In this document: positions 1-64,000 of the stretch, piece after piece
Layout of the letters: every line of letters starts with the position of its first letter
Numbering within the stretch: position 1 is the stretch's first letter
NCBI GenBank assembly: GCA_030425705.1
Contig: JAUHZU010000002.1
Location: forward strand, 310,001-374,000
Origin: Phycisphaerae bacterium
Lineage (GTDB): Bacteria; Planctomycetota; Phycisphaerae; Phycisphaerales; Phycisphaeraceae
Length of the DNA stretch: 64,000 nt
Reading direction: 5' to 3'
Notes under the pieces: model-generated
Told to the model about the DNA's origin: nothing
Databases searched by the model: none
What the model saw: the letters and a program-made list of their open reading frames with translations, nothing else
Made by a program: the position numbers and the translations under genes

Positions 1-26
1 AGGCCAGCTCCAACGCGTCGTCGTCG

Positions 27-305
27 ATGGAAGACATGACCTTCGACCTAGAGGATGCGCAGTTCGAGCACGAGTCGGCGGTGGCCGCGCTCGACCGGCT
101 CCATGAAGAAATCGCGGGTCTGCCCACGGCGATCGAGGCGTTGCGTGCCGAGGTTGCGCTGCATGAACAGGCCAAGCAGCAGGCCGCACAGCAGCTCGCC
201 GAGGCCCGCGCCCCCGGCGACGCGCTGGAAGCCCGCCTCAACGAGCAGCTCCCACGCTACGTCGAACTCCGCGCCGCGGCCGGGTTTGAGGTGGGCGGTG
301 AGTAA
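27..305 (+). CDS. Small coiled-coil protein, possibly the C-terminal part of a larger gene
   Basis: The frame stays open upstream of this ATG to the window edge, and no ribosome binding site precedes it, so the gene may begin outside the window. The 92 residues are almost entirely charged heptad-like helix (residues 5-80, rich in Ala, Glu, Leu and Gln), which predicts a coiled coil. No family was recognised. It ends just before a large inverted repeat that could act as its terminator. It could be an independent small protein or the tail of a coiled-coil protein; the sequence does not decide. Confidence 0.45.
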   Translation: MEDMTFDLEDAQFEHESAVAALDRLHEEIAGLPTAIEALRAEVALHEQAKQQAAQQLAEARAPGDALEARLNEQLPRYVELRAAAGFEVGGE

Positions 306-320
306 TGGCGCATCCGGTGG

Positions 321-404
321 GCCCCGCCGCGTGTGACGCAGCGGCTATTGGGGCGCGTTCGTATAAGCGTTTTTGGTTAGCCGCCGCGTCACACGCGGCG
401 GGGC
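321..404. repeat. Large inverted repeat, TAGC-type palindromic element (family A)
   Basis: The left arm (321-347) and right arm (378-404) are complementary at 26 of 27 positions, around a 30-nt loop. The arms carry the core GCCGCGTGTGAC. A second, diverged copy lies at 57308-57365 between murE and murF. The element sits between two convergent genes and could terminate both, but neither arm is followed by a clear U-tract. Confidence 0.8.
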
Positions 405-419
405 GTGACGAGCGGGGCT

Positions 420-1859
420 CTAAGTCGCCGAGGCCTGCGATTCACGCGACGCGTCGTCGTCCGCATCGCCCGGTGTTTCGTCGGCGGACTCATCGACTTC
501 GAGCTTCATGAGCTGGGCGATCGGGCTGTGGTCGGCGCCGGCGTCGATGGTCTTGAGCGCCCGGCCCATCGCGCGGGCGCGGCGGCCGATCTTCGTGTTG
601 AAGTCGCGGGCGGTGCTCTCCAGCTTCTCCTGCATCTTCTGGGCGACGACCTCGAACCGGCCGAACTCGTCTTTGACCACGCCGAGCATCTGGCCGATCT
701 CCTGGGCGTGCTTCTGGATCGCCTGGTTGCGGTACATCACCCGGACGGTGTGGAGCGTCGCCATCAGCGTGGTGGGCCCGGCGAGCATGACCCGCATCTG
801 CCCGAAGGCCTCGAACAGGTGCGGCCGGTTAATCAGCTCGGCGTAGAGCCCCTCGGTCGGCACAAACAGCACCAGGTGCGGCGTTGTGACCGGCTCGTAG
901 AGGTACTTGGTGGTCAGGTCCTTCGCGAAGCCCAGCACCGTGCGGTCCAGCGCCTTGCGGGCGTCCTCGGCCTGCTTCGGGTCGGTGGCGGACTGGAGGC
1001 GGTCGAAGTCCTCGGCCGGGAACTTCGAGTCGATGGGGAGGAGCGTGTGCGTCCCGTGGTCGCCGGGGATCTTGATCGCGAAGTCGACGCGTTCGCTGGT
1101 CTCCGGGCGGATGCAGCACTCTTTCTCGTACTGGTCGGGGGTGAGGGACTGGGTGATGATGCTTTCGAGGGTGAACTCGCCGAACGTGCCGCGGGTCTTG
1201 ACATTGGTCATCACGCGTTTCAGGTCGCCGACGCCGGTGGCGAGTTCCTGCATCTCGCCGAGCCCGCGCTGGACTTTTTCAAGCCGTTCGCTGACGAGCT
1301 TGAACGACTCGCCCAGGCGTTTGTCCAGTGTGGTCTGCAGCTTCTCGTCCACGGTCTGGCGCATCTTCTCGAGCTTCTGGTCGTTGCTCTGCTGGAGCTG
1401 GTCGAGCTTCTTCTCCACGGCGAGGCGGAGGGTGTCGGCCTTCTTGTCGCTGGCCTCGGTGAGCTTCTCGACACGCTCGGAGACGTCGGCGAGGCGCTGG
1501 TGCTGGTGTTTGCCCAGCGACTCGATGTCGCGCTTCATCGTCGTGCCGAACGACTCGAACTTGCCGGCGAGTTCTTCGCGCTGCTGCTTCGCGGTGCGGG
1601 CCTGCTCCTCACGGGCCGCGCGGTCGGCGGCGGCGAGCTGTTCGCGCAGCGCGTGCGCGGAGTCGTCCTGCCGTTTGGCTTGCCGCTCGGCCTCGTCGCG
1701 GACGAGCTGTGGGAGGCGTGCGGACTCGGCGGCGAGCTGGTCGAGGCGTGCGGCGTTGTCGTGTTGCGTGTCTCGGCCGGCGCGTTGGAGCAGCAGCCAC
1801 TGCAGCACGATCACCACGACGAGCAGGACAAGGGCGGCGATGAGCAGTGCGTTGAGCAT
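420..1859 (-). CDS. rmuC: DNA recombination protein RmuC
   Basis: The 479-residue protein has the RmuC layout. An N-terminal membrane anchor (residues 3-22, Leu/Val-rich) is followed by a long coiled coil (about 30-230) and then the nuclease-like RmuC domain (about 240-440). That domain includes the motifs IDSKFPAEDF and LVLFVPTEGLY. RmuC proteins limit inversion between short repeats and are predicted restriction-like nucleases. The frame is open upstream, but the start MLNALLIAAL fits the anchor and lies 5 nt below a TAGAAT hexamer. The gene is divergent from hemC. Confidence 0.93.
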   Translation of the reverse strand: MLNALLIAALVLLVVVIVLQWLLLQRAGRDTQHDNAARLDQLAAESARLPQLVRDEAERQAKRQDDSAHALREQLAAADRAAREEQARTAKQQREELAGKFESFGTTMKRDIESLGKHQHQRLADVSERVEKLTEASDKKADTLRLAVEKKLDQLQQSNDQKLEKMRQTVDEKLQTTLDKRLGESFKLVSERLEKVQRGLGEMQELATGVGDLKRVMTNVKTRGTFGEFTLESIITQSLTPDQYEKECCIRPETSERVDFAIKIPGDHGTHTLLPIDSKFPAEDFDRLQSATDPKQAEDARKALDRTVLGFAKDLTTKYLYEPVTTPHLVLFVPTEGLYAELINRPHLFEAFGQMRVMLAGPTTLMATLHTVRVMYRNQAIQKHAQEIGQMLGVVKDEFGRFEVVAQKMQEKLESTARDFNTKIGRRARAMGRALKTIDAGADHSPIAQLMKLEVDESADETPGDADDDASRESQASAT

Positions 1860-1864
1860 GATGG

Positions 1865-1870
1865 ATTCTA
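1865..1870 (-). promoter_or_regulatory. -10-like hexamer TAGAAT just upstream of rmuC
   Basis: TAGAAT ends 5 nt before the rmuC ATG and no Shine-Dalgarno sequence is present. The predicted transcript would begin at or within a base of the start codon (leaderless). The same arrangement recurs at other genes in this window. Confidence 0.45.
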
Positions 1871-1896
1871 GCGGCTGCGGGGGCTGGCCCGGTCGG

Positions 1897-1902
1897 TATA
1901 GT
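1897..1902 (+). promoter_or_regulatory. Possible -10 box for hemC
   Basis: TATAGT lies 34 nt upstream of the hemC TTG start. The implied leader is about 28 nt and contains AGGGAAG, a plausible Shine-Dalgarno sequence. No clear -35 is seen. Confidence 0.35.
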
Positions 1903-1936
1903 ATGGCTGGGGCGCACCGAGCAGGGAAGCGAAGCA

Positions 1937-2962
1937 TTGCGACGAAGCCGAAAACCCATTGTGATTGCGTCTCGCCGCAGCCCGCTCGCGCGGGTCCAGG
2001 CCGAGATGGTCGGCGCGGGGCTGTCGCGGCTGCACCCAAGGGTCGAGGTGCGATACGTCTGGGTGGAGTCGGAGGGGGACCGGGTGACGTCCGGCCCGCT
2101 GTCGTCGGTCGGGGGCAAAGGGCTGTTCACCAAGGCGGTGGAGCAGGCGGTGCTGTCGGGCGAGGCGGACCTGGCGGTGCACAGCATGAAGGACATCCCG
2201 GCGGACGACGAGACGCCGGGCCTGCAGATCGCGGCGGTGCCGCGGCGTGCGGACGTGCGCGACGTGCTGGTGTCGCGTCACGGGTCGGCGTCGTTGTCGG
2301 CGTTGCCGCGCGGCGCGTCGGTGGGCACCTCAAGCCCGCGCCGCGCGGCGCAGGTGCTGCGTGCCCGGCCGGACCTGACGATCGAGGTGATCCGCGGCAA
2401 CGTGGGGACACGCATCAGCCGGGCGACCACGGGTGTGGGCCCGGACGCGACGCTGCTCGCCGCCGCGGGGCTGAGCCGGCTCGGGCTGCACGAGCACCTG
2501 TCCGGCGTCCTGCCGGTGGATGCGGTGCTGCCCGCCGCGGCGCAGGGGGCGCTCGGGATCCAGTGCCGGCGGGACGACCACATCTCGCTGACGCGCTGCC
2601 TGCCCTTGAACGACCCGACGACCTCGACGGCGGTACACGCCGAGCGCGAGGTGGTCGCAGGGCTCGGGGCGGACTGCCACTCGCCGATCGCGGTGTTGGC
2701 CGAGCAGGTCGACCCGTCCCAGTCGCGGGCGGAGCGGAACGCGGACTCGCACTGGTTCCGTCTGCGGGCACGGGTGTTGTCCAGCGACGGGACGGCGCTG
2801 CTGTCGTTTGATGAGCGGTGCAAGACCCGCGAGTTGCGTCGGTTGGTGGCGTCGGCCGTGGCGGAACTGACCGGCCAGGGCGCGGTGGACCTGCTCCGCG
2901 GGTGCGAGGGGCTGCCGCTGGGCACGCGCGGCGGGCAGGTGCCGGCGTCGAAGGCGTCTTAG
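1937..2962 (+). CDS. hemC: Porphobilinogen deaminase (hydroxymethylbilane synthase)
   Basis: The enzyme polymerises four porphobilinogens into hydroxymethylbilane in haem biosynthesis. The 341 residues contain the family signatures: an N-terminal substrate loop (IASRRSPLARVQ), the catalytic-site segment DLAVHSMKDIP, GTSSPRRAAQ, and a C-terminal GADCHSPI segment whose Cys would anchor the dipyrromethane cofactor. The TTG start lies downstream of AGGGAAG. The length is slightly above the usual ~310 because of a short C-terminal extension. The gene stands alone, divergent from rmuC, with no other hem gene nearby. Confidence 0.95.
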   Translation: MRRSRKPIVIASRRSPLARVQAEMVGAGLSRLHPRVEVRYVWVESEGDRVTSGPLSSVGGKGLFTKAVEQAVLSGEADLAVHSMKDIPADDETPGLQIAAVPRRADVRDVLVSRHGSASLSALPRGASVGTSSPRRAAQVLRARPDLTIEVIRGNVGTRISRATTGVGPDATLLAAAGLSRLGLHEHLSGVLPVDAVLPAAAQGALGIQCRRDDHISLTRCLPLNDPTTSTAVHAEREVVAGLGADCHSPIAVLAEQVDPSQSRAERNADSHWFRLRARVLSSDGTALLSFDERCKTRELRRLVASAVAELTGQGAVDLLRGCEGLPLGTRGGQVPASKAS

Positions 2963-3102
2963 GGACCGATCCGTGCGGTTTTTGGGGGCTTCGTACGGCC
3001 CGGCACGCGACGCCGGGGGCCTGAATCAGCTATCATCTTGGGTTCTCATGTTCGGCCCGAGCCTCGTGCCGGGCTTGTCACGTTGTTTTTTGGAGCTGGA
3101 CC

Positions 3103-3879
3103 TTGGCGAGCCGCACCCCCACGATCGGCGGGAACTGGAAGATGAACCTGCACCTGCAGGACGCGCTCGACCTCGCGACGGGCCTGGCCGACGCGGTGAC
3201 CGGCGCGGGGGTCCAGGTCACGGTCTTCCCGGCGTTCCCCTACCTCATGCCCGTCGCGTCGGTCTTCGCCAACAAGCACAGCCCGATCCGCGTCGGGGCG
3301 CAGGACTGCTACCACCAGCCCAACGGCGCGTTCACCGGGGAGGTCTCGCTGTCCATGCTCCAGGACGTCGGCTGCTCGGTCGTCTTGATTGGGCACTCCG
3401 AGCGCCGCCACGTCGTCGGCGAGGCCGACGCGCTGATCAACCAGAAGGTCCACGCCGCGCTCGACGCCGGCTTCGAGGTTGTCCTCGCCATCGGCGAGCT
3501 GCTCGAGCAGCGCGAGCAGGGCATGACCGACTTCGTGAACTACGGCCAGGTCTGCCTCGGCCTCGCGGGCGTCTCGGCCGAGCAGATGGCCCGCGTGACG
3601 ATCGCCTACGAGCCGGTCTGGGCCATCGGCACCGGCAAGACCGCGACGCCCGAGGACGCGCAGCAGGCGCACGCCGCGATCCGCGGCTGCCTCAAGGGCA
3701 TCTACAACGACGAGACCGCCCAGGCCGTCCGCATCCAGTACGGCGGGTCGATGAAGCCGGGCAACGCCGGCGACCTACTGGCCCAGCCGGACATCGACGG
3801 CGGGCTGATCGGCGGGGCGTCGCTGAAGGTCGAGGACTTCGCCGCGATCATCGACGCCGCGGCGGGGGTCACGGCGTAA
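3103..3879 (+). CDS. tpiA: Triosephosphate isomerase
   Basis: This glycolytic enzyme interconverts dihydroxyacetone phosphate and glyceraldehyde 3-phosphate. The 258-residue TIM barrel carries all catalytic residues: Lys13 in GGNWKMN, His98 in IGHSERR and Glu170 in AYEPVWAIGTGK, followed by the flexible loop and phosphate-binding YGGSMKPGNA. The start is TTG, with GGAG about 7 nt upstream. It is followed by secG after 75 nt, a tpiA-secG order common in bacteria, which suggests one transcript. Confidence 0.97.
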   Translation: MASRTPTIGGNWKMNLHLQDALDLATGLADAVTGAGVQVTVFPAFPYLMPVASVFANKHSPIRVGAQDCYHQPNGAFTGEVSLSMLQDVGCSVVLIGHSERRHVVGEADALINQKVHAALDAGFEVVLAIGELLEQREQGMTDFVNYGQVCLGLAGVSAEQMARVTIAYEPVWAIGTGKTATPEDAQQAHAAIRGCLKGIYNDETAQAVRIQYGGSMKPGNAGDLLAQPDIDGGLIGGASLKVEDFAAIIDAAAGVTA

Positions 3880-3954
3880 AGCAAGGCGCTACCGCCCCTC
3901 TCACCACAAACACCACGCGGGCACCCCCGCGCGACCGAGACAGGAAGAACCACA

Positions 3955-4326
3955 ATGCACACTCTGACACACACACTCGCCGCGGGGCTGGGCTGGGAAG
4001 TCTGGCTGATGGCGGTCGCCTTCGCGATCGTCTGCATCTTTATGATGCTGGTGATCCTGATCCAGAAGCCCAAGGGCGGCGGGCTCTCGGGGGCGTTCGG
4101 CGGGGGCGCGGGCGGCGGCAGCGCCGGCGCGGTCGTCGGCGCGCGGGTCGGGGATGTGCTCACGATCGTCACCGTCGTGTGCTTCCTGCTGTTCCTGGGG
4201 CTGGCGATGGGTCTGACCTGGACGACGGCCCCCAGCCCGGACGACGCGGGCGAGGCCGACCCCGCCGCGCAGGTGGAGGACGGTGCCGGCGCGGCCGGCA
4301 CGAGCGACGACGACCCCGCCGAGTAA
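3955..4326 (+). CDS. secG: Preprotein translocase subunit SecG
   Basis: SecG is the small subunit of the SecYEG channel that moves proteins across the inner membrane. The 123-residue protein has two hydrophobic segments (about residues 14-36 and 65-85) joined by a Gly/Ala-rich loop. It contains the family motif LIQKPKGGGLSGAFGGG. The acidic, low-complexity C-terminal tail (about residues 90-123) is longer than in most SecG. It has an AGGAAG ribosome binding site and lies downstream of tpiA. Confidence 0.93.
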   Translation: MHTLTHTLAAGLGWEVWLMAVAFAIVCIFMMLVILIQKPKGGGLSGAFGGGAGGGSAGAVVGARVGDVLTIVTVVCFLLFLGLAMGLTWTTAPSPDDAGEADPAAQVEDGAGAAGTSDDDPAE

Positions 4327-4372
4327 CCTCGGCCACCGCTTCCCGCCCGATGGACTCCCCTGGACGCCGCGT

Positions 4373-5266
4373 ATGATCCGCTCGATGACCGGTTTCGGAG
4401 ACGCCTCGGCCGGGGGCGACGGGGTGAGCTACACGCTCGAGCTGCGGAGTCTCAACAACAAGTTCTTCAAGCTGGCCTGCCGGCTACCCGAGGAGCTGCT
4501 CGGGCTCGAGGCGGAGCTGGAGTCGCACCTGCGCAAGCGCGTCGCCCGCGGCTCGTTCGGGCTGAACCTGAAGATGCGGCTGGACGGCGAGAGCGCCGCC
4601 TCGAAGATCAACGAGGACGCGCTGATGGCTTACCTCGGCCACCTCGAGATCGTCCGCGAGAAGGTCCACGACCAGTCGATGCACATCGACCTGACCCAGC
4701 TCCTGGCGATGCCGGGCGTGATGCAGCCGGCGCAGGACGCCGAGGCGATGCTCACCGCCGCCCGGCCCGTCGCCTTGTCGCTGCTGGATGGCGCGCTGGC
4801 GAAGCTGCTGTCGATGCGTACGACCGAGGGCAAGGCGCTGGCGGGCGACCTGTCGGGGTTGCTGGACGTGATCCTCGAGAAGGTCGAGGCCGTGGCCGAG
4901 CGGTCGCCGCGCGTGGTGGACGAGTACCACGACAAGCTGCGGGCCCGGGTGGACGAGCTGATGGCCAAGGCGCAGCTCAAGGTGAACGAGACGGACCTGA
5001 TCCGGGAGGTCGCGGTGTTCGCCGACCGCGCGGACATCGCCGAGGAGCTGGCTCGGATGCGTGGCCACGTCGCGCAGTTCCGCGAGGTGCTGGCCTCCGA
5101 CGAGGACGCCCCGGCCGGCCGGACGCTGGACTTCCTCGCCCAGGAGATGCTCCGCGAGGCGAACACGATGGGCAGCAAGTGCAACGACGCGCAGATCAGC
5201 CGGTGCGTCGTCGAGCTCAAGAGCACCATCGACCGGATCAAGGAGCAGGTCCAGAACGTGGAGTAA
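4373..5266 (+). CDS. YicC family endoribonuclease
   Basis: YicC/YloC proteins are endoribonucleases linked to RNA turnover. The 297 residues match the family from end to end. The N terminus is MIRSMTGFG, followed by LRSLNNKFFKLACRLP; the C-terminal domain includes GRTLDFLAQEMLREANTMGSK and ends in an EQVQNVE-like tail. The MIRSM start is chosen from family comparison. A second ATG at 4385 (MTGFG) lies 7 nt after TATGAT and could be the start of a leaderless transcript. It follows secG by 46 nt. Confidence 0.93.
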   Translation: MIRSMTGFGDASAGGDGVSYTLELRSLNNKFFKLACRLPEELLGLEAELESHLRKRVARGSFGLNLKMRLDGESAASKINEDALMAYLGHLEIVREKVHDQSMHIDLTQLLAMPGVMQPAQDAEAMLTAARPVALSLLDGALAKLLSMRTTEGKALAGDLSGLLDVILEKVEAVAERSPRVVDEYHDKLRARVDELMAKAQLKVNETDLIREVAVFADRADIAEELARMRGHVAQFREVLASDEDAPAGRTLDFLAQEMLREANTMGSKCNDAQISRCVVELKSTIDRIKEQVQNVE

Positions 5267-5387
5267 TCTCCGATCCCCGGCCCGCGATACCCGATGTGAT
5301 CATGGGCAGGCCACACCCGCGTTTGCGTCCCCGCCCGCCTGCCGGCACTTCTCACGCTTCTCAAACATCGCCGAACGCGTCTCCGTC

Positions 5388-6593
5388 ATGCCCGACCCAC
5401 GCCCCAACCCGACTCGGCCGAGCCCGGCGGGCGGCGCGGACCCGCGCTCACACACCACCGGCCTCAGCGGTTCGGGCGCGTCCGGCCTCAGCGGCATGTC
5501 CTCCGCCGGCGGGTCCAGCCCGCAGAAGCCCGCGACCGACAAGACCGGCCGGCAGACCTTCGGCACCGAAGAACTCGCCATCGTGCTCAGCCACTACGAC
5601 CTGGGCGTGATCGACCTGATCCAGGCCTACCCCCGCGGCTCGCGCAAGGCGCCCAAACTCATCCTCCGCACCGACAGCGGCTTGTACCTGCTCAAACGCC
5701 GCGCCCGTGGCAAGGAGGACAAGTACAAGGTCGCGTTCTGCCACGGCATCCAGCTCCACCTCGCGGCCCAGCAGTTCCCCCTGCCCCACCTCATCGGCAC
5801 GCGGCGCGACAACAACTCCATGCTCCGCCACGACGGGCACACCTACGAGCTGTTCGAGTACATCAAAGGCACACCCTACGACCAGTCCCTCGAAGCGACG
5901 CAGGACGCCGGCAAGACCCTCGGGCTCATGCACAAGCTCATCCGCACCTACCACCCCCAGTACGACCCGCCCACCGGCTCGTACCACAACGCCCGCTCGG
6001 TGCATAACGCCTTCGCCGCCCTGCCCAACACCCTCGCCAGACTCAGCCCCGCGCAGACCCCCGAGCAGGCCCAGCGCATCAGCCGGCTGAACCGCTTCCT
6101 CAACGAGGCCTACCTCGACGCCGTACAGCGCGTCGAAGACGCCGGGCTCAGCGACTGGCCCACGCAGATCGTCCACAGCGACTGGCACCCGGGCAACATG
6201 CTCTTCCGCGGCAGCCGGGTCGTCGCCGTCATCGACTACGACGCCGCCCGCATCCACCAGCGCATCATCGACGCCGCCAACGGGGCGCTGCAGTTCTCGA
6301 TCATCGGCGGCGGGGACGACCCGCGCGAGTGGCCGGACTACATCGACGAGTCCCGCTTCAAGCGGTTCCTGCGGGGCTACGATTCGGTGCCCGACAACGT
6401 GCTCTCCCGCGCAGAGCTGCGCATCGTGCCCTGGCTCATGATCCAGGCCCTCGTCGCCGAGAGCGTCATCCCCATCGCCGCGACCGGCCGGTTCGCCCGC
6501 ATGGAGGGCCCGCCGTTCTTGGAGATGGTCGAACGCAAGGTCGTCTGGCTCCAGGACCAGGCCGACGCCCTCGTCGCCGCCGTCGAGGGCTGA
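5388..6593 (+). CDS. Aminoglycoside-phosphotransferase-fold kinase (CotS/SrkA-like)
   Basis: This is a predicted cytosolic small-molecule kinase. After a low-complexity N-terminal tail (residues 1-55, Ser/Gly/Pro-rich), the kinase fold begins with an ATP-binding Lys region (GLYLLKRRARG). It continues to the catalytic loop HSDWHPGNMLF and the metal-binding VIDYDAAR. This is the HxDxxxxN...D pattern of homoserine kinase, choline kinase and spore-coat CotS relatives. The substrate cannot be told from sequence. The start MPDPRP is the last Met before the conserved region; the frame is open further upstream. Two PDZ proteins follow in the same direction. Confidence 0.8.
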   Translation: MPDPRPNPTRPSPAGGADPRSHTTGLSGSGASGLSGMSSAGGSSPQKPATDKTGRQTFGTEELAIVLSHYDLGVIDLIQAYPRGSRKAPKLILRTDSGLYLLKRRARGKEDKYKVAFCHGIQLHLAAQQFPLPHLIGTRRDNNSMLRHDGHTYELFEYIKGTPYDQSLEATQDAGKTLGLMHKLIRTYHPQYDPPTGSYHNARSVHNAFAALPNTLARLSPAQTPEQAQRISRLNRFLNEAYLDAVQRVEDAGLSDWPTQIVHSDWHPGNMLFRGSRVVAVIDYDAARIHQRIIDAANGALQFSIIGGGDDPREWPDYIDESRFKRFLRGYDSVPDNVLSRAELRIVPWLMIQALVAESVIPIAATGRFARMEGPPFLEMVERKVVWLQDQADALVAAVEG

Positions 6594-6635
6594 ACCCGCC
6601 GGGCCGACCGAACCCCGACCCAGACGGTGCCCGTG

Positions 6636-7463
6636 ATGAACCACCCCCCACACCTCCCCCGTCTCGCGCTCGGGCTGCTGCTGGCTGTCGGCCTGCCGGT
6701 GGGGGTCATCGCGGAACCGGAAGATCGGGTCGCCGCCGAGGAGCCGCCGCCGCAGGTCAACGCGGACACCCTGCCCGGCCTGATCGAGGACTTCTACAGC
6801 GATGACGATGCGGACTCGATGCCCGCGCGGTCCGCGCTGCTCCTCGCTCGGCTCGACGATGGAACGCTGGTCCGGCTGCTCCATGCGGCCCAGACACCCG
6901 AGCAGCTGAACGCCGCGCGCGGTGTTGTCCAGCACCAGGTGCTCACCCGGCTGCGCGAGGAGGAACTCGCCGACCTCGAAGACGACACGGTGCTCATCGG
7001 CTTCCAGTTCCGTGTGATGGCCACGGCGGGCATGCTCGGCCCCGACGCGCCGGAACTCGCCGAGCGCTACCCCCACGGGGCGCAGGTCACGTCGACCACC
7101 GCCGGTTTCCCCGGCGGCGCGTACCTGCTGCAGGGCGACATGATCCTCGCGATCGACGGCCAGCCGATCCCCGAACTCGGGGCGGGCGGCCAACAGTACG
7201 TGATCGATACGGTCCGCGGGCATACGCTCGACCAGCCGGTGGAGATGCTGGTCGCCCGCCGGGGTGAGGCGGTCGCCCTGACGGTCCCCCTGGCCCGGGC
7301 CGAGGCGCTGCCCCGGATGTACGCGGTGCGCGGGACGGCCTACGAACTGATCGACCCGTTCCGGTTCCTGTGGGAGGAGGCGTGGTCGACGCTCCTGCTC
7401 GACGCGGGCCACGACGAGCCCCCGCCGGTCGACCCGGTTCAGCCCGGCAACGCGAGGCCGTAG
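6636..7463 (+). CDS. Secreted PDZ-domain protein, first of a tandem pair
   Basis: The product is predicted to be exported, by a signal peptide with hydrophobic core LALGLLLAVGLPVG and cleavage near AEP. A helical region (about residues 45-115) precedes a PDZ-like domain with GAYLLQGDMILAIDGQPI. No protease domain is present, so it may be a scaffold or adaptor. Starts at GTG 6627 or 6633 are also possible. It ends 1 nt before the next gene, which has the same layout, so the pair looks like a tandem duplication and one operon. Confidence 0.7.
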   Translation: MNHPPHLPRLALGLLLAVGLPVGVIAEPEDRVAAEEPPPQVNADTLPGLIEDFYSDDDADSMPARSALLLARLDDGTLVRLLHAAQTPEQLNAARGVVQHQVLTRLREEELADLEDDTVLIGFQFRVMATAGMLGPDAPELAERYPHGAQVTSTTAGFPGGAYLLQGDMILAIDGQPIPELGAGGQQYVIDTVRGHTLDQPVEMLVARRGEAVALTVPLARAEALPRMYAVRGTAYELIDPFRFLWEEAWSTLLLDAGHDEPPPVDPVQPGNARP

Positions 7464-7464
7464 A

Positions 7465-8319
7465 ATGCGTGTAATGCTCAAGCCCGTGATGCACATCTTG
7501 GCCGTGTCGGTGTTGGCGGGCGGGACGCTCCCGGCCGCCGCGCAGCCCGCGGTCGAGCCCGACCCGCCGGCCGCACAGCCCGAGCCGCAGCCCGACGAGG
7601 CGGCGCCTGCGCCGACCCGCGAGGAGTTGGTCGAACGCTTGGCCGACCCGGAGTACGCCGTCCGTGCCGGGGCGACGGCCGCGCTGCTGCGCGACAACAC
7701 GCTTGACGAGCCGGCCCTGCGCGCGATGCTCGAGCTCCCCACTTCCAGCGACCCCGAGCGCCGCCGCCGACTGCTGATCGTCGCCGAGCACCACCTGATG
7801 CGCGCGATCATCCGCGCCTGGACCGAGGAGAACACGCCGATCGGTGTGCGCGAGTCCGCCGCGGTCGGCTTCTCGTACAACCCACTGCTCCCCGACAAGA
7901 ACCCCTACGGCGAGGACGCGGGGCTCATCATCCTCGCGACGATGCCCGGCTTCCCCGGCTACGCCTACCTCCAGCCCGGCGATGTCGTGCTCTCGATCGA
8001 CGGCAAGACCACGCGGGTGGGCACCATCGAGAGCGTCCGGCGGTGGGTCCGCAGCGCGATCGGGGCGCACCTCGACGGCGGGACCGTCCGCATGACGATC
8101 CAGCGCGGCGAAGACACCCTCGAGCTGGCCATGGCCTGCATCGGCATCGATGCGCTCAACGAGATGTACACCACCACCGGCGACGGCAGCACGGTCCGCC
8201 GGGCCAACGCCCAGCGCACCCTCGACGACGCCCTCGCCCGCCTGACCGCCGGCCTGCCCGCGCCCGAGGAATCCCTCCCCGACCCGGAGGCCCCCGAGGC
8301 CCCAGCCGACCCCAAATAA
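7465..8319 (+). CDS. Secreted PDZ-domain protein, second of a tandem pair
   Basis: A signal peptide (cleavage near AAAQP) is followed by a Pro/Glu-rich linker and a helical region with HEAT-like character (about residues 50-120). A PDZ-like domain contains FPGYAYLQPGDVVLSIDGK, and the acidic tail is Pro-rich. It resembles the preceding gene in domain order and in the FPG-A-YL-GD core, which indicates duplication. No catalytic motif was recognised. It ends about 24 nt before the promoter of the GbsR-type regulator, so a transcription boundary is expected here. Confidence 0.7.
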   Translation: MRVMLKPVMHILAVSVLAGGTLPAAAQPAVEPDPPAAQPEPQPDEAAPAPTREELVERLADPEYAVRAGATAALLRDNTLDEPALRAMLELPTSSDPERRRRLLIVAEHHLMRAIIRAWTEENTPIGVRESAAVGFSYNPLLPDKNPYGEDAGLIILATMPGFPGYAYLQPGDVVLSIDGKTTRVGTIESVRRWVRSAIGAHLDGGTVRMTIQRGEDTLELAMACIGIDALNEMYTTTGDGSTVRRANAQRTLDDALARLTAGLPAPEESLPDPEAPEAPADPK

Positions 8320-8342
8320 TGTGGATTTCACTCCCCAGAGGC

Positions 8343-8386
8343 TTGACAGGACCCTGAATGTGCTGTAATTTCAGTAAAGACTGAAA
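8343..8386 (+). promoter_or_regulatory. Promoter and palindromic operator of the regulator/DCC/DUF2071 operon
   Basis: TTGACA (8343-8348) is spaced 17 nt from TAATTT (8366-8371), a good vegetative promoter. A perfect palindrome with arms TTTCAGT and ACTGAAA around AAAG (8369-8386) overlaps the -10 and the expected start site. It lies directly upstream of a GbsR/MarR-type gene, so it is a strong candidate for that regulator's own operator. Confidence 0.7.
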
Positions 8387-8398
8387 AGACAGGCCGGA

Positions 8399-8968
8399 TT
8401 GGCCGATACCAAGAACAACCGCGTCACCCCGAACCCGGATACCGCCATGCTGCTCACCGATGTCTCCCGCAAGTTCGTGCTCCACTGGGGCGAGATGGGG
8501 TCCCGCTGGGGGATCAACCGCACGATCGCCCAGATCCACGCCCTGCTGTACGTCAGCCCTGAGCCGCTCAACGCCGACCAGATCGCCGAGACGCTCAGCG
8601 TCGCCCGGTCGAACGTAAGCATGTCCCTCCGCGAGCTGCAGGGCTGGGGCATCGTGCAGGTCGTGCCGGTGCTCGGCGAGCGCAAGGACCACTTCACCAC
8701 GCAGCAGGACGTTTGGGAGATGCTGTTGGTGGTGCTCGACGAGCGGAAGAAGCGTGAGCTGGACCCGACGCTCACCGTGCTCCGCGAGTGCGTGATGGAG
8801 GCCCGCGAGCAGGGCGACACCGAGAAACACACCGCCCAGCGGCTCAACGAGTTGCTGCAGCTCGTCGAGACCTGCGGCGGGTGGTACGGCCAGGTGCGCT
8901 CGCTGCCCCGGCCGATGCTGGTCCGCTTCCTGAAGATGGGCTCGCGCCTGCGGAAGCTGCTCGGATGA
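8399..8968 (+). CDS. GbsR/MarR-family transcriptional regulator
   Basis: The 189-residue protein has the GbsR-type winged helix. The segment FVLHWGEMGSRWGINRTIAQ is followed by a helix-turn-helix (about residues 55-85, with LSVARSNVSMSLRELQGWGIV) and a wing containing GERKDHF. The C-terminal helices would form the dimer. GbsR homologues usually repress transport or osmotic genes, but the ligand here is unknown. Translation appears to start at TTG 8399. The gene heads an operon with DCC and DUF2071 genes and sits behind a promoter with a perfect palindrome, so autoregulation of the module is inferred. Confidence 0.82.
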   Translation: MADTKNNRVTPNPDTAMLLTDVSRKFVLHWGEMGSRWGINRTIAQIHALLYVSPEPLNADQIAETLSVARSNVSMSLRELQGWGIVQVVPVLGERKDHFTTQQDVWEMLLVVLDERKKRELDPTLTVLRECVMEAREQGDTEKHTAQRLNELLQLVETCGGWYGQVRSLPRPMLVRFLKMGSRLRKLLG

Positions 8969-9019
8969 CCCCGCCGTGGCGCAGCGCCTGGCACACCCCT
9001 GGCCCTAAGGAGGCCGACC

Positions 9020-9418
9020 ATGACCGACTACACCGTCCTGAGCTACGCCCTCTACCTCGTGCTGAGCGTGACCGCGACCGTCTGGGTCGCACGCACGCTG
9101 CACCGCAACGGCCGGGTGTTCCTCGTCACCGCGTTCCACGGCGACGAAAAGCTGGCCGACTCGGTCAACCACCTGCTGGTTGTCGGCTTCTACCTCATCA
9201 ACATCGGCTGGGTCACGCTCGCGCTCCGCACCGCCGACGCCCCCGGCACGGTCGCCGGCGTGTTCGAGCTGCTGTCCTACAAGCTCGGCATCGTGCTGCT
9301 GGTGCTCGGGGTGATGCACTTCCTGAACCTGTACGGCTTCAACAAGATGCGCAAGGATGCGCTCTACCAGCAGGCCCCGCCGCCGGTCCAGCCCGACGAC
9401 ACCTTTGTGATCGAGTAG
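9020..9418 (+). CDS. Small integral membrane protein of the DCC/DUF2071 operon
   Basis: The 132-residue protein has about three transmembrane segments (residues 5-24, 47-68 and 85-107), with a short charged C-terminal tail. It was not assigned to a family with confidence. A very strong Shine-Dalgarno sequence, TAAGGAGG, precedes the ATG. It lies between the regulator and two DCC-domain genes; some DCC-domain proteins occur with membrane partners, so a joint function is plausible but unproven. Confidence 0.7.
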   Translation: MTDYTVLSYALYLVLSVTATVWVARTLHRNGRVFLVTAFHGDEKLADSVNHLLVVGFYLINIGWVTLALRTADAPGTVAGVFELLSYKLGIVLLVLGVMHFLNLYGFNKMRKDALYQQAPPPVQPDDTFVIE

Positions 9419-9507
9419 CCGGGGCGGGACGCGCGGCCGGGCATCCGGGGCCCGGCCGCGGCCGAACCGGTTCGTCACTGCCCGCACCCCCACGCCGGGG
9501 CATCACC

Positions 9508-10029
9508 ATGAAACAGCTCACCGTCCTCTACGACCCGACCTGCGGCTTGTGCGTGCGTTGCCGACAGTGGCTCGCCAAGCAGCCCGCGCTGATCCCGCTG
9601 CGGTTCGTGCCGCAGGGTTCGGCCCGGCAGGAGCAGCTCTTCCCCGGCTTCATCACGCTCACCGACGACCAGGGCCGGCCCGAGGAGTTGGTCGTCATCG
9701 ACGATGCCGGCGGGGTGTACCGCAACGACAAGGCCTGGGTGATGTGCTTCTACGCGTTGCGCGAGTACCGCGCGTTGTCGATGCGGCTCGCCAAGCCGGG
9801 CATGGCGGGGCTCGCGCGGCGGGCGTACCACCTGATCGCCGCGAACCGCCGGGCCCTGAGCTGGCTGACTGGCGGCGCGGAGGACGAGGTCGTCGCCCGG
9901 CTGCGCCGCGAGCACGACCCGCCCCGCTGCAACAACGCCTTGTCCGCGCTGCGCCACGCGCGCGAGACGACCGCCGAACGCTACGCCGCGGCCGACACCG
10001 CATGCCTGACCGAAGGCGGTGAGCGATGA
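9508..10029 (+). CDS. DCC-domain (DUF393) thiol-oxidoreductase-like protein 1
   Basis: The DCC family is named for its DxxCxxC motif, seen here near the N terminus as YDPTCGLCVRCR. This is followed by LIPLRFVPQGS and a PEELVVIDDAGGVYR segment typical of the thioredoxin-like fold. The two Cys suggest thiol-disulfide chemistry, but family substrates are unknown. The protein is 173 residues and probably cytosolic. Its TGA stop overlaps the ATG of a second DCC gene (ATGA), implying translational coupling. The two DCC proteins are paralogues. Confidence 0.85.
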   Translation: MKQLTVLYDPTCGLCVRCRQWLAKQPALIPLRFVPQGSARQEQLFPGFITLTDDQGRPEELVVIDDAGGVYRNDKAWVMCFYALREYRALSMRLAKPGMAGLARRAYHLIAANRRALSWLTGGAEDEVVARLRREHDPPRCNNALSALRHARETTAERYAAADTACLTEGGER

Positions 10030-10529
10030 CAAGGGACGGTTTCCATCCCGCCGCACCCCCTACGCGTGGTATGACCGTGCTGTACGACGGCCGGTGCGGG
10101 TTCTGCCTGCGCCTGCGTCAGTGGGCCGAGCGGCAGCGGACGACGGTCCCCGTCCGGTTCGTGCCTCAGCAGCACCCGGAGGCCCGTCGCCTTTTCCCCG
10201 GCCTGGTTTTCGCACACGACCGGCGGGGTCGGCCCAGCGAACTGGTGGTCGTCGATCCCGCAGGCCGGGTGTGCCGGGACACCGACGCCTACCTCGCCAT
10301 CCTGTCGGTCATGCGCCGCTACGAGCAGTTAGCGCGGCAGATGCGTCGGCCCGCGTTTCGGCCGCTGACCCGTCGGTTTTTCAAGCTCGCGGCGACCCAG
10401 CGCCACCGTCTGTCCGCGTTGCTGCGGCTCAAGCCCGAGCCCTTGGAACGCGCGTTGCGTCACGTGGCCGAGCCCGCCTGCGTCCTCGAACCGGTCCAAC
10501 CCCACACAAGGAGAACACCATGCAACTGA
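10026..10529 (+). CDS. DCC-domain (DUF393) thiol-oxidoreductase-like protein 2
   Basis: This paralogue of the preceding gene carries LYDGRCGFCLRLRQW, the DxxCxxC signature, then VRFVPQQHPEA and RPSELVVVDPAGRV. The product has 167 residues. Its start overlaps the preceding stop by 4 nt, and its 3' end overlaps the next gene by 10 nt, so the operon is tightly packed. The C terminus is Arg- and Pro-rich. A duplicated DCC gene beside a duplicated DUF2071 gene suggests the two protein types act in pairs. Confidence 0.85.
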   Translation: MTRDGFHPAAPPTRGMTVLYDGRCGFCLRLRQWAERQRTTVPVRFVPQQHPEARRLFPGLVFAHDRRGRPSELVVVDPAGRVCRDTDAYLAILSVMRRYEQLARQMRRPAFRPLTRRFFKLAATQRHRLSALLRLKPEPLERALRHVAEPACVLEPVQPHTRRTPCN

Positions 10530-11280
10530 CACTCCAAGGCCGTCTTGAATACGGGGTCATGATCTGTGCACGGACCCCGGCCGCGGGGGTGCGCGACCTG
10601 CTGCCGCCCGGCCTCGAGCTGGCGACGCACGGCCGGTGGGCGTTCTGGAACATCGCGTTCGGCCGGCTCTCGGGCGTCCGACCGGCGGGCGTCCCGCGAG
10701 GGTTCGGCACGAGCTACCAGCAGGTCGCCTACCGGCTGGTGGTCCACGCGCGCAACGCGCAGGGCCGGGCCCGACGCGGCGTCTACTTCGTCCGGTCGTT
10801 TGCCGACTGCTACGCCGCGCAATGGCTGGGCAACCGGCTGACGGACTTCAACATCCGGCACGCCGGCCTCGAGCAGCACGGCGAGGGCGACGCGTGCGAC
10901 TGGTCTCGGTGTCCGCGGCGCCGGATGCGCAGCTCGATATCCGCGTCCGCCTCGCCGAGGGCTGGCGGCCGGAGGGCTCCTGTTTCCGCAGCGCCGACGA
11001 GGCAGCGCAGTGGCTGCAGTGCGAGTCCCTGGGCCTGAGCACACGGGGCAGGCAGCTCCGTCTGGTCACGGTCGAGCGGGACCGGGTGATGTGGCGGCCC
11101 ACTCCGGTCGCGGTGGATGCGGCGAGTTTTGGTTTGTTCACGTCGCTGGGGCTGGAAGAGACCGAGCCGGAGTACGCGATCAGCGCGGGGCCAGTGGATT
11201 ACCGCTGGCGTGTGGGGGTCCGTGAACTGCTGGCGGATCACGCGGGTACCGATGGCCCGGCCCTGGGGATGCCGGCGTGA
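10520..11280 (+). pseudogene. DUF2071 (YqjF-like) protein 1, reading frame broken by a frameshift
   Basis: The N-terminal part starts at ATG 10520 behind AAGGAG and matches the paralogue at 11277 (VRDLLPPGLEL, GRWAFWNIAF, GTSYQQVAYRLVVHARN). Similarity leaves this frame near 10890 and resumes one frame over with VRLVSVSAAPD and GSCFRSADEAAQWL, running to 11280. One missing base near 10893 (GAC GC- GTG) would restore a ~253-residue protein. DUF2071 proteins have a fold like acetoacetate decarboxylase; their role is unclear. This may be a real recent mutation or a sequencing error. Confidence 0.75.
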
Positions 11281-12140
11281 AACGAGATCAGGAAGCGAGC
11301 GATGTGATGCGAACGATCCACCCCCCTGCCGTGTTTCATGCCTGCGTGACGGACGCGGTGTGCCTGACGTACCGGACGCCGGCCGCGTCGGTCGCGGGGC
11401 TGTTGCCCGTGGGGCTGGAGCTGGTGCGCCGCGGGCCGTGGGCGTTCTGGCAGGTCGAGGCCCGGCGGGTCGAGCACCTCCGGCCCGCGCGGGTGCCCGC
11501 GCCTGTCGGGCTGAGCTGCCAGCAGGTCGCCTACCGGCTGCGTGTGCAGGCGATGACGGCGTCGGCCGAGGTGGTGTCGGGCGTTTACGACGTGCACCGC
11601 GTGGTCGATGCGCCGCTGCCGGCGCTGGTGGCATTGCTGGGAGGCCGGCCGGGCGGACCTCCGCCGGTGCGTGGACATATCGCTTGGGCCGGGGGCGACT
11701 GCGGGGTGCGTGTCGGGGTCGAGCCCGGGCCGGCCGGCGGCGCGCACGCGCTACGCCTGGAGCTGGCCCACGCGCCGGCGGCGCGTCGGGACGGGTCGTG
11801 TTTCGCGACGCTGGCTGATGTGCGCGAGCACTGCGCACCGTCGCAGACGCGCCTGACCCTGGAGGGTCGGCCGGGTTCGGCGGGTACGGGTCGGTTGTGC
11901 GTGACCCGGGCGCAGCGCGTCGGCCGGACCGGTGGCGGGACACCGCTGGTGGTGCGCGAGGCGTCTCTGGACTACTTCGAGCAGGCGGGGCAGGCGGAAC
12001 ACGCCGAGCTGGAGTGGGCGGTCCGGCTGCGGCCGGCGGAGGAGCGGTGGGAGCGTCACCCCCCCGTGCCGTTGGTCGGCCGGGCTTGTGGTGATGCACC
12101 GGAAGCGGCCGGGCTGGGCGAGCGGGCCTGCGCGGTGTGA
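11277..12140 (+). CDS. DUF2071 (YqjF-like) protein 2
   Basis: The 287-residue paralogue of the broken gene before it has intact family segments: AASVAGLLPVGLELVRRGPW, LSCQQVAYRLRVQAM and RRDGSCFATLADVREH. The GTG start overlaps the preceding TGA (GTGA), so translation is probably coupled. An internal ATG at 11307 is an alternative start. YqjF-type proteins belong to a superfamily near acetoacetate decarboxylase; no substrate can be inferred. This is the last gene of the regulator-led operon; the next gene runs convergently 1 nt away. Confidence 0.75.
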   Translation: MKRDQEASDVMRTIHPPAVFHACVTDAVCLTYRTPAASVAGLLPVGLELVRRGPWAFWQVEARRVEHLRPARVPAPVGLSCQQVAYRLRVQAMTASAEVVSGVYDVHRVVDAPLPALVALLGGRPGGPPPVRGHIAWAGGDCGVRVGVEPGPAGGAHALRLELAHAPAARRDGSCFATLADVREHCAPSQTRLTLEGRPGSAGTGRLCVTRAQRVGRTGGGTPLVVREASLDYFEQAGQAEHAELEWAVRLRPAEERWERHPPVPLVGRACGDAPEAAGLGERACAV

Positions 12141-12141
12141 G

Positions 12142-12789
12142 TTACGCGTCGGCGCGGGGCTGGCTGCGGACGGCCTGGATCTGGTCGATCAGCCAGCCGG
12201 CGAGCCGGGTCTTGGGCATCCGGCCGGGCGCGTCGCGGTCGCCGTTGGCGTAGAACAGGATGGGCTCGATGTCGGCCGCGTCCATCGTGGCCAGCGGGTT
12301 GGCGAGGATCGCGTCGACCTTCTTGCGCTGCATCTTCTCGACGGCGCGCGCCTCCATCACGGCCGGCTCTTCGAGGGCGAAGGCGATGATCGTCTGGTCG
12401 TCGCGCTTGGTCGCGGCGCAACCGGCGACGAGGTCGGGGGTCGGCTCGAGCTCGATCTTCAGCCCCGCGCCGCGCGGCGTCTTGCCCTTGATGAGCTGGC
12501 GTGGGCGGTAGTCGGCGACGGCGGCGGCCTTGATGAGCACATCATGGGCCGGGAAGTGCTCGGCCAGGAGTGCTTCGAGGTCCGCGGTCGTACTGAACCG
12601 GACGACCTGCGCGCAGTCCTCGACGCTCGGGGGCATCAGCACCGGCCCGAGCAGCAGCGTGACATCGTGCCCGGCCTCCGCCGCGGCCCGCGCGAGCGCG
12701 AAGCCCATCTGCCCGCTGGAGCGGTTGGAGATGAACCGGACGTCGTCGATGGGCTCACGCGTGGGCCCGGCGGTGATGAGGATCTTCAT
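12142..12789 (-). CDS. coaB: Phosphopantothenate-cysteine ligase, stand-alone CoaB domain
   Basis: The CoaB reaction couples 4'-phosphopantothenate to cysteine in coenzyme A synthesis. The 215 residues cover only the ligase domain. They show the nucleotide-binding start [30 protein letters not shown], the central [10 protein letters not shown] and Lys-rich KGKTPRG, and IIAFALE. Most bacteria fuse CoaB to the CoaC decarboxylase; here the CoaC half is absent and would have to be encoded elsewhere. The gene is followed upstream by a four-helix-bundle gene in the same direction. Confidence 0.88.
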
Positions 12790-12833
12790 GTTTGAGGGGG
12801 AGTGAGGGACGAGGGGTGAGGATCGAGTAGCGT

Positions 12834-13208
12834 TTAGGGGGCACTTTGCAGCGAGCGTTGGAGGCCCGTGATCATCCGGCTGATCTCGTCGGCACCGCGA
12901 AGGAGCGGTGCGATTGTATCCGAGTCAAGATACTCGAGGTCAACAGCGATCACGAGCTGTGTCTCGACCTCGGCAATCGAACCGCGCGCGATAGCGAGGT
13001 GATTGATGAACACGTTGGTCTGACGTCGGGCGTGCCCCTCGGCGATGTTGGATGGGACCGATACGGCGGCCCGGCGGATCTGTGACGTGAGCCCGTACCG
13101 CTCATCGCCGGGCAGAGTCGCTGTCACACGGTAAGTAGCGACGACCCAGCAGCGTGCCGCTTGCCAGACTTTCAGGTCTCGATAGCTCTTGATCGCGGTG
13201 TCGCCCAT
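12834..13208 (-). CDS. Four-helix-bundle protein of the 23S rRNA intervening-sequence family
   Basis: The 124-residue protein matches the small S23-type family often encoded in planctomycete and Bacteroidetes genomes. Signatures are SYRDLKVWQAA, LTSQIRRAAVSVPSNIAEGHAR and a C-terminal LQRSL helix. Members form pentamers of four-helix bundles; their role is unknown, although they are sometimes encoded inside 23S rRNA insertions. Here the gene is free-standing on the minus strand. The Shine-Dalgarno sequence is GGAG, 8-9 nt before the ATG. Confidence 0.85.
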   Translation of the reverse strand: MGDTAIKSYRDLKVWQAARCWVVATYRVTATLPGDERYGLTSQIRRAAVSVPSNIAEGHARRQTNVFINHLAIARGSIAEVETQLVIAVDLEYLDSDTIAPLLRGADEISRMITGLQRSLQSAP

Positions 13209-13239
13209 GCCGTGTCTCCAAACACTCGATCCACGCCAC

Positions 13240-14478
13240 TCACTTCTCGCTCCGTACTATCAGCGCTTCGGGGCCAATGGTCGCGACGGTCATCGTTCCC
13301 GGTGGGTGGTCGCGGAGGAACGCGTTGACCTTGTCGAGGGTGGCCGAATCGACGCGGGCGGCGAGCTGGTCGAGCGTGCGGGGATGGCCGTGGACGTACT
13401 GATCGGCGGCGATGGCGGCGGCGCGGGCGCTGGTGGACTCGCCCTGCATGACCAGGCGGGACTTCATGCCGATGCGGGCGCGTTCGAGCTCCTCGGCGGT
13501 GACGCCTTCGTGGAGGCGGTGGATCTCGGCGGTCATAACGTCGAGGGTTTCCTGGGCGCGGGGCGTCGTCGTGCCGGCGTAGCCGATGACCGCGCCGCGG
13601 TCCTTCATGCCGGCGTAGCTGGCGTAGACCGAGTAGCACAGCCCGCGCTTCTCGCGGACCTCGGTGAACAGCCGGCTGGCCGTGCCGGCGGAGAGCACGG
13701 CCGTGGCCATACGCTGGAGGATCGACCGTTCGTCGGGGTCGGGTAGCGCGTCGTAGGCGAGCGCGATCTGCACCTGCTGGGTCTGGTCGGTCTGGTGGTT
13801 GACGCCGCGCGTCGGCTGGCCGGTGACGACGACCTCGTCGGCGGTGCCGGCCCACGCGGCAGTGAGCTCGCCCACACGCTGCACCAGCGCCGGCCAGTCG
13901 ATGCGGCCGGCGACGGCGAGGATCGACCCGCCGGGTCGGACCGCCTGCGCCCAGAAGGCGCGGAGCGGTTCAAGGGTCAGGGCCTGCAGGTGCTCGCGCA
14001 GCCCGACGCCCGGCCGGCCCAGCGGGTCGGGGAAGTGCCGGGCCCGCAGGTCGAGCATGACGCGTTCCTGCGGCTCGTCGTCGAGCGCGTCGATCTCCTG
14101 GAGGCACAGGTCGCGCGCGGGCTCGAGTTCTTCGCCGGCGAGGTTCGGGCGCAGGGCCTGGTCGAGCAGCAGTGGCAGCGCGTCGTGGAGCATGTCGCCG
14201 ACGAGCGTCGCGCCGATGCGCAGGTGGCGGTTGCCGGCGCTGGCCGAACGGTGCACGCCGAGCCGGTCGAGGGCCTCGCTGTGCTCGCGTGAGGAGAGCC
14301 CGCCCGCGCCGCGGCCGATCATCTCGGCGAGGAGGTTGGAGACACCGAGCTGGTCGGCGGGCTGCAACGCGTTGCCCGCGGGGGTAAGGAAGGTGAGCGC
14401 GGCGGACTGGACGCCGGGCATCGGCTCGGCGAGGAGCTGCAGCCCGTTGGGGAAGGTGTGTTGTTGGATATCCGGCAT
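13240..14478 (-). CDS. M16 family peptidase homologue lacking the HxxEH zinc site
   Basis: The 412 residues follow the M16 layout: N-terminal segment FPNGLQLLAEPMPGVQSAAL, a duplicated half-domain, and the C-terminal KRGLCYSVYASYAG with the Arg/Tyr pair. Where active M16B enzymes have HxxEH, this protein reads NLLAEMIGRG, so the metal ligands are missing. Such subunits usually pair with an active partner in a heterodimer. No partner gene lies in this window. The start MPDIQQ was chosen over further upstream frame because the family begins here and TACAAT lies 9 nt upstream. Confidence 0.85.
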   Translation of the reverse strand: MPDIQQHTFPNGLQLLAEPMPGVQSAALTFLTPAGNALQPADQLGVSNLLAEMIGRGAGGLSSREHSEALDRLGVHRSASAGNRHLRIGATLVGDMLHDALPLLLDQALRPNLAGEELEPARDLCLQEIDALDDEPQERVMLDLRARHFPDPLGRPGVGLREHLQALTLEPLRAFWAQAVRPGGSILAVAGRIDWPALVQRVGELTAAWAGTADEVVVTGQPTRGVNHQTDQTQQVQIALAYDALPDPDERSILQRMATAVLSAGTASRLFTEVREKRGLCYSVYASYAGMKDRGAVIGYAGTTTPRAQETLDVMTAEIHRLHEGVTAEELERARIGMKSRLVMQGESTSARAAAIAADQYVHGHPRTLDQLAARVDSATLDKVNAFLRDHPPGTMTVATIGPEALIVRSEK

Positions 14479-14487
14479 AAGCCGGCG

Positions 14488-14493
14488 ATTGTA
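14488..14493 (-). promoter_or_regulatory. -10-like hexamer TACAAT upstream of the M16 homologue
   Basis: TACAAT preceded by GC ends 9 nt before the ATG at 14478. There is no Shine-Dalgarno sequence in between, which suggests a nearly leaderless mRNA. Confidence 0.4.
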
Positions 14494-14527
14494 GCGGGCG
14501 TGGCGCGGCTGCTCGCGGCGCGGCCGG

Positions 14528-15337
14528 CTACTCCCCGCCGCCGGTGCGCGGCAGGGTCGGGCGCGGGGCCGGCTCGGGTGCTTCCTCGGGCTCGGCTTCG
14601 GTCTCGACGAGCACGCCCGGGTCGTCCGCGGGGTCGTCGGCCTGCGGCGGCGCGGGGGTGTCGAGGTCCTCGATGAGGATCGGCTCCTCTTCGTACAGGT
14701 CGTGGACCGCGGGGCGTTCGTGCGTCGGCTCGACATGCGAGCGGATGGTGCCGGTCGGCGTCTCGAGCGCAGCGGTGTCGGAGTTCTCGAGCCACTCCGC
14801 GGCAGGCGAGGCGTAGCTGATCGCCGGCGTCAGCCCGGGGGTGTAGGCGAGCGGGCGGCGCGCGGGGTCAGGCGCCTGCTCGAAGGCCTCGAGGTCCGTG
14901 CCGTTGAGCTGGTTGTAGAGCTCGAGGGTCTTGCCCTCGCTGAGCTGGGGCGCGACGCGGGCGCGGAATACGCCGGTCGTCGGGTTGTACCAGAAGCCGG
15001 CCTGGTCGGGCCGGGTCACGACCGGGTCGGGCGGGTGGCTGCTCTTGTCGCCGGGCGGCGCGAGGTCGATCCACGGCTGCTCCGGGCCGACCAGCACGTT
15101 GACCGGCAGCCGTTCGCCGAACCAGTGCGGCATGACCTGCACGACGATGGTGTCCCGGCCGGCGACCGCGGTCTCGATCGCGGTGTGGTGGCGGGTCTGC
15201 TCGTGAAGCCTGTCGAGCGCGGCGATGACGTCGGCGGTCGCCATCTGGCTCTGTTCGTCCTGCCGGTTCAGGTAGAGGATCCCCCCGAGTACCCCGAGGA
15301 CCATCACGACGATCAAGCTATCGATCACCAGCCGCAT
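14528..15337 (-). CDS. Membrane-anchored protein of unknown function
   Basis: The 269-residue protein begins with a single hydrophobic helix (MRLVIDSLIVVMVLGVLGG, residues 1-22), typical of an uncleaved anchor. A mainly extracytoplasmic domain follows, with FWYNPTTGVFRARVAP. The tail (from about residue 200) is Pro/Glu/Asp-rich and disordered. The short anchor and the W-N-x-x-T-G-x-F-x-A-R pattern faintly recall pilin-like secretion proteins, but no family was identified. The start was placed at the anchor; the frame remains open upstream. Confidence 0.55.
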   Translation of the reverse strand: MRLVIDSLIVVMVLGVLGGILYLNRQDEQSQMATADVIAALDRLHEQTRHHTAIETAVAGRDTIVVQVMPHWFGERLPVNVLVGPEQPWIDLAPPGDKSSHPPDPVVTRPDQAGFWYNPTTGVFRARVAPQLSEGKTLELYNQLNGTDLEAFEQAPDPARRPLAYTPGLTPAISYASPAAEWLENSDTAALETPTGTIRSHVEPTHERPAVHDLYEEEPILIEDLDTPAPPQADDPADDPGVLVETEAEPEEAPEPAPRPTLPRTGGGE

Positions 15338-15447
15338 ATCGGCATCGTCGGGCCCTTGGGCCGGTGGGTTGACCCGCGCCCGCCCCACGGCCGACCCGTC
15401 GCGTCGCCCGCACTTGCACAGCCGCCCCAACCCCTACAACCCGCCGC

Positions 15448-15478
15448 GCAAAAGAACACCCCGGCGTCGGCCGGGGTG
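15448..15478 (-). terminator. Intrinsic terminator of the HtrA-like gene
   Basis: On the minus strand the stem CACCCCGG / CCGGGGTG with a 6-nt loop is followed by a GTTCTTTT tract. It lies 28 nt past the stop of the gene at 15506-17029. Confidence 0.75.
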
Positions 15479-15505
15479 CCAGGTCGATCGAGCGATATCG
15501 CGTTC

Positions 15506-17029
15506 TTAGTCCTCGTTCGGCAGCAGGTCGCGCAGGTCCTCGCTGGCCTGGTAGCGGATCCCGTTGTCGGTGAGGATCTCCTCGGTCGAGTCCGTCAACG
15601 CCCGGCGGTCGAACACCAGCGTCTCGCTCACCGAGCCGGCGAACGTCAGGATCACGAAGTCGTCCTCGACGGCATTGATGGTCGTCACCAGCGAGGCGAG
15701 ACTGGTGATCGGCGTGCCGTTGACCGCCTGGACGACAGCGAGGTGGTGGCTGTCGTAGCCCTTGGTGATGCGGTGGTCGAACAGGGGCGACGCGACGACG
15801 ACCAGCTCCTCGCCCTCGAACGCGGGCGCTTCGCCGACGCGCGTGACCAGCGGGCTCTCGATGTAGTTGAACAGCTGGATGTACTGCGGCGGCAGGGCCC
15901 CGGCCATCTCCTCGGTCACCTGCGAGAACACCAGCGGCCCGTGGATGTAGTACCGCGGGTAGTCGTTGTACTTGGCCAGCGAGGGCATCAGGGCCGGCGG
16001 GTCGATCGCGGGCACGCTGAGGACCATCGTCTCGCCGTCTCGGATGACGGTGAGCGGGACCATGCCGTCCTCGCCGACCAGGTCGTGCACGAAGTAGCGG
16101 AAGTCGCCGCGGAGGTCGTTGCGGATCGGGCAGTTGCCCTCGTTGTCGATGTCGTGGTCGCCGATGTGCGTGACGACGTCCCACGGCTGGAGCGGTGTGT
16201 CGGTGCCCTCGGGGACGTGGTTGACCATCATGCCGGTGGTCTCGCGGTCGAGCCCGAGCTTGTCGCGGAGCGCGTCGTTCTCGAGCGTCTGGAGCGTGCC
16301 GATTTGCAGCTCGGGCCGGCCGTCGTACGTGCCGTCCTCGGCGTCGGCGATGAAGTCGAGCACCTCCTCGGCGGGGATGAGGTAGCCGATGTTGTCCGCC
16401 GAGCCGATGCCGGAGAACACGATGCCGACGATGTGGTTGTCGATGAGCGCGGGGCCGCCGGAGTTGCCCGGGTTCAACGCCGCGTCGACCTGGATGCGCA
16501 GGCCTATGAAGCCGTGGCTGTAGCCGGCCACCTCGATGCGCGAGACGATGCCCTTTGTGACCGACAGGTCTTCGCCGCCCAGCGGGTAGCCGTACGCGCT
16601 GACATCGCCGCGGATCGCGGGCAGTTCCTCGGCGAAGGGAAGCGGGGACCTCCCCTCGAAGAACGTCTCGTCCTCCAGCTCGAGCAGCGCGAGATCGACA
16701 CCCGGGGCGAACGCGATCACGTTCGCCTCGATGCGGTCGGCGGACTGGTGGCCCTGCACGTAGACCCGGCTGGCGTAGCGCACGACGTGCGCGTTGGTGA
16801 TGATCCGGTTGCCGGCGATGACCGCGCCCGTCCCCGAGCTCTCCTGCGGGCCCTCCTTCCGCCAGGGCTGGAACAGGTTGGGGAACCGCGAGGTCGTATG
16901 GATCTTCACCACCGATGCGCGGACGTCTTCGCCCGGCAGGAGCTGGCCGGCGGCGGGCATCACGACGAACAGCAGGAGCGCTAACGCCGAGAGCGTGGCG
17001 GGGCGGGACAGGCGGGGGAGCAGGGGCAT
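15506..17029 (-). CDS. Secreted trypsin-like serine protease with PDZ regions (HtrA/Deg type)
   Basis: The precursor has a signal peptide (hydrophobic core about residues 11-28). The chymotrypsin-like domain has a full catalytic triad: His81 in IITNAHVV, Asp112 in PGVDLALLELED and Ser190 in NPGNSGGPAL. The C-terminal half (about 240-507) resembles the PDZ region of plant Deg proteins, with VVTHIGDHDI and VVQAVNGTPI segments. A role in envelope protein quality control is inferred from the family. A consensus TATAAT box lies 66 nt upstream and a terminator follows, so it is probably a single-gene unit. Confidence 0.88.
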   Translation of the reverse strand: MPLLPRLSRPATLSALALLLFVVMPAAGQLLPGEDVRASVVKIHTTSRFPNLFQPWRKEGPQESSGTGAVIAGNRIITNAHVVRYASRVYVQGHQSADRIEANVIAFAPGVDLALLELEDETFFEGRSPLPFAEELPAIRGDVSAYGYPLGGEDLSVTKGIVSRIEVAGYSHGFIGLRIQVDAALNPGNSGGPALIDNHIVGIVFSGIGSADNIGYLIPAEEVLDFIADAEDGTYDGRPELQIGTLQTLENDALRDKLGLDRETTGMMVNHVPEGTDTPLQPWDVVTHIGDHDIDNEGNCPIRNDLRGDFRYFVHDLVGEDGMVPLTVIRDGETMVLSVPAIDPPALMPSLAKYNDYPRYYIHGPLVFSQVTEEMAGALPPQYIQLFNYIESPLVTRVGEAPAFEGEELVVVASPLFDHRITKGYDSHHLAVVQAVNGTPITSLASLVTTINAVEDDFVILTFAGSVSETLVFDRRALTDSTEEILTDNGIRYQASEDLRDLLPNED

Positions 17030-17094
17030 GTCGGATTCCGGTTGGGTGTCGGAGGAACCGCCGGGGCCGTTGTCGTGACGCCCGCCGGGGCCGC

Positions 17095-17100
17095 ATTATA
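17095..17100 (-). promoter_or_regulatory. Consensus -10 box (TATAAT) of the HtrA-like protease gene
   Basis: TATAAT on the minus strand lies 65 nt before the ATG, in very GC-rich surroundings. No clear -35 hexamer is visible. The implied leader is about 60 nt. Confidence 0.5.
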
Positions 17101-17139
17101 CGCCCCACCCCCGGGCGTTCGGCCGACCGACCCGCGAAG

Positions 17140-17171
17140 AAAAAGCGGATGCCGCGTCACGCGGCACCCGC
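17140..17171 (-). terminator. Intrinsic terminator of the zinc-ribbon gene
   Basis: Reading the minus strand, 13-nt arms with one mismatch (GCGGgTGCCGCGT / ACGCGGCAtCCGC) are followed by a T5 tract. It is placed 28 nt after the stop of 17199-17501. Confidence 0.75.
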
Positions 17172-17198
17172 CCTGGAGGATGAAGGCAACCATCTGCC

Positions 17199-17501
17199 CT
17201 ACTCGTCGAGCCCATCGGCCAGGACAAACCCCGGGTCCTCGCGCACGTCCTCGTCGGCCTCGGCCAACTCGTCCAGGGCGCGGGCGGTCTGCTCGGGGTC
17301 GCTCTCCTTCTGGATCGTGACATTCCAAGACACCGCCCCGCAGTCGTTGCAGGCGTGGGCGTGCAGCGGCTTGGTGTTCTTGTAGTTGCCGAAGATGTCT
17401 TTCTCGCCGTTCACGGTGGTCCACATCACCGGGCTGTGACCGGCCAGAACCTTGATCAGCCGAAAACGGGTCGAGCGACAAGACGGGCATTGCATCTGCA
17501 T
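17199..17501 (-). CDS. Small zinc-ribbon protein of unknown function
   Basis: The 100-residue product starts MQMQCPSCRSTRF and has a second pair in HACNDCGAVSW, so CxxC...CxxC probably binds one zinc ion. The C-terminal third is acidic. A GGAAGGAAG ribosome binding site and a strong terminator support a real gene. The two pairs are about 44 residues apart, longer than in most zinc ribbons. No family was recognised; nucleic-acid or protein contact is possible. Confidence 0.65.
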   Translation of the reverse strand: MQMQCPSCRSTRFRLIKVLAGHSPVMWTTVNGEKDIFGNYKNTKPLHAHACNDCGAVSWNVTIQKESDPEQTARALDELAEADEDVREDPGFVLADGLDE

Positions 17502-17656
17502 GATCTGCTTCCTTCCGAAACGGGCACCCCGGTGTTAGACACGGCAGGGGCGCAGGGGTTCCCTCGTACGAAGGAAAAGACGTGCGTGGGCTGACGCGTG
17601 TTACGCCGACCGGTCTGGCCGCGTCGGGGATGCGGCTTGCAGCTAATCGGAACGGA

Positions 17657-18316
17657 TTAGCCCGCCCCGCGATCAGAGAGCCGAGCGAGCATCTTGCGCG
17701 TAGCGTCGCCGCGGTGGCTCCGGCTGTTTTTTTCCTCGGGTGAAAGCTGCGCGCTCGTGCAGCCCGGGCCGTCCAGCCAGAACAGCGGGTCGTACCCGAA
17801 GCCGTTGGCCCCGCAGCCGCGCCAGGGCTCGGCCGGGTTGTCCGCCTGGTCGGGCGTGATGATCCGCCCCTCGAACGTGCCGCGCACCACCAAGGACCAC
17901 GCGGTGTCGGCCGGGTCGGCGAAGGCCATGGCGCAGACAAACCGCGCGGCGCGTTGGTCGGCCGGCGTGTCGCCGAGCGCCGCCATCAGCTTGCGGTTGT
18001 TCGCCGGGTCCACCACGTCACGCCCGCCCGCGACACCGCTGTACCGCGCGCTGAGGACGCCCGGCTGCCCGCCCAACGCGTCGACCTCCAGCCCGCTGTC
18101 GTCGGCCAGCGTCGGCAGGCCCGCGTGCCCGGCGTAGTACGCGGCCTTGAGTTGGGCGTTGCCTTCAAAAGTCGGCCGATCCTCCACCGGCTCGGGCACG
18201 TCCAGCCCGACATCCGACAGCCCGACAAACGTCAGCCCCAGCGCGGGGTGCCCCGCGGCCACCGCGCGGATCTCGTCAAGCTTGTGCGGGTTGGACGTGG
18301 CGATGAGGATCTGCAT
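17657..18316 (-). CDS. rdgB: Non-canonical purine NTP pyrophosphatase (RdgB/HAM1)
   Basis: This enzyme hydrolyses dITP, ITP and XTP and so keeps damaged purines out of nucleic acids. The 219 residues have the family landmarks: start MQILIATSNPHKLDEI, the loop TFEGNAQLKA, LADDSGLEVDALGG with catalytic acids, and the C-terminal GFGYDPLFW and SHRGDA. A perfect palindrome, GCTAATC/GATTAGC, overlaps the stop region (17643-17662) but has no T-tract. Confidence 0.93.
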   Translation of the reverse strand: MQILIATSNPHKLDEIRAVAAGHPALGLTFVGLSDVGLDVPEPVEDRPTFEGNAQLKAAYYAGHAGLPTLADDSGLEVDALGGQPGVLSARYSGVAGGRDVVDPANNRKLMAALGDTPADQRAARFVCAMAFADPADTAWSLVVRGTFEGRIITPDQADNPAEPWRGCGANGFGYDPLFWLDGPGCTSAQLSPEEKNSRSHRGDATRKMLARLSDRGAG

Positions 18317-18399
18317 AGGCGTGGCTAGCGGCCGGTGGTGAGGTGGAACGTGGCGAGTCTAATGCCTTCACCTGCCACTAGCCACTAATCGCCAGCCAC

Positions 18400-18660
18400 C
18401 TATCTCACCGCGCGCGACAGCGCGAAGGTCCCGGTCAGCACCGGCGACAGCGCGGCGATGGTGTAGGCGCTGTACAGGTCACGCCCGCTGTGCCAGAACC
18501 ACGTCACCGCGATCACCACCCCCAGCACCGACACGCCCACCCCCAGGTAGTACGCCAGCTCGCATCGCGGGGCCCGCAGCGACACCGCGACCGCCGCCGC
18601 GCCCAGCAGGATCGCGGGCACCACCGTGAGCATCGTCAGCATCGGGATCTGGTGGGGCAT
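18400..18660 (-). CDS. Small membrane protein of unknown function
   Basis: The 86 residues form about three hydrophobic segments (residues 8-27, 36-54 and 62-80) with few charges. No family was recognised and no Shine-Dalgarno sequence is visible, so the call rests on length and hydrophobic pattern. A loose inverted repeat built on GTGGCTAG...CTAGCCAC lies in the 83-nt gap between it and rdgB. Confidence 0.5.
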   Translation of the reverse strand: MPHQIPMLTMLTVVPAILLGAAAVAVSLRAPRCELAYYLGVGVSVLGVVIAVTWFWHSGRDLYSAYTIAALSPVLTGTFALSRAVR

Positions 18661-18679
18661 GGGGAATCAGGCGGGAGGC

Positions 18680-18775
18680 GTGAGGATCGAGCGGGAGACG
18701 GGCGCGTACCGAGTGGGTAGGAAAGACGCCGAAGGCCGGGTTATTTCGAAGATCGAGTCAGATCTCGATCCTCAC
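18680..18775. repeat. Intergenic inverted repeat GTGAGGATCGAG
   Basis: A perfect 12-bp arm (18680-18691) is inverted at 18764-18775. The same GGTGAGGATCGAG string occurs near 12815-12827 upstream of the four-helix-bundle gene's downstream end, so this is a small dispersed repeat. Confidence 0.6.
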
Positions 18776-18796
18776 CCCTCGATCCGCACCCCGCGG

Positions 18797-20530
18797 CTAC
18801 GCGCCCCACCAGCCCAGGTCGATCTCCGGGAAGATCACGTCGTGGATGTGCGCATCGGCGATCTCGTGGCGTTCGACCTCCGTCAGCCCGCCGAGGTACG
18901 ACGAGTCGGCCGCGACCTTCTCGGCGATGTCCATCAAGGACTCGAACCGCGCGACGTGCTGCATGAACCGCTTAATCCCGTAATCGATCGCCTGGCCCCG
19001 GCGGATCACGAACGGCCAGTCGCTCGCCTGCATCAGCAGCAGCTCGCGACCCGCGTCCTTCAAGAGCCCGACGAGTTCGGCGTTCCCCGTCTCCTGCCAG
19101 GGCAGCTCGCGCAGCGATCGGCCGAAGTTCGTCTCGCAGCGGTACAGGATGTCCCACATCCAGTTCACCTGCTCGTTGGTCCAGACGCGGTGGTCGCCCT
19201 CTTCGCCCCACGACCCCTCGGGCATCGCGACGACCTTGTCGACGAACGTACCGTCCAGGTACTCGCTCGTGGTCTTGCAGTCGACCTCCGGGTCGGCGTT
19301 GAGCGTGAGCATGACGTCACGGAGGAACTGCGGCCCCTCGAACCACCAGTGGCCGAACAGCTCGGCGTCGAATGTGCAGACGACCACGCCCTGCTTGCCG
19401 GTCTTGTCGCGGTAGCCGCGCAGCCGGTCCTTGACCATGTTGCAGAAGTGCCCGGCGTGCTCGTGGACCTTCGCGTCGATATTCTCGGGGTAGTACAGGT
19501 GCTTGTCGCCCAGGTCGGTCTTCTTGCCGGTGACCTTCCAGTAGCGGAGCCCGCGTTTTTTGCCCCACTGCTTGTGGAACTCGAGGTACTCGCCCGACGC
19601 CGGGTACCCGAAGCTGCCGGACCAGACCTGCTCGCAGGCGACCTGGTCGCGTGCCAGCGCGATGCACCGGCCCAGCCCGTTGCCGTCCGAGTTCACCCAG
19701 TGCGCCTCGTTGACGCTCTGCCAGCCGCGGTTGGGGTACTTCGCCGCCTCGTCCCACCCGACCTTGTGCCAGCCGCCGTCGTTAAACACAAACTCGCTGC
19801 GGCAGCCCTCGATCAGGTGGTTCTCGACGAAGAAGTGTGTGATGCCCTCGTCCGCGACAAGGTGCTCGACGCCCACGCGGTAGTCCACATGCCCCCAGTG
19901 GATCGGCGGGTCCCACGGCCCACCGGGCCGGTAGGCGCACTCGGGCAGCCACATCCCTGCCGGCTTGAACCCGAGGATGCGCTCGCTGCTCGCCACGCCG
20001 GCACGGACCTGCGCGCGGATCGACGCGTCCTCGTAGAGCAGGGGCATGTAGCCGTGCGTCGCGTTGGAGGTGATGACCTCGACGTAGCCCTTGCCGCCGC
20101 CCTGCGTCGCGCGGGCGGCGAAGGCCTTGGGGATGTCGCGGTCGATCGCGCGGAACTGTTCGAGCAGCTTCGAGTAGATCTCCACCCAGCGTTCGGCCAG
20201 GTAGATCATGTGGCCGTTGGGCTCGTCGAACCCCTCGAACTCTTGCTTGTCCTGCCTGGCGCGATCGATACGGTCTTTAAGAAAATGCTCGAAGCCGTCC
20301 TTGAAGTGCTCGTGGGTGAGCTGTTCCAGGAGGACGGGGGTGAGCCCCATGGTGATCTTGGGGTTGCCGTTGAGGTAGGCGCACTCGTCGAGCATGGCGA
20401 GGATGGGGAGGTACGTCTCCGCCGCGGCCTCGTAGAGCCAGTCCTCGCCATGCGGCCAGGTGTCGTGGCGGAGGACGTAGGGCAGGTGGCCGTGCAGGAC
20501 GAGGCAGAAGGTGCCGAGAGAGGTGCTCAT
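18797..20530 (-). CDS. GH57 family 1,4-alpha-glucan branching enzyme
   Basis: GH57 branching enzymes introduce alpha-1,6 links into glycogen-like polymers in the cytosol. The 577 residues open with CLVLHGHLPYV, the GH57 substrate-site His motif. They carry the likely nucleophile Glu197 in MWLPECAYRPGG and the acid/base Asp388 in CTFDAELFGHWWFEG, followed by the helical DUF1957-type C-terminal region. Length and motifs match the branching subgroup rather than amylases. The start MSTSLGTF sits 6 nt after TACCAT with no Shine-Dalgarno sequence. No other glycogen gene is adjacent. Confidence 0.88.
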   Translation of the reverse strand: MSTSLGTFCLVLHGHLPYVLRHDTWPHGEDWLYEAAAETYLPILAMLDECAYLNGNPKITMGLTPVLLEQLTHEHFKDGFEHFLKDRIDRARQDKQEFEGFDEPNGHMIYLAERWVEIYSKLLEQFRAIDRDIPKAFAARATQGGGKGYVEVITSNATHGYMPLLYEDASIRAQVRAGVASSERILGFKPAGMWLPECAYRPGGPWDPPIHWGHVDYRVGVEHLVADEGITHFFVENHLIEGCRSEFVFNDGGWHKVGWDEAAKYPNRGWQSVNEAHWVNSDGNGLGRCIALARDQVACEQVWSGSFGYPASGEYLEFHKQWGKKRGLRYWKVTGKKTDLGDKHLYYPENIDAKVHEHAGHFCNMVKDRLRGYRDKTGKQGVVVCTFDAELFGHWWFEGPQFLRDVMLTLNADPEVDCKTTSEYLDGTFVDKVVAMPEGSWGEEGDHRVWTNEQVNWMWDILYRCETNFGRSLRELPWQETGNAELVGLLKDAGRELLLMQASDWPFVIRRGQAIDYGIKRFMQHVARFESLMDIAEKVAADSSYLGGLTEVERHEIADAHIHDVIFPEIDLGWWGA

Positions 20531-20536
20531 GGGGAT

Positions 20537-20542
20537 ATGGTA
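20537..20542 (-). promoter_or_regulatory. -10-like hexamer TACCAT just upstream of the GH57 gene
   Basis: TACCAT ends 6 nt before the ATG at 20530, which places the predicted transcription start on the start codon. No ribosome binding site is present. Confidence 0.45.
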
Positions 20543-20586
20543 CCCCACCCGTAATGCACCCGGTGCGAAGCAGGTGCGAGACGCCA

Positions 20587-21405
20587 CTACTCCGCCAGCT
20601 CCAGCACCACCAGCAGCGGGGCGTGGTCGGACGCCAGCGGCTCGTCCAGCACCCGCGTTTCGACGACACGCCAGCGGTCAGCTGGGTGGGCGAAGAGGTA
20701 GTCGATGCGTTTGGTCGGCGGGTTGGAGGGGAAGGTGGGTTGGGCGTCGCCCAGCGCGTCGGCGGTGTCGAGCCAGCGGGCGTTCACGGCGTCGTACCCG
20801 GGGGTCCCGGGCTCGAAGTTAAAGTCGCCGGCGATGAGGACGAGCCGGTCGGCGTCGGTGAGCAGTTGTTCGTTGATCTGTCGGATCTGTGACAGGCGCT
20901 GCTCGGCGGCGTAGGGACTGAGGTGAACCCCGGCGAAGGTGACGGCCGGGCCGTCGTCGCCCCACGGCCGTAGCTCGACCACCGCGATCGCGAGCATCGC
21001 CATCTCCGGCGCGAGGCCCTCGGTGTCGAGCCCGCGGGGCCCGGCGTCCAGCGGCAGCCGGCTGAGGACCGCCTCGCCGTAGAGCCCGCCGTCGTAGGGC
21101 TTCATCGCGTGGAACGCCGCGTGCAGCCCGGTCAGCTCGGCGAGGCGCGCGGGCTGGTCCACGCCGCCGGACCGGCCGGTCGCGACGTCGACCTCCTGCA
21201 GCGCGACGAGGTCTGGCTGTACCGAAAGGATCACGTCGGCCAGCCGCCGGTAGTCGACCACGCCGTCGGTGCCCTCGCCGTGGTGGATGTTGTAGGTCAG
21301 GACGCGCAGCCGCCTGGGCTCGTGCGTCTCGCCCGCCGGCCCGCTCGACGAGCAGGCGACCAGCAGCGGCAGGAGCAGCGCGAGCGTGAGGCGGGAGGTC
21401 GGCAT
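20587..21405 (-). CDS. Endonuclease/exonuclease/phosphatase-family lipoprotein, second of a pair
   Basis: The 272-residue precursor has a lipobox (LLVACSSS), so it should be anchored in the envelope. The EEP fold is complete: LTYNIHHGEG, LVALQEVDVATG with the catalytic Glu, LIAGDFNFEPG, and the terminal SDHAPLLVVLEL with the Asp-His pair. EEP enzymes cleave phosphodiesters (nucleic acids, lipids) and the exact substrate is unknown. It lies 2 nt after the stop of its paralogue, so the two are co-transcribed tandem duplicates. Confidence 0.85.
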   Translation of the reverse strand: MPTSRLTLALLLPLLVACSSSGPAGETHEPRRLRVLTYNIHHGEGTDGVVDYRRLADVILSVQPDLVALQEVDVATGRSGGVDQPARLAELTGLHAAFHAMKPYDGGLYGEAVLSRLPLDAGPRGLDTEGLAPEMAMLAIAVVELRPWGDDGPAVTFAGVHLSPYAAEQRLSQIRQINEQLLTDADRLVLIAGDFNFEPGTPGYDAVNARWLDTADALGDAQPTFPSNPPTKRIDYLFAHPADRWRVVETRVLDEPLASDHAPLLVVLELAE

Positions 21406-21407
21406 GT

Positions 21408-22229
21408 TTACTCGGGCAGCTCGAGCACGACCAGCACGGGCGTGTGGTCGCTGGCGACCTGCTCGTCGATAACTCGGACCTCGACGATGTGCCACGCCCC
21501 GACGGGCCGGGTGAAGACATAATCGATCCGGGCGCGGGGGCTGGTGGCGGGGATGGTGGGCTGGGGCTGGCCGTAGATCAGGGCCGCGTCGATCCAGCGG
21601 CGGGCGATCTCGTTGTAGCCCTTCTCCTGGGTGGTGAAGTTGAAGTCGCCGGCGAGCAGGGTGCGCTGGTGGACCTGCGGGAAGGCGGCGTTGATCTCGC
21701 TGGCCTGCTGCCAGCGCGTCGCGGCGGACTGGTGGCACAGGTGCGTGCCGGCGAAGACGACATCCGGCCCATCGTCGCCCCACGGCTGGACCCGCACCGC
21801 GGCAACCGCGCGCGGCTCCTGCCCGACGTCGCAGGACAGGTTGACGGTCCAGGCCTCGTCGAGCGGGAAGCGGGACAGGACCGCCTCGCCGTAGCTCCCG
21901 CCGTTGTAGGGCATCGCCTCGGCGAAGTAGTGGTTCATGCCGGTGAGCTGACCCAGCACCGCGGCCTGGTCGATGCCGGAGGACCGGCCGGTCGCGCGGT
22001 CGACCTCCTGCAGCGCGACGAGGTCGGGGTCGACCGACCGGATGACGGCCGCGAGGCGTTCGTAGTCGAACCGTTGGTCCATGCCCTCGCCGTGGTGGAT
22101 GTTGTAGGTGAGGACGCGGAGCTGTTTCGGCGGGTCGGGCAGCACGGCCTGGGCCGTCGAGCGGGACCGGCAGCCGGCAGCGAGGGGCAGGAGCAGCGCG
22201 GCGACGAGGAGCAGGCGGAGGTGCTTCAT
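21408..22229 (-). CDS. Endonuclease/exonuclease/phosphatase-family lipoprotein, first of a pair
   Basis: The 273-residue precursor has a lipobox (LPLAAGCRS) and the EEP catalytic segments LTYNIHHGEGMD, LVALQEVDRATGRSSG, LLAGDFNFTTQ and SDHTPVLVVLELPE. It is close in sequence to the following gene at the N- and C-terminal motifs but diverges in the middle, so the duplicates may differ in specificity. The start MKHLRLL fits the signal peptide. A TATCCT hexamer ends 8 nt upstream. Confidence 0.85.
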   Translation of the reverse strand: MKHLRLLLVAALLLPLAAGCRSRSTAQAVLPDPPKQLRVLTYNIHHGEGMDQRFDYERLAAVIRSVDPDLVALQEVDRATGRSSGIDQAAVLGQLTGMNHYFAEAMPYNGGSYGEAVLSRFPLDEAWTVNLSCDVGQEPRAVAAVRVQPWGDDGPDVVFAGTHLCHQSAATRWQQASEINAAFPQVHQRTLLAGDFNFTTQEKGYNEIARRWIDAALIYGQPQPTIPATSPRARIDYVFTRPVGAWHIVEVRVIDEQVASDHTPVLVVLELPE

Positions 22230-22237
22230 AACGCATG

Positions 22238-22243
22238 AGGATA
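22238..22243 (-). promoter_or_regulatory. -10-like hexamer TATCCT upstream of the EEP lipoprotein pair
   Basis: TATCCT preceded by GC ends 8 nt before the ATG at 22229. TTTACC lies 18 nt further upstream as a possible -35. The leader would be 1-2 nt. Confidence 0.45.
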
Positions 22244-22335
22244 GCGTGAGGAAGAGTTGTCGGTAAACATGCCCCGCGTGTCGCTCGCTGAACAGTCGCC
22301 GAGAAAACTGCCGCGCGATCCGCGTGTCTTGACGA

Positions 22336-22341
22336 TACGAT
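22336..22341 (+). promoter_or_regulatory. -10-like hexamer TACGAT upstream of murC
   Basis: TACGAT ends 7 nt before the second of two adjacent ATG codons. This favours a leaderless start at 22349 rather than at 22346. Confidence 0.4.
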
Positions 22342-22348
22342 CTGAATG

Positions 22349-23893
22349 ATGACCCCACCCGCCCCCGGAACGGATTCCGCCCCCCCCGGCCCCGCGACCG
22401 CATCGGGCTGGTCCGCCGCGCTGGCGGACCCGGCCGCACCGCTGGCGCTCGCGGGGCGTCGGCTGCACTTCGTGGGCATCGGCGGGTGCGGGATGTCCGG
22501 GCTGGCACGCATGGCCGCGAAGCAGGGGGCGGACTGCACCGGGTCGGACCTGGGGCCGTCCAAAACCGTCGGCCAGCTCCGCGCGGCGGGCATCCCGGTG
22601 TCGCTGAAGCAGGACGGCTCGGCCGTGCCCGACGGGCTGGACCTGTTGGTGATCAGCGCGGCGATCCGCGAGCACCACCCCGAGGTGCTGGAGGCGGTGC
22701 GGCGCGGCGCGGCGGTGATGAAGTACGCCCAGCTCCTGGGCCGGCTCATGGTCGGGCGGACCGGCGTCGCCATCGCGGGCACGCACGGCAAGTCGTCGAC
22801 GACCTCGATGCTCAGCCACATCCTGATCCAGAGCGGGCTGGACCCGTCGTTCATCGTCGGCGCGAACTGCGAGCAGATCGGCGGGGGCTGGCGGGTCAGC
22901 GAGCGCGCGGGGGCGGACGAGACGCTGATCGCCGAGGCCTGCGAGTACGACCGCAGTTTCCACAACTTCAGCCCGACCCACGCGACGGTCCTGAACATCG
23001 AGGCCGACCACCTGGACCTGTACGACTCGATCGATGAGATCGTCGAGGCGTTCCGCGTGTTCGCCCGGCGGGTGCCGGCCCACGGCTCGCTGCTGGTGCA
23101 CCACGAGTCGCCCCACCGCCTGGCGGTGACGGCGGGGCTGTCGTGCCCGGTCGAGACGATCGGGTTCGCCCCGCAGGCCGACTGGCGCGTCGAGGTCGTG
23201 GCCGACGGCGGATGGTCGACGGCCGACGGCAAGCAGGCGGGGGCACAGGTCCGCCTCTGGCGCGGGCAGGAATCGGTCGCGCGCTGGATCAACCCGATGC
23301 CCGGCGACCACTTCGCGTACAACGCCGCCGTCGCGGCCGTCACCGCGCACCGCCTGGGCGCGAAGTGGGGGCCGATCGGGCAGGCGGTCTCGTCGTTCAA
23401 GGGCCTGGACCGCCGGATGCAGTTGGTCGGCCGCCGCACCCTGCCGACCGCGATGACCGACAAGGCCCACCCCGCGCTGCCCGTCACCGTCATCGACGAC
23501 TACGGCCACCACCCCACCGAGGTCGATACCACACTCCGCGCGCTCAAGGCGCACTACCAGCCCAACCGCATGGTCTGCGTGTTCCAGCCGCACCAACACT
23601 CGCGGACCCGGCACCTGATGGACCAGTTCGTCGTCAGCTTCGGCGCGGCCGACATCGTCATCGTCCCGGAGATCTACTTCGTCCGCGACTCTGAGCAGGA
23701 GAAGCACGCGGTCACCGCCGGGGACCTGGTCGTCCGCCTGCGCAAGCAGGGCGTCACGGCGATGCACCTGCACCCGTTCGAGGCGATCATCGAGCAGCTC
23801 GAGCTCATCACCCGCCCCGGTGACCTGGTCGTGACGATGGGCGCCGGCGACGTGTGGCGCATCGGCCACGCGTTTATCAAGAACGGTGTTTAG
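22349..23893 (+). CDS. murC: UDP-N-acetylmuramate-L-alanine ligase
   Basis: MurC adds L-alanine to UDP-MurNAc, the first peptide step of peptidoglycan synthesis. The protein (514 residues) has the N-terminal UDP-binding GIGGCGMSGLA, the ATP-binding AGTHGKSSTT, the central NIEADHLD and the C-terminal DDYGHHPTEV. These match MurC rather than MurD. A Pro/Ala-rich 30-residue N-terminal extension is unusual. The gene is separated from the murE-murF-mraY group at 55.7-60.3 kb. Its TAG stop is the start of a palindromic repeat region. Confidence 0.93.
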   Translation: MTPPAPGTDSAPPGPATASGWSAALADPAAPLALAGRRLHFVGIGGCGMSGLARMAAKQGADCTGSDLGPSKTVGQLRAAGIPVSLKQDGSAVPDGLDLLVISAAIREHHPEVLEAVRRGAAVMKYAQLLGRLMVGRTGVAIAGTHGKSSTTSMLSHILIQSGLDPSFIVGANCEQIGGGWRVSERAGADETLIAEACEYDRSFHNFSPTHATVLNIEADHLDLYDSIDEIVEAFRVFARRVPAHGSLLVHHESPHRLAVTAGLSCPVETIGFAPQADWRVEVVADGGWSTADGKQAGAQVRLWRGQESVARWINPMPGDHFAYNAAVAAVTAHRLGAKWGPIGQAVSSFKGLDRRMQLVGRRTLPTAMTDKAHPALPVTVIDDYGHHPTEVDTTLRALKAHYQPNRMVCVFQPHQHSRTRHLMDQFVVSFGAADIVIVPEIYFVRDSEQEKHAVTAGDLVVRLRKQGVTAMHLHPFEAIIEQLELITRPGDLVVTMGAGDVWRIGHAFIKNGV

Positions 23894-23904
23894 CGGATCA
23901 GGAG

Positions 23905-23924
23905 GACAGGCATTCCTGCCTGTC
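23905..23924. repeat. Short palindrome GACAGGCA-TTCC-TGCCTGTC downstream of murC
   Basis: Perfect 8-bp arms surround a 4-nt loop, 12 nt after the murC stop. Similar GACAGGC palindromes are, from general knowledge, common between planctomycete genes. There is no U-tract. Confidence 0.6.
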
Positions 23925-23947
23925 ATTCGGCGCAGCCGAAAGCAAAG

Positions 23948-24196
23948 GTGTGCGAAATGGGATTGTGTATCTGCCCAAAGTGCGAAGAGCGTCAGTTCAC
24001 TTGGCATATCGACGAGGAAGAGAGCCCGCTTACACAATGGCATTGCGGTGCCTGTGGTTATCACGCCGAGGAAGACGAGGCCTCAAGTTCGAATGGGGCG
24101 GCATGTGACCGCTGTGGTGGTGGCACATGGACGATCAGTGATAAGTGTTCAACTTATCGTTATTGCCTGCGATGCCGCCAGGCCTTCGGCCTGTGA
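23948..24196 (+). CDS. Small cysteine-rich (double zinc-ribbon) protein
   Basis: The 82 residues contain four CxxC pairs (CICPKC, CGAC, CDRC, CLRC), consistent with two zinc ribbons. An ATG at 23957 is an alternative start. GC content is clearly lower than in the surrounding genes. The last 62 nt overlap, on the opposite strand, the 3' end of the next gene. No family was recognised. The cysteine spacing strongly favours a real protein despite the odd base composition. Confidence 0.6.
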   Translation: MCEMGLCICPKCEERQFTWHIDEEESPLTQWHCGACGYHAEEDEASSSNGAACDRCGGGTWTISDKCSTYRYCLRCRQAFGL

Positions 24197-24686
24197 CAGG
24201 CTGTTTCCGCAGTCTGCGGATCGCCGGGTGGTGTCGGAGCGCGGCGCCGCACTCGGGGCAGTGGTCGCGGTCCAGCGAGCCGCGGAGGTCGTAGAGGCAG
24301 CCGGTGCAGTGGCCGAGCATCACGCGGCGCTTGTGCTGCACCGCGTGGGTGATGTGGTAGACGACCACGGCCAGCACCCCCAGCGCGAGCGTCCAGACGA
24401 CGATCGCCCCGCCCAGCGGCAGGAACAGGTACGCGCCCAGCGACACCACCATCGCCGGCCAGAACAGGAACACCGACAGGAACAGCCGGGTAACACGCCG
24501 GCGCTCGTGCAGGGTCCACTGCTGCTGGAACCGGCTGCGCGGGAGGGTGGAGATGGTCAACGCCGCGGCGACCTCGAAGGTGACCACCAGCGACAACAGC
24601 AGCAGCACCGGGGCGGCGAGCCACAGCAGGTCGGCGGTCGAGGCGCAGGGGGCGGTCACGTGCACGACGGTCTCCACCCCCATCAT
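24135..24686 (-). CDS. Membrane protein with C-terminal zinc ribbon (CxxCxYDLRG type)
   Basis: The 183-residue product has about four hydrophobic segments in residues 15-125. They are followed by GHCTGCLYDLRG and DHCPECGAAL, a ribbon I associate with small Phycisphaerae membrane proteins. A second protein with the same pattern is encoded at 41662-42090. The C-terminal 20 codons overlap the convergent cysteine-rich gene. A perfect hairpin (GATAAGT/ACTTATC, 24140-24158) and another (24179-24193) lie in the overlap. Function is unknown. Confidence 0.65.
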   Translation of the reverse strand: MMGVETVVHVTAPCASTADLLWLAAPVLLLLSLVVTFEVAAALTISTLPRSRFQQQWTLHERRRVTRLFLSVFLFWPAMVVSLGAYLFLPLGGAIVVWTLALGVLAVVVYHITHAVQHKRRVMLGHCTGCLYDLRGSLDRDHCPECGAALRHHPAIRRLRKQPVTGRRPGGIAGNNDKLNTYH

Positions 24687-24709
24687 AGGCCCCGACAGCG
24701 TAGCGACGC

Positions 24710-25702
24710 CTACGCCGACTCGGGCGTGGGCAGCACCGGCCGCTGCTGCGGCGCGAGCTGGGTGATGAGCATGCCCGCCAGGAGCAGCCCGCAGCCGAGG
24801 TAGCCCCGGGCGGACATGGACTCGCCGAGGATGATGGCCCCGGCGACGGCGGCGAAGAGGACCTCCGCCGAGAGGATGACCGACGCGGCCGTGGGGTGGG
24901 CGTGCCGCTGCGCGACGACCTGCAGCGTAAAGGCGACGCCCACCGCCATCGCGCCGCAGTAGGTGACCGCGTGCCAGCCGGCCGCGAAGACGCCGGGCGT
25001 CACCCGCTCGCCGATCGCCCACCCGATGACGGCGCTCAGCACCGCGCAGACCAGGAACTGCACCAGCGAGAGCGCCAGCGCGTCGTGCCGCTTGGACAGG
25101 TGGTCGATCAACAGGATGTGCCCGGCCCAGAACACCGCGCCGATGAGCACCAGCAGGTCGCCCCGGCCGATGGTCGGGGCGGTCTCGTCCAGGTTGATCG
25201 TGAGGAGGAACAGGCCCACCAGCGCGAACCCCACGCCGAGCCAGACCCACCGGTCCGTCCGCCGGCCGAGCGTGAGCCCGAGCACGGGCACGAGCACGAC
25301 GTAGAGCCCGGTGATGAACCCGGCCTTGCCCGCCGTCGTCTCCGGGTACGCCAGCCCCGCCTGCTGCAGGGCCGACCCCGCCGCGAGCGCGACGCCCATC
25401 AATACGCCGCCCACCGCGATCGCGCCGTAGCGCGCGGGCTGCCGTGGTTCCTTCGTCACCGTTGCATCGCCCGGCGGTCGGTTCAGAAATCCCCGACGGA
25501 CGCGACGACGCATGAGGAGGACCAGCGGCAGCAGGAGCAGGCCGCCGAGCGTGAACCGCAGCGCGTTGAACAGGAACGTCTCGAACCCCGCGGCCACCGC
25601 GATCTCCTGGAACACGAAGGACGTGCCCCAGATCGCCGCGGTCATCAGCAGCATCACGTGGGCACGCAGGCGTTGGGCGGGCTCGGTCATGTCGGTCGGC
25701 AT
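24710..25702 (-). CDS. EamA/DMT superfamily transporter
   Basis: The 330-residue protein has the ten-helix, two-repeat layout of drug/metabolite transporters. The EamA repeats begin at MLLMTAAIWGTSFVFQE and again near GDLLVLIGAVFWAGHI. The first repeat has a longer cytosolic loop (about residues 75-95, Arg-rich) than usual. The substrate is unknown; family members export amino acids, nucleosides or drugs. The start MPTDMTEP was preferred to an upstream TTG. Confidence 0.85.
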   Translation of the reverse strand: MPTDMTEPAQRLRAHVMLLMTAAIWGTSFVFQEIAVAAGFETFLFNALRFTLGGLLLLPLVLLMRRRVRRGFLNRPPGDATVTKEPRQPARYGAIAVGGVLMGVALAAGSALQQAGLAYPETTAGKAGFITGLYVVLVPVLGLTLGRRTDRWVWLGVGFALVGLFLLTINLDETAPTIGRGDLLVLIGAVFWAGHILLIDHLSKRHDALALSLVQFLVCAVLSAVIGWAIGERVTPGVFAAGWHAVTYCGAMAVGVAFTLQVVAQRHAHPTAASVILSAEVLFAAVAGAIILGESMSARGYLGCGLLLAGMLITQLAPQQRPVLPTPESA

Positions 25703-25714
25703 GGGCGGCAGAAA

Positions 25715-25748
25715 TAACAAGGCCCACCCGTTACTGACTGGGTGGGCC
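25715..25748 (-). terminator. Intrinsic terminator of the DUF2007 gene
   Basis: On the minus strand, perfect 9-bp arms GGCCCACCC / GGGTGGGCC around a 10-nt loop are followed by TTGTTATTT. It ends transcription before the EamA gene. Confidence 0.8.
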
Positions 25749-25792
25749 CGTGCATGTCGGCCGTGGCGCGGCCTCCCGCAGTGCGGAGTGTA

Positions 25793-26107
25793 CTAGCCCG
25801 TCGGCGTGTTGTCACCACCGTCATCGGTCGCGGCGTCGTCTTCATCGCCGGCGAGGTCGACCTGGGACCAGTCGATCGCTTCTTTCGACTTCGTGTAGTC
25901 GTCCATCAGCTCGCGTGCACGCGCCAGGTCCTTCGCGTGCACGAGCACCTTTACACGCCCCGGGGCCTCGGCACGGAACGAACCGGTAAGGAACCCCGCG
26001 ACCTCGGAGTGGATGCCTTCCTGGTTGAGCGCATCGGACAATAGCTTGGCCTCGACCTCGCTGAAGAGGAAGGCGAGCGTGACCACCTTGTCGTTGTCCT
26101 GAGTCAT
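25793..26107 (-). CDS. DUF2007-type putative signal-transducing protein
   Basis: The 104-residue protein matches small DUF2007 proteins: VVTLAFLFSEVEAKLLSDAL is followed by EGIHSEVAG and VKVLVHAKDLARARELMDDY. An acidic tail follows (residues 85-104, Asp-rich). The core fold is beta-alpha-beta and resembles nitrogen-regulator-like proteins, but family function is unproven. It is encoded downstream of the sigma-54 response regulator in the same direction and has its own strong terminator. Confidence 0.75.
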   Translation of the reverse strand: MTQDNDKVVTLAFLFSEVEAKLLSDALNQEGIHSEVAGFLTGSFRAEAPGRVKVLVHAKDLARARELMDDYTKSKEAIDWSQVDLAGDEDDAATDDGGDNTPTG

Positions 26108-26187
26108 GCCCGCGATTGTGACACGTCCCGCGACGCAAAGCAATACCGGAAGGAGGGGCAGACAGGTTTGCCGTGAAAATGCTCCCG

Positions 26188-27651
26188 CTAGGCGGGCTCG
26201 TCCAGCCGGTACTGCTTGATCTTTTTGTAGAGCGTCGTACGGTTGATGTCGAGCTGCCGCGCCGTCTCCTGCCGGTTCCAGCCGTTGGCCTCGAGCGCGG
26301 CGAGGAGGATCTGCCGCTCGGGCTCGCGCAGCGCCTCGGCCAGGGGCATCGGGCTCCAGCCGCCCTCCATGCACGGCGCGTGGATCGCGTGCGACGCCCC
26401 GGGCAACGCCCCGGCCGGGATCGCGGCGCACCCGCGCACCACCGCCGCCCCCCCCACCGTCCGCGCGAGCGCATCGGGCAGGTCTTCTACCTCGATCCGC
26501 GGCGTCTTGCTCAGCACCACCGCCCGCTCGATCACGTTCTCCAGCTCACGCACATTGCCCGGCCAGTCGTGCGATCGCAACGCCTCCAGCGCGTCCTCGC
26601 TCAGGCGGCGCTCCCGGCCCAGCTTCTTGCAGTACCGACGCAGGAAGTGCTCGGCCAACAGCGGGATATCACCCACACGCTCGCGCAGCGCCGGCATCGC
26701 GATGTTCACCACGTTGATCCGGTAGTACAGGTCCTCGCGGAACCCGCCGGCGGCCACGAGCCGGCCCAGGTCCTCGTTCGCCGCGACCACGAATCGCACG
26801 TCCACGTGTATCGTCTCGCCGGACCCGACGGGCTCGAAGCACTTGTCCTGCAGCACGCGGAGCAGCTTGAGCTGCAGCGTCGGTGTGGCCGAGTTGATCT
26901 CGTCGATAAACAGCGTCCCGCCGTCGGCCTGCGCTACCTTGCCGGGCTTGTCGTAGTCCGCGCCCGTGAACGCGCCCTTCACGTGCCCGAACAGCTCGCT
27001 CTCCAGCAGCGACTCGGGGATCGACCCGCAGGCGAAGGTGACAAACGGCCCGGCCGCGCGCGGTCCCGCCGCGTGGATCGCCCGGCCGACCATGCTCTTG
27101 CCCGTGCCCGACTCGCCATCGATCAGCACCGTCGTATCGCTCGCCGCCACCGCTTCGACCAGGTCGTACACCCGCTGCATCCGGTGGTCGCCGCCGACCA
27201 GGTTGCCCATGCCGTACCGCTCGGTGAGCTGTTGTTTGAGGTCGCGGTTCTCGGCGAGCAGGGCCTGGGCCTGCGCCGCCTTGTCCACCGCGTGCTTCAG
27301 CTCTTCGTCCACCAGCGGCTTCATCAGGTAGTCCGCCGCGCCCAGCCGCATCGCCTGCACCGCCGTCTCGACCTTGCCGAACCCGGTGATCAGGATCGGC
27401 ACGATGTCGCCGTGCTCCCGCCGCAGACGCTTGACCAGCTCCAGCCCCGTCTGCCGCGGCAGGTCCAGGTCGCTGATGACGATGCCGAACTGCTCGGCCG
27501 CCCGGCCCGCCGCGTCGTCGAGCATCCGCATCGCCCGCTCCGCGTCGGGCGCGGTCGAGGTCGCGTGGCCCCAGCTCTTAAGCTGCTGCGACAGCGCGTC
27601 GGCGACCACCGGGTCGCCGTCAACGATCAGGATGCGGGGGGGCTCGGGCAT
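26188..27651 (-). CDS. Sigma-54-dependent response regulator (NtrC family)
   Basis: The 487 residues comprise three domains. The receiver (1-120) has likely phospho-acceptor Asp61, Thr in LITGFG and Lys in MKPL. The AAA+ domain (about 150-385) has DGESGTGKS, the sigma-54 contact loop GAFTGA, and GTLFIDEI. A Fis-type helix-turn-helix ends the protein (RQETARQLDINRTTLYKKI). It should activate sigma-54 promoters after phosphorylation. No cognate histidine kinase is adjacent, so it is an orphan here. The ATG has a strong Shine-Dalgarno sequence, GGAGGA. Confidence 0.94.
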   Translation of the reverse strand: MPEPPRILIVDGDPVVADALSQQLKSWGHATSTAPDAERAMRMLDDAAGRAAEQFGIVISDLDLPRQTGLELVKRLRREHGDIVPILITGFGKVETAVQAMRLGAADYLMKPLVDEELKHAVDKAAQAQALLAENRDLKQQLTERYGMGNLVGGDHRMQRVYDLVEAVAASDTTVLIDGESGTGKSMVGRAIHAAGPRAAGPFVTFACGSIPESLLESELFGHVKGAFTGADYDKPGKVAQADGGTLFIDEINSATPTLQLKLLRVLQDKCFEPVGSGETIHVDVRFVVAANEDLGRLVAAGGFREDLYYRINVVNIAMPALRERVGDIPLLAEHFLRRYCKKLGRERRLSEDALEALRSHDWPGNVRELENVIERAVVLSKTPRIEVEDLPDALARTVGGAAVVRGCAAIPAGALPGASHAIHAPCMEGGWSPMPLAEALREPERQILLAALEANGWNRQETARQLDINRTTLYKKIKQYRLDEPA

Positions 27652-27807
27652 GTGTCCTCCGGCCGATGGGGTGTGTTCGTTCGTCGTGCCGATACACGAA
27701 AGCACACGCGGTGTCGCGCACGGTCAACAGCTTGACTATCGGATGGTTGCCCGGCCGCCACATGCCCGGGCGGCGTGTGGCGTGGAGACCACACCCGCCG
27801 CGCCCGG

Positions 27808-28272
27808 TTATGCGGGCTGTGCGGCCTCGACGGGCTCGGGCTCGGACGTCGCGGCATCGGCTCGGGTATCGCCCGGTGTGTCGGACTCGTCACCGGTACA
27901 GGCCCGGCCCGTTTCGGGCAGACGATTCAGCCAGCCCGCGGCCTGCCAGAGCCGGTCGGCCTCGCCGTCGTTGAGCGACACGATGCGTGCCGTGCCGACC
28001 CCCGCCGACTGCACCTTCCGCAGCGCGGTGTCGGCCAGTGTCTTGCCCAGCCCCTGCTGCACGGCTTCGTCCGTGAGCCCTAGTTCGATCGTGACCAGGC
28101 CCCCGTCGTCCGCGACACACAGCGCACAGCCCACGGCCGCGTCGCCGTCATACGCCAGCAGACTCAGCGCGTGGCGGACCCGCTCGGGCGTGACCGAGCT
28201 GCCGCGTTCGCCGGCAAAGGCGACGGCGTCGTCCAGCTCACCAGCACGGATTTCTCGGTAGCGCACGGGCAT
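27808..28272 (-). CDS. Possible GNAT-type acyltransferase
   Basis: The 154 residues show an acetyltransferase-like order: an N-terminal YREIRAGELDDAV, a central strand with LVTIELGLTDEAVQQGLGK resembling the acetyl-CoA loop (QxxGxG/A), and ARIVSLNDGEADRLWQAAGW. The C terminus is Pro/Glu/Ala-rich and disordered. The assignment is weak and rests mainly on the QQGLGK loop and the RLWQAAGW segment. The 156-nt gap to the regulator gene holds imperfect GC-rich hairpins but no clear terminator. Confidence 0.5.
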   Translation of the reverse strand: MPVRYREIRAGELDDAVAFAGERGSSVTPERVRHALSLLAYDGDAAVGCALCVADDGGLVTIELGLTDEAVQQGLGKTLADTALRKVQSAGVGTARIVSLNDGEADRLWQAAGWLNRLPETGRACTGDESDTPGDTRADAATSEPEPVEAAQPA

Positions 28273-28388
28273 CAGCGGGCCTCCACCGGGGACTATCGGC
28301 CGCCCGATGCCCGGGGATGCGCCCGCGCCGCCCGGGCTCGCCGTTTCGCCGACCGCCCAGCCCGCGCAACAGCTACAGCCCGCAGCCG

Positions 28389-31300
28389 CTACACACCCAG
28401 CGCCGCCGCGTCCCGGTCCGACAGCAGCCCGCCGTCGCTGCGCTCCCTGACCGTGCCGTCACGCTTCCACGAGCGCTCGCAGCGCGGCTCGGTACGCAGG
28501 TCCGTGACCGTGGTCGTGTCGGCACCGCCGACAAAGCGGCTGACGCCGCAGAGGTCCGCGAGGTCCGCAGGGTCGTAGCCGGCAAAGTCGCCGGGCACCG
28601 CGAGGCCCAGGTCCAGCGGGTTGTCGACGCCCAGCGCCTTGCGCTGGTCCTCGATCGCCTTCATCCACCCGTCGCGCTGGGCCATGGCCTCGGCCCAACG
28701 CGGGTCCGCCAGCGACGCGATCGCGCCGCAGCCGGTGCACGACGGCAGGGTTTCGAGGTGCACGCAGTCGCCGCCGTCCTTATCGCTGCCGTGCAGGACC
28801 CGCCACGCCTCGTCCGCAGTGTGCGGGCAGACCGGCCCGAGCAGGCGGATCAGCCCGGACGCGATCCGGTAGATCGCCGACTGGGTCCTGCGGCGGCGCG
28901 CACTCCCGGGGGCGTCGCAGTACAGCCGGTCTTTCACCGCAAACAGGTACACCGCGCTCAGCGTGTCGTTGCAGAAGTTGAAGAGCGCCCGGCTGACCGC
29001 CCGGAAGTTGAATGCGTCAAAGTCGGCCTTCACCTTCTCCGCGAACGCGACGTACGCCTCCATCGCCCAGCAGTCGATGCTCGCCGCGTCGGCATCGGTC
29101 CACGTGTGCGCATCCTGCTTGGGATCGAAGTCGTCCAGGTTGCTCAGCAGGAACCGCAGCGTGTTACGCACCTTGCGGTACTCCTCGCCGGCGAGCTGGA
29201 AGAACGACAGGTCGGCCTTGATGTCGTTGTCCGTGTTCAGCGAGCAGACCCACCACCGCGCGACGTCCGCGCCGAACTGCTCCATCAGCTTCTCGACCTT
29301 CAGCGCGTTGCCCTCGGACTTGCTCATCTTCCGGCCGTCCTTGTCGACCATGAACCCGTGTGTGAGGACGGTCTTGAACGGGGATTGGCCGTGCAGCGCC
29401 ACGGCCGGCAGCAGCGAGTGCTGGAACCACCCGCGGTGCTGGTCCGACCCTTCGAGGTACAGGTCCGTCGGGAAGGCCCCCGGAAGTTGTTTGCCGTCGG
29501 TGTCTACTTGTTTGGCTTGCTTGTCCGCCCAGCCGTGACGCATCACCGCGTTCCACGACGAGCCGGACTCGAACCAGACGTCGAAGGTGTCGGTGCCACG
29601 CACGAGTTGTTTAAGGTCGGTGGATTGGACCCATTGCGGCGCATCGGGGTCGGCCGTGGCGTCGTAGGATGCGAGGAGCTGCTCGGGCGTCGCGACAAAC
29701 CATGCATCGCTGCCGTGCTTGCCGAACGCCTCGCCGACCGCGCGGACGGACGCGGCGGTGAGCAGCGGCTCGCCTCCAGTTCCTTCGGGCGGGAAGAACG
29801 CGGGGATGGGCAGGCCCCAGCTCCGCTGGCGCGAGATGCACCAGTCGGGGCGCGACTCGAGCATGCCACGCATGCGGTTGCGGCCCCACTCGGGGAGGAA
29901 CTTCACGCGCTCGGCCGCCTCGTGCATCGCGGCGTCGCGGAGGGTGGTAGGCGAACCCGCGGGACGCTGCGCGTCGCCCGCTAAACATTCGAATGTCTTA
30001 TCCACCCCCACGAACCACTGCTCGGTCGCGCGGAAGATGACGGGCTTCTTCCCGCGCCAGTCGTGCGGGTAGCTGTGCATGAACCTGTTGGCGTGGAACA
30101 GGTGCCCGCTGGCGCGGAGGTGGTCCACGACCTGCTCGTTGGCCTTGAAGATGTGCTGGCCCTTGAGCCAGTCCGGCACGGTGTCGTCGTACGTACCATC
30201 CGCCTTGACCGGGCAGTAGACCGTGGGATTCATCTTCCCGAACTTGTCATCATCTCCCCACGCGACCTGACCATTGTCACCGGTGTTGCGACGGCCCTCA
30301 AAGCGAAGCGAGAACTTTTGACCGGTTTGGTAGTCTTCCGCACCGTGGCCGGGTGCGGTATGGACCAGGCCGGTACCGTCTTCCATGCTGACGTATTCGG
30401 CTGAGACCACCGGCGAAACGCGGTCGATGAACGGATGGTGATACCGCACGCCCACCAAGTCCGAGCCCTTCAAGGTGTATCGTGGCTTCTCGGATGGCAG
30501 CCCTTCCTTCGCCAAGACTTGAGTCGCGAGTTCAGTTGCTAGCACAACAAAACACGCCTTGCCGTTTCGATTGATCTCATAAAGCCCGTAATCGGCCCGT
30601 TCATGGACAGCAACGGCCATGTTCGCGGGGAGCGTCCAAGGCGTCGTCGTCCAGATCATGAATGAAACGTCGTGTTTCCAAACTTCTTCTGGTAGGCATT
30701 TGATGCCGTAGGGCTCGGCGTCGAACATCACAAACACCGACGTATCTTCCTTGTCGTAGTACTCCAGCTCCGCCTCGGCCAGGGCCGTCTGGTTCGCGAT
30801 CGACCAGTGCACCGGCTTAAGCTGCCGGAACACCAGCCCCTTGTCCACCAGCCCGGCGAAGACCTCCAAGACACCCTGCTCGTACTTCGGCAGCATCGTC
30901 AGGTACGGGTCGTCGTAGTCCGCCATCGTCAAGAGCCGCTGCATCTGGCCCTTCTGCAGCTTCACGAACTTCTCGGCGTAGGTCTTGCACTTGCGGCGGA
31001 CCTGGATCGGCTCCATGTCGCGGGCCTGGTCGCCCAGGTCCTGCATCACCTTGTGCTCGATGGGCAGCCCGTGGCAGTCCCAGCCCGGCGTGTAGGGGCA
31101 GTCCTTGCCGAGCATGTTCTGCGAACGGACGACGAGGTCTTTGAGGACTTTGTTGAGCAGGTGCCCGAGGTGGATGTCGCCGTTGGCGTACGGCGGGCCG
31201 TCGTGGAAGACAAAGGGCGGGGCGGCGTCGGCCTTGCGTTTGGCGCGCAGCTTGCCGTAGACGTCGAGCTTCTCCCACCGCTTCATGGAGGCCGGCTCGT

Positions 31301-31394
31301 TCTGGACGAGGTTGGCCTTCATCGGGAAGGCGGTCTTGGGGAGGTTGAGCGTCTTCTTGTAACGCTTGGGGTCTTGGGTGGTGGTGTCGCTCAT
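28389..31394 (-). CDS. ileS: Isoleucyl-tRNA synthetase
   Basis: This class I synthetase charges tRNA-Ile. The 1001 residues contain the HIGH-type NGDIHLGHLLNK, the editing domain (about 200-420), KMSKSEGN, and the anticodon-binding helices. The C-terminal zinc site is degenerate: only the first Cys of the usual CxRCW...CxxC remains (RCERSW). Residues about 470-480 are encoded by an in-frame copy of a palindromic repeat. The segment 30230-30720 has lower GC than the rest. Upstream, a leader peptide rich in Ile codons and a terminator form an attenuator, so expression should rise when charged tRNA-Ile is scarce. Confidence 0.96.
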   Translation of the reverse strand: MSDTTTQDPKRYKKTLNLPKTAFPMKANLVQNEPASMKRWEKLDVYGKLRAKRKADAAPPFVFHDGPPYANGDIHLGHLLNKVLKDLVVRSQNMLGKDCPYTPGWDCHGLPIEHKVMQDLGDQARDMEPIQVRRKCKTYAEKFVKLQKGQMQRLLTMADYDDPYLTMLPKYEQGVLEVFAGLVDKGLVFRQLKPVHWSIANQTALAEAELEYYDKEDTSVFVMFDAEPYGIKCLPEEVWKHDVSFMIWTTTPWTLPANMAVAVHERADYGLYEINRNGKACFVVLATELATQVLAKEGLPSEKPRYTLKGSDLVGVRYHHPFIDRVSPVVSAEYVSMEDGTGLVHTAPGHGAEDYQTGQKFSLRFEGRRNTGDNGQVAWGDDDKFGKMNPTVYCPVKADGTYDDTVPDWLKGQHIFKANEQVVDHLRASGHLFHANRFMHSYPHDWRGKKPVIFRATEQWFVGVDKTFECLAGDAQRPAGSPTTLRDAAMHEAAERVKFLPEWGRNRMRGMLESRPDWCISRQRSWGLPIPAFFPPEGTGGEPLLTAASVRAVGEAFGKHGSDAWFVATPEQLLASYDATADPDAPQWVQSTDLKQLVRGTDTFDVWFESGSSWNAVMRHGWADKQAKQVDTDGKQLPGAFPTDLYLEGSDQHRGWFQHSLLPAVALHGQSPFKTVLTHGFMVDKDGRKMSKSEGNALKVEKLMEQFGADVARWWVCSLNTDNDIKADLSFFQLAGEEYRKVRNTLRFLLSNLDDFDPKQDAHTWTDADAASIDCWAMEAYVAFAEKVKADFDAFNFRAVSRALFNFCNDTLSAVYLFAVKDRLYCDAPGSARRRRTQSAIYRIASGLIRLLGPVCPHTADEAWRVLHGSDKDGGDCVHLETLPSCTGCGAIASLADPRWAEAMAQRDGWMKAIEDQRKALGVDNPLDLGLAVPGDFAGYDPADLADLCGVSRFVGGADTTTVTDLRTEPRCERSWKRDGTVRERSDGGLLSDRDAAALGV
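29956..29985 (-). repeat. Palindromic repeat arm inserted in frame within ileS
   Basis: The minus strand reads TTTAGCGGGCGACGCGCAGC at its start and matches the arms of the repeat at 42086-42165 at 26-27 of 30 positions. Read in the ileS frame it encodes CLAGDAQRPAG. From my memory of the family, this stretch is absent in other IleS proteins, just before the VKFLPEWGRNRM block. Confidence 0.75.
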
Positions 31395-31444
31395 GGTCGT
31401 GTTCTCGGGCTAACCGCTGCGGGCTGGTGGCTGGACGCACCAAC

Positions 31445-31469
31445 AAAAACCCCCGCCTCGCGGCAGGGG
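31445..31469 (-). terminator. Attenuator terminator in the ileS leader
   Basis: On the minus strand the 8-bp stem CCCCTGCC / GGCGGGGG (one G-U pair, loop GCGA) is followed directly by TTTTTGTT. It lies between the leader peptide and ileS. Its 5' arm can alternatively pair with GGTAGGG, which overlaps the leader-peptide stop codon, to form an antiterminator. Confidence 0.85.
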
Positions 31470-31502
31470 CTGCTGGGTTTGGATCGTGAAGAACCGCCCG
31501 CC

Positions 31503-31562
31503 CTACCGCTGGTCAGGGTCGCTAATGATAATCGCGATGATCGTGGGTTGGGCGTGGGTCAT
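31503..31562 (-). CDS. ileS leader peptide with Ile control codons
   Basis: The 19-codon frame reads MTHAQPTIIAIIISDPDQR and then TAG. Five of six consecutive central codons are isoleucine (ATC ATC GCG ATT ATC ATT). A ribosome stalled on these codons would leave the downstream GGTAGGG free to pair with the terminator's 5' arm. A ribosome reaching the stop codon would cover it and allow termination. This is the classical design of amino-acid leader peptides such as those of his or ilv operons, here in front of a synthetase gene. No Shine-Dalgarno sequence is present; TATACT lies 6 nt upstream. Confidence 0.85.
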   Translation of the reverse strand: MTHAQPTIIAIIISDPDQR

Positions 31563-31568
31563 GGCGTG

Positions 31569-31574
31569 AGTATA
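31569..31574 (-). promoter_or_regulatory. -10 box TATACT of the ileS leader
   Basis: TATACT ends 6 nt before the leader-peptide ATG, so transcription should begin at or near that A. The leader peptide would then be translated from a leaderless mRNA. Confidence 0.6.
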
Positions 31575-31622
31575 CCCGGAGTATCGGCCGACCGGCGCGG
31601 GGTGCTCCAAGTCCGCCGGGGG

Positions 31623-32948
31623 TTATGGAGCTTCGGCCATGACCTCCGGGGCGATCCAGTCCCAGGTCGGCCGGGCTTCGCCGGTGTCCAGCGTGAGGCC
31701 GGCCGTGTTGCGGGGGTGGATGCCTTCGCATCCGGTCTGGCTCGTGGCGATGGACCGTACTTGAGTCTCCCCGATCGGGGTGACTTCGCCTTCGTCGGAG
31801 ACGCCGTTGCTGTTGCGGTCGTGCCAGAGCGCGAGGCCGGCGAGTTCGTCGCCGGCGAGTCGGCCGTCGCGGTTGTTGTCGAGGGCGTCGAGGGCCTGGT
31901 AGCCGTCCTCGAAGAGCATGTAGAAGGTCATGTTGCCGAAGAGCTGTCGGCCGGACGTGATCCTGCCGGTGTGTTCGGGGTCCCACACGAGGATCGCGGT
32001 GTCGGGGCGGACCCACGGCCGACGCTCGGCGGTGCCGTCGGCGTCGAGGTCGAAGTCAACGACGAGCGACGGGTCGAGCAGCTCGTCCAGGTGCGTCGGC
32101 GTGTCGCCCTCGACGCGGAAGACGATGGGGGTAATGGCTTGGGGCTTGCTCTCGATCGCGGTGATGTCGGCGTGGATCTGCGCGACCAGGTCGGCGTCGG
32201 GCGCGTCCGTGCGGTACTCGGCCATGAGACGGAGGTAGGCCTTGCCCGCCTCGTACGCGATCGGCAGGAACGGGTGGAGCAGGTGGTCCTCGGCGAGGGC
32301 CGCCTCGCGGTGCAGCTCGTAGGCGCGCAGGTTCTCGTCGATCGCCCGGTCGATGTAGGTGTCGTACAGCGGGCGGTCGTCGGCCTCGTCCGCGGCAGGG
32401 GCATCGCCGTCTTTCGCTGAGCGTGGCGTGGCCTTGGGGTCCTCGGCGTCGTCTTCTTCCTCGGCGGGGGCGAGGTCGTCGAGCGGGCCGATGAGGTCCG
32501 CGTAGTCGGCGGACTGTTCGAGGATGCCCGCGAGTCCGAGGCGGTACAGCGCGTTGTCCTCGTCCAGGGCGATCGCCTGCAGGAACTGCGCGATCGCGGC
32601 ACGGGCGTGTGCGACCAGCGCGTCTTCCTCGAGGGTCTGGTGCTCCTCGGGGATCCACTGGATCTTCGGGTCGACGACGTCGGGCAGCTCGTCGGCGCTG
32701 CCGACGCCGCGGGAGAGGATCGTCTCGGACCGCTTGGCGAACGCGATGTAGTGGACCCGGGCGAGCAGGAAGTGGGCCTGCGCGTCGTCGGGGTGCTCAT
32801 CGAGGTAGGCGTTGAGGTTGTCGACCAGGCGTTCGACCGGGGCCTCGGGGGCCCGCAGGAACATACCGGCCGCGGGGGGCACGGCGGCGGCGGCGAGGGC
32901 GGCGGTGAGGGTGAGGGTGGCGAGCTTGCGGTAGATCGTGCGACGCAT
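31623..32948 (-). CDS. Exported protein with TPR-like repeats and EF-hand-like calcium loops
   Basis: The 441-residue precursor has a signal peptide (core about residues 12-32, cleavage near AAG). It continues with helical, TPR-like pairs (about 45-160, including DDAQAHFLLARVHYIA), an acidic linker, and a C-terminal region with two EF-hand-like loops: DNNRDGRLAGDE and DRNSNGVSDEGE. Calcium-binding loops of this dockerin-like type occur in many secreted planctomycete proteins. No catalytic motif was recognised. A GGAG site precedes the ATG. The stop lies about 50 nt upstream of the ileS leader promoter. Confidence 0.65.
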   Translation of the reverse strand: MRRTIYRKLATLTLTAALAAAAVPPAAGMFLRAPEAPVERLVDNLNAYLDEHPDDAQAHFLLARVHYIAFAKRSETILSRGVGSADELPDVVDPKIQWIPEEHQTLEEDALVAHARAAIAQFLQAIALDEDNALYRLGLAGILEQSADYADLIGPLDDLAPAEEEDDAEDPKATPRSAKDGDAPAADEADDRPLYDTYIDRAIDENLRAYELHREAALAEDHLLHPFLPIAYEAGKAYLRLMAEYRTDAPDADLVAQIHADITAIESKPQAITPIVFRVEGDTPTHLDELLDPSLVVDFDLDADGTAERRPWVRPDTAILVWDPEHTGRITSGRQLFGNMTFYMLFEDGYQALDALDNNRDGRLAGDELAGLALWHDRNSNGVSDEGEVTPIGETQVRSIATSQTGCEGIHPRNTAGLTLDTGEARPTWDWIAPEVMAEAP

Positions 32949-32976
32949 GGGGGGCTCCGGGTGGGTGGCGGGAGCG

Positions 32977-33513
32977 TTAGACGCGGGGGCCGGCGAGGAG
33001 TTCCCCGAGCGGCACGCTGACCCGGTCGAAGGCCCGGGCGGGGATGGAGACGGTGTCCCACTTGGCCGAGCGGTCGCGCATGTGGGTGGTGTAGTCGCTG
33101 AGCTTGACGGCGAGGACGGCGTACCAGCGCTCGCCGTACGCGAAGACCTCGTGGAACAGCGCGTCCGGCGGCTGGGCGTCGCACCAGAACAGGAAGGCGA
33201 ACGCGGGCTCGAAGTCCTTGCCGAAGATCTCCGACCACTTCGTGAGGGAGGTGACGTCGTCGCGGGTGACCCAGTTCTGGAACGATCGGCCGGCCGTGCC
33301 CGTGTGCTTGCGGCCCTTGACATCGACCAGCAGGTTCGGGCCCTTCTCGGCGTAGACGACGAAGTCGAAGCTCTTGAGCTTGGTGGGCAGGACCTTGGAT
33401 TGACGGTCGCCGGTGAGGGCGCGTTTGGCCTCGTCGACGGCGACGTAGGGGATGGCGTTGGCGCGGAGATAGTGCTCGAACGCGCGGTCGTAGTGGAAAC
33501 GCCGGTTGGCCAC
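32977..33513 (-). CDS. Possible PD-(D/E)xK nuclease-like protein
   Basis: The 178-residue protein begins ANRRFHYDRAFEHYL after a GTG start and contains KSFDFVVYAEKGPNLLVDVKGRK. The spacing of the Asp in FDFVVY and the DVKG pair resembles the PD-(D/E)xK nuclease core. I know similar proteins in other planctomycetes as conserved but uncharacterised. The GTG at 33513 was preferred to an upstream TTG because TACACT lies 8 nt before it and the conserved N terminus begins there. Confidence 0.6.
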   Translation of the reverse strand: MANRRFHYDRAFEHYLRANAIPYVAVDEAKRALTGDRQSKVLPTKLKSFDFVVYAEKGPNLLVDVKGRKHTGTAGRSFQNWVTRDDVTSLTKWSEIFGKDFEPAFAFLFWCDAQPPDALFHEVFAYGERWYAVLAVKLSDYTTHMRDRSAKWDTVSIPARAFDRVSVPLGELLAGPRV

Positions 33514-33521
33514 GGGGGGTG

Positions 33522-33527
33522 AGTGTA
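33522..33527 (-). promoter_or_regulatory. -10-like hexamer TACACT upstream of the nuclease-like gene
   Basis: TACACT ends 8 nt before the GTG start at 33513. It supports that start and a leaderless transcript. Confidence 0.4.
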
Positions 33528-33535
33528 ACACGGGC

Positions 33536-33583
33536 CGATCCCACGGCGCTGCCGCTCGCGGGGCTCGTGTCAAAGCCGTGGGC
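33536..33583. repeat. Dispersed 48-nt repeat (family C), copy 1
   Basis: The copy matches 35725-35772 at 42 of 48 positions and in the same orientation. Its ends are inverted (CCCACGGC...GCCGTGGG). It lies between the nuclease-like gene and hisS. Confidence 0.7.
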
Positions 33584-33592
33584 TTGGAGCAG

Positions 33593-34885
33593 TTACAGAC
33601 GAAGTTGTTGCGCCAAATCGGTGATCGCGCACGGCGACTGCTCGCCGGTCGCGAGGTCCTTGACCTGTGCCTGCCCCTCGGCGGCGGTGTCGTCGAGGAG
33701 GACGGCGAAGCGGGCGCGGGCTTTCTCCGCGTCCTTCAGCAGCTTGCCGAGGTTGCGAGTCTGCTTGTAGCTCATGCGGGTGTGCAGGCCGGCCCGGCGG
33801 AGCGTGGCGACGAGCCCCGGGAGGTGTGTCGCGCCCAGGTCACTCGCCGCGAGGACAAACGCGTCGGGCGTCGGCGCGAGGTGCTCGGGGAGGAGCCCCT
33901 GGTCTTCGAGCAGGTTGGCGAGGACGACGTCGCCCATGCCGAACCCGACGCCGGACATCGCCGGCCCGCCGAACAGCTCGATGAGTTTGTCGTAGCGTCC
34001 GCCGCCGCCGAGCGCGCGTTCGTCGCTGACGGTGACGTGCAGCTCGAAGACGGTGCCGGTGTAGTAGGCGAGCCCGCGGACGATGCCCAGGTCGTAGGCG
34101 CACCAGTCGGCCAGGCCGAAGCCCGCGAGGGTCGCGTCGAGGGCGCGGAGGTCGGCCAGGTCGTCGTCGATGCCCGCCGCGTCGCGGAGCGCGTCGACAT
34201 CGCCGACGGCATATGTCTTGCCACACATCGCGTCGAAACGGGCGACTTGTTCTTTGCCGAGTCCGAGCGCGACGGCTTTGTCCGTGAACTGCTCTGGGGT
34301 CATCTTTCCTTTCGCGTCCAGCAGCGTGAACGCGTCCTGCATCTTGTCGTCGGCCACGCCCAGCGCCGCGAGGATCTGCCGCACCACCTCGCGGTGGCTG
34401 ATCCGGCACTGCACCATCGCCGGCGTCACGCCCAGCTCGGCCAGCAGGTCGCACGCGACGGCGATCACCTCTGCGTCCGCCAGGGGCGTATCCAGGCCCA
34501 GCAGGTCGACGTTCCACTGGTCAAACTCGCGCAGCCGGCCGCGCTGGTGGCGTTCGGCCCGACACATGTTGGGCAGCGCGAACCACTTGATCGGTCGGGG
34601 CAGCGCGTTGGCCCGCGCCGCGACCATCCGCGCGAGCGTCGGCGTGAACTCCGGGCGGATCGCGTAGTCCGTCGTGCCGTTGGCCCGGCGGAAGCTGAAC
34701 AGCTCGCTGACGATCCCGTCGCCGGACTTCACCTTGTAGAGGTCCAGCGTCTCGTAGATCGGCCCGTCGACCTCGTCGAACCCGTGGCGGACCGAGACGC
34801 GGCGCCAGGCGTCGTGGATATAGCGACGCCGCGCCTGGTCGTCGGGGTAGAAGTCGCGGGTGCCTTTGGGGCCTTGGAGTTTCAT
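33593..34885 (-). CDS. hisS: Histidyl-tRNA synthetase
   Basis: This class II synthetase charges tRNA-His. The 430 residues start with KLQGPKGTRDFYP, and motif 2 is seen in RAERHQRGRLREFDQWNVD. The adenylate-site RPEFTPTLARM and the His-binding VRGLAYYTGTVFE are present, followed by motif 3 (GFGMGDVVLANLLE) and the C-terminal anticodon-binding domain. The length is normal. The gene stands between a nuclease-like gene and a HAD phosphatase, all on the minus strand. Unlike ileS, no His-rich leader peptide is visible upstream. Confidence 0.96.
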   Translation of the reverse strand: MKLQGPKGTRDFYPDDQARRRYIHDAWRRVSVRHGFDEVDGPIYETLDLYKVKSGDGIVSELFSFRRANGTTDYAIRPEFTPTLARMVAARANALPRPIKWFALPNMCRAERHQRGRLREFDQWNVDLLGLDTPLADAEVIAVACDLLAELGVTPAMVQCRISHREVVRQILAALGVADDKMQDAFTLLDAKGKMTPEQFTDKAVALGLGKEQVARFDAMCGKTYAVGDVDALRDAAGIDDDLADLRALDATLAGFGLADWCAYDLGIVRGLAYYTGTVFELHVTVSDERALGGGGRYDKLIELFGGPAMSGVGFGMGDVVLANLLEDQGLLPEHLAPTPDAFVLAASDLGATHLPGLVATLRRAGLHTRMSYKQTRNLGKLLKDAEKARARFAVLLDDTAAEGQAQVKDLATGEQSPCAITDLAQQLRL

Positions 34886-34987
34886 CGGGCGGTCGGGTGA
34901 TAAATGGAGTTGGACAGGCCGCAGTGTAGCGGTGCTTCGGTGGTCAGCGGTACCGGGTCACTGCCCCGATCCACCAAACCCTACGCC

Positions 34988-35695
34988 TCAGGAGGCGAAC
35001 CACTCGTTCAGCGTCTGAAGCGTCACGCCCTCGAGGTGCTCGATGACGCGGTCGGCCTGGGCGAGCGCGTCGGCGCTGCCGGTCGTGGTCAGCCCGAGGG
35101 TCATGAGCCCGGCCCCCCGCGCCGACGCGAGGCCGGCCGAGGTGTCTTCGATGGCGAGCGTGGTCTCGGGGGTGAGCCCGGCGTCCGGGTGGCGTTCGGC
35201 GAGGAGCTCGAACGCCCGGCGGTAGGTCGTCGGGTCGGGCTTGCTGTGCTCGACGTCGTCGGCGGCGACGATGATGTCGAAGCGGTCGCGCTTGCCGAGG
35301 ATCGCGAGCATCTGCTCGATGTCGGCGTGGGTCGCGCCGCTGGCGATGGCGATGGGCAGCTTGGCGGCGTGGGCCTGGTCGATCAGGTCCAGCGTGCCGG
35401 GCACGGCGGCGGTCTGCGCCGCGGCGATCGCCTCGAACGCCACCCGCTTCTTGTCCACCAGCTCGGCGACGGCGGTGTCGACGTCGTCGATGTCCGGCGT
35501 CGCGCCGCCCTCGATCGCCTGGGCCAGCATGTACTTGAACGCGTCGCGGTCGTCGAACCCGATGAACTGGGCCATGTACTGCTCCCACGTGAAATCGTAG
35601 CCGAACGACTTGCCGGTGAGGACAAAGGCCTGGTAGTGCAGGGGCTCGGAGTCGACGATGACGCCGTCGAAGTCGAAGATGATGGCGTTGGGCAT
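34988..35695 (-). CDS. HAD-superfamily hydrolase (beta-phosphoglucomutase-like)
   Basis: The 235 residues have the HAD motifs in order: I (IIFDFDGVIVDSEPLHYQAF), II (IAIASGATHADIE), III with Lys (HSKPDPTTYRRAF), and IV (LAIEDTSAGLASARGAG). The four-helix cap between motifs I and II is typical of the beta-phosphoglucomutase/phosphatase group. The substrate is a phosphorylated small molecule, not identifiable from sequence. An upstream ATG at 35722 is possible, but MPNAIIFDFDG places the motif at the usual distance from the N terminus. Confidence 0.88.
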   Translation of the reverse strand: MPNAIIFDFDGVIVDSEPLHYQAFVLTGKSFGYDFTWEQYMAQFIGFDDRDAFKYMLAQAIEGGATPDIDDVDTAVAELVDKKRVAFEAIAAAQTAAVPGTLDLIDQAHAAKLPIAIASGATHADIEQMLAILGKRDRFDIIVAADDVEHSKPDPTTYRRAFELLAERHPDAGLTPETTLAIEDTSAGLASARGAGLMTLGLTTTGSADALAQADRVIEHLEGVTLQTLNEWFAS

Positions 35696-35724
35696 GGCGG
35701 TGGGTTCGGGGCAGTGGTTCAAAT

Positions 35725-35772
35725 CGATCCCTCGGCGATGCCGCTCGCGTGGCTCGCGTCGAGGCCGTGGGC
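35725..35772. repeat. Dispersed 48-nt repeat (family C), copy 2
   Basis: This is the second copy of the element at 33536-33583 (42/48 identical), located between the HAD phosphatase and pepA. The inverted ends are less perfect here (CCCTCGGC...GCCGTGGG). Confidence 0.7.
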
Positions 35773-35792
35773 ATCAGGTTGGGTAAGGTGGC

Positions 35793-37286
35793 TTACATCC
35801 CCGCGATCAGTTCGACGGTCAGGCGGACGCCGAAGCCCGTCGGGCCCTTTTCCATGAGCGTGCAGCCGTCGGTGTTGGACGTGCCGGCGATATCGACGTG
35901 GGCCCAGGGGGTGGTGGGCATGTTCTTGGGGGCGTCGGTGCCGACGAAGTAGCTAAGGAAGGCGGCGCCCTGGATCGGATGGGCCTCGCGGACGGGGGCG
36001 GAGTTGTGCAGGTCGGCGTGCTTGGCCTGCATCATTTTGCGGTAGTCGTCGTTGAGGGGGAGCTGCCAGACCGGCTCGCCGGCGGTCTCGCCGGCCTTTT
36101 CCAGGGCCCGCAGGAGCTTGGTGTCGTTGCACCAGACGCCGGCGATCTTCTTGCCCAGCGCGACGACGACCCCGCCGGTCAGCGTCGCGTAGTCCACGAC
36201 GGCGGCGGGCTTGTACGTCTTCGTGCCGTAGGCCAGGCAGTCGGCGAGGACGAGCCGGCCCTCGGCGTCGGTGTTGGTGATCTCGCAGGTCACCCCGTTG
36301 CCGAAGGTGATGATGTCGTCCACGCGGTAGGCGTGGGTGTCGATCATGTTCTCGGCGAGCCCGACGATGCCGACGACGCGGCGCTTGAGCTTGAGGTTGG
36401 CGATGGCCTGCATCGCGCCGATGACGTTCATCGCCCCGCACTTGTCATACTTCATGCCCTTGCCGCCGTCGGGCTTGAGCGAGTACCCGCCGGTGTCGAA
36501 CGTGACGCCCTTGCCCACGAGCAGCACGGGCGCATCCTTCGCCGTGCCCGCTGGGGCCCACTCGAGGATCACCATGCACGGCGGGGTCGAGCCGCCCGCG
36601 CCGACGGCGAGCAGGCCGCCCATCCCGAGCTGCTTGGCCTTCGTCTGGTCGATCACGCTGCACTTGAGCCCGCTCTTCTTCGCGAGGTTCTTGCAGTAGT
36701 TGGCGACGTACTTGGGGTTGGCGACGTTCGGCGGGGTGCAGGCGAGCGTCCGCGCGGTGTCGCTGCCCTCGGCGACCTTGAGCCCGCGCTTGAACCCGCG
36801 CAGCTCCGCGGCCGGGAGCTGCACCGACAGGTCGATCGGCTTGCTGGGCTTGTCCGGCCGCTTGGTCCTGCCGTGGTACGCGTCGAAGGTGAAGTTGGCG
36901 AGCGTCATGCCGTCGGCCAGGGCGTTGCCGGCCGTCTCGTTGGCGAGCTTGGCGGGCAGGGCGTCGGTGACGAGCTGGACGGACTTGGCCTTCGCGGTGT
37001 CCAGGGCGCGCAGCGCGGCGGCGGCGGCTTGGCGGAGCGTGTCGGCCGAGAGCTTGGCCTTGTCGCCGAGCCCGACGACGAGGGTGAGCCCCGGCTTGGC
37101 CTTGCCGTGGTAGAGCGGGTGGACCTTGCCGGCGTCGAGGGAGGTGGTCGCGCGGGCGAGCAGGGCCTTCACCTCGTCGGTCTGGGGCAGGCCGGCGGGC
37201 GGGGTCTTGGTCTTGGCGGTGAGGAAGACGGCGACGGCGTCGGGCTTGGCCTGGCCGGCGGTCGCGGGTTTGATGCGGCGGTACAT
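35793..37286 (-). CDS. pepA: Leucyl aminopeptidase (M17 family)
   Basis: M17 enzymes are cytosolic, hexameric zinc aminopeptidases. The 497 residues contain the metal-binding VGKGVTFDTGGYSLKP, the MKYDKCGAMNVIGAM segment, the signature NTDAEGRLVLADCLAYG, and the C-terminal HVDIAGTSNTDG. The N-terminal domain (1-170) is variable as usual. One odd point is Cys in KYDKCGA, where most homologues have Met-Ser/Gly. A TATGAT box lies about 20 nt upstream, with TTGGAGA as ribosome binding site. The gene is divergent from 37473-38525. Confidence 0.94.
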   Translation of the reverse strand: MYRRIKPATAGQAKPDAVAVFLTAKTKTPPAGLPQTDEVKALLARATTSLDAGKVHPLYHGKAKPGLTLVVGLGDKAKLSADTLRQAAAAALRALDTAKAKSVQLVTDALPAKLANETAGNALADGMTLANFTFDAYHGRTKRPDKPSKPIDLSVQLPAAELRGFKRGLKVAEGSDTARTLACTPPNVANPKYVANYCKNLAKKSGLKCSVIDQTKAKQLGMGGLLAVGAGGSTPPCMVILEWAPAGTAKDAPVLLVGKGVTFDTGGYSLKPDGGKGMKYDKCGAMNVIGAMQAIANLKLKRRVVGIVGLAENMIDTHAYRVDDIITFGNGVTCEITNTDAEGRLVLADCLAYGTKTYKPAAVVDYATLTGGVVVALGKKIAGVWCNDTKLLRALEKAGETAGEPVWQLPLNDDYRKMMQAKHADLHNSAPVREAHPIQGAAFLSYFVGTDAPKNMPTTPWAHVDIAGTSNTDGCTLMEKGPTGFGVRLTVELIAGM

Positions 37287-37359
37287 GCGGGTCTCCAAGT
37301 AGGGGCCGGGCATCATAACGGACCGGGCGCGTCCTACAGGCGGCTCTGGGCCGCTTTCA

Positions 37360-37388
37360 TTGACAACCCGCCGGGAGGGCAGATAATG
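37360..37388 (+). promoter_or_regulatory. Vegetative promoter of the exported helical-repeat gene
   Basis: A perfect TTGACA (37360-37365) is spaced 16 nt from GATAAT (37382-37387). This is the most consensus-like promoter in the window. The start site is predicted near 37394, giving a leader of about 80 nt. Confidence 0.7.
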
Positions 37389-37472
37389 CAACCCGTGGTG
37401 AGCCGCGATCACCGTCAAAGGTCCGGCCGCCCCCCCTACCCCCGCCCGACCCCCCGCGTGGAGTTTGTTTTG

Positions 37473-38525
37473 ATGAAGATTGCCCGACGGTCCTGCTGCG
37501 CCGTAGTCGCCTGCCTCTTGGCCGGCGTGATGTTCTCCGCCCCCGCCGGTGCCCAGCAGATCCAGCAGGACGCCAAGGTCGCCGAGGGCCGGCTTACCGA
37601 GGAGCAGACCCAGAGCGTCCGCGACTTTGTTGAGGCCTGGATGAGCCGGCTGGTGTCCGACGAGGCGTCGGAGGTGATGAACGCGCGCAACGCGATCCTC
37701 CGTGAGTTCCGTACGCCGGGCATCTCCGAGACGTTCCGCAACGCCTTCTCGGTCGAGGTCTCGAACATGATGGGCGAGGCGATCCGTGCCGAGGACGACC
37801 TGGTGCGGATCAACGCGATGATCATCGCGACGCAGCTGACCAACCCCGAGGCCGACCAGCTCATCGACGTGGGCCTGAACGACGAGAACGCGGCGGTGCA
37901 GTACTGGGGGGCGAAGGCGTACCTCCAGCGTGTCGAGCGCGCGATGGCCGAGGGCGGCCCGGGCATGACCGACAACGCCCAGCGGGCGATGATCGCCAAG
38001 GTGCAGCAGGTCTTCGCCGGTTCGCCGTCGACGCCGGTCGCCCGTGTCGGCTTTGAGATCCTCAGCAACCTGGACGTCGACGAGGCCCGCGACGCGCTGC
38101 TCGGGCTGCTGCACAGCCGGGTCGCCGACCACCAGGACAACCCGCAGGACTCGTACCTGCCCGAGCAGACCGCGATCCAGCTCCTGTCCGCCGAGATCTC
38201 CCGCGAACGGCGGGTCGACGACGAGCAGGTCAGCGAGCTGGCCCGCGCGGCGTACCGCTACTTCGCCCTGATCCACAGCCAGATGCAGGCCGGCAACATC
38301 CTCGAAGAGGCCGAGCCCGGCCACAAGGCGATGATGGACTGGTGCTACAAGTGCCTCTACGCGATGAGCGCCAAGTACCCCTCGCTCAACGTGCCCAACG
38401 ACGCGACCCAGGTCAACGACCAGATCCGGCTCGGCCGATGGGACGAGCTGGTGCAGGTCGCCCAGCGCTGGCGCGGCATCCTCACCGCCGACCCGTTCGG
38501 TATCCCCGCGGCGGACCTCGACTAG
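37473..38525 (+). CDS. Exported all-helical protein with HEAT-like repeats
   Basis: The 350-residue precursor has a clear signal peptide (CCAVVACLLAGVMFS, cleavage near AGA-QQ). The mature protein is almost entirely helical, with repeated units such as LVRINAMIIATQL and AAVQYWGAKAYLQRV that resemble HEAT-type repeats. Such proteins are common and uncharacterised in planctomycetes; a periplasmic binding or scaffold role is possible. It has a strong promoter and is followed by a terminator, so it is a single-gene unit and probably well expressed. Confidence 0.7.
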   Translation: MKIARRSCCAVVACLLAGVMFSAPAGAQQIQQDAKVAEGRLTEEQTQSVRDFVEAWMSRLVSDEASEVMNARNAILREFRTPGISETFRNAFSVEVSNMMGEAIRAEDDLVRINAMIIATQLTNPEADQLIDVGLNDENAAVQYWGAKAYLQRVERAMAEGGPGMTDNAQRAMIAKVQQVFAGSPSTPVARVGFEILSNLDVDEARDALLGLLHSRVADHQDNPQDSYLPEQTAIQLLSAEISRERRVDDEQVSELARAAYRYFALIHSQMQAGNILEEAEPGHKAMMDWCYKCLYAMSAKYPSLNVPNDATQVNDQIRLGRWDELVQVAQRWRGILTADPFGIPAADLD

Positions 38526-38563
38526 CCCGCACACGCCCAGCGACCCCCGATCACACGCAAAAA

Positions 38564-38587
38564 CACCGGCGTTGTGCCGGCGTTTTT
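38564..38587. terminator. Bidirectional intrinsic terminator
   Basis: A CACCGGC / GCCGGCG hairpin is followed by TTTTTCTTT on the plus strand and by a T-run on the minus strand (from AAAAA at 38559-38563). It serves the convergent genes 37473-38525 and 38619-39017. Confidence 0.8.
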
Positions 38588-38618
38588 CTTTCACGTGCCA
38601 GGGTGCCGAGGCCGGCGG

Positions 38619-39017
38619 CTAGAGCCCGACGACCGGCCCCGCGCCGCCCGCTGCGGGGGCCTGCGGCTGTGGCTGCCCCTCGGCCGCGGACCGGCCGGTG
38701 ATCGCGTCGTCCACCTGCCGCAGCAGGTCGGTGTAGTCCATCTGCGCCCGCTGGAAGCCCGCCAGCAGCGGGTTCAGCACGACCGCCTGCTGCAGCTCCT
38801 CCAGCTTGCGCTTGTCGGCCACCTCGATCGGCTTGCCCTGCGCCGCCTTCTCCTCCAGCGACGCGCCGAACCGGTTCAGGTCCGCGAGCGCCTGCTGCGA
38901 GGCGGTGTCGGCCTGCAGCGCCTTGAGCGCCGACTCCATCGCCTTCGCCGTCTCGTGTTCCGCGAGCAGTTCGCCCAGCGCGTTCGCCTGGTCGAGGATC
39001 TCCTGGGTGCTGGCCAT
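38619..39017 (-). CDS. YlbF/YmcA family protein
   Basis: The 132 residues fit the YlbF helical family: EILDQANALGELLAEHETAK, ADTASQQALADLNRFGASLE and NPLLAGFQRAQMDYTDLLRQ. The C-terminal tail is Gln/Pro/Ala-rich. In Bacillus, YlbF and YmcA form a complex that affects RNase Y-dependent mRNA processing; in planctomycetes the role is unknown. The gene is divergent from rnr, another RNA-decay gene, which is suggestive. A TATGCT box lies 46 nt upstream. Confidence 0.75.
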   Translation of the reverse strand: MASTQEILDQANALGELLAEHETAKAMESALKALQADTASQQALADLNRFGASLEEKAAQGKPIEVADKRKLEELQQAVVLNPLLAGFQRAQMDYTDLLRQVDDAITGRSAAEGQPQPQAPAAGGAGPVVGL

Positions 39018-39188
39018 GGCTTGCGCCTTTCGTAGATTCGGTGTCCAAAGGGGTTCTCTTGTAGCATAGCGTCCACGACACGAACCGGGGCCTACACCGC
39101 CCCACCCCCCTCCCCCACGCCCGCGGCTCAATCGCAGGCCCCGCGCCCGACCCCGCCGCGGGAACCCCCCACCCCCCAACACACCCTC

Positions 39189-41639
39189 ATGTCCGACCGA
39201 CACACCAGCCGCATCCTCGACCACATCGCCGACCGGCGGTACGAGCCGCGGACCCTCCGTCAGCTCATGGCCGAGCTCGGCGTCCCCAAAGACCAGCACG
39301 ACGACTTCCGCAGCGCCGCCGACCGGCTCCTCGGCGAAGGGCAGATCGTCCTCGGCTCGGAGAACACCGTGGGCCTCCCGCCGGTCGGCGACGAGATGGT
39401 CGGCACGTACCGCTCCCACGAACGCGGCTTCGGCTTCATCGTCCCCGACGCGCTCACCGAGCACGGCGACCTGTTCATCCCCCCTGGCAACATGGCCGAC
39501 GCCATGGACGGCGACCGCGTCCGGGCCAAGGTCCTCCGCTCCAAGGGCGGACGCGGCGCGGGCAAGTCGCCCTTCACCGGCAAGATCGTCGAGGTCCTCC
39601 AACGCGCCGACCGGCAGTTCGTCGGCACGCTCGTCAAACGCGGCAACACCTTCATGGTCCAGCCCGACGGCCGGAAGCTCGGCGACCCGATCGTCGTCCG
39701 CGACGCCCAGTCCACCAACGCCAAGCTCGGCGACAAGGTCGTCGTCGACATCATCGACTACCCCGACGCCAACCGAAACGAGTGGGCCGAGGGCGTCATC
39801 GTCGAGGTGCTCGGCGAGTCGGGCGTGCCCGATGTCGAGACCCAGTCGGTCATCCGGGCCTACGGCCTGGGCGGGAAGTTCGAGCCGCAGGTTATGCAGC
39901 AGGCCCGCGACGCCGCCCGCAAGATGGACGGCACGGACGAGCGCATCTCCGACGACCGCGAAGACCTCCGCGACGAGCTGATCCTCACCATCGACCCGCC
40001 CGACGCCAAGGACTTCGACGACGCGATCAGCATCACCCGGCTGGATCAGGGCGAAGCCGCCTGGGAGCTGGGCGTGCACATCGCCGACGTCGCGCACTTC
40101 GTCGAGCCGGGCAGCGCGCTCGATGAAGAGGCCTACGCCCGCGGCAACTCGACCTACCTCCCCCGCAAGGTGATCCCCATGCTGCCGGAGGTGCTGAGCA
40201 ACGGCGTGTGCTCGCTGCAGCAGGGCGTGGACCGCTACGCCAAGTCGGTCTTCATCACCTACGACCGCAAGGGCCGGGCCCTGACCCAGCGGTTCGCCAA
40301 GACGGTGATCCGCTCGTCCAAGCGGCTGACCTATCTCGAGGCGCAAGCGCTCATCGACGACGACATCCGCGCCGCGAAGAAGCACTCGCGCAGCACCGAG
40401 TCGCCGATCAAGTACCCCCGCCCGGTGATCCAGGCGCTCAAGCTCATGGACGAGCTGGCCAGGACCATCCGCCAACGCCGGCTGGGCGACGGCATGATCT
40501 CGCTGGGGCTGCCCGAGGTCGACCTGGTCTTCAACGAGACCGGCCATGTCGTCGACGCGGTCGAAGAGGACGACGCTTTCACCCACACGCTCATCGAGAT
40601 GTTCATGGTCGAGGCCAATGAGGCCGCGGCCCGGCTGTTCCACGCGATCGGCGTGCCGATGGTCCGCCGGACCCACCCCGACCCCGACAGCCACGGCCTC
40701 AAGGACCTGCGCATGTTCGCGCGGGTCGCCGGCTACAACATCCCCGCCAACCCGTCCCGGCAGGAGCTGCAGTGGCTGCTCGATAAGGTCCGCGACACCC
40801 CCGCCCAGCACGCCGTCCACATGGCCGTGCTCAAGACCCTCAGCAAGGCCGAGTACGCCCCCGCGCTCATCGGCCACTTCGCGCTCGCCAGCGAGCACTA
40901 CACGCACTTCACCAGCCCCATCCGCCGGTACCCCGACTTCGTCGTCCACCGCGCGCTCAACGCCGTCATCGAGGCCGCCACCGAAAACGAAACCACCCTC
41001 CGACTTGCGGGCGACGGGAAACGCCAGGGCGCCGGTGCGCTCAAGAAGCTCGGCAAGAAGGTCGCCAAGGACCCGCGCGTGCCCAGCGAGGACGACCTCA
41101 AGCTCATCGGCCGGCACTGCTCGGACACCGAACGCAACAGCGAGTCCGCCGAACGCGAGCTGCGCAAGTACCTCGTGCTCCAGCTGCTCTCCACGATGCT
41201 CGGCGACGACTTCGCCGCGACTGTCACCGGCGTGACCGGGCAGGGCGCGTTCCTCCAGATCGACCGCTACCTCGTCGACGGGTTCGTCAAGCTCGACGCG
41301 CTGCCCGGCGACAAGCAGGACCGCTGGAAGCTCAACCCCAACACCGGCGCGCTCGTCGCCCAGCGGTCGGGCAAGACGATCTCCATCGGCGACCGGTTCA
41401 CCGTCCGCATCGCGGACATCGACCTGCCCCGCCGGCAGATGGAACTGGTCGTCCTGGACGACCGCAACCCCAAGCGTGGCGGCAGCACGCATCAGCCGGA
41501 CAAGAAGGGCAAGAAACGCCGGGGCGACAGCAAGTCCCACGAGTTCGCCCGCGCGAAAGGCAATCGCGGCAGCGGCAAGGTCAGCAAGCGCAAGAAACCC
41601 AGCGCGATGCAGAAGAAGCGCCCGCGCAAGCGGCGTTGA
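39189..41639 (+). CDS. rnr: Ribonuclease R
   Basis: RNase R is a processive 3'-5' exoribonuclease that degrades structured RNA. The 816 residues comprise an N-terminal winged helix (LRQLMAELGVPKDQHDDF), cold-shock domains (GFGFIVPDA), and the RNB catalytic domain with the Asp cluster ILTIDPPDAKDFDDAIS and HYTHFTSPIRRYPD. The S1 domain contains TVTGVTGQGAFLQIDRYLVDG, and a Lys/Arg-rich tail (about 770-816) follows, as in typical RNase R. No Shine-Dalgarno sequence is evident. It is divergent from the YlbF-like gene and followed by a small membrane-ribbon gene. Confidence 0.95.
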   Translation: MSDRHTSRILDHIADRRYEPRTLRQLMAELGVPKDQHDDFRSAADRLLGEGQIVLGSENTVGLPPVGDEMVGTYRSHERGFGFIVPDALTEHGDLFIPPGNMADAMDGDRVRAKVLRSKGGRGAGKSPFTGKIVEVLQRADRQFVGTLVKRGNTFMVQPDGRKLGDPIVVRDAQSTNAKLGDKVVVDIIDYPDANRNEWAEGVIVEVLGESGVPDVETQSVIRAYGLGGKFEPQVMQQARDAARKMDGTDERISDDREDLRDELILTIDPPDAKDFDDAISITRLDQGEAAWELGVHIADVAHFVEPGSALDEEAYARGNSTYLPRKVIPMLPEVLSNGVCSLQQGVDRYAKSVFITYDRKGRALTQRFAKTVIRSSKRLTYLEAQALIDDDIRAAKKHSRSTESPIKYPRPVIQALKLMDELARTIRQRRLGDGMISLGLPEVDLVFNETGHVVDAVEEDDAFTHTLIEMFMVEANEAAARLFHAIGVPMVRRTHPDPDSHGLKDLRMFARVAGYNIPANPSRQELQWLLDKVRDTPAQHAVHMAVLKTLSKAEYAPALIGHFALASEHYTHFTSPIRRYPDFVVHRALNAVIEAATENETTLRLAGDGKRQGAGALKKLGKKVAKDPRVPSEDDLKLIGRHCSDTERNSESAERELRKYLVLQLLSTMLGDDFAATVTGVTGQGAFLQIDRYLVDGFVKLDALPGDKQDRWKLNPNTGALVAQRSGKTISIGDRFTVRIADIDLPRRQMELVVLDDRNPKRGGSTHQPDKKGKKRRGDSKSHEFARAKGNRGSGKVSKRKKPSAMQKKRPRKRR

Positions 41640-41661
41640 GGGGTCGCTCGGATCAGCAAAG

Positions 41662-42090
41662 ATGGGTAGCAATCTCGAAAAACTAACCGAGGTCGCACTT
41701 TGCGAGAAGATCACGAAGGCCGATCGGGAAGCGATTCATGAGATTCTCTTCAGTGGTTGGGGCTGTATGGCTCAGATCGCTGTCGTCACGATCTGTCTTG
41801 CGGTGGGCGTTGCGTTTCTAGGATTCATCCAGCCAAGATTGACGCCCGGCACCTTTGAGCTTACCGCATTAGCTGTGCTGTTTATCACTGCCGGCAGTGC
41901 TTTGTTGCCGATCCGTTGGCGAAATCGCCGAGTCCGTCAAAGGGTCATGGCCTATCTGATCCACCACAATATCCGCCCGCACCTGTGCCTGAATTGCGAG
42001 TACGACCTGAAGGGTTCGACCGCCGACCACTGCCCGGAGTGTGGGGCGGCGCTTGCGCCGGTTCCGGTGGACGATGCGGATTCAGTTTAG
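41662..42090 (+). CDS. Small membrane protein with C-terminal zinc ribbon (CxxCxYDLKG type)
   Basis: The 142 residues have two hydrophobic segments (about 35-57 and 69-87), followed by LCLNCEYDLKG and DHCPECGAAL. This is the same ribbon as in the protein encoded at 24135-24686. GC content is lower than in rnr just upstream. The TAG stop (42088-42090) is provided by the end of a large palindromic repeat. The function of this recurrent family is unknown; a membrane-linked metal site is implied. Confidence 0.65.
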   Translation: MGSNLEKLTEVALCEKITKADREAIHEILFSGWGCMAQIAVVTICLAVGVAFLGFIQPRLTPGTFELTALAVLFITAGSALLPIRWRNRRVRQRVMAYLIHHNIRPHLCLNCEYDLKGSTADHCPECGAALAPVPVDDADSV

Positions 42091-42165
42091 CGCGCGACGC
42101 ACAGCGTCCGGCGTGGGTAGACCTGTGCTCTTCACCACGCCGGACGCTGCGCGTCGCGCGCTAAA
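42086..42165. repeat. Large palindromic element with TTTAGC ends (family B)
   Basis: The 30-nt arms (42086-42115 and 42136-42165) are complementary at 29 of 30 positions, with a 20-nt loop. Its first bases form the stop codon of the preceding gene. An arm of the same sequence is found in frame inside ileS (29956-29985). It lies between convergent genes and could terminate both. Confidence 0.85.
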
Positions 42166-42179
42166 CAGGGAGCGGACGC

Positions 42180-43628
42180 TCACACCTTCGCCTGGAGCCA
42201 GGCGTTGCCGCGGTAGCGGGCGATGAAGACGCAGCCGCGGACGAACAGCTCGGTGCAGAGCCCGACCCAGATGCCGAAGAGCCCCCAGCCCAGGAACAGG
42301 CCGAACAACGCGGCGAGTGGCAGGCGGAGCCCCCAGGTGAGGGAGTTGGACAGGATGGCCGGGCCGCGGGTGTCGCCGGCCCCGCGCATCGCGCCCTGCA
42401 GGACCAGCGCGCTGCCGAAGAAGAACTGCACGTAGCCGCACAGCCGGACCAGCGGTGGCGAGCGGTCCAGCAGCTCGGGGATGTCCGTGAGGATGCGGAC
42501 GAGCAGCTCGGGCACGGCGACGAAGACGACGCCTAGCGCGGTCATGAGCCCGGCACCGAGGAACCAGCACTGGCGTGCGGCGCGGCGGGCCATGGCCTGG
42601 TCGTGCGCGCCCAGGTACTGCCCGGTGAGCGTGCCGGCCGCGGCGCCGAAGGCGAGGGCGGGGAGGAAGCTGATCGCCTCGATGCGGATGGCGATGATGT
42701 GGGCGCCCTGGATGAGGTCGGCCTGCATCTGCCGCCGGCCGATCTCGCCCACGATCATGATGACCATCATGTTGCCCAGCCAGTGCCCGCCGCGGTCTAG
42801 GAGGGTGGGGTAGGCGACGCGCCAGATGCGCTGGATGGTGTGCCAGTGCGGGCGGAGGCGGTGGGCGTGGAGGCGGAGGCCGTTGCGGGTCTTGAGCAGG
42901 AGCGTGACGATGGCGGCGGCGCCCAGCGCCCAGCCCAGGACGGTGCCCAGCGCGATGCCGGGCACACCCATGCCCAGGCCGAGCGCGAAGGTGAGGGTGG
43001 CGACGAGGTTGACCGCGTTCATGCCGAGCATGATGAAGAACGGGCTCTTGGTGTCGCCGGCGGCGGTCATGCAGCTCACGCTGACGTAGAGGACGGCGGC
43101 GAGGGGGAGGCCGGCGGCGGTGATCCAGAGGTAGAGCTTGCAGAGCCACAGCGCCTCGCCGCGGAGGCCGGCGGCCCAGGCGATGGGGTGGGCCATGAGG
43201 ATGACGGCGATGCCGACGACAACGCTCGCGCCGGTGCCCAGGACCAGCGACTGGCCGATGCCGGCGTGGGCGAGGCGTTTGTGCCCCCCGCCGATGGCGC
43301 GGGCGATGAGCGCCGCCCCGCCGGTCCCGATGCCCATGACCATCATGCCCATGAACCAGTTGAGGTACCCGCCCACGGCGATCGCGCCGGTGGCGGCCTG
43401 GGTCGTGTGGCCGGCGACGGCGGTATCGACGAAGGACACCGACCAGTTCAAGAGCTGCTGGAGGAACGGCCAGAGCGCGAGCACGAAGACCTGCCGGCGC
43501 AGCGACATGCCCGCGAGCCGGCCGGCGAGCGCCTTGGGCGCGGGCTCGGGCGGGGCGGCCGCGGCGTCACCCCCGGTGTCGATGGCGGCGGCCGGTTCGC
43601 GTTGGGGGTCGGGTGGGGGCTCGGGCAT
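42180..43628 (-). CDS. MATE family efflux transporter, second of a pair
   Basis: The 482-residue membrane protein has the twelve-helix MATE layout. Repeat 1 contains NWSVSFVDTAVAGHTTQAAT and repeat 2 DRGGHWLGNMMVIM. The signature SCMTAAGDTKSPF recurs as GAMRGAGDTRGP. An N-terminal cytosolic tail of about 40 residues is Pro/Ala-rich. MATE proteins export cations or drugs in exchange for H+ or Na+. It lies 85 nt downstream of a paralogue. ATG 43628 is preferred to a GTG upstream; TATGAT preceded by CCCGC lies 12 nt before it. Confidence 0.9.
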   Translation of the reverse strand: MPEPPPDPQREPAAAIDTGGDAAAAPPEPAPKALAGRLAGMSLRRQVFVLALWPFLQQLLNWSVSFVDTAVAGHTTQAATGAIAVGGYLNWFMGMMVMGIGTGGAALIARAIGGGHKRLAHAGIGQSLVLGTGASVVVGIAVILMAHPIAWAAGLRGEALWLCKLYLWITAAGLPLAAVLYVSVSCMTAAGDTKSPFFIMLGMNAVNLVATLTFALGLGMGVPGIALGTVLGWALGAAAIVTLLLKTRNGLRLHAHRLRPHWHTIQRIWRVAYPTLLDRGGHWLGNMMVIMIVGEIGRRQMQADLIQGAHIIAIRIEAISFLPALAFGAAAGTLTGQYLGAHDQAMARRAARQCWFLGAGLMTALGVVFVAVPELLVRILTDIPELLDRSPPLVRLCGYVQFFFGSALVLQGAMRGAGDTRGPAILSNSLTWGLRLPLAALFGLFLGWGLFGIWVGLCTELFVRGCVFIARYRGNAWLQAKV

Positions 43629-43713
43629 GGGCAGCGGGCGATCATAGCGGGCCGGTGTCGCGGGCACGACGGGCCGGCCGACACAGACCTTACGCCCCCG
43701 ACGCGTCGCGGGG

Positions 43714-45240
43714 TCAGACCTCCCGCTGCGCCCACCGCCCGGTGCGGTAGTACAGCAGGAAGACGAGCCCGCGCAGCCCCAGGTCGGCCATCATGCCGAT
43801 CCAGATGCCGTTGAGCCCGAGCCCGAAGGTGAACGCGAGCAGGTACGCGCCGACGAGCCGGGTGGTGAACAGGCCCGAGAAGTTGATGACGGCGGTGGCC
43901 TTGGTGTCGCCCGCGCCCTGCATGGCGCTGCCGATGATGATGCACACGGCGAACATGGGCATGACCGGCGCGGCGATCCGCAAGAGCGGCGGCGCGAGCG
44001 CGAGGTGCTCGGGCGTGTCCGGGCTGAGCAGCGCGACCAGGGGCTCGGGCGTGAAGAAAAAGAAGATGGAGCAGAACGACATGATGGCGACGGCCGCGGC
44101 GGTGGCGAGGTAGGTCGCCTGCTTGGCGCGTTGCGGGTCGCCCAGCCCGAGGTACTGGCCGGTGAGCGTGGAGGCGGCGACGGAGATCGCGAAGCCGGGG
44201 AGGAAGGCGACGGACTCGACGCGGATGGCGATCATGTGCGCGCCGAACGCGCCCGGCTCGTCCAGCCGGCTGACGTAGAACAGCAGCACGAAGTTGATCG
44301 ACCAGAACCCGAGCTGGCTGGCGAGGTTGGGCAGGGCGATGCGGATGATGCGGCGCATCGTGTGGGGGTGCGGGCGGAGGCGGTGGCGTCGGAGGCGGAT
44401 CTCGGACCGGCCGGAGAGGAGGAAGGCGAGGATGACGAACCCGCCGAAGGTCCAGGCGATGGCGGTGCCCGCGGCGATGCCGGCGACGCCTAGCCCCATG
44501 CCGAACGAGCGGGGGTCGGCGTCGGTGCCGTAGTTCACGCCGGCGAGGTAGGCGCTGACAGCGATATTCAGCACGTTGACCAGGAGCATGGCGAGGAAGG
44601 GGCTGCGGGTGTCGCCCGCCGCGCGGAGGACCGCCCCGCCGACAAACAGCGCCCCGCACATGGGGATGCTCAGGGCGGTGATGCGGATGTAGGTGACGGC
44701 CATGGCGGCGGCGTCGCCCTCGAGCCCGAGGCCGCGGGCGATCCACGGCGCGGCGATGAGGACCGCGCCCCCGGCGAAGACGCCGGAGCTGACGCCCAGC
44801 AGCAGCGCCTGCCCGACGCCGGCGTTGGCGAGTCGGCGGTGGCTCGCGCCGATCGCGCGGGCGACGATCGCCGACGCCCCGACGCCGACCGCCGCCTGCA
44901 GCAGCGTCATCAGCCAGGTGAAATACGCGCCGACGGCGATGGCGTCCATCGCGGCGAGGCGGGTGGTCTCGCCCTCGAGCCGGCCGGCGATCGCGATGTC
45001 GACCGTGCCGACCAGGAAGTTCAGGAGCTGCTCGAGCATCGGCCAGAGCGAGAGGACCCAGACCTGTCGCGGCAGGGACAGCCCCGCGAGCCGGCCGGAG
45101 AGCTGCTTCTGTTGCGAGCGCGAGGTTTTCGATGACGCCGGCGGCGCGGGTTCGCCTGCACCCAGCAGCACGCCGCGCAGGCCCGACCGGGTCCAGCGGC
45201 GCTTGGCCGGGCGGTCGTCGGGGGTGGGGCTGGGCGGCAT
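43714..45240 (-). CDS. MATE family efflux transporter, first of a pair
   Basis: The 508-residue paralogue of the next gene shows NFLVGTVDIAIAGRLEGETT, AVLRAAGDTRSPF and SAMQGAGDTKATA, the two MATE repeats. The N-terminal cytosolic tail is about 45 residues. Both genes have CCCGCTATGATC upstream (here 27 nt before the ATG), so each may have its own promoter, duplicated with the gene. The pair could form two exporters of different specificity. No synthesis gene for an exported compound is nearby. Confidence 0.9.
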   Translation of the reverse strand: MPPSPTPDDRPAKRRWTRSGLRGVLLGAGEPAPPASSKTSRSQQKQLSGRLAGLSLPRQVWVLSLWPMLEQLLNFLVGTVDIAIAGRLEGETTRLAAMDAIAVGAYFTWLMTLLQAAVGVGASAIVARAIGASHRRLANAGVGQALLLGVSSGVFAGGAVLIAAPWIARGLGLEGDAAAMAVTYIRITALSIPMCGALFVGGAVLRAAGDTRSPFLAMLLVNVLNIAVSAYLAGVNYGTDADPRSFGMGLGVAGIAAGTAIAWTFGGFVILAFLLSGRSEIRLRRHRLRPHPHTMRRIIRIALPNLASQLGFWSINFVLLFYVSRLDEPGAFGAHMIAIRVESVAFLPGFAISVAASTLTGQYLGLGDPQRAKQATYLATAAAVAIMSFCSIFFFFTPEPLVALLSPDTPEHLALAPPLLRIAAPVMPMFAVCIIIGSAMQGAGDTKATAVINFSGLFTTRLVGAYLLAFTFGLGLNGIWIGMMADLGLRGLVFLLYYRTGRWAQREV

Positions 45241-45351
45241 GGTCGGCGGGGAAGGCGAAACGGGGGATCATAGCGGGCCAGGCCCCGCGCGGCGCGCGTC
45301 GGTAGACGCCTGCGCGCCGCGCCCCTAGCATGTCCGGCTCGGAGCCCCATC

Positions 45352-46278
<927 letters not shown>

Positions 46279-46287
46279 GCCCCGACG

Positions 46288-46449
46288 ATGAGCCCACTGC
46301 TGGCGTTCCTGCCGATCCTCATCGTGTACATCGTGGTCCGTGCGGTGATGCACTACCGCGCGGGCCGGCGGAACTGGTTTATCCAGTACGTCATCATCGC
46401 GGGCTTCCTGACCTGTGTGTTTGCCTTCGAGTGCTGGATGCACTTCTGA
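46288..46449 (+). CDS. Tiny membrane protein between aguB and aguA
   Basis: The 53-codon frame starts with ATG 9 nt after the aguB stop and encodes MSPLLAFLPILIVYIVVRAV, then a basic loop (HYRAGRRNW) and a second hydrophobic stretch (FIQYVIIAGFLTCVFAF). Two transmembrane helices with a positive loop are predicted. It fills the gap between aguB and aguA, and either aguA start (46431 or 46467) lies within or just after it. No family was recognised; expression is inferred from position only. Confidence 0.5.
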   Translation: MSPLLAFLPILIVYIVVRAVMHYRAGRRNWFIQYVIIAGFLTCVFAFECWMHF

Positions 46450-46466
46450 CCGACCGGACGACGACC

Positions 46467-47570
46467 GTGCTTGAACCCCACCCCACGATTGACGCGATCG
46501 ACACGATCGACCGGCCGAGCCAGACCGCGCGCGACCTGGGCTACCGCATGCCCGCGGAGTGGGAGCCGGTCGAGTGCGTGTGGGTGGTCCCGCCGCACAA
46601 CCCCGAGACCTGGCCGGGCTGTTTCGAGGCCGCGCAGGCGCAGCACGCCGACTGGGTCGACGCGATGCGGCCGTACGTCGAGGTGCGGACACCCGGCTCC
46701 CTGGGCATCGAGACCGACGACTCGTGGATCCGCGACTTCGGGCCGATCTTTGTCGTGAGGGGTCAAGCAGGGGAACCGGAAACAGCAGCCGCGCAACAGT
46801 TGGCCCCTTCCCCCCTCGCCGCGCACGACTTCCGCTTCAACGCGTGGGGCGCGAAGTACGAGGGGCAGCGCCACCGCGACGACGTCGTGCCCCAGCACCT
46901 CGCGGACAAGCTCGGGTTCCCGCTGTGGGTCCACGACTTCGTGCTCGAGGGCGGCAGCATCGAGGTCAACGGCCGGGGCACGGTCATGACGACCCGCCAG
47001 TGCCTGTTTAACGCGAACCGCAACCCCTGGGCCGGGCCCGAGGCGATCGAGCAGGTGCTGCACGACACGCTCGGCACGCGGCACGTCGTCTGGCTGCCCG
47101 GCGGGATCGAGGGGGACGACACCGATGGGCACATCGACGACGTCGCCCGCTTCGTCAACCCGCAGACCGTCGCGGTCGTCGTCGCGCCCCGGGGCCACGC
47201 CGACCACGCCGTCACCCAGCGCAACTTCGAGGCGCTGCAGCAGGCCCGCGACCAGGACGGCCAACCGCTGAACATCGTCGGCCTGCCGACCCCCGAGCCG
47301 GTGATCTACGACTTCCCCGAGCCGCCGCCGGGCGTCGACCCCGGCGACGACCCCGTGGGCCGGCAGCCCGTGCCGGCGAGCTACGCGAACTTCCTGATCG
47401 CCAACGACGCGGTGTTTGTGCCGGTGTTCGATCAGGCGTCGGACGACATCGCCTGCGGGGTGCTGGAGAAGGTGCTGCCGGGCCGGTCGGTGGTGCCGGT
47501 ACGGGCCGAGCACCTGGTGGTCGGGCTCGGGGCGCTGCACTGCCTGAGCATGCAGCAGCCGCGGGTGTGA
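46467..47570 (+). CDS. aguA: Agmatine deiminase
   Basis: AguA converts agmatine to N-carbamoylputrescine. The 367 residues follow the family: YRMPAEWEPVECVWVVPP, ETDDSWIRDFGPIF, NAWGAKY, VLEGGSIEVNGRGT, GDDTDGHIDDVARF and the catalytic Cys near the end in GLGALHCLSMQQP. Residues about 98-116 (between FVV and FRFNAWG) form a Gln/Ala/Pro-rich insertion whose DNA is an imperfect palindrome. The GTG at 46467 was chosen; GTG 46431 would overlap the small membrane gene. Confidence 0.92.
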   Translation: MLEPHPTIDAIDTIDRPSQTARDLGYRMPAEWEPVECVWVVPPHNPETWPGCFEAAQAQHADWVDAMRPYVEVRTPGSLGIETDDSWIRDFGPIFVVRGQAGEPETAAAQQLAPSPLAAHDFRFNAWGAKYEGQRHRDDVVPQHLADKLGFPLWVHDFVLEGGSIEVNGRGTVMTTRQCLFNANRNPWAGPEAIEQVLHDTLGTRHVVWLPGGIEGDDTDGHIDDVARFVNPQTVAVVVAPRGHADHAVTQRNFEALQQARDQDGQPLNIVGLPTPEPVIYDFPEPPPGVDPGDDPVGRQPVPASYANFLIANDAVFVPVFDQASDDIACGVLEKVLPGRSVVPVRAEHLVVGLGALHCLSMQQPRV

Positions 47571-47607
47571 GTCCGCGTTTCGGAGAATCTCGACCTTGCG
47601 ATTCCCG

Positions 47608-47631
47608 GCAGAGGGACCTAAGTCCCCCTGC
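47608..47631. repeat. 24-bp palindrome in the promoter region of the NfeD gene
   Basis: The arms GCAGAGGGAC / GTCCCCCTGC are complementary at 9 of 10 positions, around CTAA. The palindrome covers the expected -35 area (47617-47622), upstream of TATACT at 47640. It could be an operator or the aguA terminator; there is no U-tract. Confidence 0.5.
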
Positions 47632-47639
47632 CGATGCGC

Positions 47640-47645
47640 TATACT
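47640..47645 (+). promoter_or_regulatory. -10-like hexamer TATACT upstream of the NfeD gene
   Basis: TATACT, preceded by GC, ends 7 nt before the ATG at 47653. It is the same hexamer and nearly the same spacing as at the ileS leader, which implies a leaderless mRNA. Confidence 0.5.
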
Positions 47646-47652
47646 TTGGCAT

Positions 47653-49413
47653 ATGGTCCCGACCCTCCGCCGCATCGTGTGCCTGCTGATCGTGGTTGCG
47701 CTGGCCGCGGGCTGGCAGACCGACCCGCCGACGGGCACGCCCGGTGCCGGGGCCGTGGTGCCCAGCGCGGCAGGCACGAGCGGGATCCCATCGGGCGCGC
47801 AGATGGCGGTCGTGCAGATCGACGGGCCGATCCTCTACGACTACCAGCTCGACTCGATCAAGGCCCGCGTCGACCGCGCGCTGGCCGGTGGCGCGGACGC
47901 GATCGTGTTCGAGATCGACACGCCCGGCGGGGACATGTACCTGGCTATCGAGTACTCCAAGTACATCAAGAGCCTGCAGGTCCCCACCGTCGCGTGGGTC
48001 CACACGCGCGCCTACTCGGCCGGGTCGCTGATCGCCTCGGCCTGCGACGAGATGGTGATGTCCCGCAACGCGAGCGTCGGCGACTGCGCGCCGGTCACGA
48101 TGGGACGGAACCTCGCCGACACCGAACGCGCCAAGGCGCTGTCCCCCCTGCTCGCCGAGTTCCGTGACAACGCCGAAGAGAACTACGCCGGGCCGTCCGG
48201 CAGCGACTACGCCGCGTTCCACGCGATGTGCGTGCTCAACATCCCGGTCTACCGCGTGCGCCACAAGCAGACCGGCGAGGTGCGGCTGGTCAACGCCGTC
48301 GACCTCGCGGTGCTGGTCGACGACATGTCGCCGGGCGACGCGCTCGACGCCGTGCCCAACGCCGTCGACCCCGCCGCGGGTATCGCGGGCAGCGGGACGT
48401 CCGGCGCGTCGCAGTCCGGCGGCGCGTACGCCGGGGCGGACAACCTCGACCTCAGCCAGGTGGCCGGCCCGTCGCTGGTCATCGGCAACGACCAGCAGCG
48501 CGGCGACTGGGAGCTGCTCGCCCAGGCGCACGACGGCGGGACGCTCTTGACCTACAGCGAGAAAGAGGCCGCGCGCTTCGGGCTCTCCCGCGCGACCGTC
48601 TCGAGTCTCGCCGACATCCAGCAGCACTACAACGCCGCAAGCGTCGGCCTCGTCCAGCCCACCTGGTCCGAGGCGATCGCCTGGTTCCTGCTCAACCCCT
48701 GGGTCCGCGGCGTGCTGGTCGCGCTGCTGCTCATCGGCGGGTTCATCGAGTACGTCAGCCCCGGGCTCATCCTGCCCGGCGCAGTCGCGGCGCTCGCGCT
48801 GCTCCTGCTCATCGGCGCGCCCTTCATCGTCGGGCTCGCCAGCATCTGGCACATCGTTGTGGTCGTCCTGGGGCTGCTCATCCTGCTGTTTGAGCTGTTC
48901 ACGCTGACGACCGGGGGGCTCTTGGCGATCGTCGGGCTCGCGATGATCCTCACCGGCCTCGCGCTCGCGGCCGTGCAGTCCACCCCCTCCGGGCTCCCCG
49001 CGCCGGGCACGTCCGGCCAGCTCCTGACCTCCGCGCTGTCGATGGGTGCGGGGCTGATCATCGCGGTACCCGCGTTCATCATCGTTGTCCGCTACTTCGG
49101 CGAGCTGCCCGGGCTCAAGCGGCTGGTCCTCGACGACCCGCCCAGCCACCGCGCGGTCAACAGCGCCGGCGAGCCCATCGCCATGCCCGCCCAGCGCATC
49201 GCCGGCGACGAGAGCGTCGGGGCCGGCTGGGTCCAGGTCGGTATGACCGGCGTCGTCAGCTCGACCGGGCTCCGCCCCGGCGGGCGCATCGAGATCGACG
49301 ACCAGCTCCTGGACGTGACTTCCACCGGCGGGTGGGTCGACGCGGGCACCCCCGTCACCGTGGTCGAGATCCACGGCAACGTCGTCGTCGTTGAAGCGAT
49401 AAGCGAAGCGTAA
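47653..49413 (+). CDS. NfeD family membrane protease (ClpP/SppA-like domain with NfeD C terminus)
   Basis: The 586 residues comprise a signal peptide, an extracytoplasmic ClpP-class serine protease domain, several transmembrane helices (about 340-480) and a C-terminal OB-fold NfeD domain. The protease domain has VVQIDGPILYDYQ, EIDTPGGDMY and the nucleophile region HTRAYSAGSLIASACDE. The OB-fold has GMTGVVSSTGLRPGG and VTVVEIHGN. Long NfeD proteins work with stomatin-like partners in membrane quality control; no stomatin gene is adjacent here. A Ser/Gly-rich insertion (about 230-275) splits the protease domain. Confidence 0.9.
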   Translation: MVPTLRRIVCLLIVVALAAGWQTDPPTGTPGAGAVVPSAAGTSGIPSGAQMAVVQIDGPILYDYQLDSIKARVDRALAGGADAIVFEIDTPGGDMYLAIEYSKYIKSLQVPTVAWVHTRAYSAGSLIASACDEMVMSRNASVGDCAPVTMGRNLADTERAKALSPLLAEFRDNAEENYAGPSGSDYAAFHAMCVLNIPVYRVRHKQTGEVRLVNAVDLAVLVDDMSPGDALDAVPNAVDPAAGIAGSGTSGASQSGGAYAGADNLDLSQVAGPSLVIGNDQQRGDWELLAQAHDGGTLLTYSEKEAARFGLSRATVSSLADIQQHYNAASVGLVQPTWSEAIAWFLLNPWVRGVLVALLLIGGFIEYVSPGLILPGAVAALALLLLIGAPFIVGLASIWHIVVVVLGLLILLFELFTLTTGGLLAIVGLAMILTGLALAAVQSTPSGLPAPGTSGQLLTSALSMGAGLIIAVPAFIIVVRYFGELPGLKRLVLDDPPSHRAVNSAGEPIAMPAQRIAGDESVGAGWVQVGMTGVVSSTGLRPGGRIEIDDQLLDVTSTGGWVDAGTPVTVVEIHGNVVVVEAISEA

Positions 49414-49416
49414 AAC

Positions 49417-50823
49417 CTACAGCCCGAGCACGCCGCGCACCTCCGCGACCAACGCTTCGGCCGTCGCCCGGTCCCGGGCCTCGGCGATCACGCGGATGAT
49501 CGGCTCGGTGTTGCTCGGGCGGACGTGCACCCAGCGGTCGTCCCAGTCCACCCGCACACCGTCCTGATCGTCGATCCGCTGCCCGGCGAAGTGCTCGGCC
49601 ATCTTCGCCGGCATCGCTTCGAGCACCGCGGGGTCCACGTCGGCCTTGTCCTTCACGATCGCGTAGCTCGGCTGGCCGGCGACGACGGCGCTCAACGACT
49701 GCCCGCGCGCCGCGAGCATCTCGCACAGGTACGCCATGCCGATCAGCGAGTCGCGGACCTGGCTGACCCGGCTGTCGATGATCCCGCCGTTGCCCTCGCC
49801 CCCGATCGTCGCGCCGTGGGCCCGCATGCCTTCGGTGACATTCGCCTCGCCCACGGCCGTGCGGATTACCGACCCGCCCACCGCCGCGGCGACGTCGTCG
49901 ACCATCCGGCTGGTGGAGAGGTTCGCGGCGACCGACTCGCCGGACCCGAGCTTGTGCAGCGCGCAGAGCGCCAGCGTGTACTCCTCGCCGATGTACGCGC
50001 CCGTCTCATCAACGACGGCCAGGCGGTCCGCGTCCGGGTCCTGCGCAAAGCCGATGTCGGCGCCCCGGTCTTTCACCACGGCGCACAGCTCGGTGAGGTT
50101 CTCCCGCGTCGGCTCGGGGACGTGCGGGAAGTCGCCGGTCGGCTCGGCGTAGAGGTGGTGTACGGTCACACCCAGCGCGTCGAGCAGCGCCCGGGCCTCC
50201 GCGCCACCCGCGCCGTGGACCGAGTCGACCACGGCCGAGAGTTTCGCCGCGCGGATCGCGTCCACATCCACCAGCTCGAGCACGCGCCGGACGTGCACGG
50301 TGGTGCCGGTGTCGTCCTGGGTCGCGGGCTGCAGGTCGGGGACCTGGGCGTAGCTCAGGTCGTGGTCGCGGAAGCGGCGGATGATGTCGTTCGCCTGATC
50401 GGGGGGCGGCGCGACGCCGTCGTAGCGGAGGGCCTTGACGCCGTTCCACGGGAAGGGGTTGTGGCTGGCGGTGATGACCATGCCGCCGTCGGCCCGGAGC
50501 TGGTCGGCCATGACGGCGACGCCGGGGGTCGACAGCACGCCGACCCGCGTGACCCGGCAGCCGGCGGCGAGGAGCCCGGCGACGGCGGCGTGCTCGAGCA
50601 TCGGGCCCGAGCCGCGCGAGTCGCGCCCGATGACCACGTGCGGCCCCCCGGAAGTGTCACTACTGCCGGGTCGCTGGTTCCGGGGGTCGCCGAGCCAGTT
50701 GCCGAACGCCGTGGCGTACCGCGTCGCGATATCGGGGGTCAGGGAGCGCCCGACGAGCCCGCGCATCCCGGAGATGGAGAGCATCAGCGGCGCGTCGGCC
50801 GGTTTCGTGGGGGTGGTCGTCAT
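49417..50823 (-). CDS. Phosphohexomutase (phosphoglucosamine/phosphomannomutase type)
   Basis: Enzymes of this family move phosphate between C1 and C6 (or amino-sugar equivalents). The 468 residues have the phosphoserine loop ITASHNPFPWNG, the Mg-binding DPDADRLAV, the sugar-binding loop GEGNGGIID and the phosphate-binding RPSNTEPIIR. The GEGNGG loop differs from the usual GEQSGH of GlmM and GEMSGH of ManB, so the substrate is uncertain. A GTG at 50829 is also in frame; ATG 50823 lies 7 nt after TAAACT and is preferred. Confidence 0.88.
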   Translation of the reverse strand: MTTTPTKPADAPLMLSISGMRGLVGRSLTPDIATRYATAFGNWLGDPRNQRPGSSDTSGGPHVVIGRDSRGSGPMLEHAAVAGLLAAGCRVTRVGVLSTPGVAVMADQLRADGGMVITASHNPFPWNGVKALRYDGVAPPPDQANDIIRRFRDHDLSYAQVPDLQPATQDDTGTTVHVRRVLELVDVDAIRAAKLSAVVDSVHGAGGAEARALLDALGVTVHHLYAEPTGDFPHVPEPTRENLTELCAVVKDRGADIGFAQDPDADRLAVVDETGAYIGEEYTLALCALHKLGSGESVAANLSTSRMVDDVAAAVGGSVIRTAVGEANVTEGMRAHGATIGGEGNGGIIDSRVSQVRDSLIGMAYLCEMLAARGQSLSAVVAGQPSYAIVKDKADVDPAVLEAMPAKMAEHFAGQRIDDQDGVRVDWDDRWVHVRPSNTEPIIRVIAEARDRATAEALVAEVRGVLGL

Positions 50824-50830
50824 GCGCACT

Positions 50831-50836
50831 AGTTTA
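50831..50836 (-). promoter_or_regulatory. -10-like hexamer TAAACT upstream of the phosphohexomutase gene
   Basis: TAAACT preceded by GGC ends 7 nt before ATG 50823, with no Shine-Dalgarno sequence. The upstream sequence (GGCGGCTAAACT, on the minus strand) resembles the end of the TAGCC repeat family. Confidence 0.45.
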
Positions 50837-50862
50837 GCCGCCGCCCCTATCGCTCGGCGGAC

Positions 50863-51777
50863 TCACCTCTGCGCGACGATATACGCGATCCAGCTCGGGT
50901 CGGCCGCGCCCTCGGTGGCGGGCTCGAACTCGCCGGTGCCGTCGCCGTCGTCGTCCTCGGTCTCCCAGTAGACCTCGACACCGCGGAAGCCCGCCTCGCG
51001 CAGCAGCTCGCAGGTCTCCGGCAGGGTCCAGAACCGCCAGTCGTAGGTGAACGCCTGGTTCAGCCGGCTGCCGTCCTTGAACTTGAAGTGGATGTGGAAC
51101 AGCGCGTCCGCGGTGATCGGGTTGAACCGGGCCTGCTCCCAGAGGTACTTGAACTTCTTGTAGCCGAGCTCTTGGGCGAGCGGTTTGTCCTCGACCTCGA
51201 TGGTGCGGGTGTCGGTGTGATCCTCAATGTAGCACTCGCTGCCGCCCATCATGTCCATGACCATGATCCCGCCGTCGGCGAGGTTGGCGCGGGCGGTCTC
51301 GAAGTAGTGGCGGAGCTCGTCGCGGGTCTTGAACAGGAAGAACGAGAAGTTCTGCGCCGCGAGCACGTCCGCGCCGTCGGAGAACGAGCCGGGCGCTTCC
51401 GCGTTGTCGGTACGGACGTCCGCCTCGGCGAGGGTGATGCGCTTCCTCTGCGCGTCGGTGAGCTTGGACTGCAGGTGGTCTTCGCCCCACGCCAGGGGCT
51501 CGGGGTCGAGGTCCACGCCGTAGGCGACGTTGTCCGCGTGGAGCTTGACCCACTCGCAGCAGACGGCGTGGGTGCCGCAGAAGTCTTCGCGGAGCAGGCG
51601 CGGGGCCCGGCCGTTGAGCTTCTTGAACGTTTCGGTGAAGAACTCGGCCTCGTTGGCGGGCTCCTGGACCGAGAGCCCGTAGAGGGTGTAGCGGTCGGCA
51701 CGCTCGGCCATGGTGCGCTTGTCGGGCACGCTCGGCCGGGCCTTGGGCTTCTTGGGCTGGTCTTTGAGCTTGGGCAT
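50863..51777 (-). CDS. SAM-dependent class I methyltransferase
   Basis: The 304-residue protein has a lysine-rich N terminus (MPKLKDQPKKPKARP), then LREDFCGTHAVCCEWVKLH and YGVDLDPEPLAWG as the SAM-binding strand-loop. ADVLAAQNFSFFLF and NLADGGIMVMDMMGG complete the Rossmann core. FCGT replaces the more common GxGxG loop. The substrate is unknown. The gene is divergent from rsmD, with both starts directly behind TATCCT hexamers and an inverted repeat between them. Confidence 0.82.
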   Translation of the reverse strand: MPKLKDQPKKPKARPSVPDKRTMAERADRYTLYGLSVQEPANEAEFFTETFKKLNGRAPRLLREDFCGTHAVCCEWVKLHADNVAYGVDLDPEPLAWGEDHLQSKLTDAQRKRITLAEADVRTDNAEAPGSFSDGADVLAAQNFSFFLFKTRDELRHYFETARANLADGGIMVMDMMGGSECYIEDHTDTRTIEVEDKPLAQELGYKKFKYLWEQARFNPITADALFHIHFKFKDGSRLNQAFTYDWRFWTLPETCELLREAGFRGVEVYWETEDDDGDGTGEFEPATEGAADPSWIAYIVAQR

Positions 51778-51783
51778 GGGGAC

Positions 51784-51789
51784 AGGATA
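51784..51789 (-). promoter_or_regulatory. -10-like hexamer TATCCT upstream of the methyltransferase gene
   Basis: TATCCT ends 6 nt before the ATG at 51777. It mirrors the arrangement at the divergent rsmD gene. Confidence 0.5.
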
Positions 51790-51804
51790 GTGGGGAAGGG
51801 GCCG

Positions 51805-51869
51805 AGGGGCCAAGGGGCCGAGCGCTGCGCGGCCCATGCGGGCTTCCAACACTCGGCCCCTTGGCCCCT
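51805..51869. repeat. Inverted repeat between divergent methyltransferase genes
   Basis: Perfect 18-bp arms AGGGGCCAAGGGGCCGAG (51805-51822) and its complement (51852-51869) enclose 29 nt. It lies exactly between the two opposed -10 hexamers, so it could influence both promoters. Confidence 0.7.
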
Positions 51870-51884
51870 CGATCCCTCGGCCCC

Positions 51885-51890
51885 TATCCT
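51885..51890 (+). promoter_or_regulatory. -10-like hexamer TATCCT upstream of rsmD
   Basis: TATCCT ends 6 nt before the rsmD ATG at 51897. No Shine-Dalgarno sequence is present. Confidence 0.5.
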
Positions 51891-51896
51891 ACGCCC

Positions 51897-52493
51897 ATGC
51901 GCATCATCGCCGGGACACACCGTGGCCGACCGATCCTCCCGCCCAAGGGCGACCAGACGACCCGCCCGATCACCGACCGGGTGAAGGAGAACCTGTTCAA
52001 CCGCCTGGCCTCGCTGGGGATGCTCGACGCGTCCCCGGCGTGGAACGTGCTGGACATCTTCAGCGGCACGGGCACGATGGGGCTCGAGGCGCTCTCGCGC
52101 GGCGCGGCGCACTGCACGTTTGTTGACCAGGACCGCGACGCCGTGGCGTGTCTCACCGAGAACCTCGGCACGCTCGGGCTCACCGAACGCTCACACATCG
52201 TGCACGGCTCGGCGCTGGGCGGGTACTGGCTGGCATCCATCCCCGACGGGTCGGTCCGGCTGGCGTTTGTCGACCCGCCGTACAAGATGGTCGAGGACGA
52301 CGACACCCGCCCGCAGGTGCTGTCGCTGGTCGGCCGGCTGCTGCCGACGCTGGAAGAAGGCGGCCTCGCGGTGGTGCGCACGCCCGAGCGGATCGAGCTG
52401 CCCGAGGTCGCGGGGTACGACGGCCCGGCCCAGGCGGTGTACGGCAAGATGCGGCTGCACTTCTACCAGTCGCCGCTGCCGGATGAGGCGTAG
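51897..52493 (+). CDS. rsmD: 16S rRNA (guanine(966)-N(2))-methyltransferase RsmD
   Basis: RsmD methylates G966 of 16S rRNA during small-subunit assembly. The 198 residues begin MRIIAGTHRGRPI, as in the family, then RPITDRVKENLFNRL, the SAM loop NVLDIFSGTGTMGLEALSRG and the catalytic FVDPPYKM. The reading frame continues upstream, but the family start and the TATCCT box place translation at 51897. The gene may extend into one transcript with the small membrane protein 28 nt downstream. Confidence 0.93.
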   Translation: MRIIAGTHRGRPILPPKGDQTTRPITDRVKENLFNRLASLGMLDASPAWNVLDIFSGTGTMGLEALSRGAAHCTFVDQDRDAVACLTENLGTLGLTERSHIVHGSALGGYWLASIPDGSVRLAFVDPPYKMVEDDDTRPQVLSLVGRLLPTLEEGGLAVVRTPERIELPEVAGYDGPAQAVYGKMRLHFYQSPLPDEA

Positions 52494-52520
52494 CACCCGC
52501 GCAGAGTTCTGGAGGGCAAC

Positions 52521-52916
52521 ATGTTTGAAACCGTGATCCTTGTGGCTGCTGCGGTGCTTCTGCTCGCCTCGGTTGTGTTGGCCATCGCGGGGTCCGATCG
52601 CGTGTGGCTGCGGCTGTTGATGCTCGTTTTCGGGCTCGGCCCTTGGCTGCTCGTTATCTGGGCGATCTGGGCGGTGATTGCCCATCGAGCGATACACGGT
52701 ATCGACGAATCGGCCTGGGAAGAGTTGCAAGCGATGGACAACTTTGGTGCCTATATCGAAGGCGCGAACAGAATGTACAACGTCCTCTCGGGTGGGTACT
52801 ACATGCTGTTCATTGGCATTGGGTTCTTGCTGATATTGCATGGCGTTGAACTGTTCCGCTTGCGGTCGATGCGTCGGCAGATCGACGCGCTGAAGCGGGC
52901 GGGTGTGAAAACCTAG
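52521..52916 (+). CDS. Small membrane protein of unknown function
   Basis: The 131 residues have transmembrane segments at about 5-24, 31-52 and 93-110. A loop contains ESAWEELQAMDNFGAYIEG, and the C-terminal tail is basic (RLRSMRRQIDALKRAG). A good Shine-Dalgarno sequence (GGAGGG) precedes the ATG. Base composition is less GC-rich than that of rsmD, and codons ending in A/T are frequent, which hints at different ancestry. No family was recognised. Confidence 0.65.
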   Translation: MFETVILVAAAVLLLASVVLAIAGSDRVWLRLLMLVFGLGPWLLVIWAIWAVIAHRAIHGIDESAWEELQAMDNFGAYIEGANRMYNVLSGGYYMLFIGIGFLLILHGVELFRLRSMRRQIDALKRAGVKT

Positions 52917-52927
52917 GCAGCGATGCG

Positions 52928-54298
52928 CTATCCCGCCTCGACCTGCCGGGTCAGCCGGACGAAGCCGAGCCATGCGATGATTGAGCCGGCGGTGGTGATG
53001 GCGAAGACCCACGGGCCGATGCCGTCGAACGCGGGGAGCCCGAGCCAGTGGGGCAGGCCCTGGCGTTCATCCCACCCGGCGAGGAGGAGTACGCCCAGGT
53101 ACGGCGCGATCGCGCCGCGGACGCCGGTGAGCGTCTGGTGGATGCCCATGTAGGCGGCGGCGAGGCGGCGGTCGGCGAAGTCGTGGTGGCCGAGCTGCCA
53201 GGCGATGGTCCCGCCGCCGTAGATCACACCCTGGAGCATGCGGGGCAGGACGAAGGCGACGGGCTGGCCGATGAGCCCGGCGGCGAGGTAGCTGAGCTGG
53301 GAGACGATCCACAGCGTGCCATGGCGCATGCGGAAGCGGGCGATGTGCACGCCGTCGAAGAACCGGGCCCAGAGCGGGACGCTGACGGTCATCATGACCA
53401 TCGGCAGGGTCGCGGTGAGCAGGGCCGACCGGCTGTAGGCGGCGTCGGGGTATTGCCGCTCGACGAGGCCGATGATGAGCCGGACGACGGCGACGTTGCC
53501 CGCCATGTTGGCCATGCCGGCGATGAACTGCCAGGTCATGTAGCTGCGGAAGAGGTGGTCGCGCTTCAGGATGGACAGGAACGAGTCGCGCTTGAGCGCG
53601 GTGGGGTCGGCGGGGTCGGCCTCGGGGAAGGGCTCGGCGTGCTGCTGCCGCTCGTAGTCAAGCAGTGATTTTTCCCGGCGGATGCGGAGCCCGGACACGG
53701 CCCAGACGCTGATGAGGCCGACGGCCGCGCCGGCGGGGTACAGGACGCGGAACCGGCCGGGCGCATCGTTCAGCCACTCGTACGCGACCAGGGGCACGGC
53801 CGCGATGAGCAGCGTCATGAGCACGGTGAACCGGCCGGTGATCTGGGCGCGCTGGTCGCGGCGGTAGTTGGCCCGCCAGATGACTGAGCGGACGTTGATC
53901 ATGCCGGCGATGAGGCACCGGCCGAGCACGACGAGGGCGACCAGCGCCCCCGGCCCCCAGCCGTCGGTGGGCAGCAGCGCGATCGCGGCGATGTCGGCCA
54001 TGAGCGCGAGCTGGATGAGGGTGAGCGCGGCGGCCTTGGGTCGGCCGCGCATGGCCTTGGCCCAGAGCCCCGAGGTGACGTTGGCGAACATCGGCGCGGC
54101 GATGATGGTCGCGAACCCGACTTCGGAGACGTCGAAGTGCAGCTTGGCGAGGACGGAGACGACCGAGCCCTCGATGAGCGAGGTCGCGACGGGCAGGGTC
54201 GTGAAGCTGTACAGCTCGCGCCGGTAGCCGGGCCGGGCCATGGCCGGCTGCGCGGCGGGGGCGAACCCGCGGAGGTAGTGGGCCAGGGCGTGCAGCAT
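52928..54298 (-). CDS. Major facilitator superfamily transporter
   Basis: The 456-residue protein has about twelve hydrophobic segments. MFS-like loops include NVTSGLWAKAMRGRPKAAAL (the cytosolic loop 2-3 motif) and VGLISVWAVSGLRIRREKS before the central cytosolic loop (about 200-245, acidic). The second half starts HLFRSYMTWQFIAGMANMAG. The substrate is unknown. The N terminus has a longer cytosolic stretch than usual. It converges with the small membrane gene upstream of it on the map and has no obvious partner. Confidence 0.75.
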   Translation of the reverse strand: MLHALAHYLRGFAPAAQPAMARPGYRRELYSFTTLPVATSLIEGSVVSVLAKLHFDVSEVGFATIIAAPMFANVTSGLWAKAMRGRPKAAALTLIQLALMADIAAIALLPTDGWGPGALVALVVLGRCLIAGMINVRSVIWRANYRRDQRAQITGRFTVLMTLLIAAVPLVAYEWLNDAPGRFRVLYPAGAAVGLISVWAVSGLRIRREKSLLDYERQQHAEPFPEADPADPTALKRDSFLSILKRDHLFRSYMTWQFIAGMANMAGNVAVVRLIIGLVERQYPDAAYSRSALLTATLPMVMMTVSVPLWARFFDGVHIARFRMRHGTLWIVSQLSYLAAGLIGQPVAFVLPRMLQGVIYGGGTIAWQLGHHDFADRRLAAAYMGIHQTLTGVRGAIAPYLGVLLLAGWDERQGLPHWLGLPAFDGIGPWVFAITTAGSIIAWLGFVRLTRQVEAG

Positions 54299-54357
54299 CG
54301 CGGCGGGCCATCATGCACATCGCCGCGCCGGTGTCGAGTGTGATAGGGGTTCGGCGG

Positions 54358-55536
54358 CTAGAGCTTGACGCGGTTGAGCACGCGGATCAGCGCGTTGACC
54401 TGCTGCTTGGCCTTCTCAAGGCCGTCGTCCTCGCTGCGCAGGGACTTGATGGTCGCGCCGGCCTGCTCGGTGATCGCGTCATAGCCGTAACCCGATCCCG
54501 CGCCTTTGAGGACGTGGAGGATGCCTTCGAGGGTCTCCAGGTCGTTGTGGGCGTTGGCGGTCTTGAGCTTGTGGATGTACCCGCCCAGCCCGCGGACGAA
54601 CTCGGTGAGCAGCGGCTTCATCTCCTCGTCGTCGCTGATCGTCGAGTAGATGGGCTGCTGATTCGCTTCATTGGACAGGTCGACGCCCAGCAGGGTCTCG
54701 GTCGCATCCAGGAGTTGGTCGGCGGTGAACGGCTTGCCGAGGAACATGCTGGCGCCGGCGGACGTGGCGTCGGCTTCGAGGTCGGGGGCATCGCTGGCGG
54801 AGACCGCGATGATCGGGGCCGAGAAGCCGCAGGCCCGGAGCGTGCGGATCAGCGCCAGGCCGTCCTCCCCGCCCAGCCGCAGGTCGATGACCGCCAGGTC
54901 GTAGTTGTCTTCGTCGATGTGCCGGCGGGCCTCTTTCGCGTCGCTCGCGGGCTTGGCCTCGAACCCCGCCCGGCTCAGCCAGAGGCCGAACAGCTTGCGG
55001 TCCGTCGGGAAGTCGTCCACCACCAGCACCGAACCGGCCACCTGCTTCACGGCCTCGGCCGCCGACTCGGGCAGGTCCGCCGCGAGTTCCTGCAGGTGGA
55101 TCATCTCTTCTTCCGAGCTGAGGCGGACGAAATCGCTCAGGTCGATCGCCTCGTCGAACACGACAGCGATCTCGTGGACGATCCCGCTGATGTGTCGGCA
55201 GTTGCGCACGACGCCCTGGATCGCGACCCACTCGTCGGCCAGCGTCTTCAGCATCACCTCGCACCGCGTGCCGGTGTAGATGAACCGCCCGTGCACGAAC
55301 GCCAGGCCTCGCCGGCTCAGGTTCCGCGGCACCACCGCCAGCCGCGTCGACCCGCCGGATTCCACGTGCAGCGTCAGCACCGCCTTGGCCTCGGTGTACT
55401 GCACCCGCAGCGCACGGCGTTCGCGGTCCACCTGCTTGCCCGAGGACTCGTTGACCGTGTTGACCAGCTTCTGCTTGTCGCGGTCGCTGATCCGCAGCGT
55501 CTCGATCGGACGGTGCCCGTGCTTGTCTGGATTCAT
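54358..55536 (-). CDS. PilZ-receiver-Hpt-like regulatory protein
   Basis: The 392 residues join three signalling modules. An N-terminal PilZ-like domain (about 40-150) has RERRALRVQY and NLSRRGLAFVHG, which recall the RxxxR...(D/N)xSxxG c-di-GMP site. The receiver (about 165-290) has VVDDFP, likely phospho-acceptor Asp in VIDLRLGGEDG, and Lys in GKPF. A C-terminal helical domain contains ILHVLKGAGSGYG, an Hpt-like HxLKG motif. This would link c-di-GMP and phosphorelay. Family members with this exact order are not known to me. Start MNPDKHG follows an upstream in-frame Met. Confidence 0.8.
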   Translation of the reverse strand: MNPDKHGHRPIETLRISDRDKQKLVNTVNESSGKQVDRERRALRVQYTEAKAVLTLHVESGGSTRLAVVPRNLSRRGLAFVHGRFIYTGTRCEVMLKTLADEWVAIQGVVRNCRHISGIVHEIAVVFDEAIDLSDFVRLSSEEEMIHLQELAADLPESAAEAVKQVAGSVLVVDDFPTDRKLFGLWLSRAGFEAKPASDAKEARRHIDEDNYDLAVIDLRLGGEDGLALIRTLRACGFSAPIIAVSASDAPDLEADATSAGASMFLGKPFTADQLLDATETLLGVDLSNEANQQPIYSTISDDEEMKPLLTEFVRGLGGYIHKLKTANAHNDLETLEGILHVLKGAGSGYGYDAITEQAGATIKSLRSEDDGLEKAKQQVNALIRVLNRVKL

Positions 55537-55717
55537 CGAACCGTCCTCGGGGGCGGGGGCGACCACGCGCGTGATCCATTCTGGTATCGGCCCGATCGGC
55601 GATACGTTTTACCGCCCGGCCCGCCGGGTTTTTGCCCCAGGGCCCCGGGCTGACCGATAATCCCTTGCGTCCCGCCCCCGCACCCGGGGCCGACGCGATC
55701 ACGCGGTCGTGACCACG

Positions 55718-57310
55718 ATGCAGCTACACACCCTCACCGAGGGGTGCCCGGTCGTCTGCCGATCCGGGCCCCACGATCGGCCGATCACCGGCCTGACCGA
55801 CGACTCCCGCAGCGTTCAGCCGGACGAGTTGTTCGTCTGCCGCGGCGCGCTCGATGCGCGGGCGCAGGGCTACGTCGCGATGGCGGCCGGGCGCGGCGCC
55901 GGCGCGGTGCTGACCGATGCGCAGGGGGCGGACGCGCTCCCCCCGCTGCCCGAGACGGTGACGCACATGGTGGCCCGGCCCGGCACCGCGGTCGACCAGC
56001 GGCTCGCCGGCCGGCTGGCGGAGCGGTTCTTCGGCCACCCCGCCCGGCGGCTGACCGCCATCGGCATCACCGGGACCAACGGCAAGACCACGATCGCCAC
56101 CCTCACCCAGCACCTGCTCCGCCGGGCGGGGCGACGGACCGGGCTCATCGGCACGATCCACCTCGATACCGGTCGGCCCGACGGCGCGCAGCCCGCCCAG
56201 CTCACCACGCCCGGCGCGATCGACCTCGCCCGCCTGCTCGCGGAGATGGTGGCCAACGGGCTGGACAGCGTGGTCATGGAGGCCTCCAGCCACGCCCTCG
56301 AACAGGGCCGGGCCGACCAGGTCGACTTCGCCGCCGGCTGTTTCACCAACCTGACGCAGGACCACCTCGACTACCACGGCACGATGGAGCGCTACGCCGA
56401 CGCGAAGGCCCTGCTCTTCGAGTCGCTCCGGCCGGACGCAACGGCCGTGCTCAACGGCGACGACCCCGCGTCCGAGCGCATGGCCCGGGGCTGCCGGGCC
56501 GGGATCGTCACGACCCATGTCGTGAAAGGCAACAACGCAAGCCCACTGGAGGCAGACGCCGCTTGCGTAGAAGCGCTCGAGCTGTCCTCGGCCGGCAGCC
56601 GGGCACGGTTCACCGGCCGGTGGGGCGCGTTCGAGGCGCGGCTGCCGCTGGTCGGCCCGCACAACCTGTCCAACGCGCTGCAGGCCGCGGCGCTCGCCCA
56701 CGCCGTCACCGCGATCGACGCACCCACACTGCGCGAGGCGCTCGAGCACGGCCCGCCCGTGCCCGGCCGGCTCGAGCCCGTCGGGCCGGACTGGCCCCGC
56801 CCCTTCCGCCCCGACACGACGCACCCCCTGCCTACCGTGCTCGTCGACTACGCGCACACGCCCGATGCGCTGGTCAACGCCGCGACCTCGCTCCGCCCGC
56901 TGCTGCTTGGGGCCGGCCGGCTGATCGTGCTCTTCGGCTGCGGGGGCGACCGCGACCGGGCCAAGCGCCCGCTCATGGCCCGCGCCGCCTGCGCCCACGC
57001 GGACGTGGCCGTGCTCACCAGCGACAACCCGCGCACCGAAGACCCCCGGCAGATCTTGGCCGACGCGGCCGAGGGTTTCGCCGATGCTCCCGCACACGTC
57101 GACACCCACACCGAGATCGACCGGGCGGAGGCCATCCGCCTCGCCATCGGGCTGGCCCGCCCCGACGACACCGTCCTCATCGCCGGCAAGGGCCACGAGT
57201 CCTACCAGGACATCCAACACATCAAGCACCCGTTCGACGACCGCGAACACGCCGCCGCCGCGCTGCGCGAACGGGCCGCGTCCCCCGCCCCCACACACCC
57301 GACCCCCTAG
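55718..57310 (+). CDS. murE: UDP-N-acetylmuramoyl-L-alanyl-D-glutamate-2,6-diaminopimelate ligase
   Basis: MurE adds the third amino acid of the peptidoglycan stem. The 530 residues include ITGLTDDSRSVQPDELFVC, the P-loop GITGTNGKTTIATL, MEASSHALEQGR and the C-terminal SDNPRTEDPRQI. The DNPR motif marks meso-diaminopimelate as the substrate, and KGHESYQ follows. A GTG 9 nt upstream is an alternative start. Codons about 273-284 carry a perfect inverted repeat (ACGCAAGC/GCTTGCGT). The TAG stop is the first base group of a palindromic repeat before murF. Confidence 0.94.
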   Translation: MQLHTLTEGCPVVCRSGPHDRPITGLTDDSRSVQPDELFVCRGALDARAQGYVAMAAGRGAGAVLTDAQGADALPPLPETVTHMVARPGTAVDQRLAGRLAERFFGHPARRLTAIGITGTNGKTTIATLTQHLLRRAGRRTGLIGTIHLDTGRPDGAQPAQLTTPGAIDLARLLAEMVANGLDSVVMEASSHALEQGRADQVDFAAGCFTNLTQDHLDYHGTMERYADAKALLFESLRPDATAVLNGDDPASERMARGCRAGIVTTHVVKGNNASPLEADAACVEALELSSAGSRARFTGRWGAFEARLPLVGPHNLSNALQAAALAHAVTAIDAPTLREALEHGPPVPGRLEPVGPDWPRPFRPDTTHPLPTVLVDYAHTPDALVNAATSLRPLLLGAGRLIVLFGCGGDRDRAKRPLMARAACAHADVAVLTSDNPRTEDPRQILADAAEGFADAPAHVDTHTEIDRAEAIRLAIGLARPDDTVLIAGKGHESYQDIQHIKHPFDDREHAAAALRERAASPAPTHPTP

Positions 57311-57365
57311 CCGCTGCATCTGACGCGGCGGATCACCACCCCCGCCGCGTGTGACTCGGCGGCTA
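57308..57365. repeat. Palindromic element with TAGCC ends (family A), diverged copy
   Basis: The arms 57308-57331 and 57342-57365 match at 19 of 24 positions and share the CCGCCGCGTGTGAC core with the repeat at 321-404. The left end supplies the murE stop codon and the right end (GGCTA) forms the first bases of the putative murF -10 box. Confidence 0.7.
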
Positions 57366-57369
57366 CACT
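57364..57369 (+). promoter_or_regulatory. -10-like hexamer TACACT upstream of murF, built on a repeat end
   Basis: TACACT ends 9 nt before the murF ATG at 57379. Its TA is the last part of the right arm of the preceding palindrome, so the repeat may have created a promoter inside the murE-murF operon. Confidence 0.4.
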
Positions 57370-57378
57370 GACCGCTCC

Positions 57379-59016
57379 ATGACCGCCTTCTGGACCTACG
57401 ACAACCTGGCCCGCATCACCGGCGGCGTCTGGCGCGTCACGCCGGCCGACGGCGGCGCGGTGCTCCCCGCCGCGCTGCGCGACGCCGGGCCCGTCCTCTG
57501 GCACGACACCCGCGACCTCACGCCCAGCCAGTGCTACCTCGCGGTCCGTGGCGAGAACTTCGACGGCCACGACTTCGTCGGCCAGGCCTTCGAGAACGGC
57601 GCCGCCCTCGCCATGGTCAACGCGGGTGCCGCACCACCTTTGCAGCAAGGGGTGTGCAAGGACAAACCCGTCCTCGAAGTCGAAGACACGGTCAGGGCCC
57701 TCCAGGACCTCGCGAGCGCCTACCGCGATGAACTCGCCAAGGGCGCGTGCAAGGTCATCGGCGTGGCCGGGTCCAACGGCAAGACGACGACCCGCCACCT
57801 GATCCACCACGTCCTGACCCACGCGGGCAAGACCGGCACGCAGAGCCCCAAGAGCTTTAACAACCATCTGGGCGTCCCGCTGACGCTGCTGGCGGCCCGC
57901 CCGACCGACGACTTCGTCGCCTGCGAGATCGGCACCAACCACCCCGGCGAGATCGACTTCCTCAGCGCGATCGCCCGCCCCGACATCGCGGTCATCACGA
58001 GCATCGGCGAAGAGCATTTGGAGTTCTTCGGGGACATCGAGGGGGTGGCGGAGGAAGAGTCAGACATCCTTAAGCACATCACGTTCGGAGGCCTCGCAGT
58101 TACAGCTGGTCCGCAAGAATCATCAGGTGGACAACTGCTCTGGCACTTTCATCAGAAGTGCAAGGACAGTGTACGTGTCATCCGTGTCAACGCTTACGGC
58201 AACACCGAGGGTATGGGTTTCGAGGCACCGGCAGAACGGGAACGCATCGCGGATGCTTCAGCAGACTGGCGATACTGCGTCGTTCTTCCAGACCGAAAGT
58301 CAACTTTGTCAGAAAGTAAGTTTCGATTCTGGCATGTGGATGTCGGCGATGTGCTCGATGCTCCAGTTCTCACGGCGTCGCTGCCGGGTGCCTACAACTG
58401 TTTCAATGCCTCCTATGCCGTGCTTGTCGCCGAGCAGTTTGCCGTTTCCATCGAAGAAGCGGCTAAGGCACTACGCACTGCAAGTCTCCCTGATCAACGG
58501 ATGAACATCCGGGTCGTGGGCGAGGAGACGCATTCAGTCACGCTGATAGATGACGCCTACAACGCGAACCCCGATTCGATGCGGGCTGCGATACACACAA
58601 TGGCTTCCCTCGGGAAACAACAGTCTGTTAGGACCGTTTTGATATTCGGAGACATGTACGAACTGGGTGACGCCTCGCGATCCAAGCACCAAGGAATCGG
58701 TGAGCAACTGAGGTCTTTGGACGGTGACTACATCGGTGAGAGGCAAGCGAGTATCGGTATGGCGGTCCTCATCGGGTCGATGATGCAGTACGCGGCCGAG
58801 CCGATACGGGCTGCCTGGACAAACGGTGGTCGAGGCCGGCTGCACTGCTTCCCCGACTGGACCGACGACCTCCCCGACCAAGTCGCGGCGCTGCTCGAAC
58901 CCGGTGATACCGTGCTGCTTAAGGCGTCGCGGGGGATGCGGCTGGAGCGGCTGATCCCCGCGATCGAGAAGCGCTTCGGGAAGGCGGATGCCCCCGCGCC
59001 CGTCAACGAGACGTAA
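57379..59016 (+). CDS. murF: UDP-N-acetylmuramoyl-tripeptide-D-alanyl-D-alanine ligase
   Basis: MurF adds D-Ala-D-Ala to complete the UDP-MurNAc-pentapeptide. The 545 residues contain DTRDLTPSQCYLAVRGENFD, GVAGSNGKTTTRHLI, EIGTNHPGEI and DDAYNANPDSM. The protein is longer than the usual ~450-470. Two oddities: a short palindrome-encoded insert (about residues 85-93) and a central segment, about 58060-58800, with much lower GC and different codon choice than both flanks. Both flanks keep the frame and the motifs continue across, so the gene looks like an intact mosaic. Confidence 0.93.
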   Translation: MTAFWTYDNLARITGGVWRVTPADGGAVLPAALRDAGPVLWHDTRDLTPSQCYLAVRGENFDGHDFVGQAFENGAALAMVNAGAAPPLQQGVCKDKPVLEVEDTVRALQDLASAYRDELAKGACKVIGVAGSNGKTTTRHLIHHVLTHAGKTGTQSPKSFNNHLGVPLTLLAARPTDDFVACEIGTNHPGEIDFLSAIARPDIAVITSIGEEHLEFFGDIEGVAEEESDILKHITFGGLAVTAGPQESSGGQLLWHFHQKCKDSVRVIRVNAYGNTEGMGFEAPAERERIADASADWRYCVVLPDRKSTLSESKFRFWHVDVGDVLDAPVLTASLPGAYNCFNASYAVLVAEQFAVSIEEAAKALRTASLPDQRMNIRVVGEETHSVTLIDDAYNANPDSMRAAIHTMASLGKQQSVRTVLIFGDMYELGDASRSKHQGIGEQLRSLDGDYIGERQASIGMAVLIGSMMQYAAEPIRAAWTNGGRGRLHCFPDWTDDLPDQVAALLEPGDTVLLKASRGMRLERLIPAIEKRFGKADAPAPVNET

Positions 59017-59106
59017 CACCGTAACCTCCGCCCCACACACGGGGGCGACCCATGGTCATTGCCCGTGGGCCTCGATAGGATTGCTCACCCCTCACCCCTC
59101 ACCCCC

Positions 59107-60324
59107 TTGCTCTACCTCCTCATCAACGCGCTCGAATCCTGGTGGGAAGACTCGGTCCTGAGTTTCCTCCGGGTGTTCACGTTTATCGAGTTCCGCGCGG
59201 CGTTGGCGATGATCGTGTCGTTCTTCCTGGTGGTCGGTGCCGGGCCGCGGGTGATCCGCTGGCTGGTGGCGAAGAAGATCGGCGACCACCCCGAGTTCCA
59301 CAACAAGGACATCAACGAGCTGATGAAGAGCAAGGCCAACACGCCGACGATGGGCGGCGTGCTGATCGTCGGCGGGGTCGCGTTGACGACGCTGCTGCTC
59401 GCGGACATCAGCCGGGCCAACGGGTTCTACGTGTGGATGGGCCTGATCTGCATGGTGGGCATGGCGGTGATCGGCGGGTTCGACGACTGGCTGAAGCTGA
59501 CGACCGCCCGCCGGCGGGCCGGCTCGCGCGACGGGCTGTATTCCTGGGAAAAACTCGTCTTCCAGTTCGGGCTCGCGGTGCTGCTGGGGATCTTCATCTA
59601 CCACCACGGCGGGTCGAAGTTTGTTGAGTTCAACAAGTTCGCCGACATGGCCCATACGCTGAACCTGCCGGGCATGAAGACGTGGGTGTTTGACGCGGAG
59701 ACGGGGGCGTGGGACCCGTCGCCAAACCTGATCCCGCTGTCGATCGGGCTGTTCGTGCCGCTGGCGGTCCTGATGATCGCGGGGACGAGCAACGCCGTGA
59801 ACCTGACGGACGGGATGGACGGGCTCGCGGCGGGGATCACGGTGATCGTGGCGTTCGCGTTCATGATCCTGTGCCTGATCGCGGGGTACGAGAAGGGCAA
59901 CTTCATCCTCGCGCAGTACCTGCTCGTGCCGCACATCCCCAACGCGGACGAGCTGGCGGTCCTGGCCGGGGCGATCGCGGGGGCGTGCCTGGGCTTCCTT
60001 TGGTTTAACTGCTACCCCGCGCAGGTGTTCATGGGCGACACCGGCTCGCTCGCGCTGGGCGGCACGCTGGGCTACCTCGCGGTGGTGATCCGGCAGGAGC
60101 TGTTGCTGTTCATCATCGGCGGCGTGTTCTTCTGGGAGATGCTGTCGGTGATCCTGCAGGTCGGCTCGTTCAAGCTCCGCGGGGGCAAGCGCATCTTCAA
60201 GTGCGCCCCGATCCACCACCACTACCACCAGCTCGGCTGGACCGAGCAGAAGATCGTCGTGCGCTTCTGGGTCATCACCGCGATGCTCGTGGCGATCGCG
60301 CTCGCGACGATCAAGCTGAGGTGA
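59107..60324 (+). CDS. mraY: Phospho-N-acetylmuramoyl-pentapeptide-transferase
   Basis: MraY transfers phospho-MurNAc-pentapeptide to undecaprenyl phosphate, making lipid I in the membrane. The ~405 residues have ten transmembrane helices and the family motifs: KANTPTMGGVLI, NAVNLTDGMDGLAAG, FMGDTGSLALGG and the His-rich FKCAPIHHHYHQLGW. Translation probably begins at TTG 59107 (LLYLLINALESWW), which matches the family N terminus. The frame is open further upstream. A longer loop (about residues 195-215) than in E. coli is present. It lies in order after murE and murF. Confidence 0.94.
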   Translation: MLYLLINALESWWEDSVLSFLRVFTFIEFRAALAMIVSFFLVVGAGPRVIRWLVAKKIGDHPEFHNKDINELMKSKANTPTMGGVLIVGGVALTTLLLADISRANGFYVWMGLICMVGMAVIGGFDDWLKLTTARRRAGSRDGLYSWEKLVFQFGLAVLLGIFIYHHGGSKFVEFNKFADMAHTLNLPGMKTWVFDAETGAWDPSPNLIPLSIGLFVPLAVLMIAGTSNAVNLTDGMDGLAAGITVIVAFAFMILCLIAGYEKGNFILAQYLLVPHIPNADELAVLAGAIAGACLGFLWFNCYPAQVFMGDTGSLALGGTLGYLAVVIRQELLLFIIGGVFFWEMLSVILQVGSFKLRGGKRIFKCAPIHHHYHQLGWTEQKIVVRFWVITAMLVAIALATIKLR

Positions 60325-60419
60325 GGCGTGCGGTTTGAGGGGCGAGACGGCGGAACGAATCTTGACAACAATGCTCGTCGCGCCCGGGCTTGCTTCGGCC
60401 CCACAGTTGAACAACAGCG

Positions 60420-61289
60420 ATGCCTACCCCACCCCCCTACACCCTGCCGACGCGTGACGGCCCGCCGCAGGTCATGGGCATCCTCAACGCCACGCCCGAC
60501 AGCTTCTCCGACGGCGGCCGCTGTCTCGATACCGACACGGCGGTCGCGCACGGCCTGTCCATGGCGCGGGCCGGCGCGTCCGTGATCGACGTCGGTGGCG
60601 AGTCGACCCGCCCGGGTGCGGAACGTGTCCCGGCCGACGAGCAGCGCCGCCGGACCGAGCCAGTGGTCCGGGCGCTGCGCCATGCCCTGGACACCGCCGG
60701 GCTTGAACGTGTCGCGATCGGTATTGATACGACACGCGCGCCGGTCGCCGAGGCGGCGCTGGACGCGGGGGCGACGCTGATCAACGACGTCTCCGCCGGC
60801 CGAGAGGATCCGGGGATGTTCGCGCTGGCCGCGGCGCGTGGGGTGCCGATCGTGCTGATGCACATGCAGGGCTCGCCGGGCACGATGCAGGATGCCCCGG
60901 CGTACGGGGACGTGGTCGGCGAGGTGGAGGCGTTCCTCCTGGAGCGGGCCGGGGTGGCCGAGGCGGCGGGAGTGGCCCGGGAGCGGATCGCGATCGACCC
61001 GGGGATCGGGTTTGGCAAGACGGTGGCGCACAACCTGGCGCTGCTGGGCGCGCTGGGCCGGCTGGTGAGGACCGGCTACCCGGTGCTGCTCGGGGCGAGC
61101 CGGAAGCGGTTCATCGCGGCGGTCGAGGCGGCGGCGGGCGTCGAACCGGGCGAGCCCCAGGCCACGGACGACCGGCTCGGCGGCACCCTGGCCACGACAG
61201 TACTCGGCTACCAGGCGGGGGTCCGCTGGTTCCGGGTCCACGATGTTTCAGAGAACCGGCAGGCGTTGAACATCGCTCGCGCGGTGTGA
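60420..61289 (+). CDS. folP: Dihydropteroate synthase
   Basis: FolP condenses p-aminobenzoate with dihydropterin pyrophosphate in folate synthesis and is the sulfonamide target. The 289 residues contain the pterin-site MGILNATPDSFSDGG, VGGESTRPGAERV, INDVSAGREDPGMF, LMHMQGSPGTMQ, DPGIGFGKTVAHN and LLGASRKRFI. It is placed at the end of the murE-murF-mraY group, 95 nt after mraY, in the same direction; co-transcription is possible. TTGACA occurs at 60362 but no matching -10 was found. Confidence 0.95.
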   Translation: MPTPPPYTLPTRDGPPQVMGILNATPDSFSDGGRCLDTDTAVAHGLSMARAGASVIDVGGESTRPGAERVPADEQRRRTEPVVRALRHALDTAGLERVAIGIDTTRAPVAEAALDAGATLINDVSAGREDPGMFALAAARGVPIVLMHMQGSPGTMQDAPAYGDVVGEVEAFLLERAGVAEAAGVARERIAIDPGIGFGKTVAHNLALLGALGRLVRTGYPVLLGASRKRFIAAVEAAAGVEPGEPQATDDRLGGTLATTVLGYQAGVRWFRVHDVSENRQALNIARAV

Positions 61290-61648
61290 GGTCAACACCA
61301 GGATTACTAATTTTTTACGAACAGATGTTAGGGTCGGTTCCTGTGGAACACGGTTCAGGCCGGAGGGTAAGCGCCTAGTGCGACTGGGTTTGCATCGGTT
61401 CAGCCACCGTAGATCGCTTGTGGATTATAGGACGAAAAAGAACCGCGTTCATCGCTAAGTCATTTTTGCGCAGCAAGTTATGTCTGTGTTACGGAATGGG
61501 TTGATATCTTCAAGGGGCGAAATTGACTTGGGCGATAAAGAGGGTGTCGGCAGTACTATTGCCGCGACAACGACCCCCACCGCGAGATCGGCCCCGATGT
61601 GGGGCACCCTCAAACGATCCGCGCACCGGCGATGCCAGGGAGTGAACC
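61290..61648. other. AT-rich gap of 359 nt upstream of flgM
   Basis: This is the only gap above 300 nt. The first 270 nt are much richer in A and T than the genes around. It holds a small hairpin (GTTCC-TGT-GGAAC, 61337-61349), a TTGACT at 61523, and a 58-codon frame (61480-61656) that overlaps the flgM start and is probably not coding. No clear sigma-28 promoter was found. The region could contain promoters or a small RNA. Confidence 0.4.
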
Positions 61649-61924
61649 ATGAGTGATATCAGTCCGATCCAACGCCCGTCTCCCGCTGCGCTCAACGGCG
61701 TCGCGAAGCAGGCCCGCCCGGAGCAGGCCCTCGAGGCCAAGTCGCGCCAGAGCGACCGCGTCGAGCTGTCCGACCACGCCCGTTACCTCAGCCAGCTCAA
61801 GGAGCTGCCGCCGATCCGCGAGGACCTGGTCAACACGGTCCGTGCCGAGATCCAGGCCGAACGCTACGAGACCGAGGAACGTATCGACGCCGCCATCGAA
61901 GGCCTGATCGAAGACCTCGCGTAG
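61649..61924 (+). CDS. flgM: Flagellar anti-sigma factor FlgM
   Basis: FlgM holds the flagellar sigma factor FliA inactive until the hook is finished. The 91-residue protein has the disordered N terminus expected of the family (residues 1-30). The FliA-binding C-terminal helices follow: SDRVELSDHARYLSQLK, LVNTVRAEIQAERYET and RIDAAIEGLIEDLA. AGGGAG lies at a suitable distance before the ATG. A strong terminator follows immediately. No other flagellar gene lies in the window. Confidence 0.88.
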   Translation: MSDISPIQRPSPAALNGVAKQARPEQALEAKSRQSDRVELSDHARYLSQLKELPPIREDLVNTVRAEIQAERYETEERIDAAIEGLIEDLA

Positions 61925-61952
61925 CGACGACCCCCACCCGATCCAAGGCGAG

Positions 61953-61977
61953 ACGCACGGCTTCGGTCGTGCGTTTT
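61953..61977 (+). terminator. Intrinsic terminator of flgM
   Basis: The stem ACGCACGGC / GGTCGTGCGT closed by TTC is followed by TTTTTCTTT, 28 nt after the flgM stop. Confidence 0.85.
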
Positions 61978-62163
61978 TCTTTGCCCCTCGTGACCCGCTC
62001 CCTCTCGGATTGACGGGTCGGTCGGCCACCAGCATGCATGCCCGCGAGCGCACCGCACGGACACGCTCAGCGCGCAAGCCAGCACAGCGGATAGGCCCAC
62101 CGATACCGCAAGCACCGGGTGACGCCGTGCGGTCCATCGTGTTGTTCTATGCGTGCTTCATGG

Positions 62164-62613
62164 CTATCCGTCCCCGCTCGGCGGCTCGCCCAGGTCCGCC
62201 AGGCCCTGCGGGTCGGCGGGGATGTCGAAGTAGCTGGGCTTGACCTTCGCGCCGAGCTTCAGCTCGATTGACGGGGCCTGCAGATCGCCCCGCCACGTCG
62301 CGGTCTTGTTGATGACCACGTGCCGGCCGCTGAGCACCTTCTTCGCCTCGATGATCCCGTCGCAGACGATCCCGCCGTGCGCCTCGATGCGCTCGGCCAT
62401 GATCCGGCCCTTCTTCTTCACGGTGATCGAGCCGCAGGTGCGCAGCTCGATGAGCCCAGCCTTGAGCTTGTCGATGACCAGGTCCTCGACGATGACCGGC
62501 TTGTTGCAGCCGGGGCAGGACGTACTCTGCGCGCGACCGCCGACCTCAAACCGGTGTCGGCAGTGGTAGCACTGGACCAGGTGCGGTCCCGCGGGTTTGG
62601 CTTTACGGGCCAT
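62164..62613 (-). CDS. Bactofilin-type protein with N-terminal zinc ribbon
   Basis: The 149 residues start with a basic tail and a zinc ribbon (CYHCRHRF...CPGCNKPV). A beta-helical polymer-forming (bactofilin) domain follows, with strands such as GSITVKKKGRIMAERIEAHG and VLSGRHVVINKTATWRGDL. Fusion of a zinc ribbon to bactofilin is unusual. Bactofilins form cytoskeletal filaments that affect cell shape. A plain bactofilin is encoded just upstream on the same strand, so the two may co-polymerise. The Met at 62613 is preferred over an upstream in-frame Met. Confidence 0.75.
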   Translation of the reverse strand: MARKAKPAGPHLVQCYHCRHRFEVGGRAQSTSCPGCNKPVIVEDLVIDKLKAGLIELRTCGSITVKKKGRIMAERIEAHGGIVCDGIIEAKKVLSGRHVVINKTATWRGDLQAPSIELKLGAKVKPSYFDIPADPQGLADLGEPPSGDG

Positions 62614-62733
62614 GCGCGCAGCGGGGTTGGGTCGGTCAGAGCGGGACGCGGTGCCGCGGCCGGGCAGGGCTGTGCCGTGCCGGCCGTGCATGCGCACGAT
62701 CAGCCGCCCCGCGTGGGGGGGCGGTGTCGGTCT

Positions 62734-62753
62734 CCCCGCGCTTCGGCGCGGGG
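62734..62753. repeat. GC-rich hairpin between the two bactofilin genes
   Basis: Perfect 8-bp arms CCCCGCGC / GCGCGGGG surround TTCG, 29 nt past the stop of the upstream bactofilin (minus strand). There is no U-tract, so it may be a weak terminator or an mRNA-stabilising structure. Confidence 0.5.
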
Positions 62754-62782
62754 ATAGGGTTCAGCGCTCGTCGCGCGTCCGG

Positions 62783-63193
62783 CTACTTCTTGCCCTGCTG
62801 CGCATCCCCCCCGCCCTGGCTGGGCTTGTTCGGGTTGCCGCCGCCGGCGCTCATCTGCTTCTGCGCCTCGGGGCCGACCGCGCACATGCCCATGAAGCTC
62901 GCGCCCTCGACCACAACCATCTTCGCCGCCGTGATGTCGCCCTTGACCACGCCGCTGCCGTTGAGCTTCACCGTGTCGCTGACGTTCACGTTGCCCTCGA
63001 CCCGGCCGTCCACCGCGACCGAGCCGGCCTGCACGTCGGCCTTGCACTGGGCGTTCTTGGAGACCTGCAGCTCCCCCTTGCCCGTGATCGTCCCGTCGAA
63101 CCGCCCGACGATCTTCGCGGTCTTGTCGAACGACAGCTCGCCCTTGAAGTGCGAGTCCGCGCCGATCACCGTGGTTTCGCCTGTCTCTGCCAT
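62783..63193 (-). CDS. Bactofilin (polymer-forming cytoskeletal protein)
   Basis: The 136-residue protein has the single bactofilin domain (residues about 8-105): TVIGADSHFKGELSFDKTAK, GRFDGTITGKGELQVSKNA, the repeated V-G-x-V strands DGRVEGNVNVSD and GSGVVKGDITAAK. It ends in a Gly/Gln/Asn-rich tail typical of the family. It should polymerise into beta-helical filaments. It lies upstream of a zinc-ribbon bactofilin, and the two probably form an operon. Confidence 0.88.
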   Translation of the reverse strand: MAETGETTVIGADSHFKGELSFDKTAKIVGRFDGTITGKGELQVSKNAQCKADVQAGSVAVDGRVEGNVNVSDTVKLNGSGVVKGDITAAKMVVVEGASFMGMCAVGPEAQKQMSAGGGNPNKPSQGGGDAQQGKK

Positions 63194-63472
63194 GATCCGT
63201 CTCCTGGTCTGTGCCCCAGCGGGGCGTGAATAGAACAACACCGCCCGCCCCTACGGCGGTTCGGCCCGGCCAGTGTAGAACAACCCTTGTGCGCACGGCT
63301 TCCGCGCCCCGCACCCCCGCGAACCGCACGGGCCCGGCCGTCCCGGTGCCCGTAGCCGGCCGTTTATCAACGTCTTATGCACGAAGCGCCCACGGCATCG
63401 CCCGTTTGTGCGCACCACGCCGGGCCCCGGGCCAAAGGGAACACCCCTTCTGTTTCCCTCCCGGAGCCCCCT

Positions 63473-63994
63473 ATGAAACCCCTCGCCCTCTGGCTCATCA
63501 TCGCCATGATGCTCACCGCCATGTCCCTGGCCGGCGGCTGCGCGCTGGACGAACTCGTCAACGTCGATGTCCCGCCCAACACCCGGGCCCACTTCCGGGA
63601 AACGCTCGACACGGACATCCCCCAGACCCTGACGCTGCGCGACGCGCGCCTCCTCCGGGCCGAGGGCGACCGCCGGATCGAAGCGCGGGTGAAGGCTCAG
63701 CTCGCCGACCACGCCGCGAGCAACGACGCGCTGGACGCCGAGATCGCCGACGGGGCGTTCATCGAGTCCCTGCTCGGGTCGGCGGTCAATACCGGTATCG
63801 AGACCGCCATGCCCGGGTTGGCGGCCGTCCCGGGCGGCGCGATCCTGACCACGCTCCTGGCCGGCATCGGGATGTGGCTCGTCCCCCGCCCGGGCGACGC
63901 GAAGCGGCAGGCCGAGCAAGCCAAGCAATCCGAAGACAAGGGCTACGACATGGGCCGCAACGAGACGCTCGAGCTGATCCGCCACGAGAAGTAG
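63473..63994 (+). CDS. Lipoprotein of unknown function
   Basis: The 173-residue precursor has a lipobox (LTAMSLAGGCALDE). The mature part has a beta/charged region followed by helices and a C-terminal hydrophobic stretch (about residues 125-145, GGAILTTLLAGIGMWLV), then a charged tail. A second membrane segment in a lipoprotein of this size is unusual and may bind the envelope. GGAG precedes the ATG at a suitable distance. No family was recognised. Confidence 0.65.
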   Translation: MKPLALWLIIAMMLTAMSLAGGCALDELVNVDVPPNTRAHFRETLDTDIPQTLTLRDARLLRAEGDRRIEARVKAQLADHAASNDALDAEIADGAFIESLLGSAVNTGIETAMPGLAAVPGGAILTTLLAGIGMWLVPRPGDAKRQAEQAKQSEDKGYDMGRNETLELIRHEK

Positions 63995-64000
63995 CCCGCA

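Follow-up and report, generated by a model that had tools for sequence, protein, structure and literature searches.

The window analysed here, a stretch of 64,000 nucleotides from a Phycisphaerae bacterium, carries on its minus strand an element in front of ileS that we interpret as a ribosome-mediated transcription attenuator, predicted to sense charged tRNA-Ile and to control ileS. We place the probability of this reading at roughly 0.9; the transcription start, the translation of the leader and the response to isoleucine are inferred. Such an attenuator would account for the parts of the element, for their constant arrangement and for its association with two isoleucine genes, and the comparison of related sequences supports the predicted leader, the position of its stop codon, both alternative helices, the terminator and the gene association. 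The parts in the window are as follows:

31574-31569, minus strand: -10-like promoter hexamer TATACT, ending 6 nt 5' of the leader ATG (from the sequence)
31562-31503, minus strand: leader ORF MTHAQPTIIAIIISDPDQR, 19 codons plus the stop codon TAG (from the sequence)
31554-31550, minus strand: 5' strand of helix P1, CGCCC, partner of 31499-31495
31541-31524, minus strand: control codons ATC ATC GCG ATT ATC ATT, five of the six being Ile
31509-31501, minus strand: 5' arm of the antiterminator, GCGGTAGGG, which includes the TAG stop codon
31505-31503, minus strand: leader stop codon TAG, within GGTAGGG (31507-31501)
31499-31495, minus strand: 3' strand of helix P1, GGGCG, directly 3' of the leader stop codon
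31469-31450, minus strand: GC-rich intrinsic terminator hairpin CCCCTGCC-GCGA-GGCGGGGG (from a terminator scan)
31468-31460, minus strand: 3' arm of the antiterminator, CCCTGCCGC, overlapping the 5' arm and loop of the terminator
31449-31445, minus strand: T-run of the terminator (from the sequence)
31394-28389, minus strand: ileS, isoleucine--tRNA ligase, the putative controlled gene (TIGR00392 equivalog)

The preliminary description of this DNA had proposed a 19-codon frame with five Ile among six codons, a U-tracted terminator hairpin at 31469-31445, a GGTAGGG segment that spans the leader stop and can pair with the 5' arm of the hairpin, and ileS starting at 31394 as the target. All of these hold on reanalysis. 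Ile makes up 5 of the 19 residues of the leader peptide, and the competing helix amounts in full to 9 pairs between GCGGTAGGG and CCCTGCCGC. The hairpin, with 10 pairs, 7 of them GC, is the strongest of 8 terminator-like sites between 27000 and 34000, a region whose shuffles contain 3.8 such sites on average. The IleS protein matches TIGR00392 with 783 bits (cut-off 621); its gene starts 50 nt after the T-run and 108 nt after the leader stop. A strict antiterminator-plus-terminator pattern finds the ileS site and one other site in the same genome (G000:C1:50264). The probable leaderless start, a helix for the ribosome-free state, the copy in front of cimA, the thrS relatives and the absence of the element from 36 of 58 genomes go beyond that description.

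In the proposed mechanism, transcription would start at or adjoining the leader ATG, and a ribosome would then begin on the leader. When charged tRNA-Ile is scarce, the ribosome would stall on the ATC/ATT cluster and open P1, leaving the stop-codon region free to pair with the 5' arm of the terminator once this arm has been made; no terminator would form, and RNA polymerase would continue into ileS. When tRNA-Ile is charged, the ribosome would reach the stop inside the antiterminator arm and mask that arm, whereupon the terminator would form and ileS would remain untranscribed. An attenuator of this kind should have an Ile-rich leader ORF, an intrinsic terminator between leader and gene, an antiterminator that is incompatible with the terminator and is covered once a ribosome reaches the stop, and counterparts in relatives with linkage to genes of the same pathway, here ileS and cimA. 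The element shows these four features, the antiterminator by sequence and folding only, with mixed results for equilibrium folding in the presence of a stalled ribosome.

The search for IleS covered 61 genomes, namely that of the window and those of relatives from the same genus, family and order; every one gave a match. The DNA upstream of ileS was read in 58 of them, the window's and 57 others; G004, G017 and G059 lacked a usable ileS start and were left out, and G031 was included with only about 200 nt of upstream sequence. Within 300 nt upstream of ileS, 21 of the 58 genomes have a short ORF in which a stretch of eight residues contains four or more Ile. Each of 20 dinucleotide-shuffled sets gives 0 or 1 such case in 58, and the opposite strand gives 3 of 58; when the rule is applied to other amino acids on the coding strand, Arg is the runner-up, at 10 of 58. 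A looser rule (three Ile in six residues, within 450 nt of ileS) yields 24 Ile-dense ORFs in 23 genomes, and a T-run terminator follows 22 of these ORFs. Without any selection by motif, the stop region (14 bases) pairs over 6 to 11 nt with the 5' arm of the terminator in 21 of the 22; the exception is L063, where the arm lies a few bases further along. The ileS start could be read in three further genomes of the genus, and their leaders are MTYAQPIIIAIMIDDPHR, MTNAQPIIAIIIGNPDQR and MPNAQLTLAIIISNPDQR.

An Ile-dense ORF with a terminator is thus found before ileS in 22 of the 58 genomes of the order, the window's included, so that the Ile-rich frame, terminator and competing stem that the preliminary description expected to find in relatives do recur. 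By family, the counts are 16 of 35 in that of the window (f1), 5 of 6 in f5 and 1 of 5 in f6, and none of 6, 5 and 1 in f2, f3 and f4, respectively. The other 36 of the 58 genomes read have no such element in front of ileS; it is not universal, which is a real limit. The ileS leader of one genome (L068 of G026) looks decayed: it reads MVTRPTQIRMAMIMMGRLL up to its stop, with Met at several positions, and its antiterminator arm is changed and its terminator retained. Four loci of f2 and one of f4 (L093-L096 and L101) and one of f5 (L106) have, before ileS, short ORFs with few Ile codons that end in x-P-[RL] and a stop, with a CCCC...TGAGGGG-like hairpin at the ORF stop and no T-run terminator seen.

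These counts also bear on the possibility that a translated leader works without the intrinsic terminator, either at the level of ileS translation (by coupling or reinitiation) or by way of Rho. The hairpin at the stop of an R-I-x-x-P ORF in L093-L096 and L101, and the lack of a visible T-run terminator in the stretches of these loci that were inspected, would suit such a mode of action, but 108 nt separate the leader stop from ileS in the window, and the T-run terminator after 22 of 24 Ile-dense ORFs, with an arm that pairs with the stop region in 21, leaves this explanation very improbable.

The preferred reading, a transcription attenuator, gains support from the recurrence of the element in front of a second isoleucine gene. 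A covariance model (R1) was trained on 17 ileS leaders only, without any cimA sequence; the model and its alignment A2 exclude L071 and L077, whose terminators were misaligned in alignment A1. Run over the class, this model matches 49 of 397 genomes at an E-value of at most 0.001. Among the 64 class matches listed, 48 were examined, one (G026:C8) is an already known ileS locus, and the remaining 15 include 14 partial matches. The gene 3' of the 48 examined matches is cimA in 36 cases, ileS in 8, thrS in 1 and none of these three in 3, where cimA denotes a relative of the CimA encoded by the window's genome. This protein is a citramalate synthase by TIGR00977 (609 bits, cut-off 450), and citramalate synthase catalyzes the first step of the threonine-independent isoleucine route. 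The genome of the window carries its own cimA copy of the element (L149, G000:C7:210688-210790), whose leader, MLQANAQIAAILAMTPPR, has only two Ile; further cimA leaders are MTTANASIIAIAIIITYPM, MSHSSIIAEIIMIPSHGR and MLNSTPIIIESIIITSPPTR.

One ileS copy lies outside the order, in G153 (L131). In a phylum-wide search, the model matched 19 of 392 genomes, and the ten matching genomes outside the order have E-values of 1.9e-5 or worse; in the four out-of-order loci that were read (L167-L170), a hairpin and a T-run are present and no Ile leader before ileS or cimA was seen. One of these loci (L169) lies about 250 nt 5' of an ORF resembling an isopropylmalate-synthase relative. Judged by the genes that follow it, the predicted element is tied to isoleucine genes, beyond ileS alone, and the presence of the same switch before ileS and the isoleucine-making cimA suggests that the cell probably raises both when isoleucine is scarce.

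The geometry of the element was compared over 57 loci chosen by hand (alignment A3), of which 55 could be used; L144, in which no ORF was found, and L160, with a gap in the arm, were lost. The stop codon sits at one fixed offset in the antiterminator arm (GG-TAG-GG) in 50 of the 55 elements, that is, in 18 of 21 ileS and 32 of 34 cimA elements. One of the five misses, L149, arose because the script chose the wrong frame; read in the correct frame, it fits. In 41 of the 55 elements, the last Ile codon lies 16 to 19 nt 5' of the antiterminator arm, which, given the usual ribosome footprint, would leave the arm free while a ribosome waits at this codon. The leader Ile codons over the 55 elements are 158 ATT, 97 ATC and 12 ATA; the ileS gene of the window shows 19 ATC, zero ATT and zero ATA.

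A TANNNT hexamer ends 4 to 13 nt 5' of the leader start in 42 of 53 elements, compared with a mean of 6.5 and a maximum of 14 over 200 shuffles. For this count, the start was taken as the nearest ATG giving at least about ten codons, which 53 of the 55 elements have; an earlier count of 41 of 51, which omitted L149, L068, L122 and L032, had used starts partly chosen by such a hexamer. The gaps between hexamer and ATG are mostly 6 to 10 nt. This placement suggests that most leaders probably begin at or adjoining the transcription start, and the -10-like box 6 nt before the ATG likewise makes the window leader probably leaderless, with transcription starting at or adjoining its ATG; both start sites are inferred without RNA data. 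A strict scan for consensus promoters before the window leader found no site.

The absence of a consensus promoter in that scan, the position of the hairpin between two genes on the same strand, and the 50 nt that remain between the T-run and ileS leave room for a different explanation, in which the hairpin merely terminates the upstream gene, the ORF is a chance frame and the ileS promoter lies downstream of 31445. However, other genomes have the leader, with its stop at the same position, and both helices in front of ileS or cimA, such Ile density arises by chance in only 0 to 1 of 58 genomes, and the class-wide link with two isoleucine genes already contradicts it. The 5' neighbour in the window (31623-33323) was not found by tblastn in any of the 22 named ileS loci, of which 19 include about 2 kb of upstream sequence and 2 come from other phyla, indicating that the hairpin is not simply the terminator of this gene. 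We consider this explanation scarcely tenable. The neighbour encodes a 566-residue protein without a Pfam match, and hisS (TIGR00442) is located further upstream, at 33593-34885.

For the attenuator, the outcome with and without a ribosome was predicted by folding 51 of the 55 elements (L149, L068, L156 and L122 were omitted), with the ribosome modelled as 31 blocked bases. When the ribosome occupies the stop codon, the antiterminator exceeds a probability of 0.5 in none of the 51 elements and the terminator does so in 50. When it occupies the first Ile codon and the 3' arm of the terminator is still to be made, the antiterminator exceeds 0.5 in all 51 elements. At full equilibrium, the terminator nevertheless exceeds 0.5 in 24 of 51 for a ribosome stalled at this codon and in 32 of 51 for one stalled at the last Ile codon. 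Since the terminator often wins at equilibrium despite the stalled ribosome, antitermination must be kinetic and set during transcription, a trait of classical attenuators. Without a ribosome, 42 of 51 elements terminate at equilibrium, yet the antiterminator forms first in 34 of 51, and the outcome predicted for this state varies among the elements.

For the window element, as long as the 3' arm is still missing, the antiterminator reaches about 0.75 while the ribosome is at codons 2 to 12; this value falls to 0.32 when the last Ile codon is occupied, and it is zero at every position between the Pro codon and the stop, both included. Without a ribosome, the terminator wins. At equilibrium, it also wins for a ribosome on four of the five Ile codons, with probabilities between 0.57 and 1.00; for the full transcript with the ribosome at the first Ile codon, it amounts to 0.03 or 0.30, depending on the 3' end used.

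Across the 57 elements, the terminator helix is kept in 98.2% of cells, and two of its pairs show changes in both strands. Pairing of the antiterminator reaches 92.4% of cells, compared with 30 to 53% when slid. The outer antiterminator pair is C-G in 23, G-C in 15 and A-U in 1 and unpaired in 13 of the 52 scored rows; the innermost pair is unpaired in 19 of 57, and of the 9 pairs 2 are invariant and five more vary little. For the antiterminator, the paired fraction and the covariation score lie above shuffles, but the numbers of doubly changed pairs and of pair types do not, since 307 and 417 of 500 shuffles, respectively, reach them; the covariation support is modest. In five f5 genomes, the corresponding position holds a different helix, in which GAGGCG(G) faces (C)CGCCTC and the stop is TGA. 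RNAalifold without a supplied structure chose the antiterminator on the ileS set, which was selected by motif, and the terminator on the larger set. Because the 19 sequences of alignment A1 were picked by the motif GG[TC]AGGG ... CCCTGCC, its helix counts are not independent, and the pairing of stop region and arm was retested without the motif, as described above.

The additional helix, P1, joins the Ile-codon region or the preceding codons with the bases directly after the stop. Over the 19 ileS elements, its mean duplex energy is -11.5 kcal/mol with the own partners and -10.1 kcal/mol with swapped partners, 125 of 20000 permutations being as good as the own partners; shuffled 3' strands give -7.5 and the next 15-mer -4.3 kcal/mol. 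As predicted from these pairings, P1 can hold the leader when the ribosome is absent.

T-boxes control ileS and other synthetase genes in Firmicutes and Actinobacteria. They do the same job, matching synthetase supply to tRNA charging, but the T-box RNA reads the tRNA directly. The T-box model RF00230, run with Infernal at stricter filters, matched none of 71 genomes of the order; in the controls, it found 5 of 14 genomes, Bacillus subtilis among them, 2 of them over the cut-off. Given this absence alongside the recovery of Bacillus subtilis, an identity as a T-box was rejected. Rfam searches gave no match in the window at the gathering score, and only chance-level matches over 31380-31650 at E-values up to 10; among seven related loci, the sole hit was a tRNA gene that lies downstream in L149. 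That the RNA switches without a translating ribosome, as a T-box-like or ligand-binding riboswitch with an incidental ORF, is hardly credible: the conserved P1 would be consistent with it, but neither an Rfam family nor a T-box was detected in these searches of the window and the order, and the reading frame, the Ile codons and the position of the stop codon are all conserved.

Ribosome-mediated attenuators control amino acid operons of proteobacteria, as in the trp, his, leu, thr and ilv leaders. The element proposed here resembles them in its leader peptide with cognate codons, its terminator, its competing antiterminator and the ribosome as sensor, whereas its stop codon lies inside the antiterminator arm itself, it is probably leaderless, and it targets ileS and cimA in Phycisphaerae. 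The pheST (pheM) attenuator of E. coli lets an amino acid control the gene of its own synthetase through a leader peptide; it is alike in this respect and differs in amino acid, RNA and phylum. Attenuators have been predicted for leuS and trpS of Streptomyces, which, as far as the accessible part of the source goes, share the leader control of a synthetase gene and differ in amino acid, RNA and phylum (PMC1262725). By analogy, and within the same limit, pheST of E. coli and the predicted Streptomyces leuS and trpS attenuators are the closest in function to our putative element. For actinobacterial ileS, the accessible part of PMC1262725 assigns unusual T-boxes and no leader peptide. The ilvB-II and ilvB-OMG motifs, insofar as PMC10272879 was accessible, share uORF-based attenuation with branched-chain codons but precede ilvB.

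The preliminary description knew of no peptide attenuation of ileS in planctomycetes. We likewise found no leader-peptide attenuator of ileS, cimA or thrS in the open-access literature, where sources were available in part and an earlier mention in the survey of Lopatovskaya 2010 (Mol Biol 44:128) is not ruled out, and none in Phycisphaerae, the accessible parts of PMC1262725, PMC4833913 and PMC10272879 included. The principle is classical; as far as the literature was searched, the targets, the lineage and the design with the stop in the antiterminator appear to be new.

Other genes of the class have leaders that resemble this element to different degrees. ORFs with at least five Thr in eight residues lie upstream of thrS in 12 of 30 loci read (L213-L219, L224, L230, L235, L240 and L242), compared with 0 to 1 in shuffles and 0 on the opposite strand; the 30 loci are the best matches of 70 genomes and are biased towards family f2. 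One such leader reads MHRPTTTTTTTTATRHRG up to its stop and is followed by a terminator. In its locus, the 160 residues downstream score 41.5 bits with the threonine--tRNA ligase model, below the whole-protein cut-off because they are only a fragment. By eye, several of the threonine-run leaders are followed by a GC-rich hairpin and a T-run. In the window's own genome, and by eye only, thrS is preceded by MASRHTTPATPTPTGTTPVPRPTL with its stop and a GGCCGCCC...GGGCGGCC hairpin, and ilvB (L243) by the branched-chain-rich MRLNRSALQIARANAVIAALILVM with its stop, directly after TATACT; the gene downstream in L243 is an acetolactate synthase (400-residue piece scanned).

No leucine leader was present among the short ORFs upstream of leuS in the window's own genome, and a valine-density rule did not pick out valS leaders. 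A conserved short ORF ending in -SVAVS and a stop was first spotted by eye (G000:C2:6435-6453, L203; upstream of valS in L171) and then searched for as a pattern: the 19-mer occurs in 13 of 51 genomes of the family and not in the reversed control. It is accompanied by GTCGCCGTTAGCTGAGGGG and, at its stop, by a GGGG-ACGA-CCCC hairpin. Inspection of valS stretches by eye revealed no T-run terminator, suggesting that the mechanism there may differ.

We regard it as reasonably likely that, in Phycisphaerae, a set of leader-peptide attenuators, related to one another and for the most part leaderless, with the stop codon in the antiterminator, serves as a standard way to match the supply of synthetases and isoleucine to tRNA charging, in place of T-boxes. 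The set in this broader proposal would comprise ileS, cimA, thrS and perhaps ilvB and valS. The list of attenuator targets gains two isoleucine genes and probably thrS, and we found no described case in the phylum. The fixed stop inside the antiterminator makes for a compact element that is easily found and can be tested with reporters. Ribosome-mediated attenuation needs a ribosome close behind RNA polymerase, and the internal membranes of planctomycetes have raised the question of whether transcription and translation are coupled in these bacteria. Given this need for a closely following ribosome, the leaders offer a direct test of such coupling in planctomycetes; if the class-wide proposal is true, transcription and translation would be tightly coupled in these organisms.
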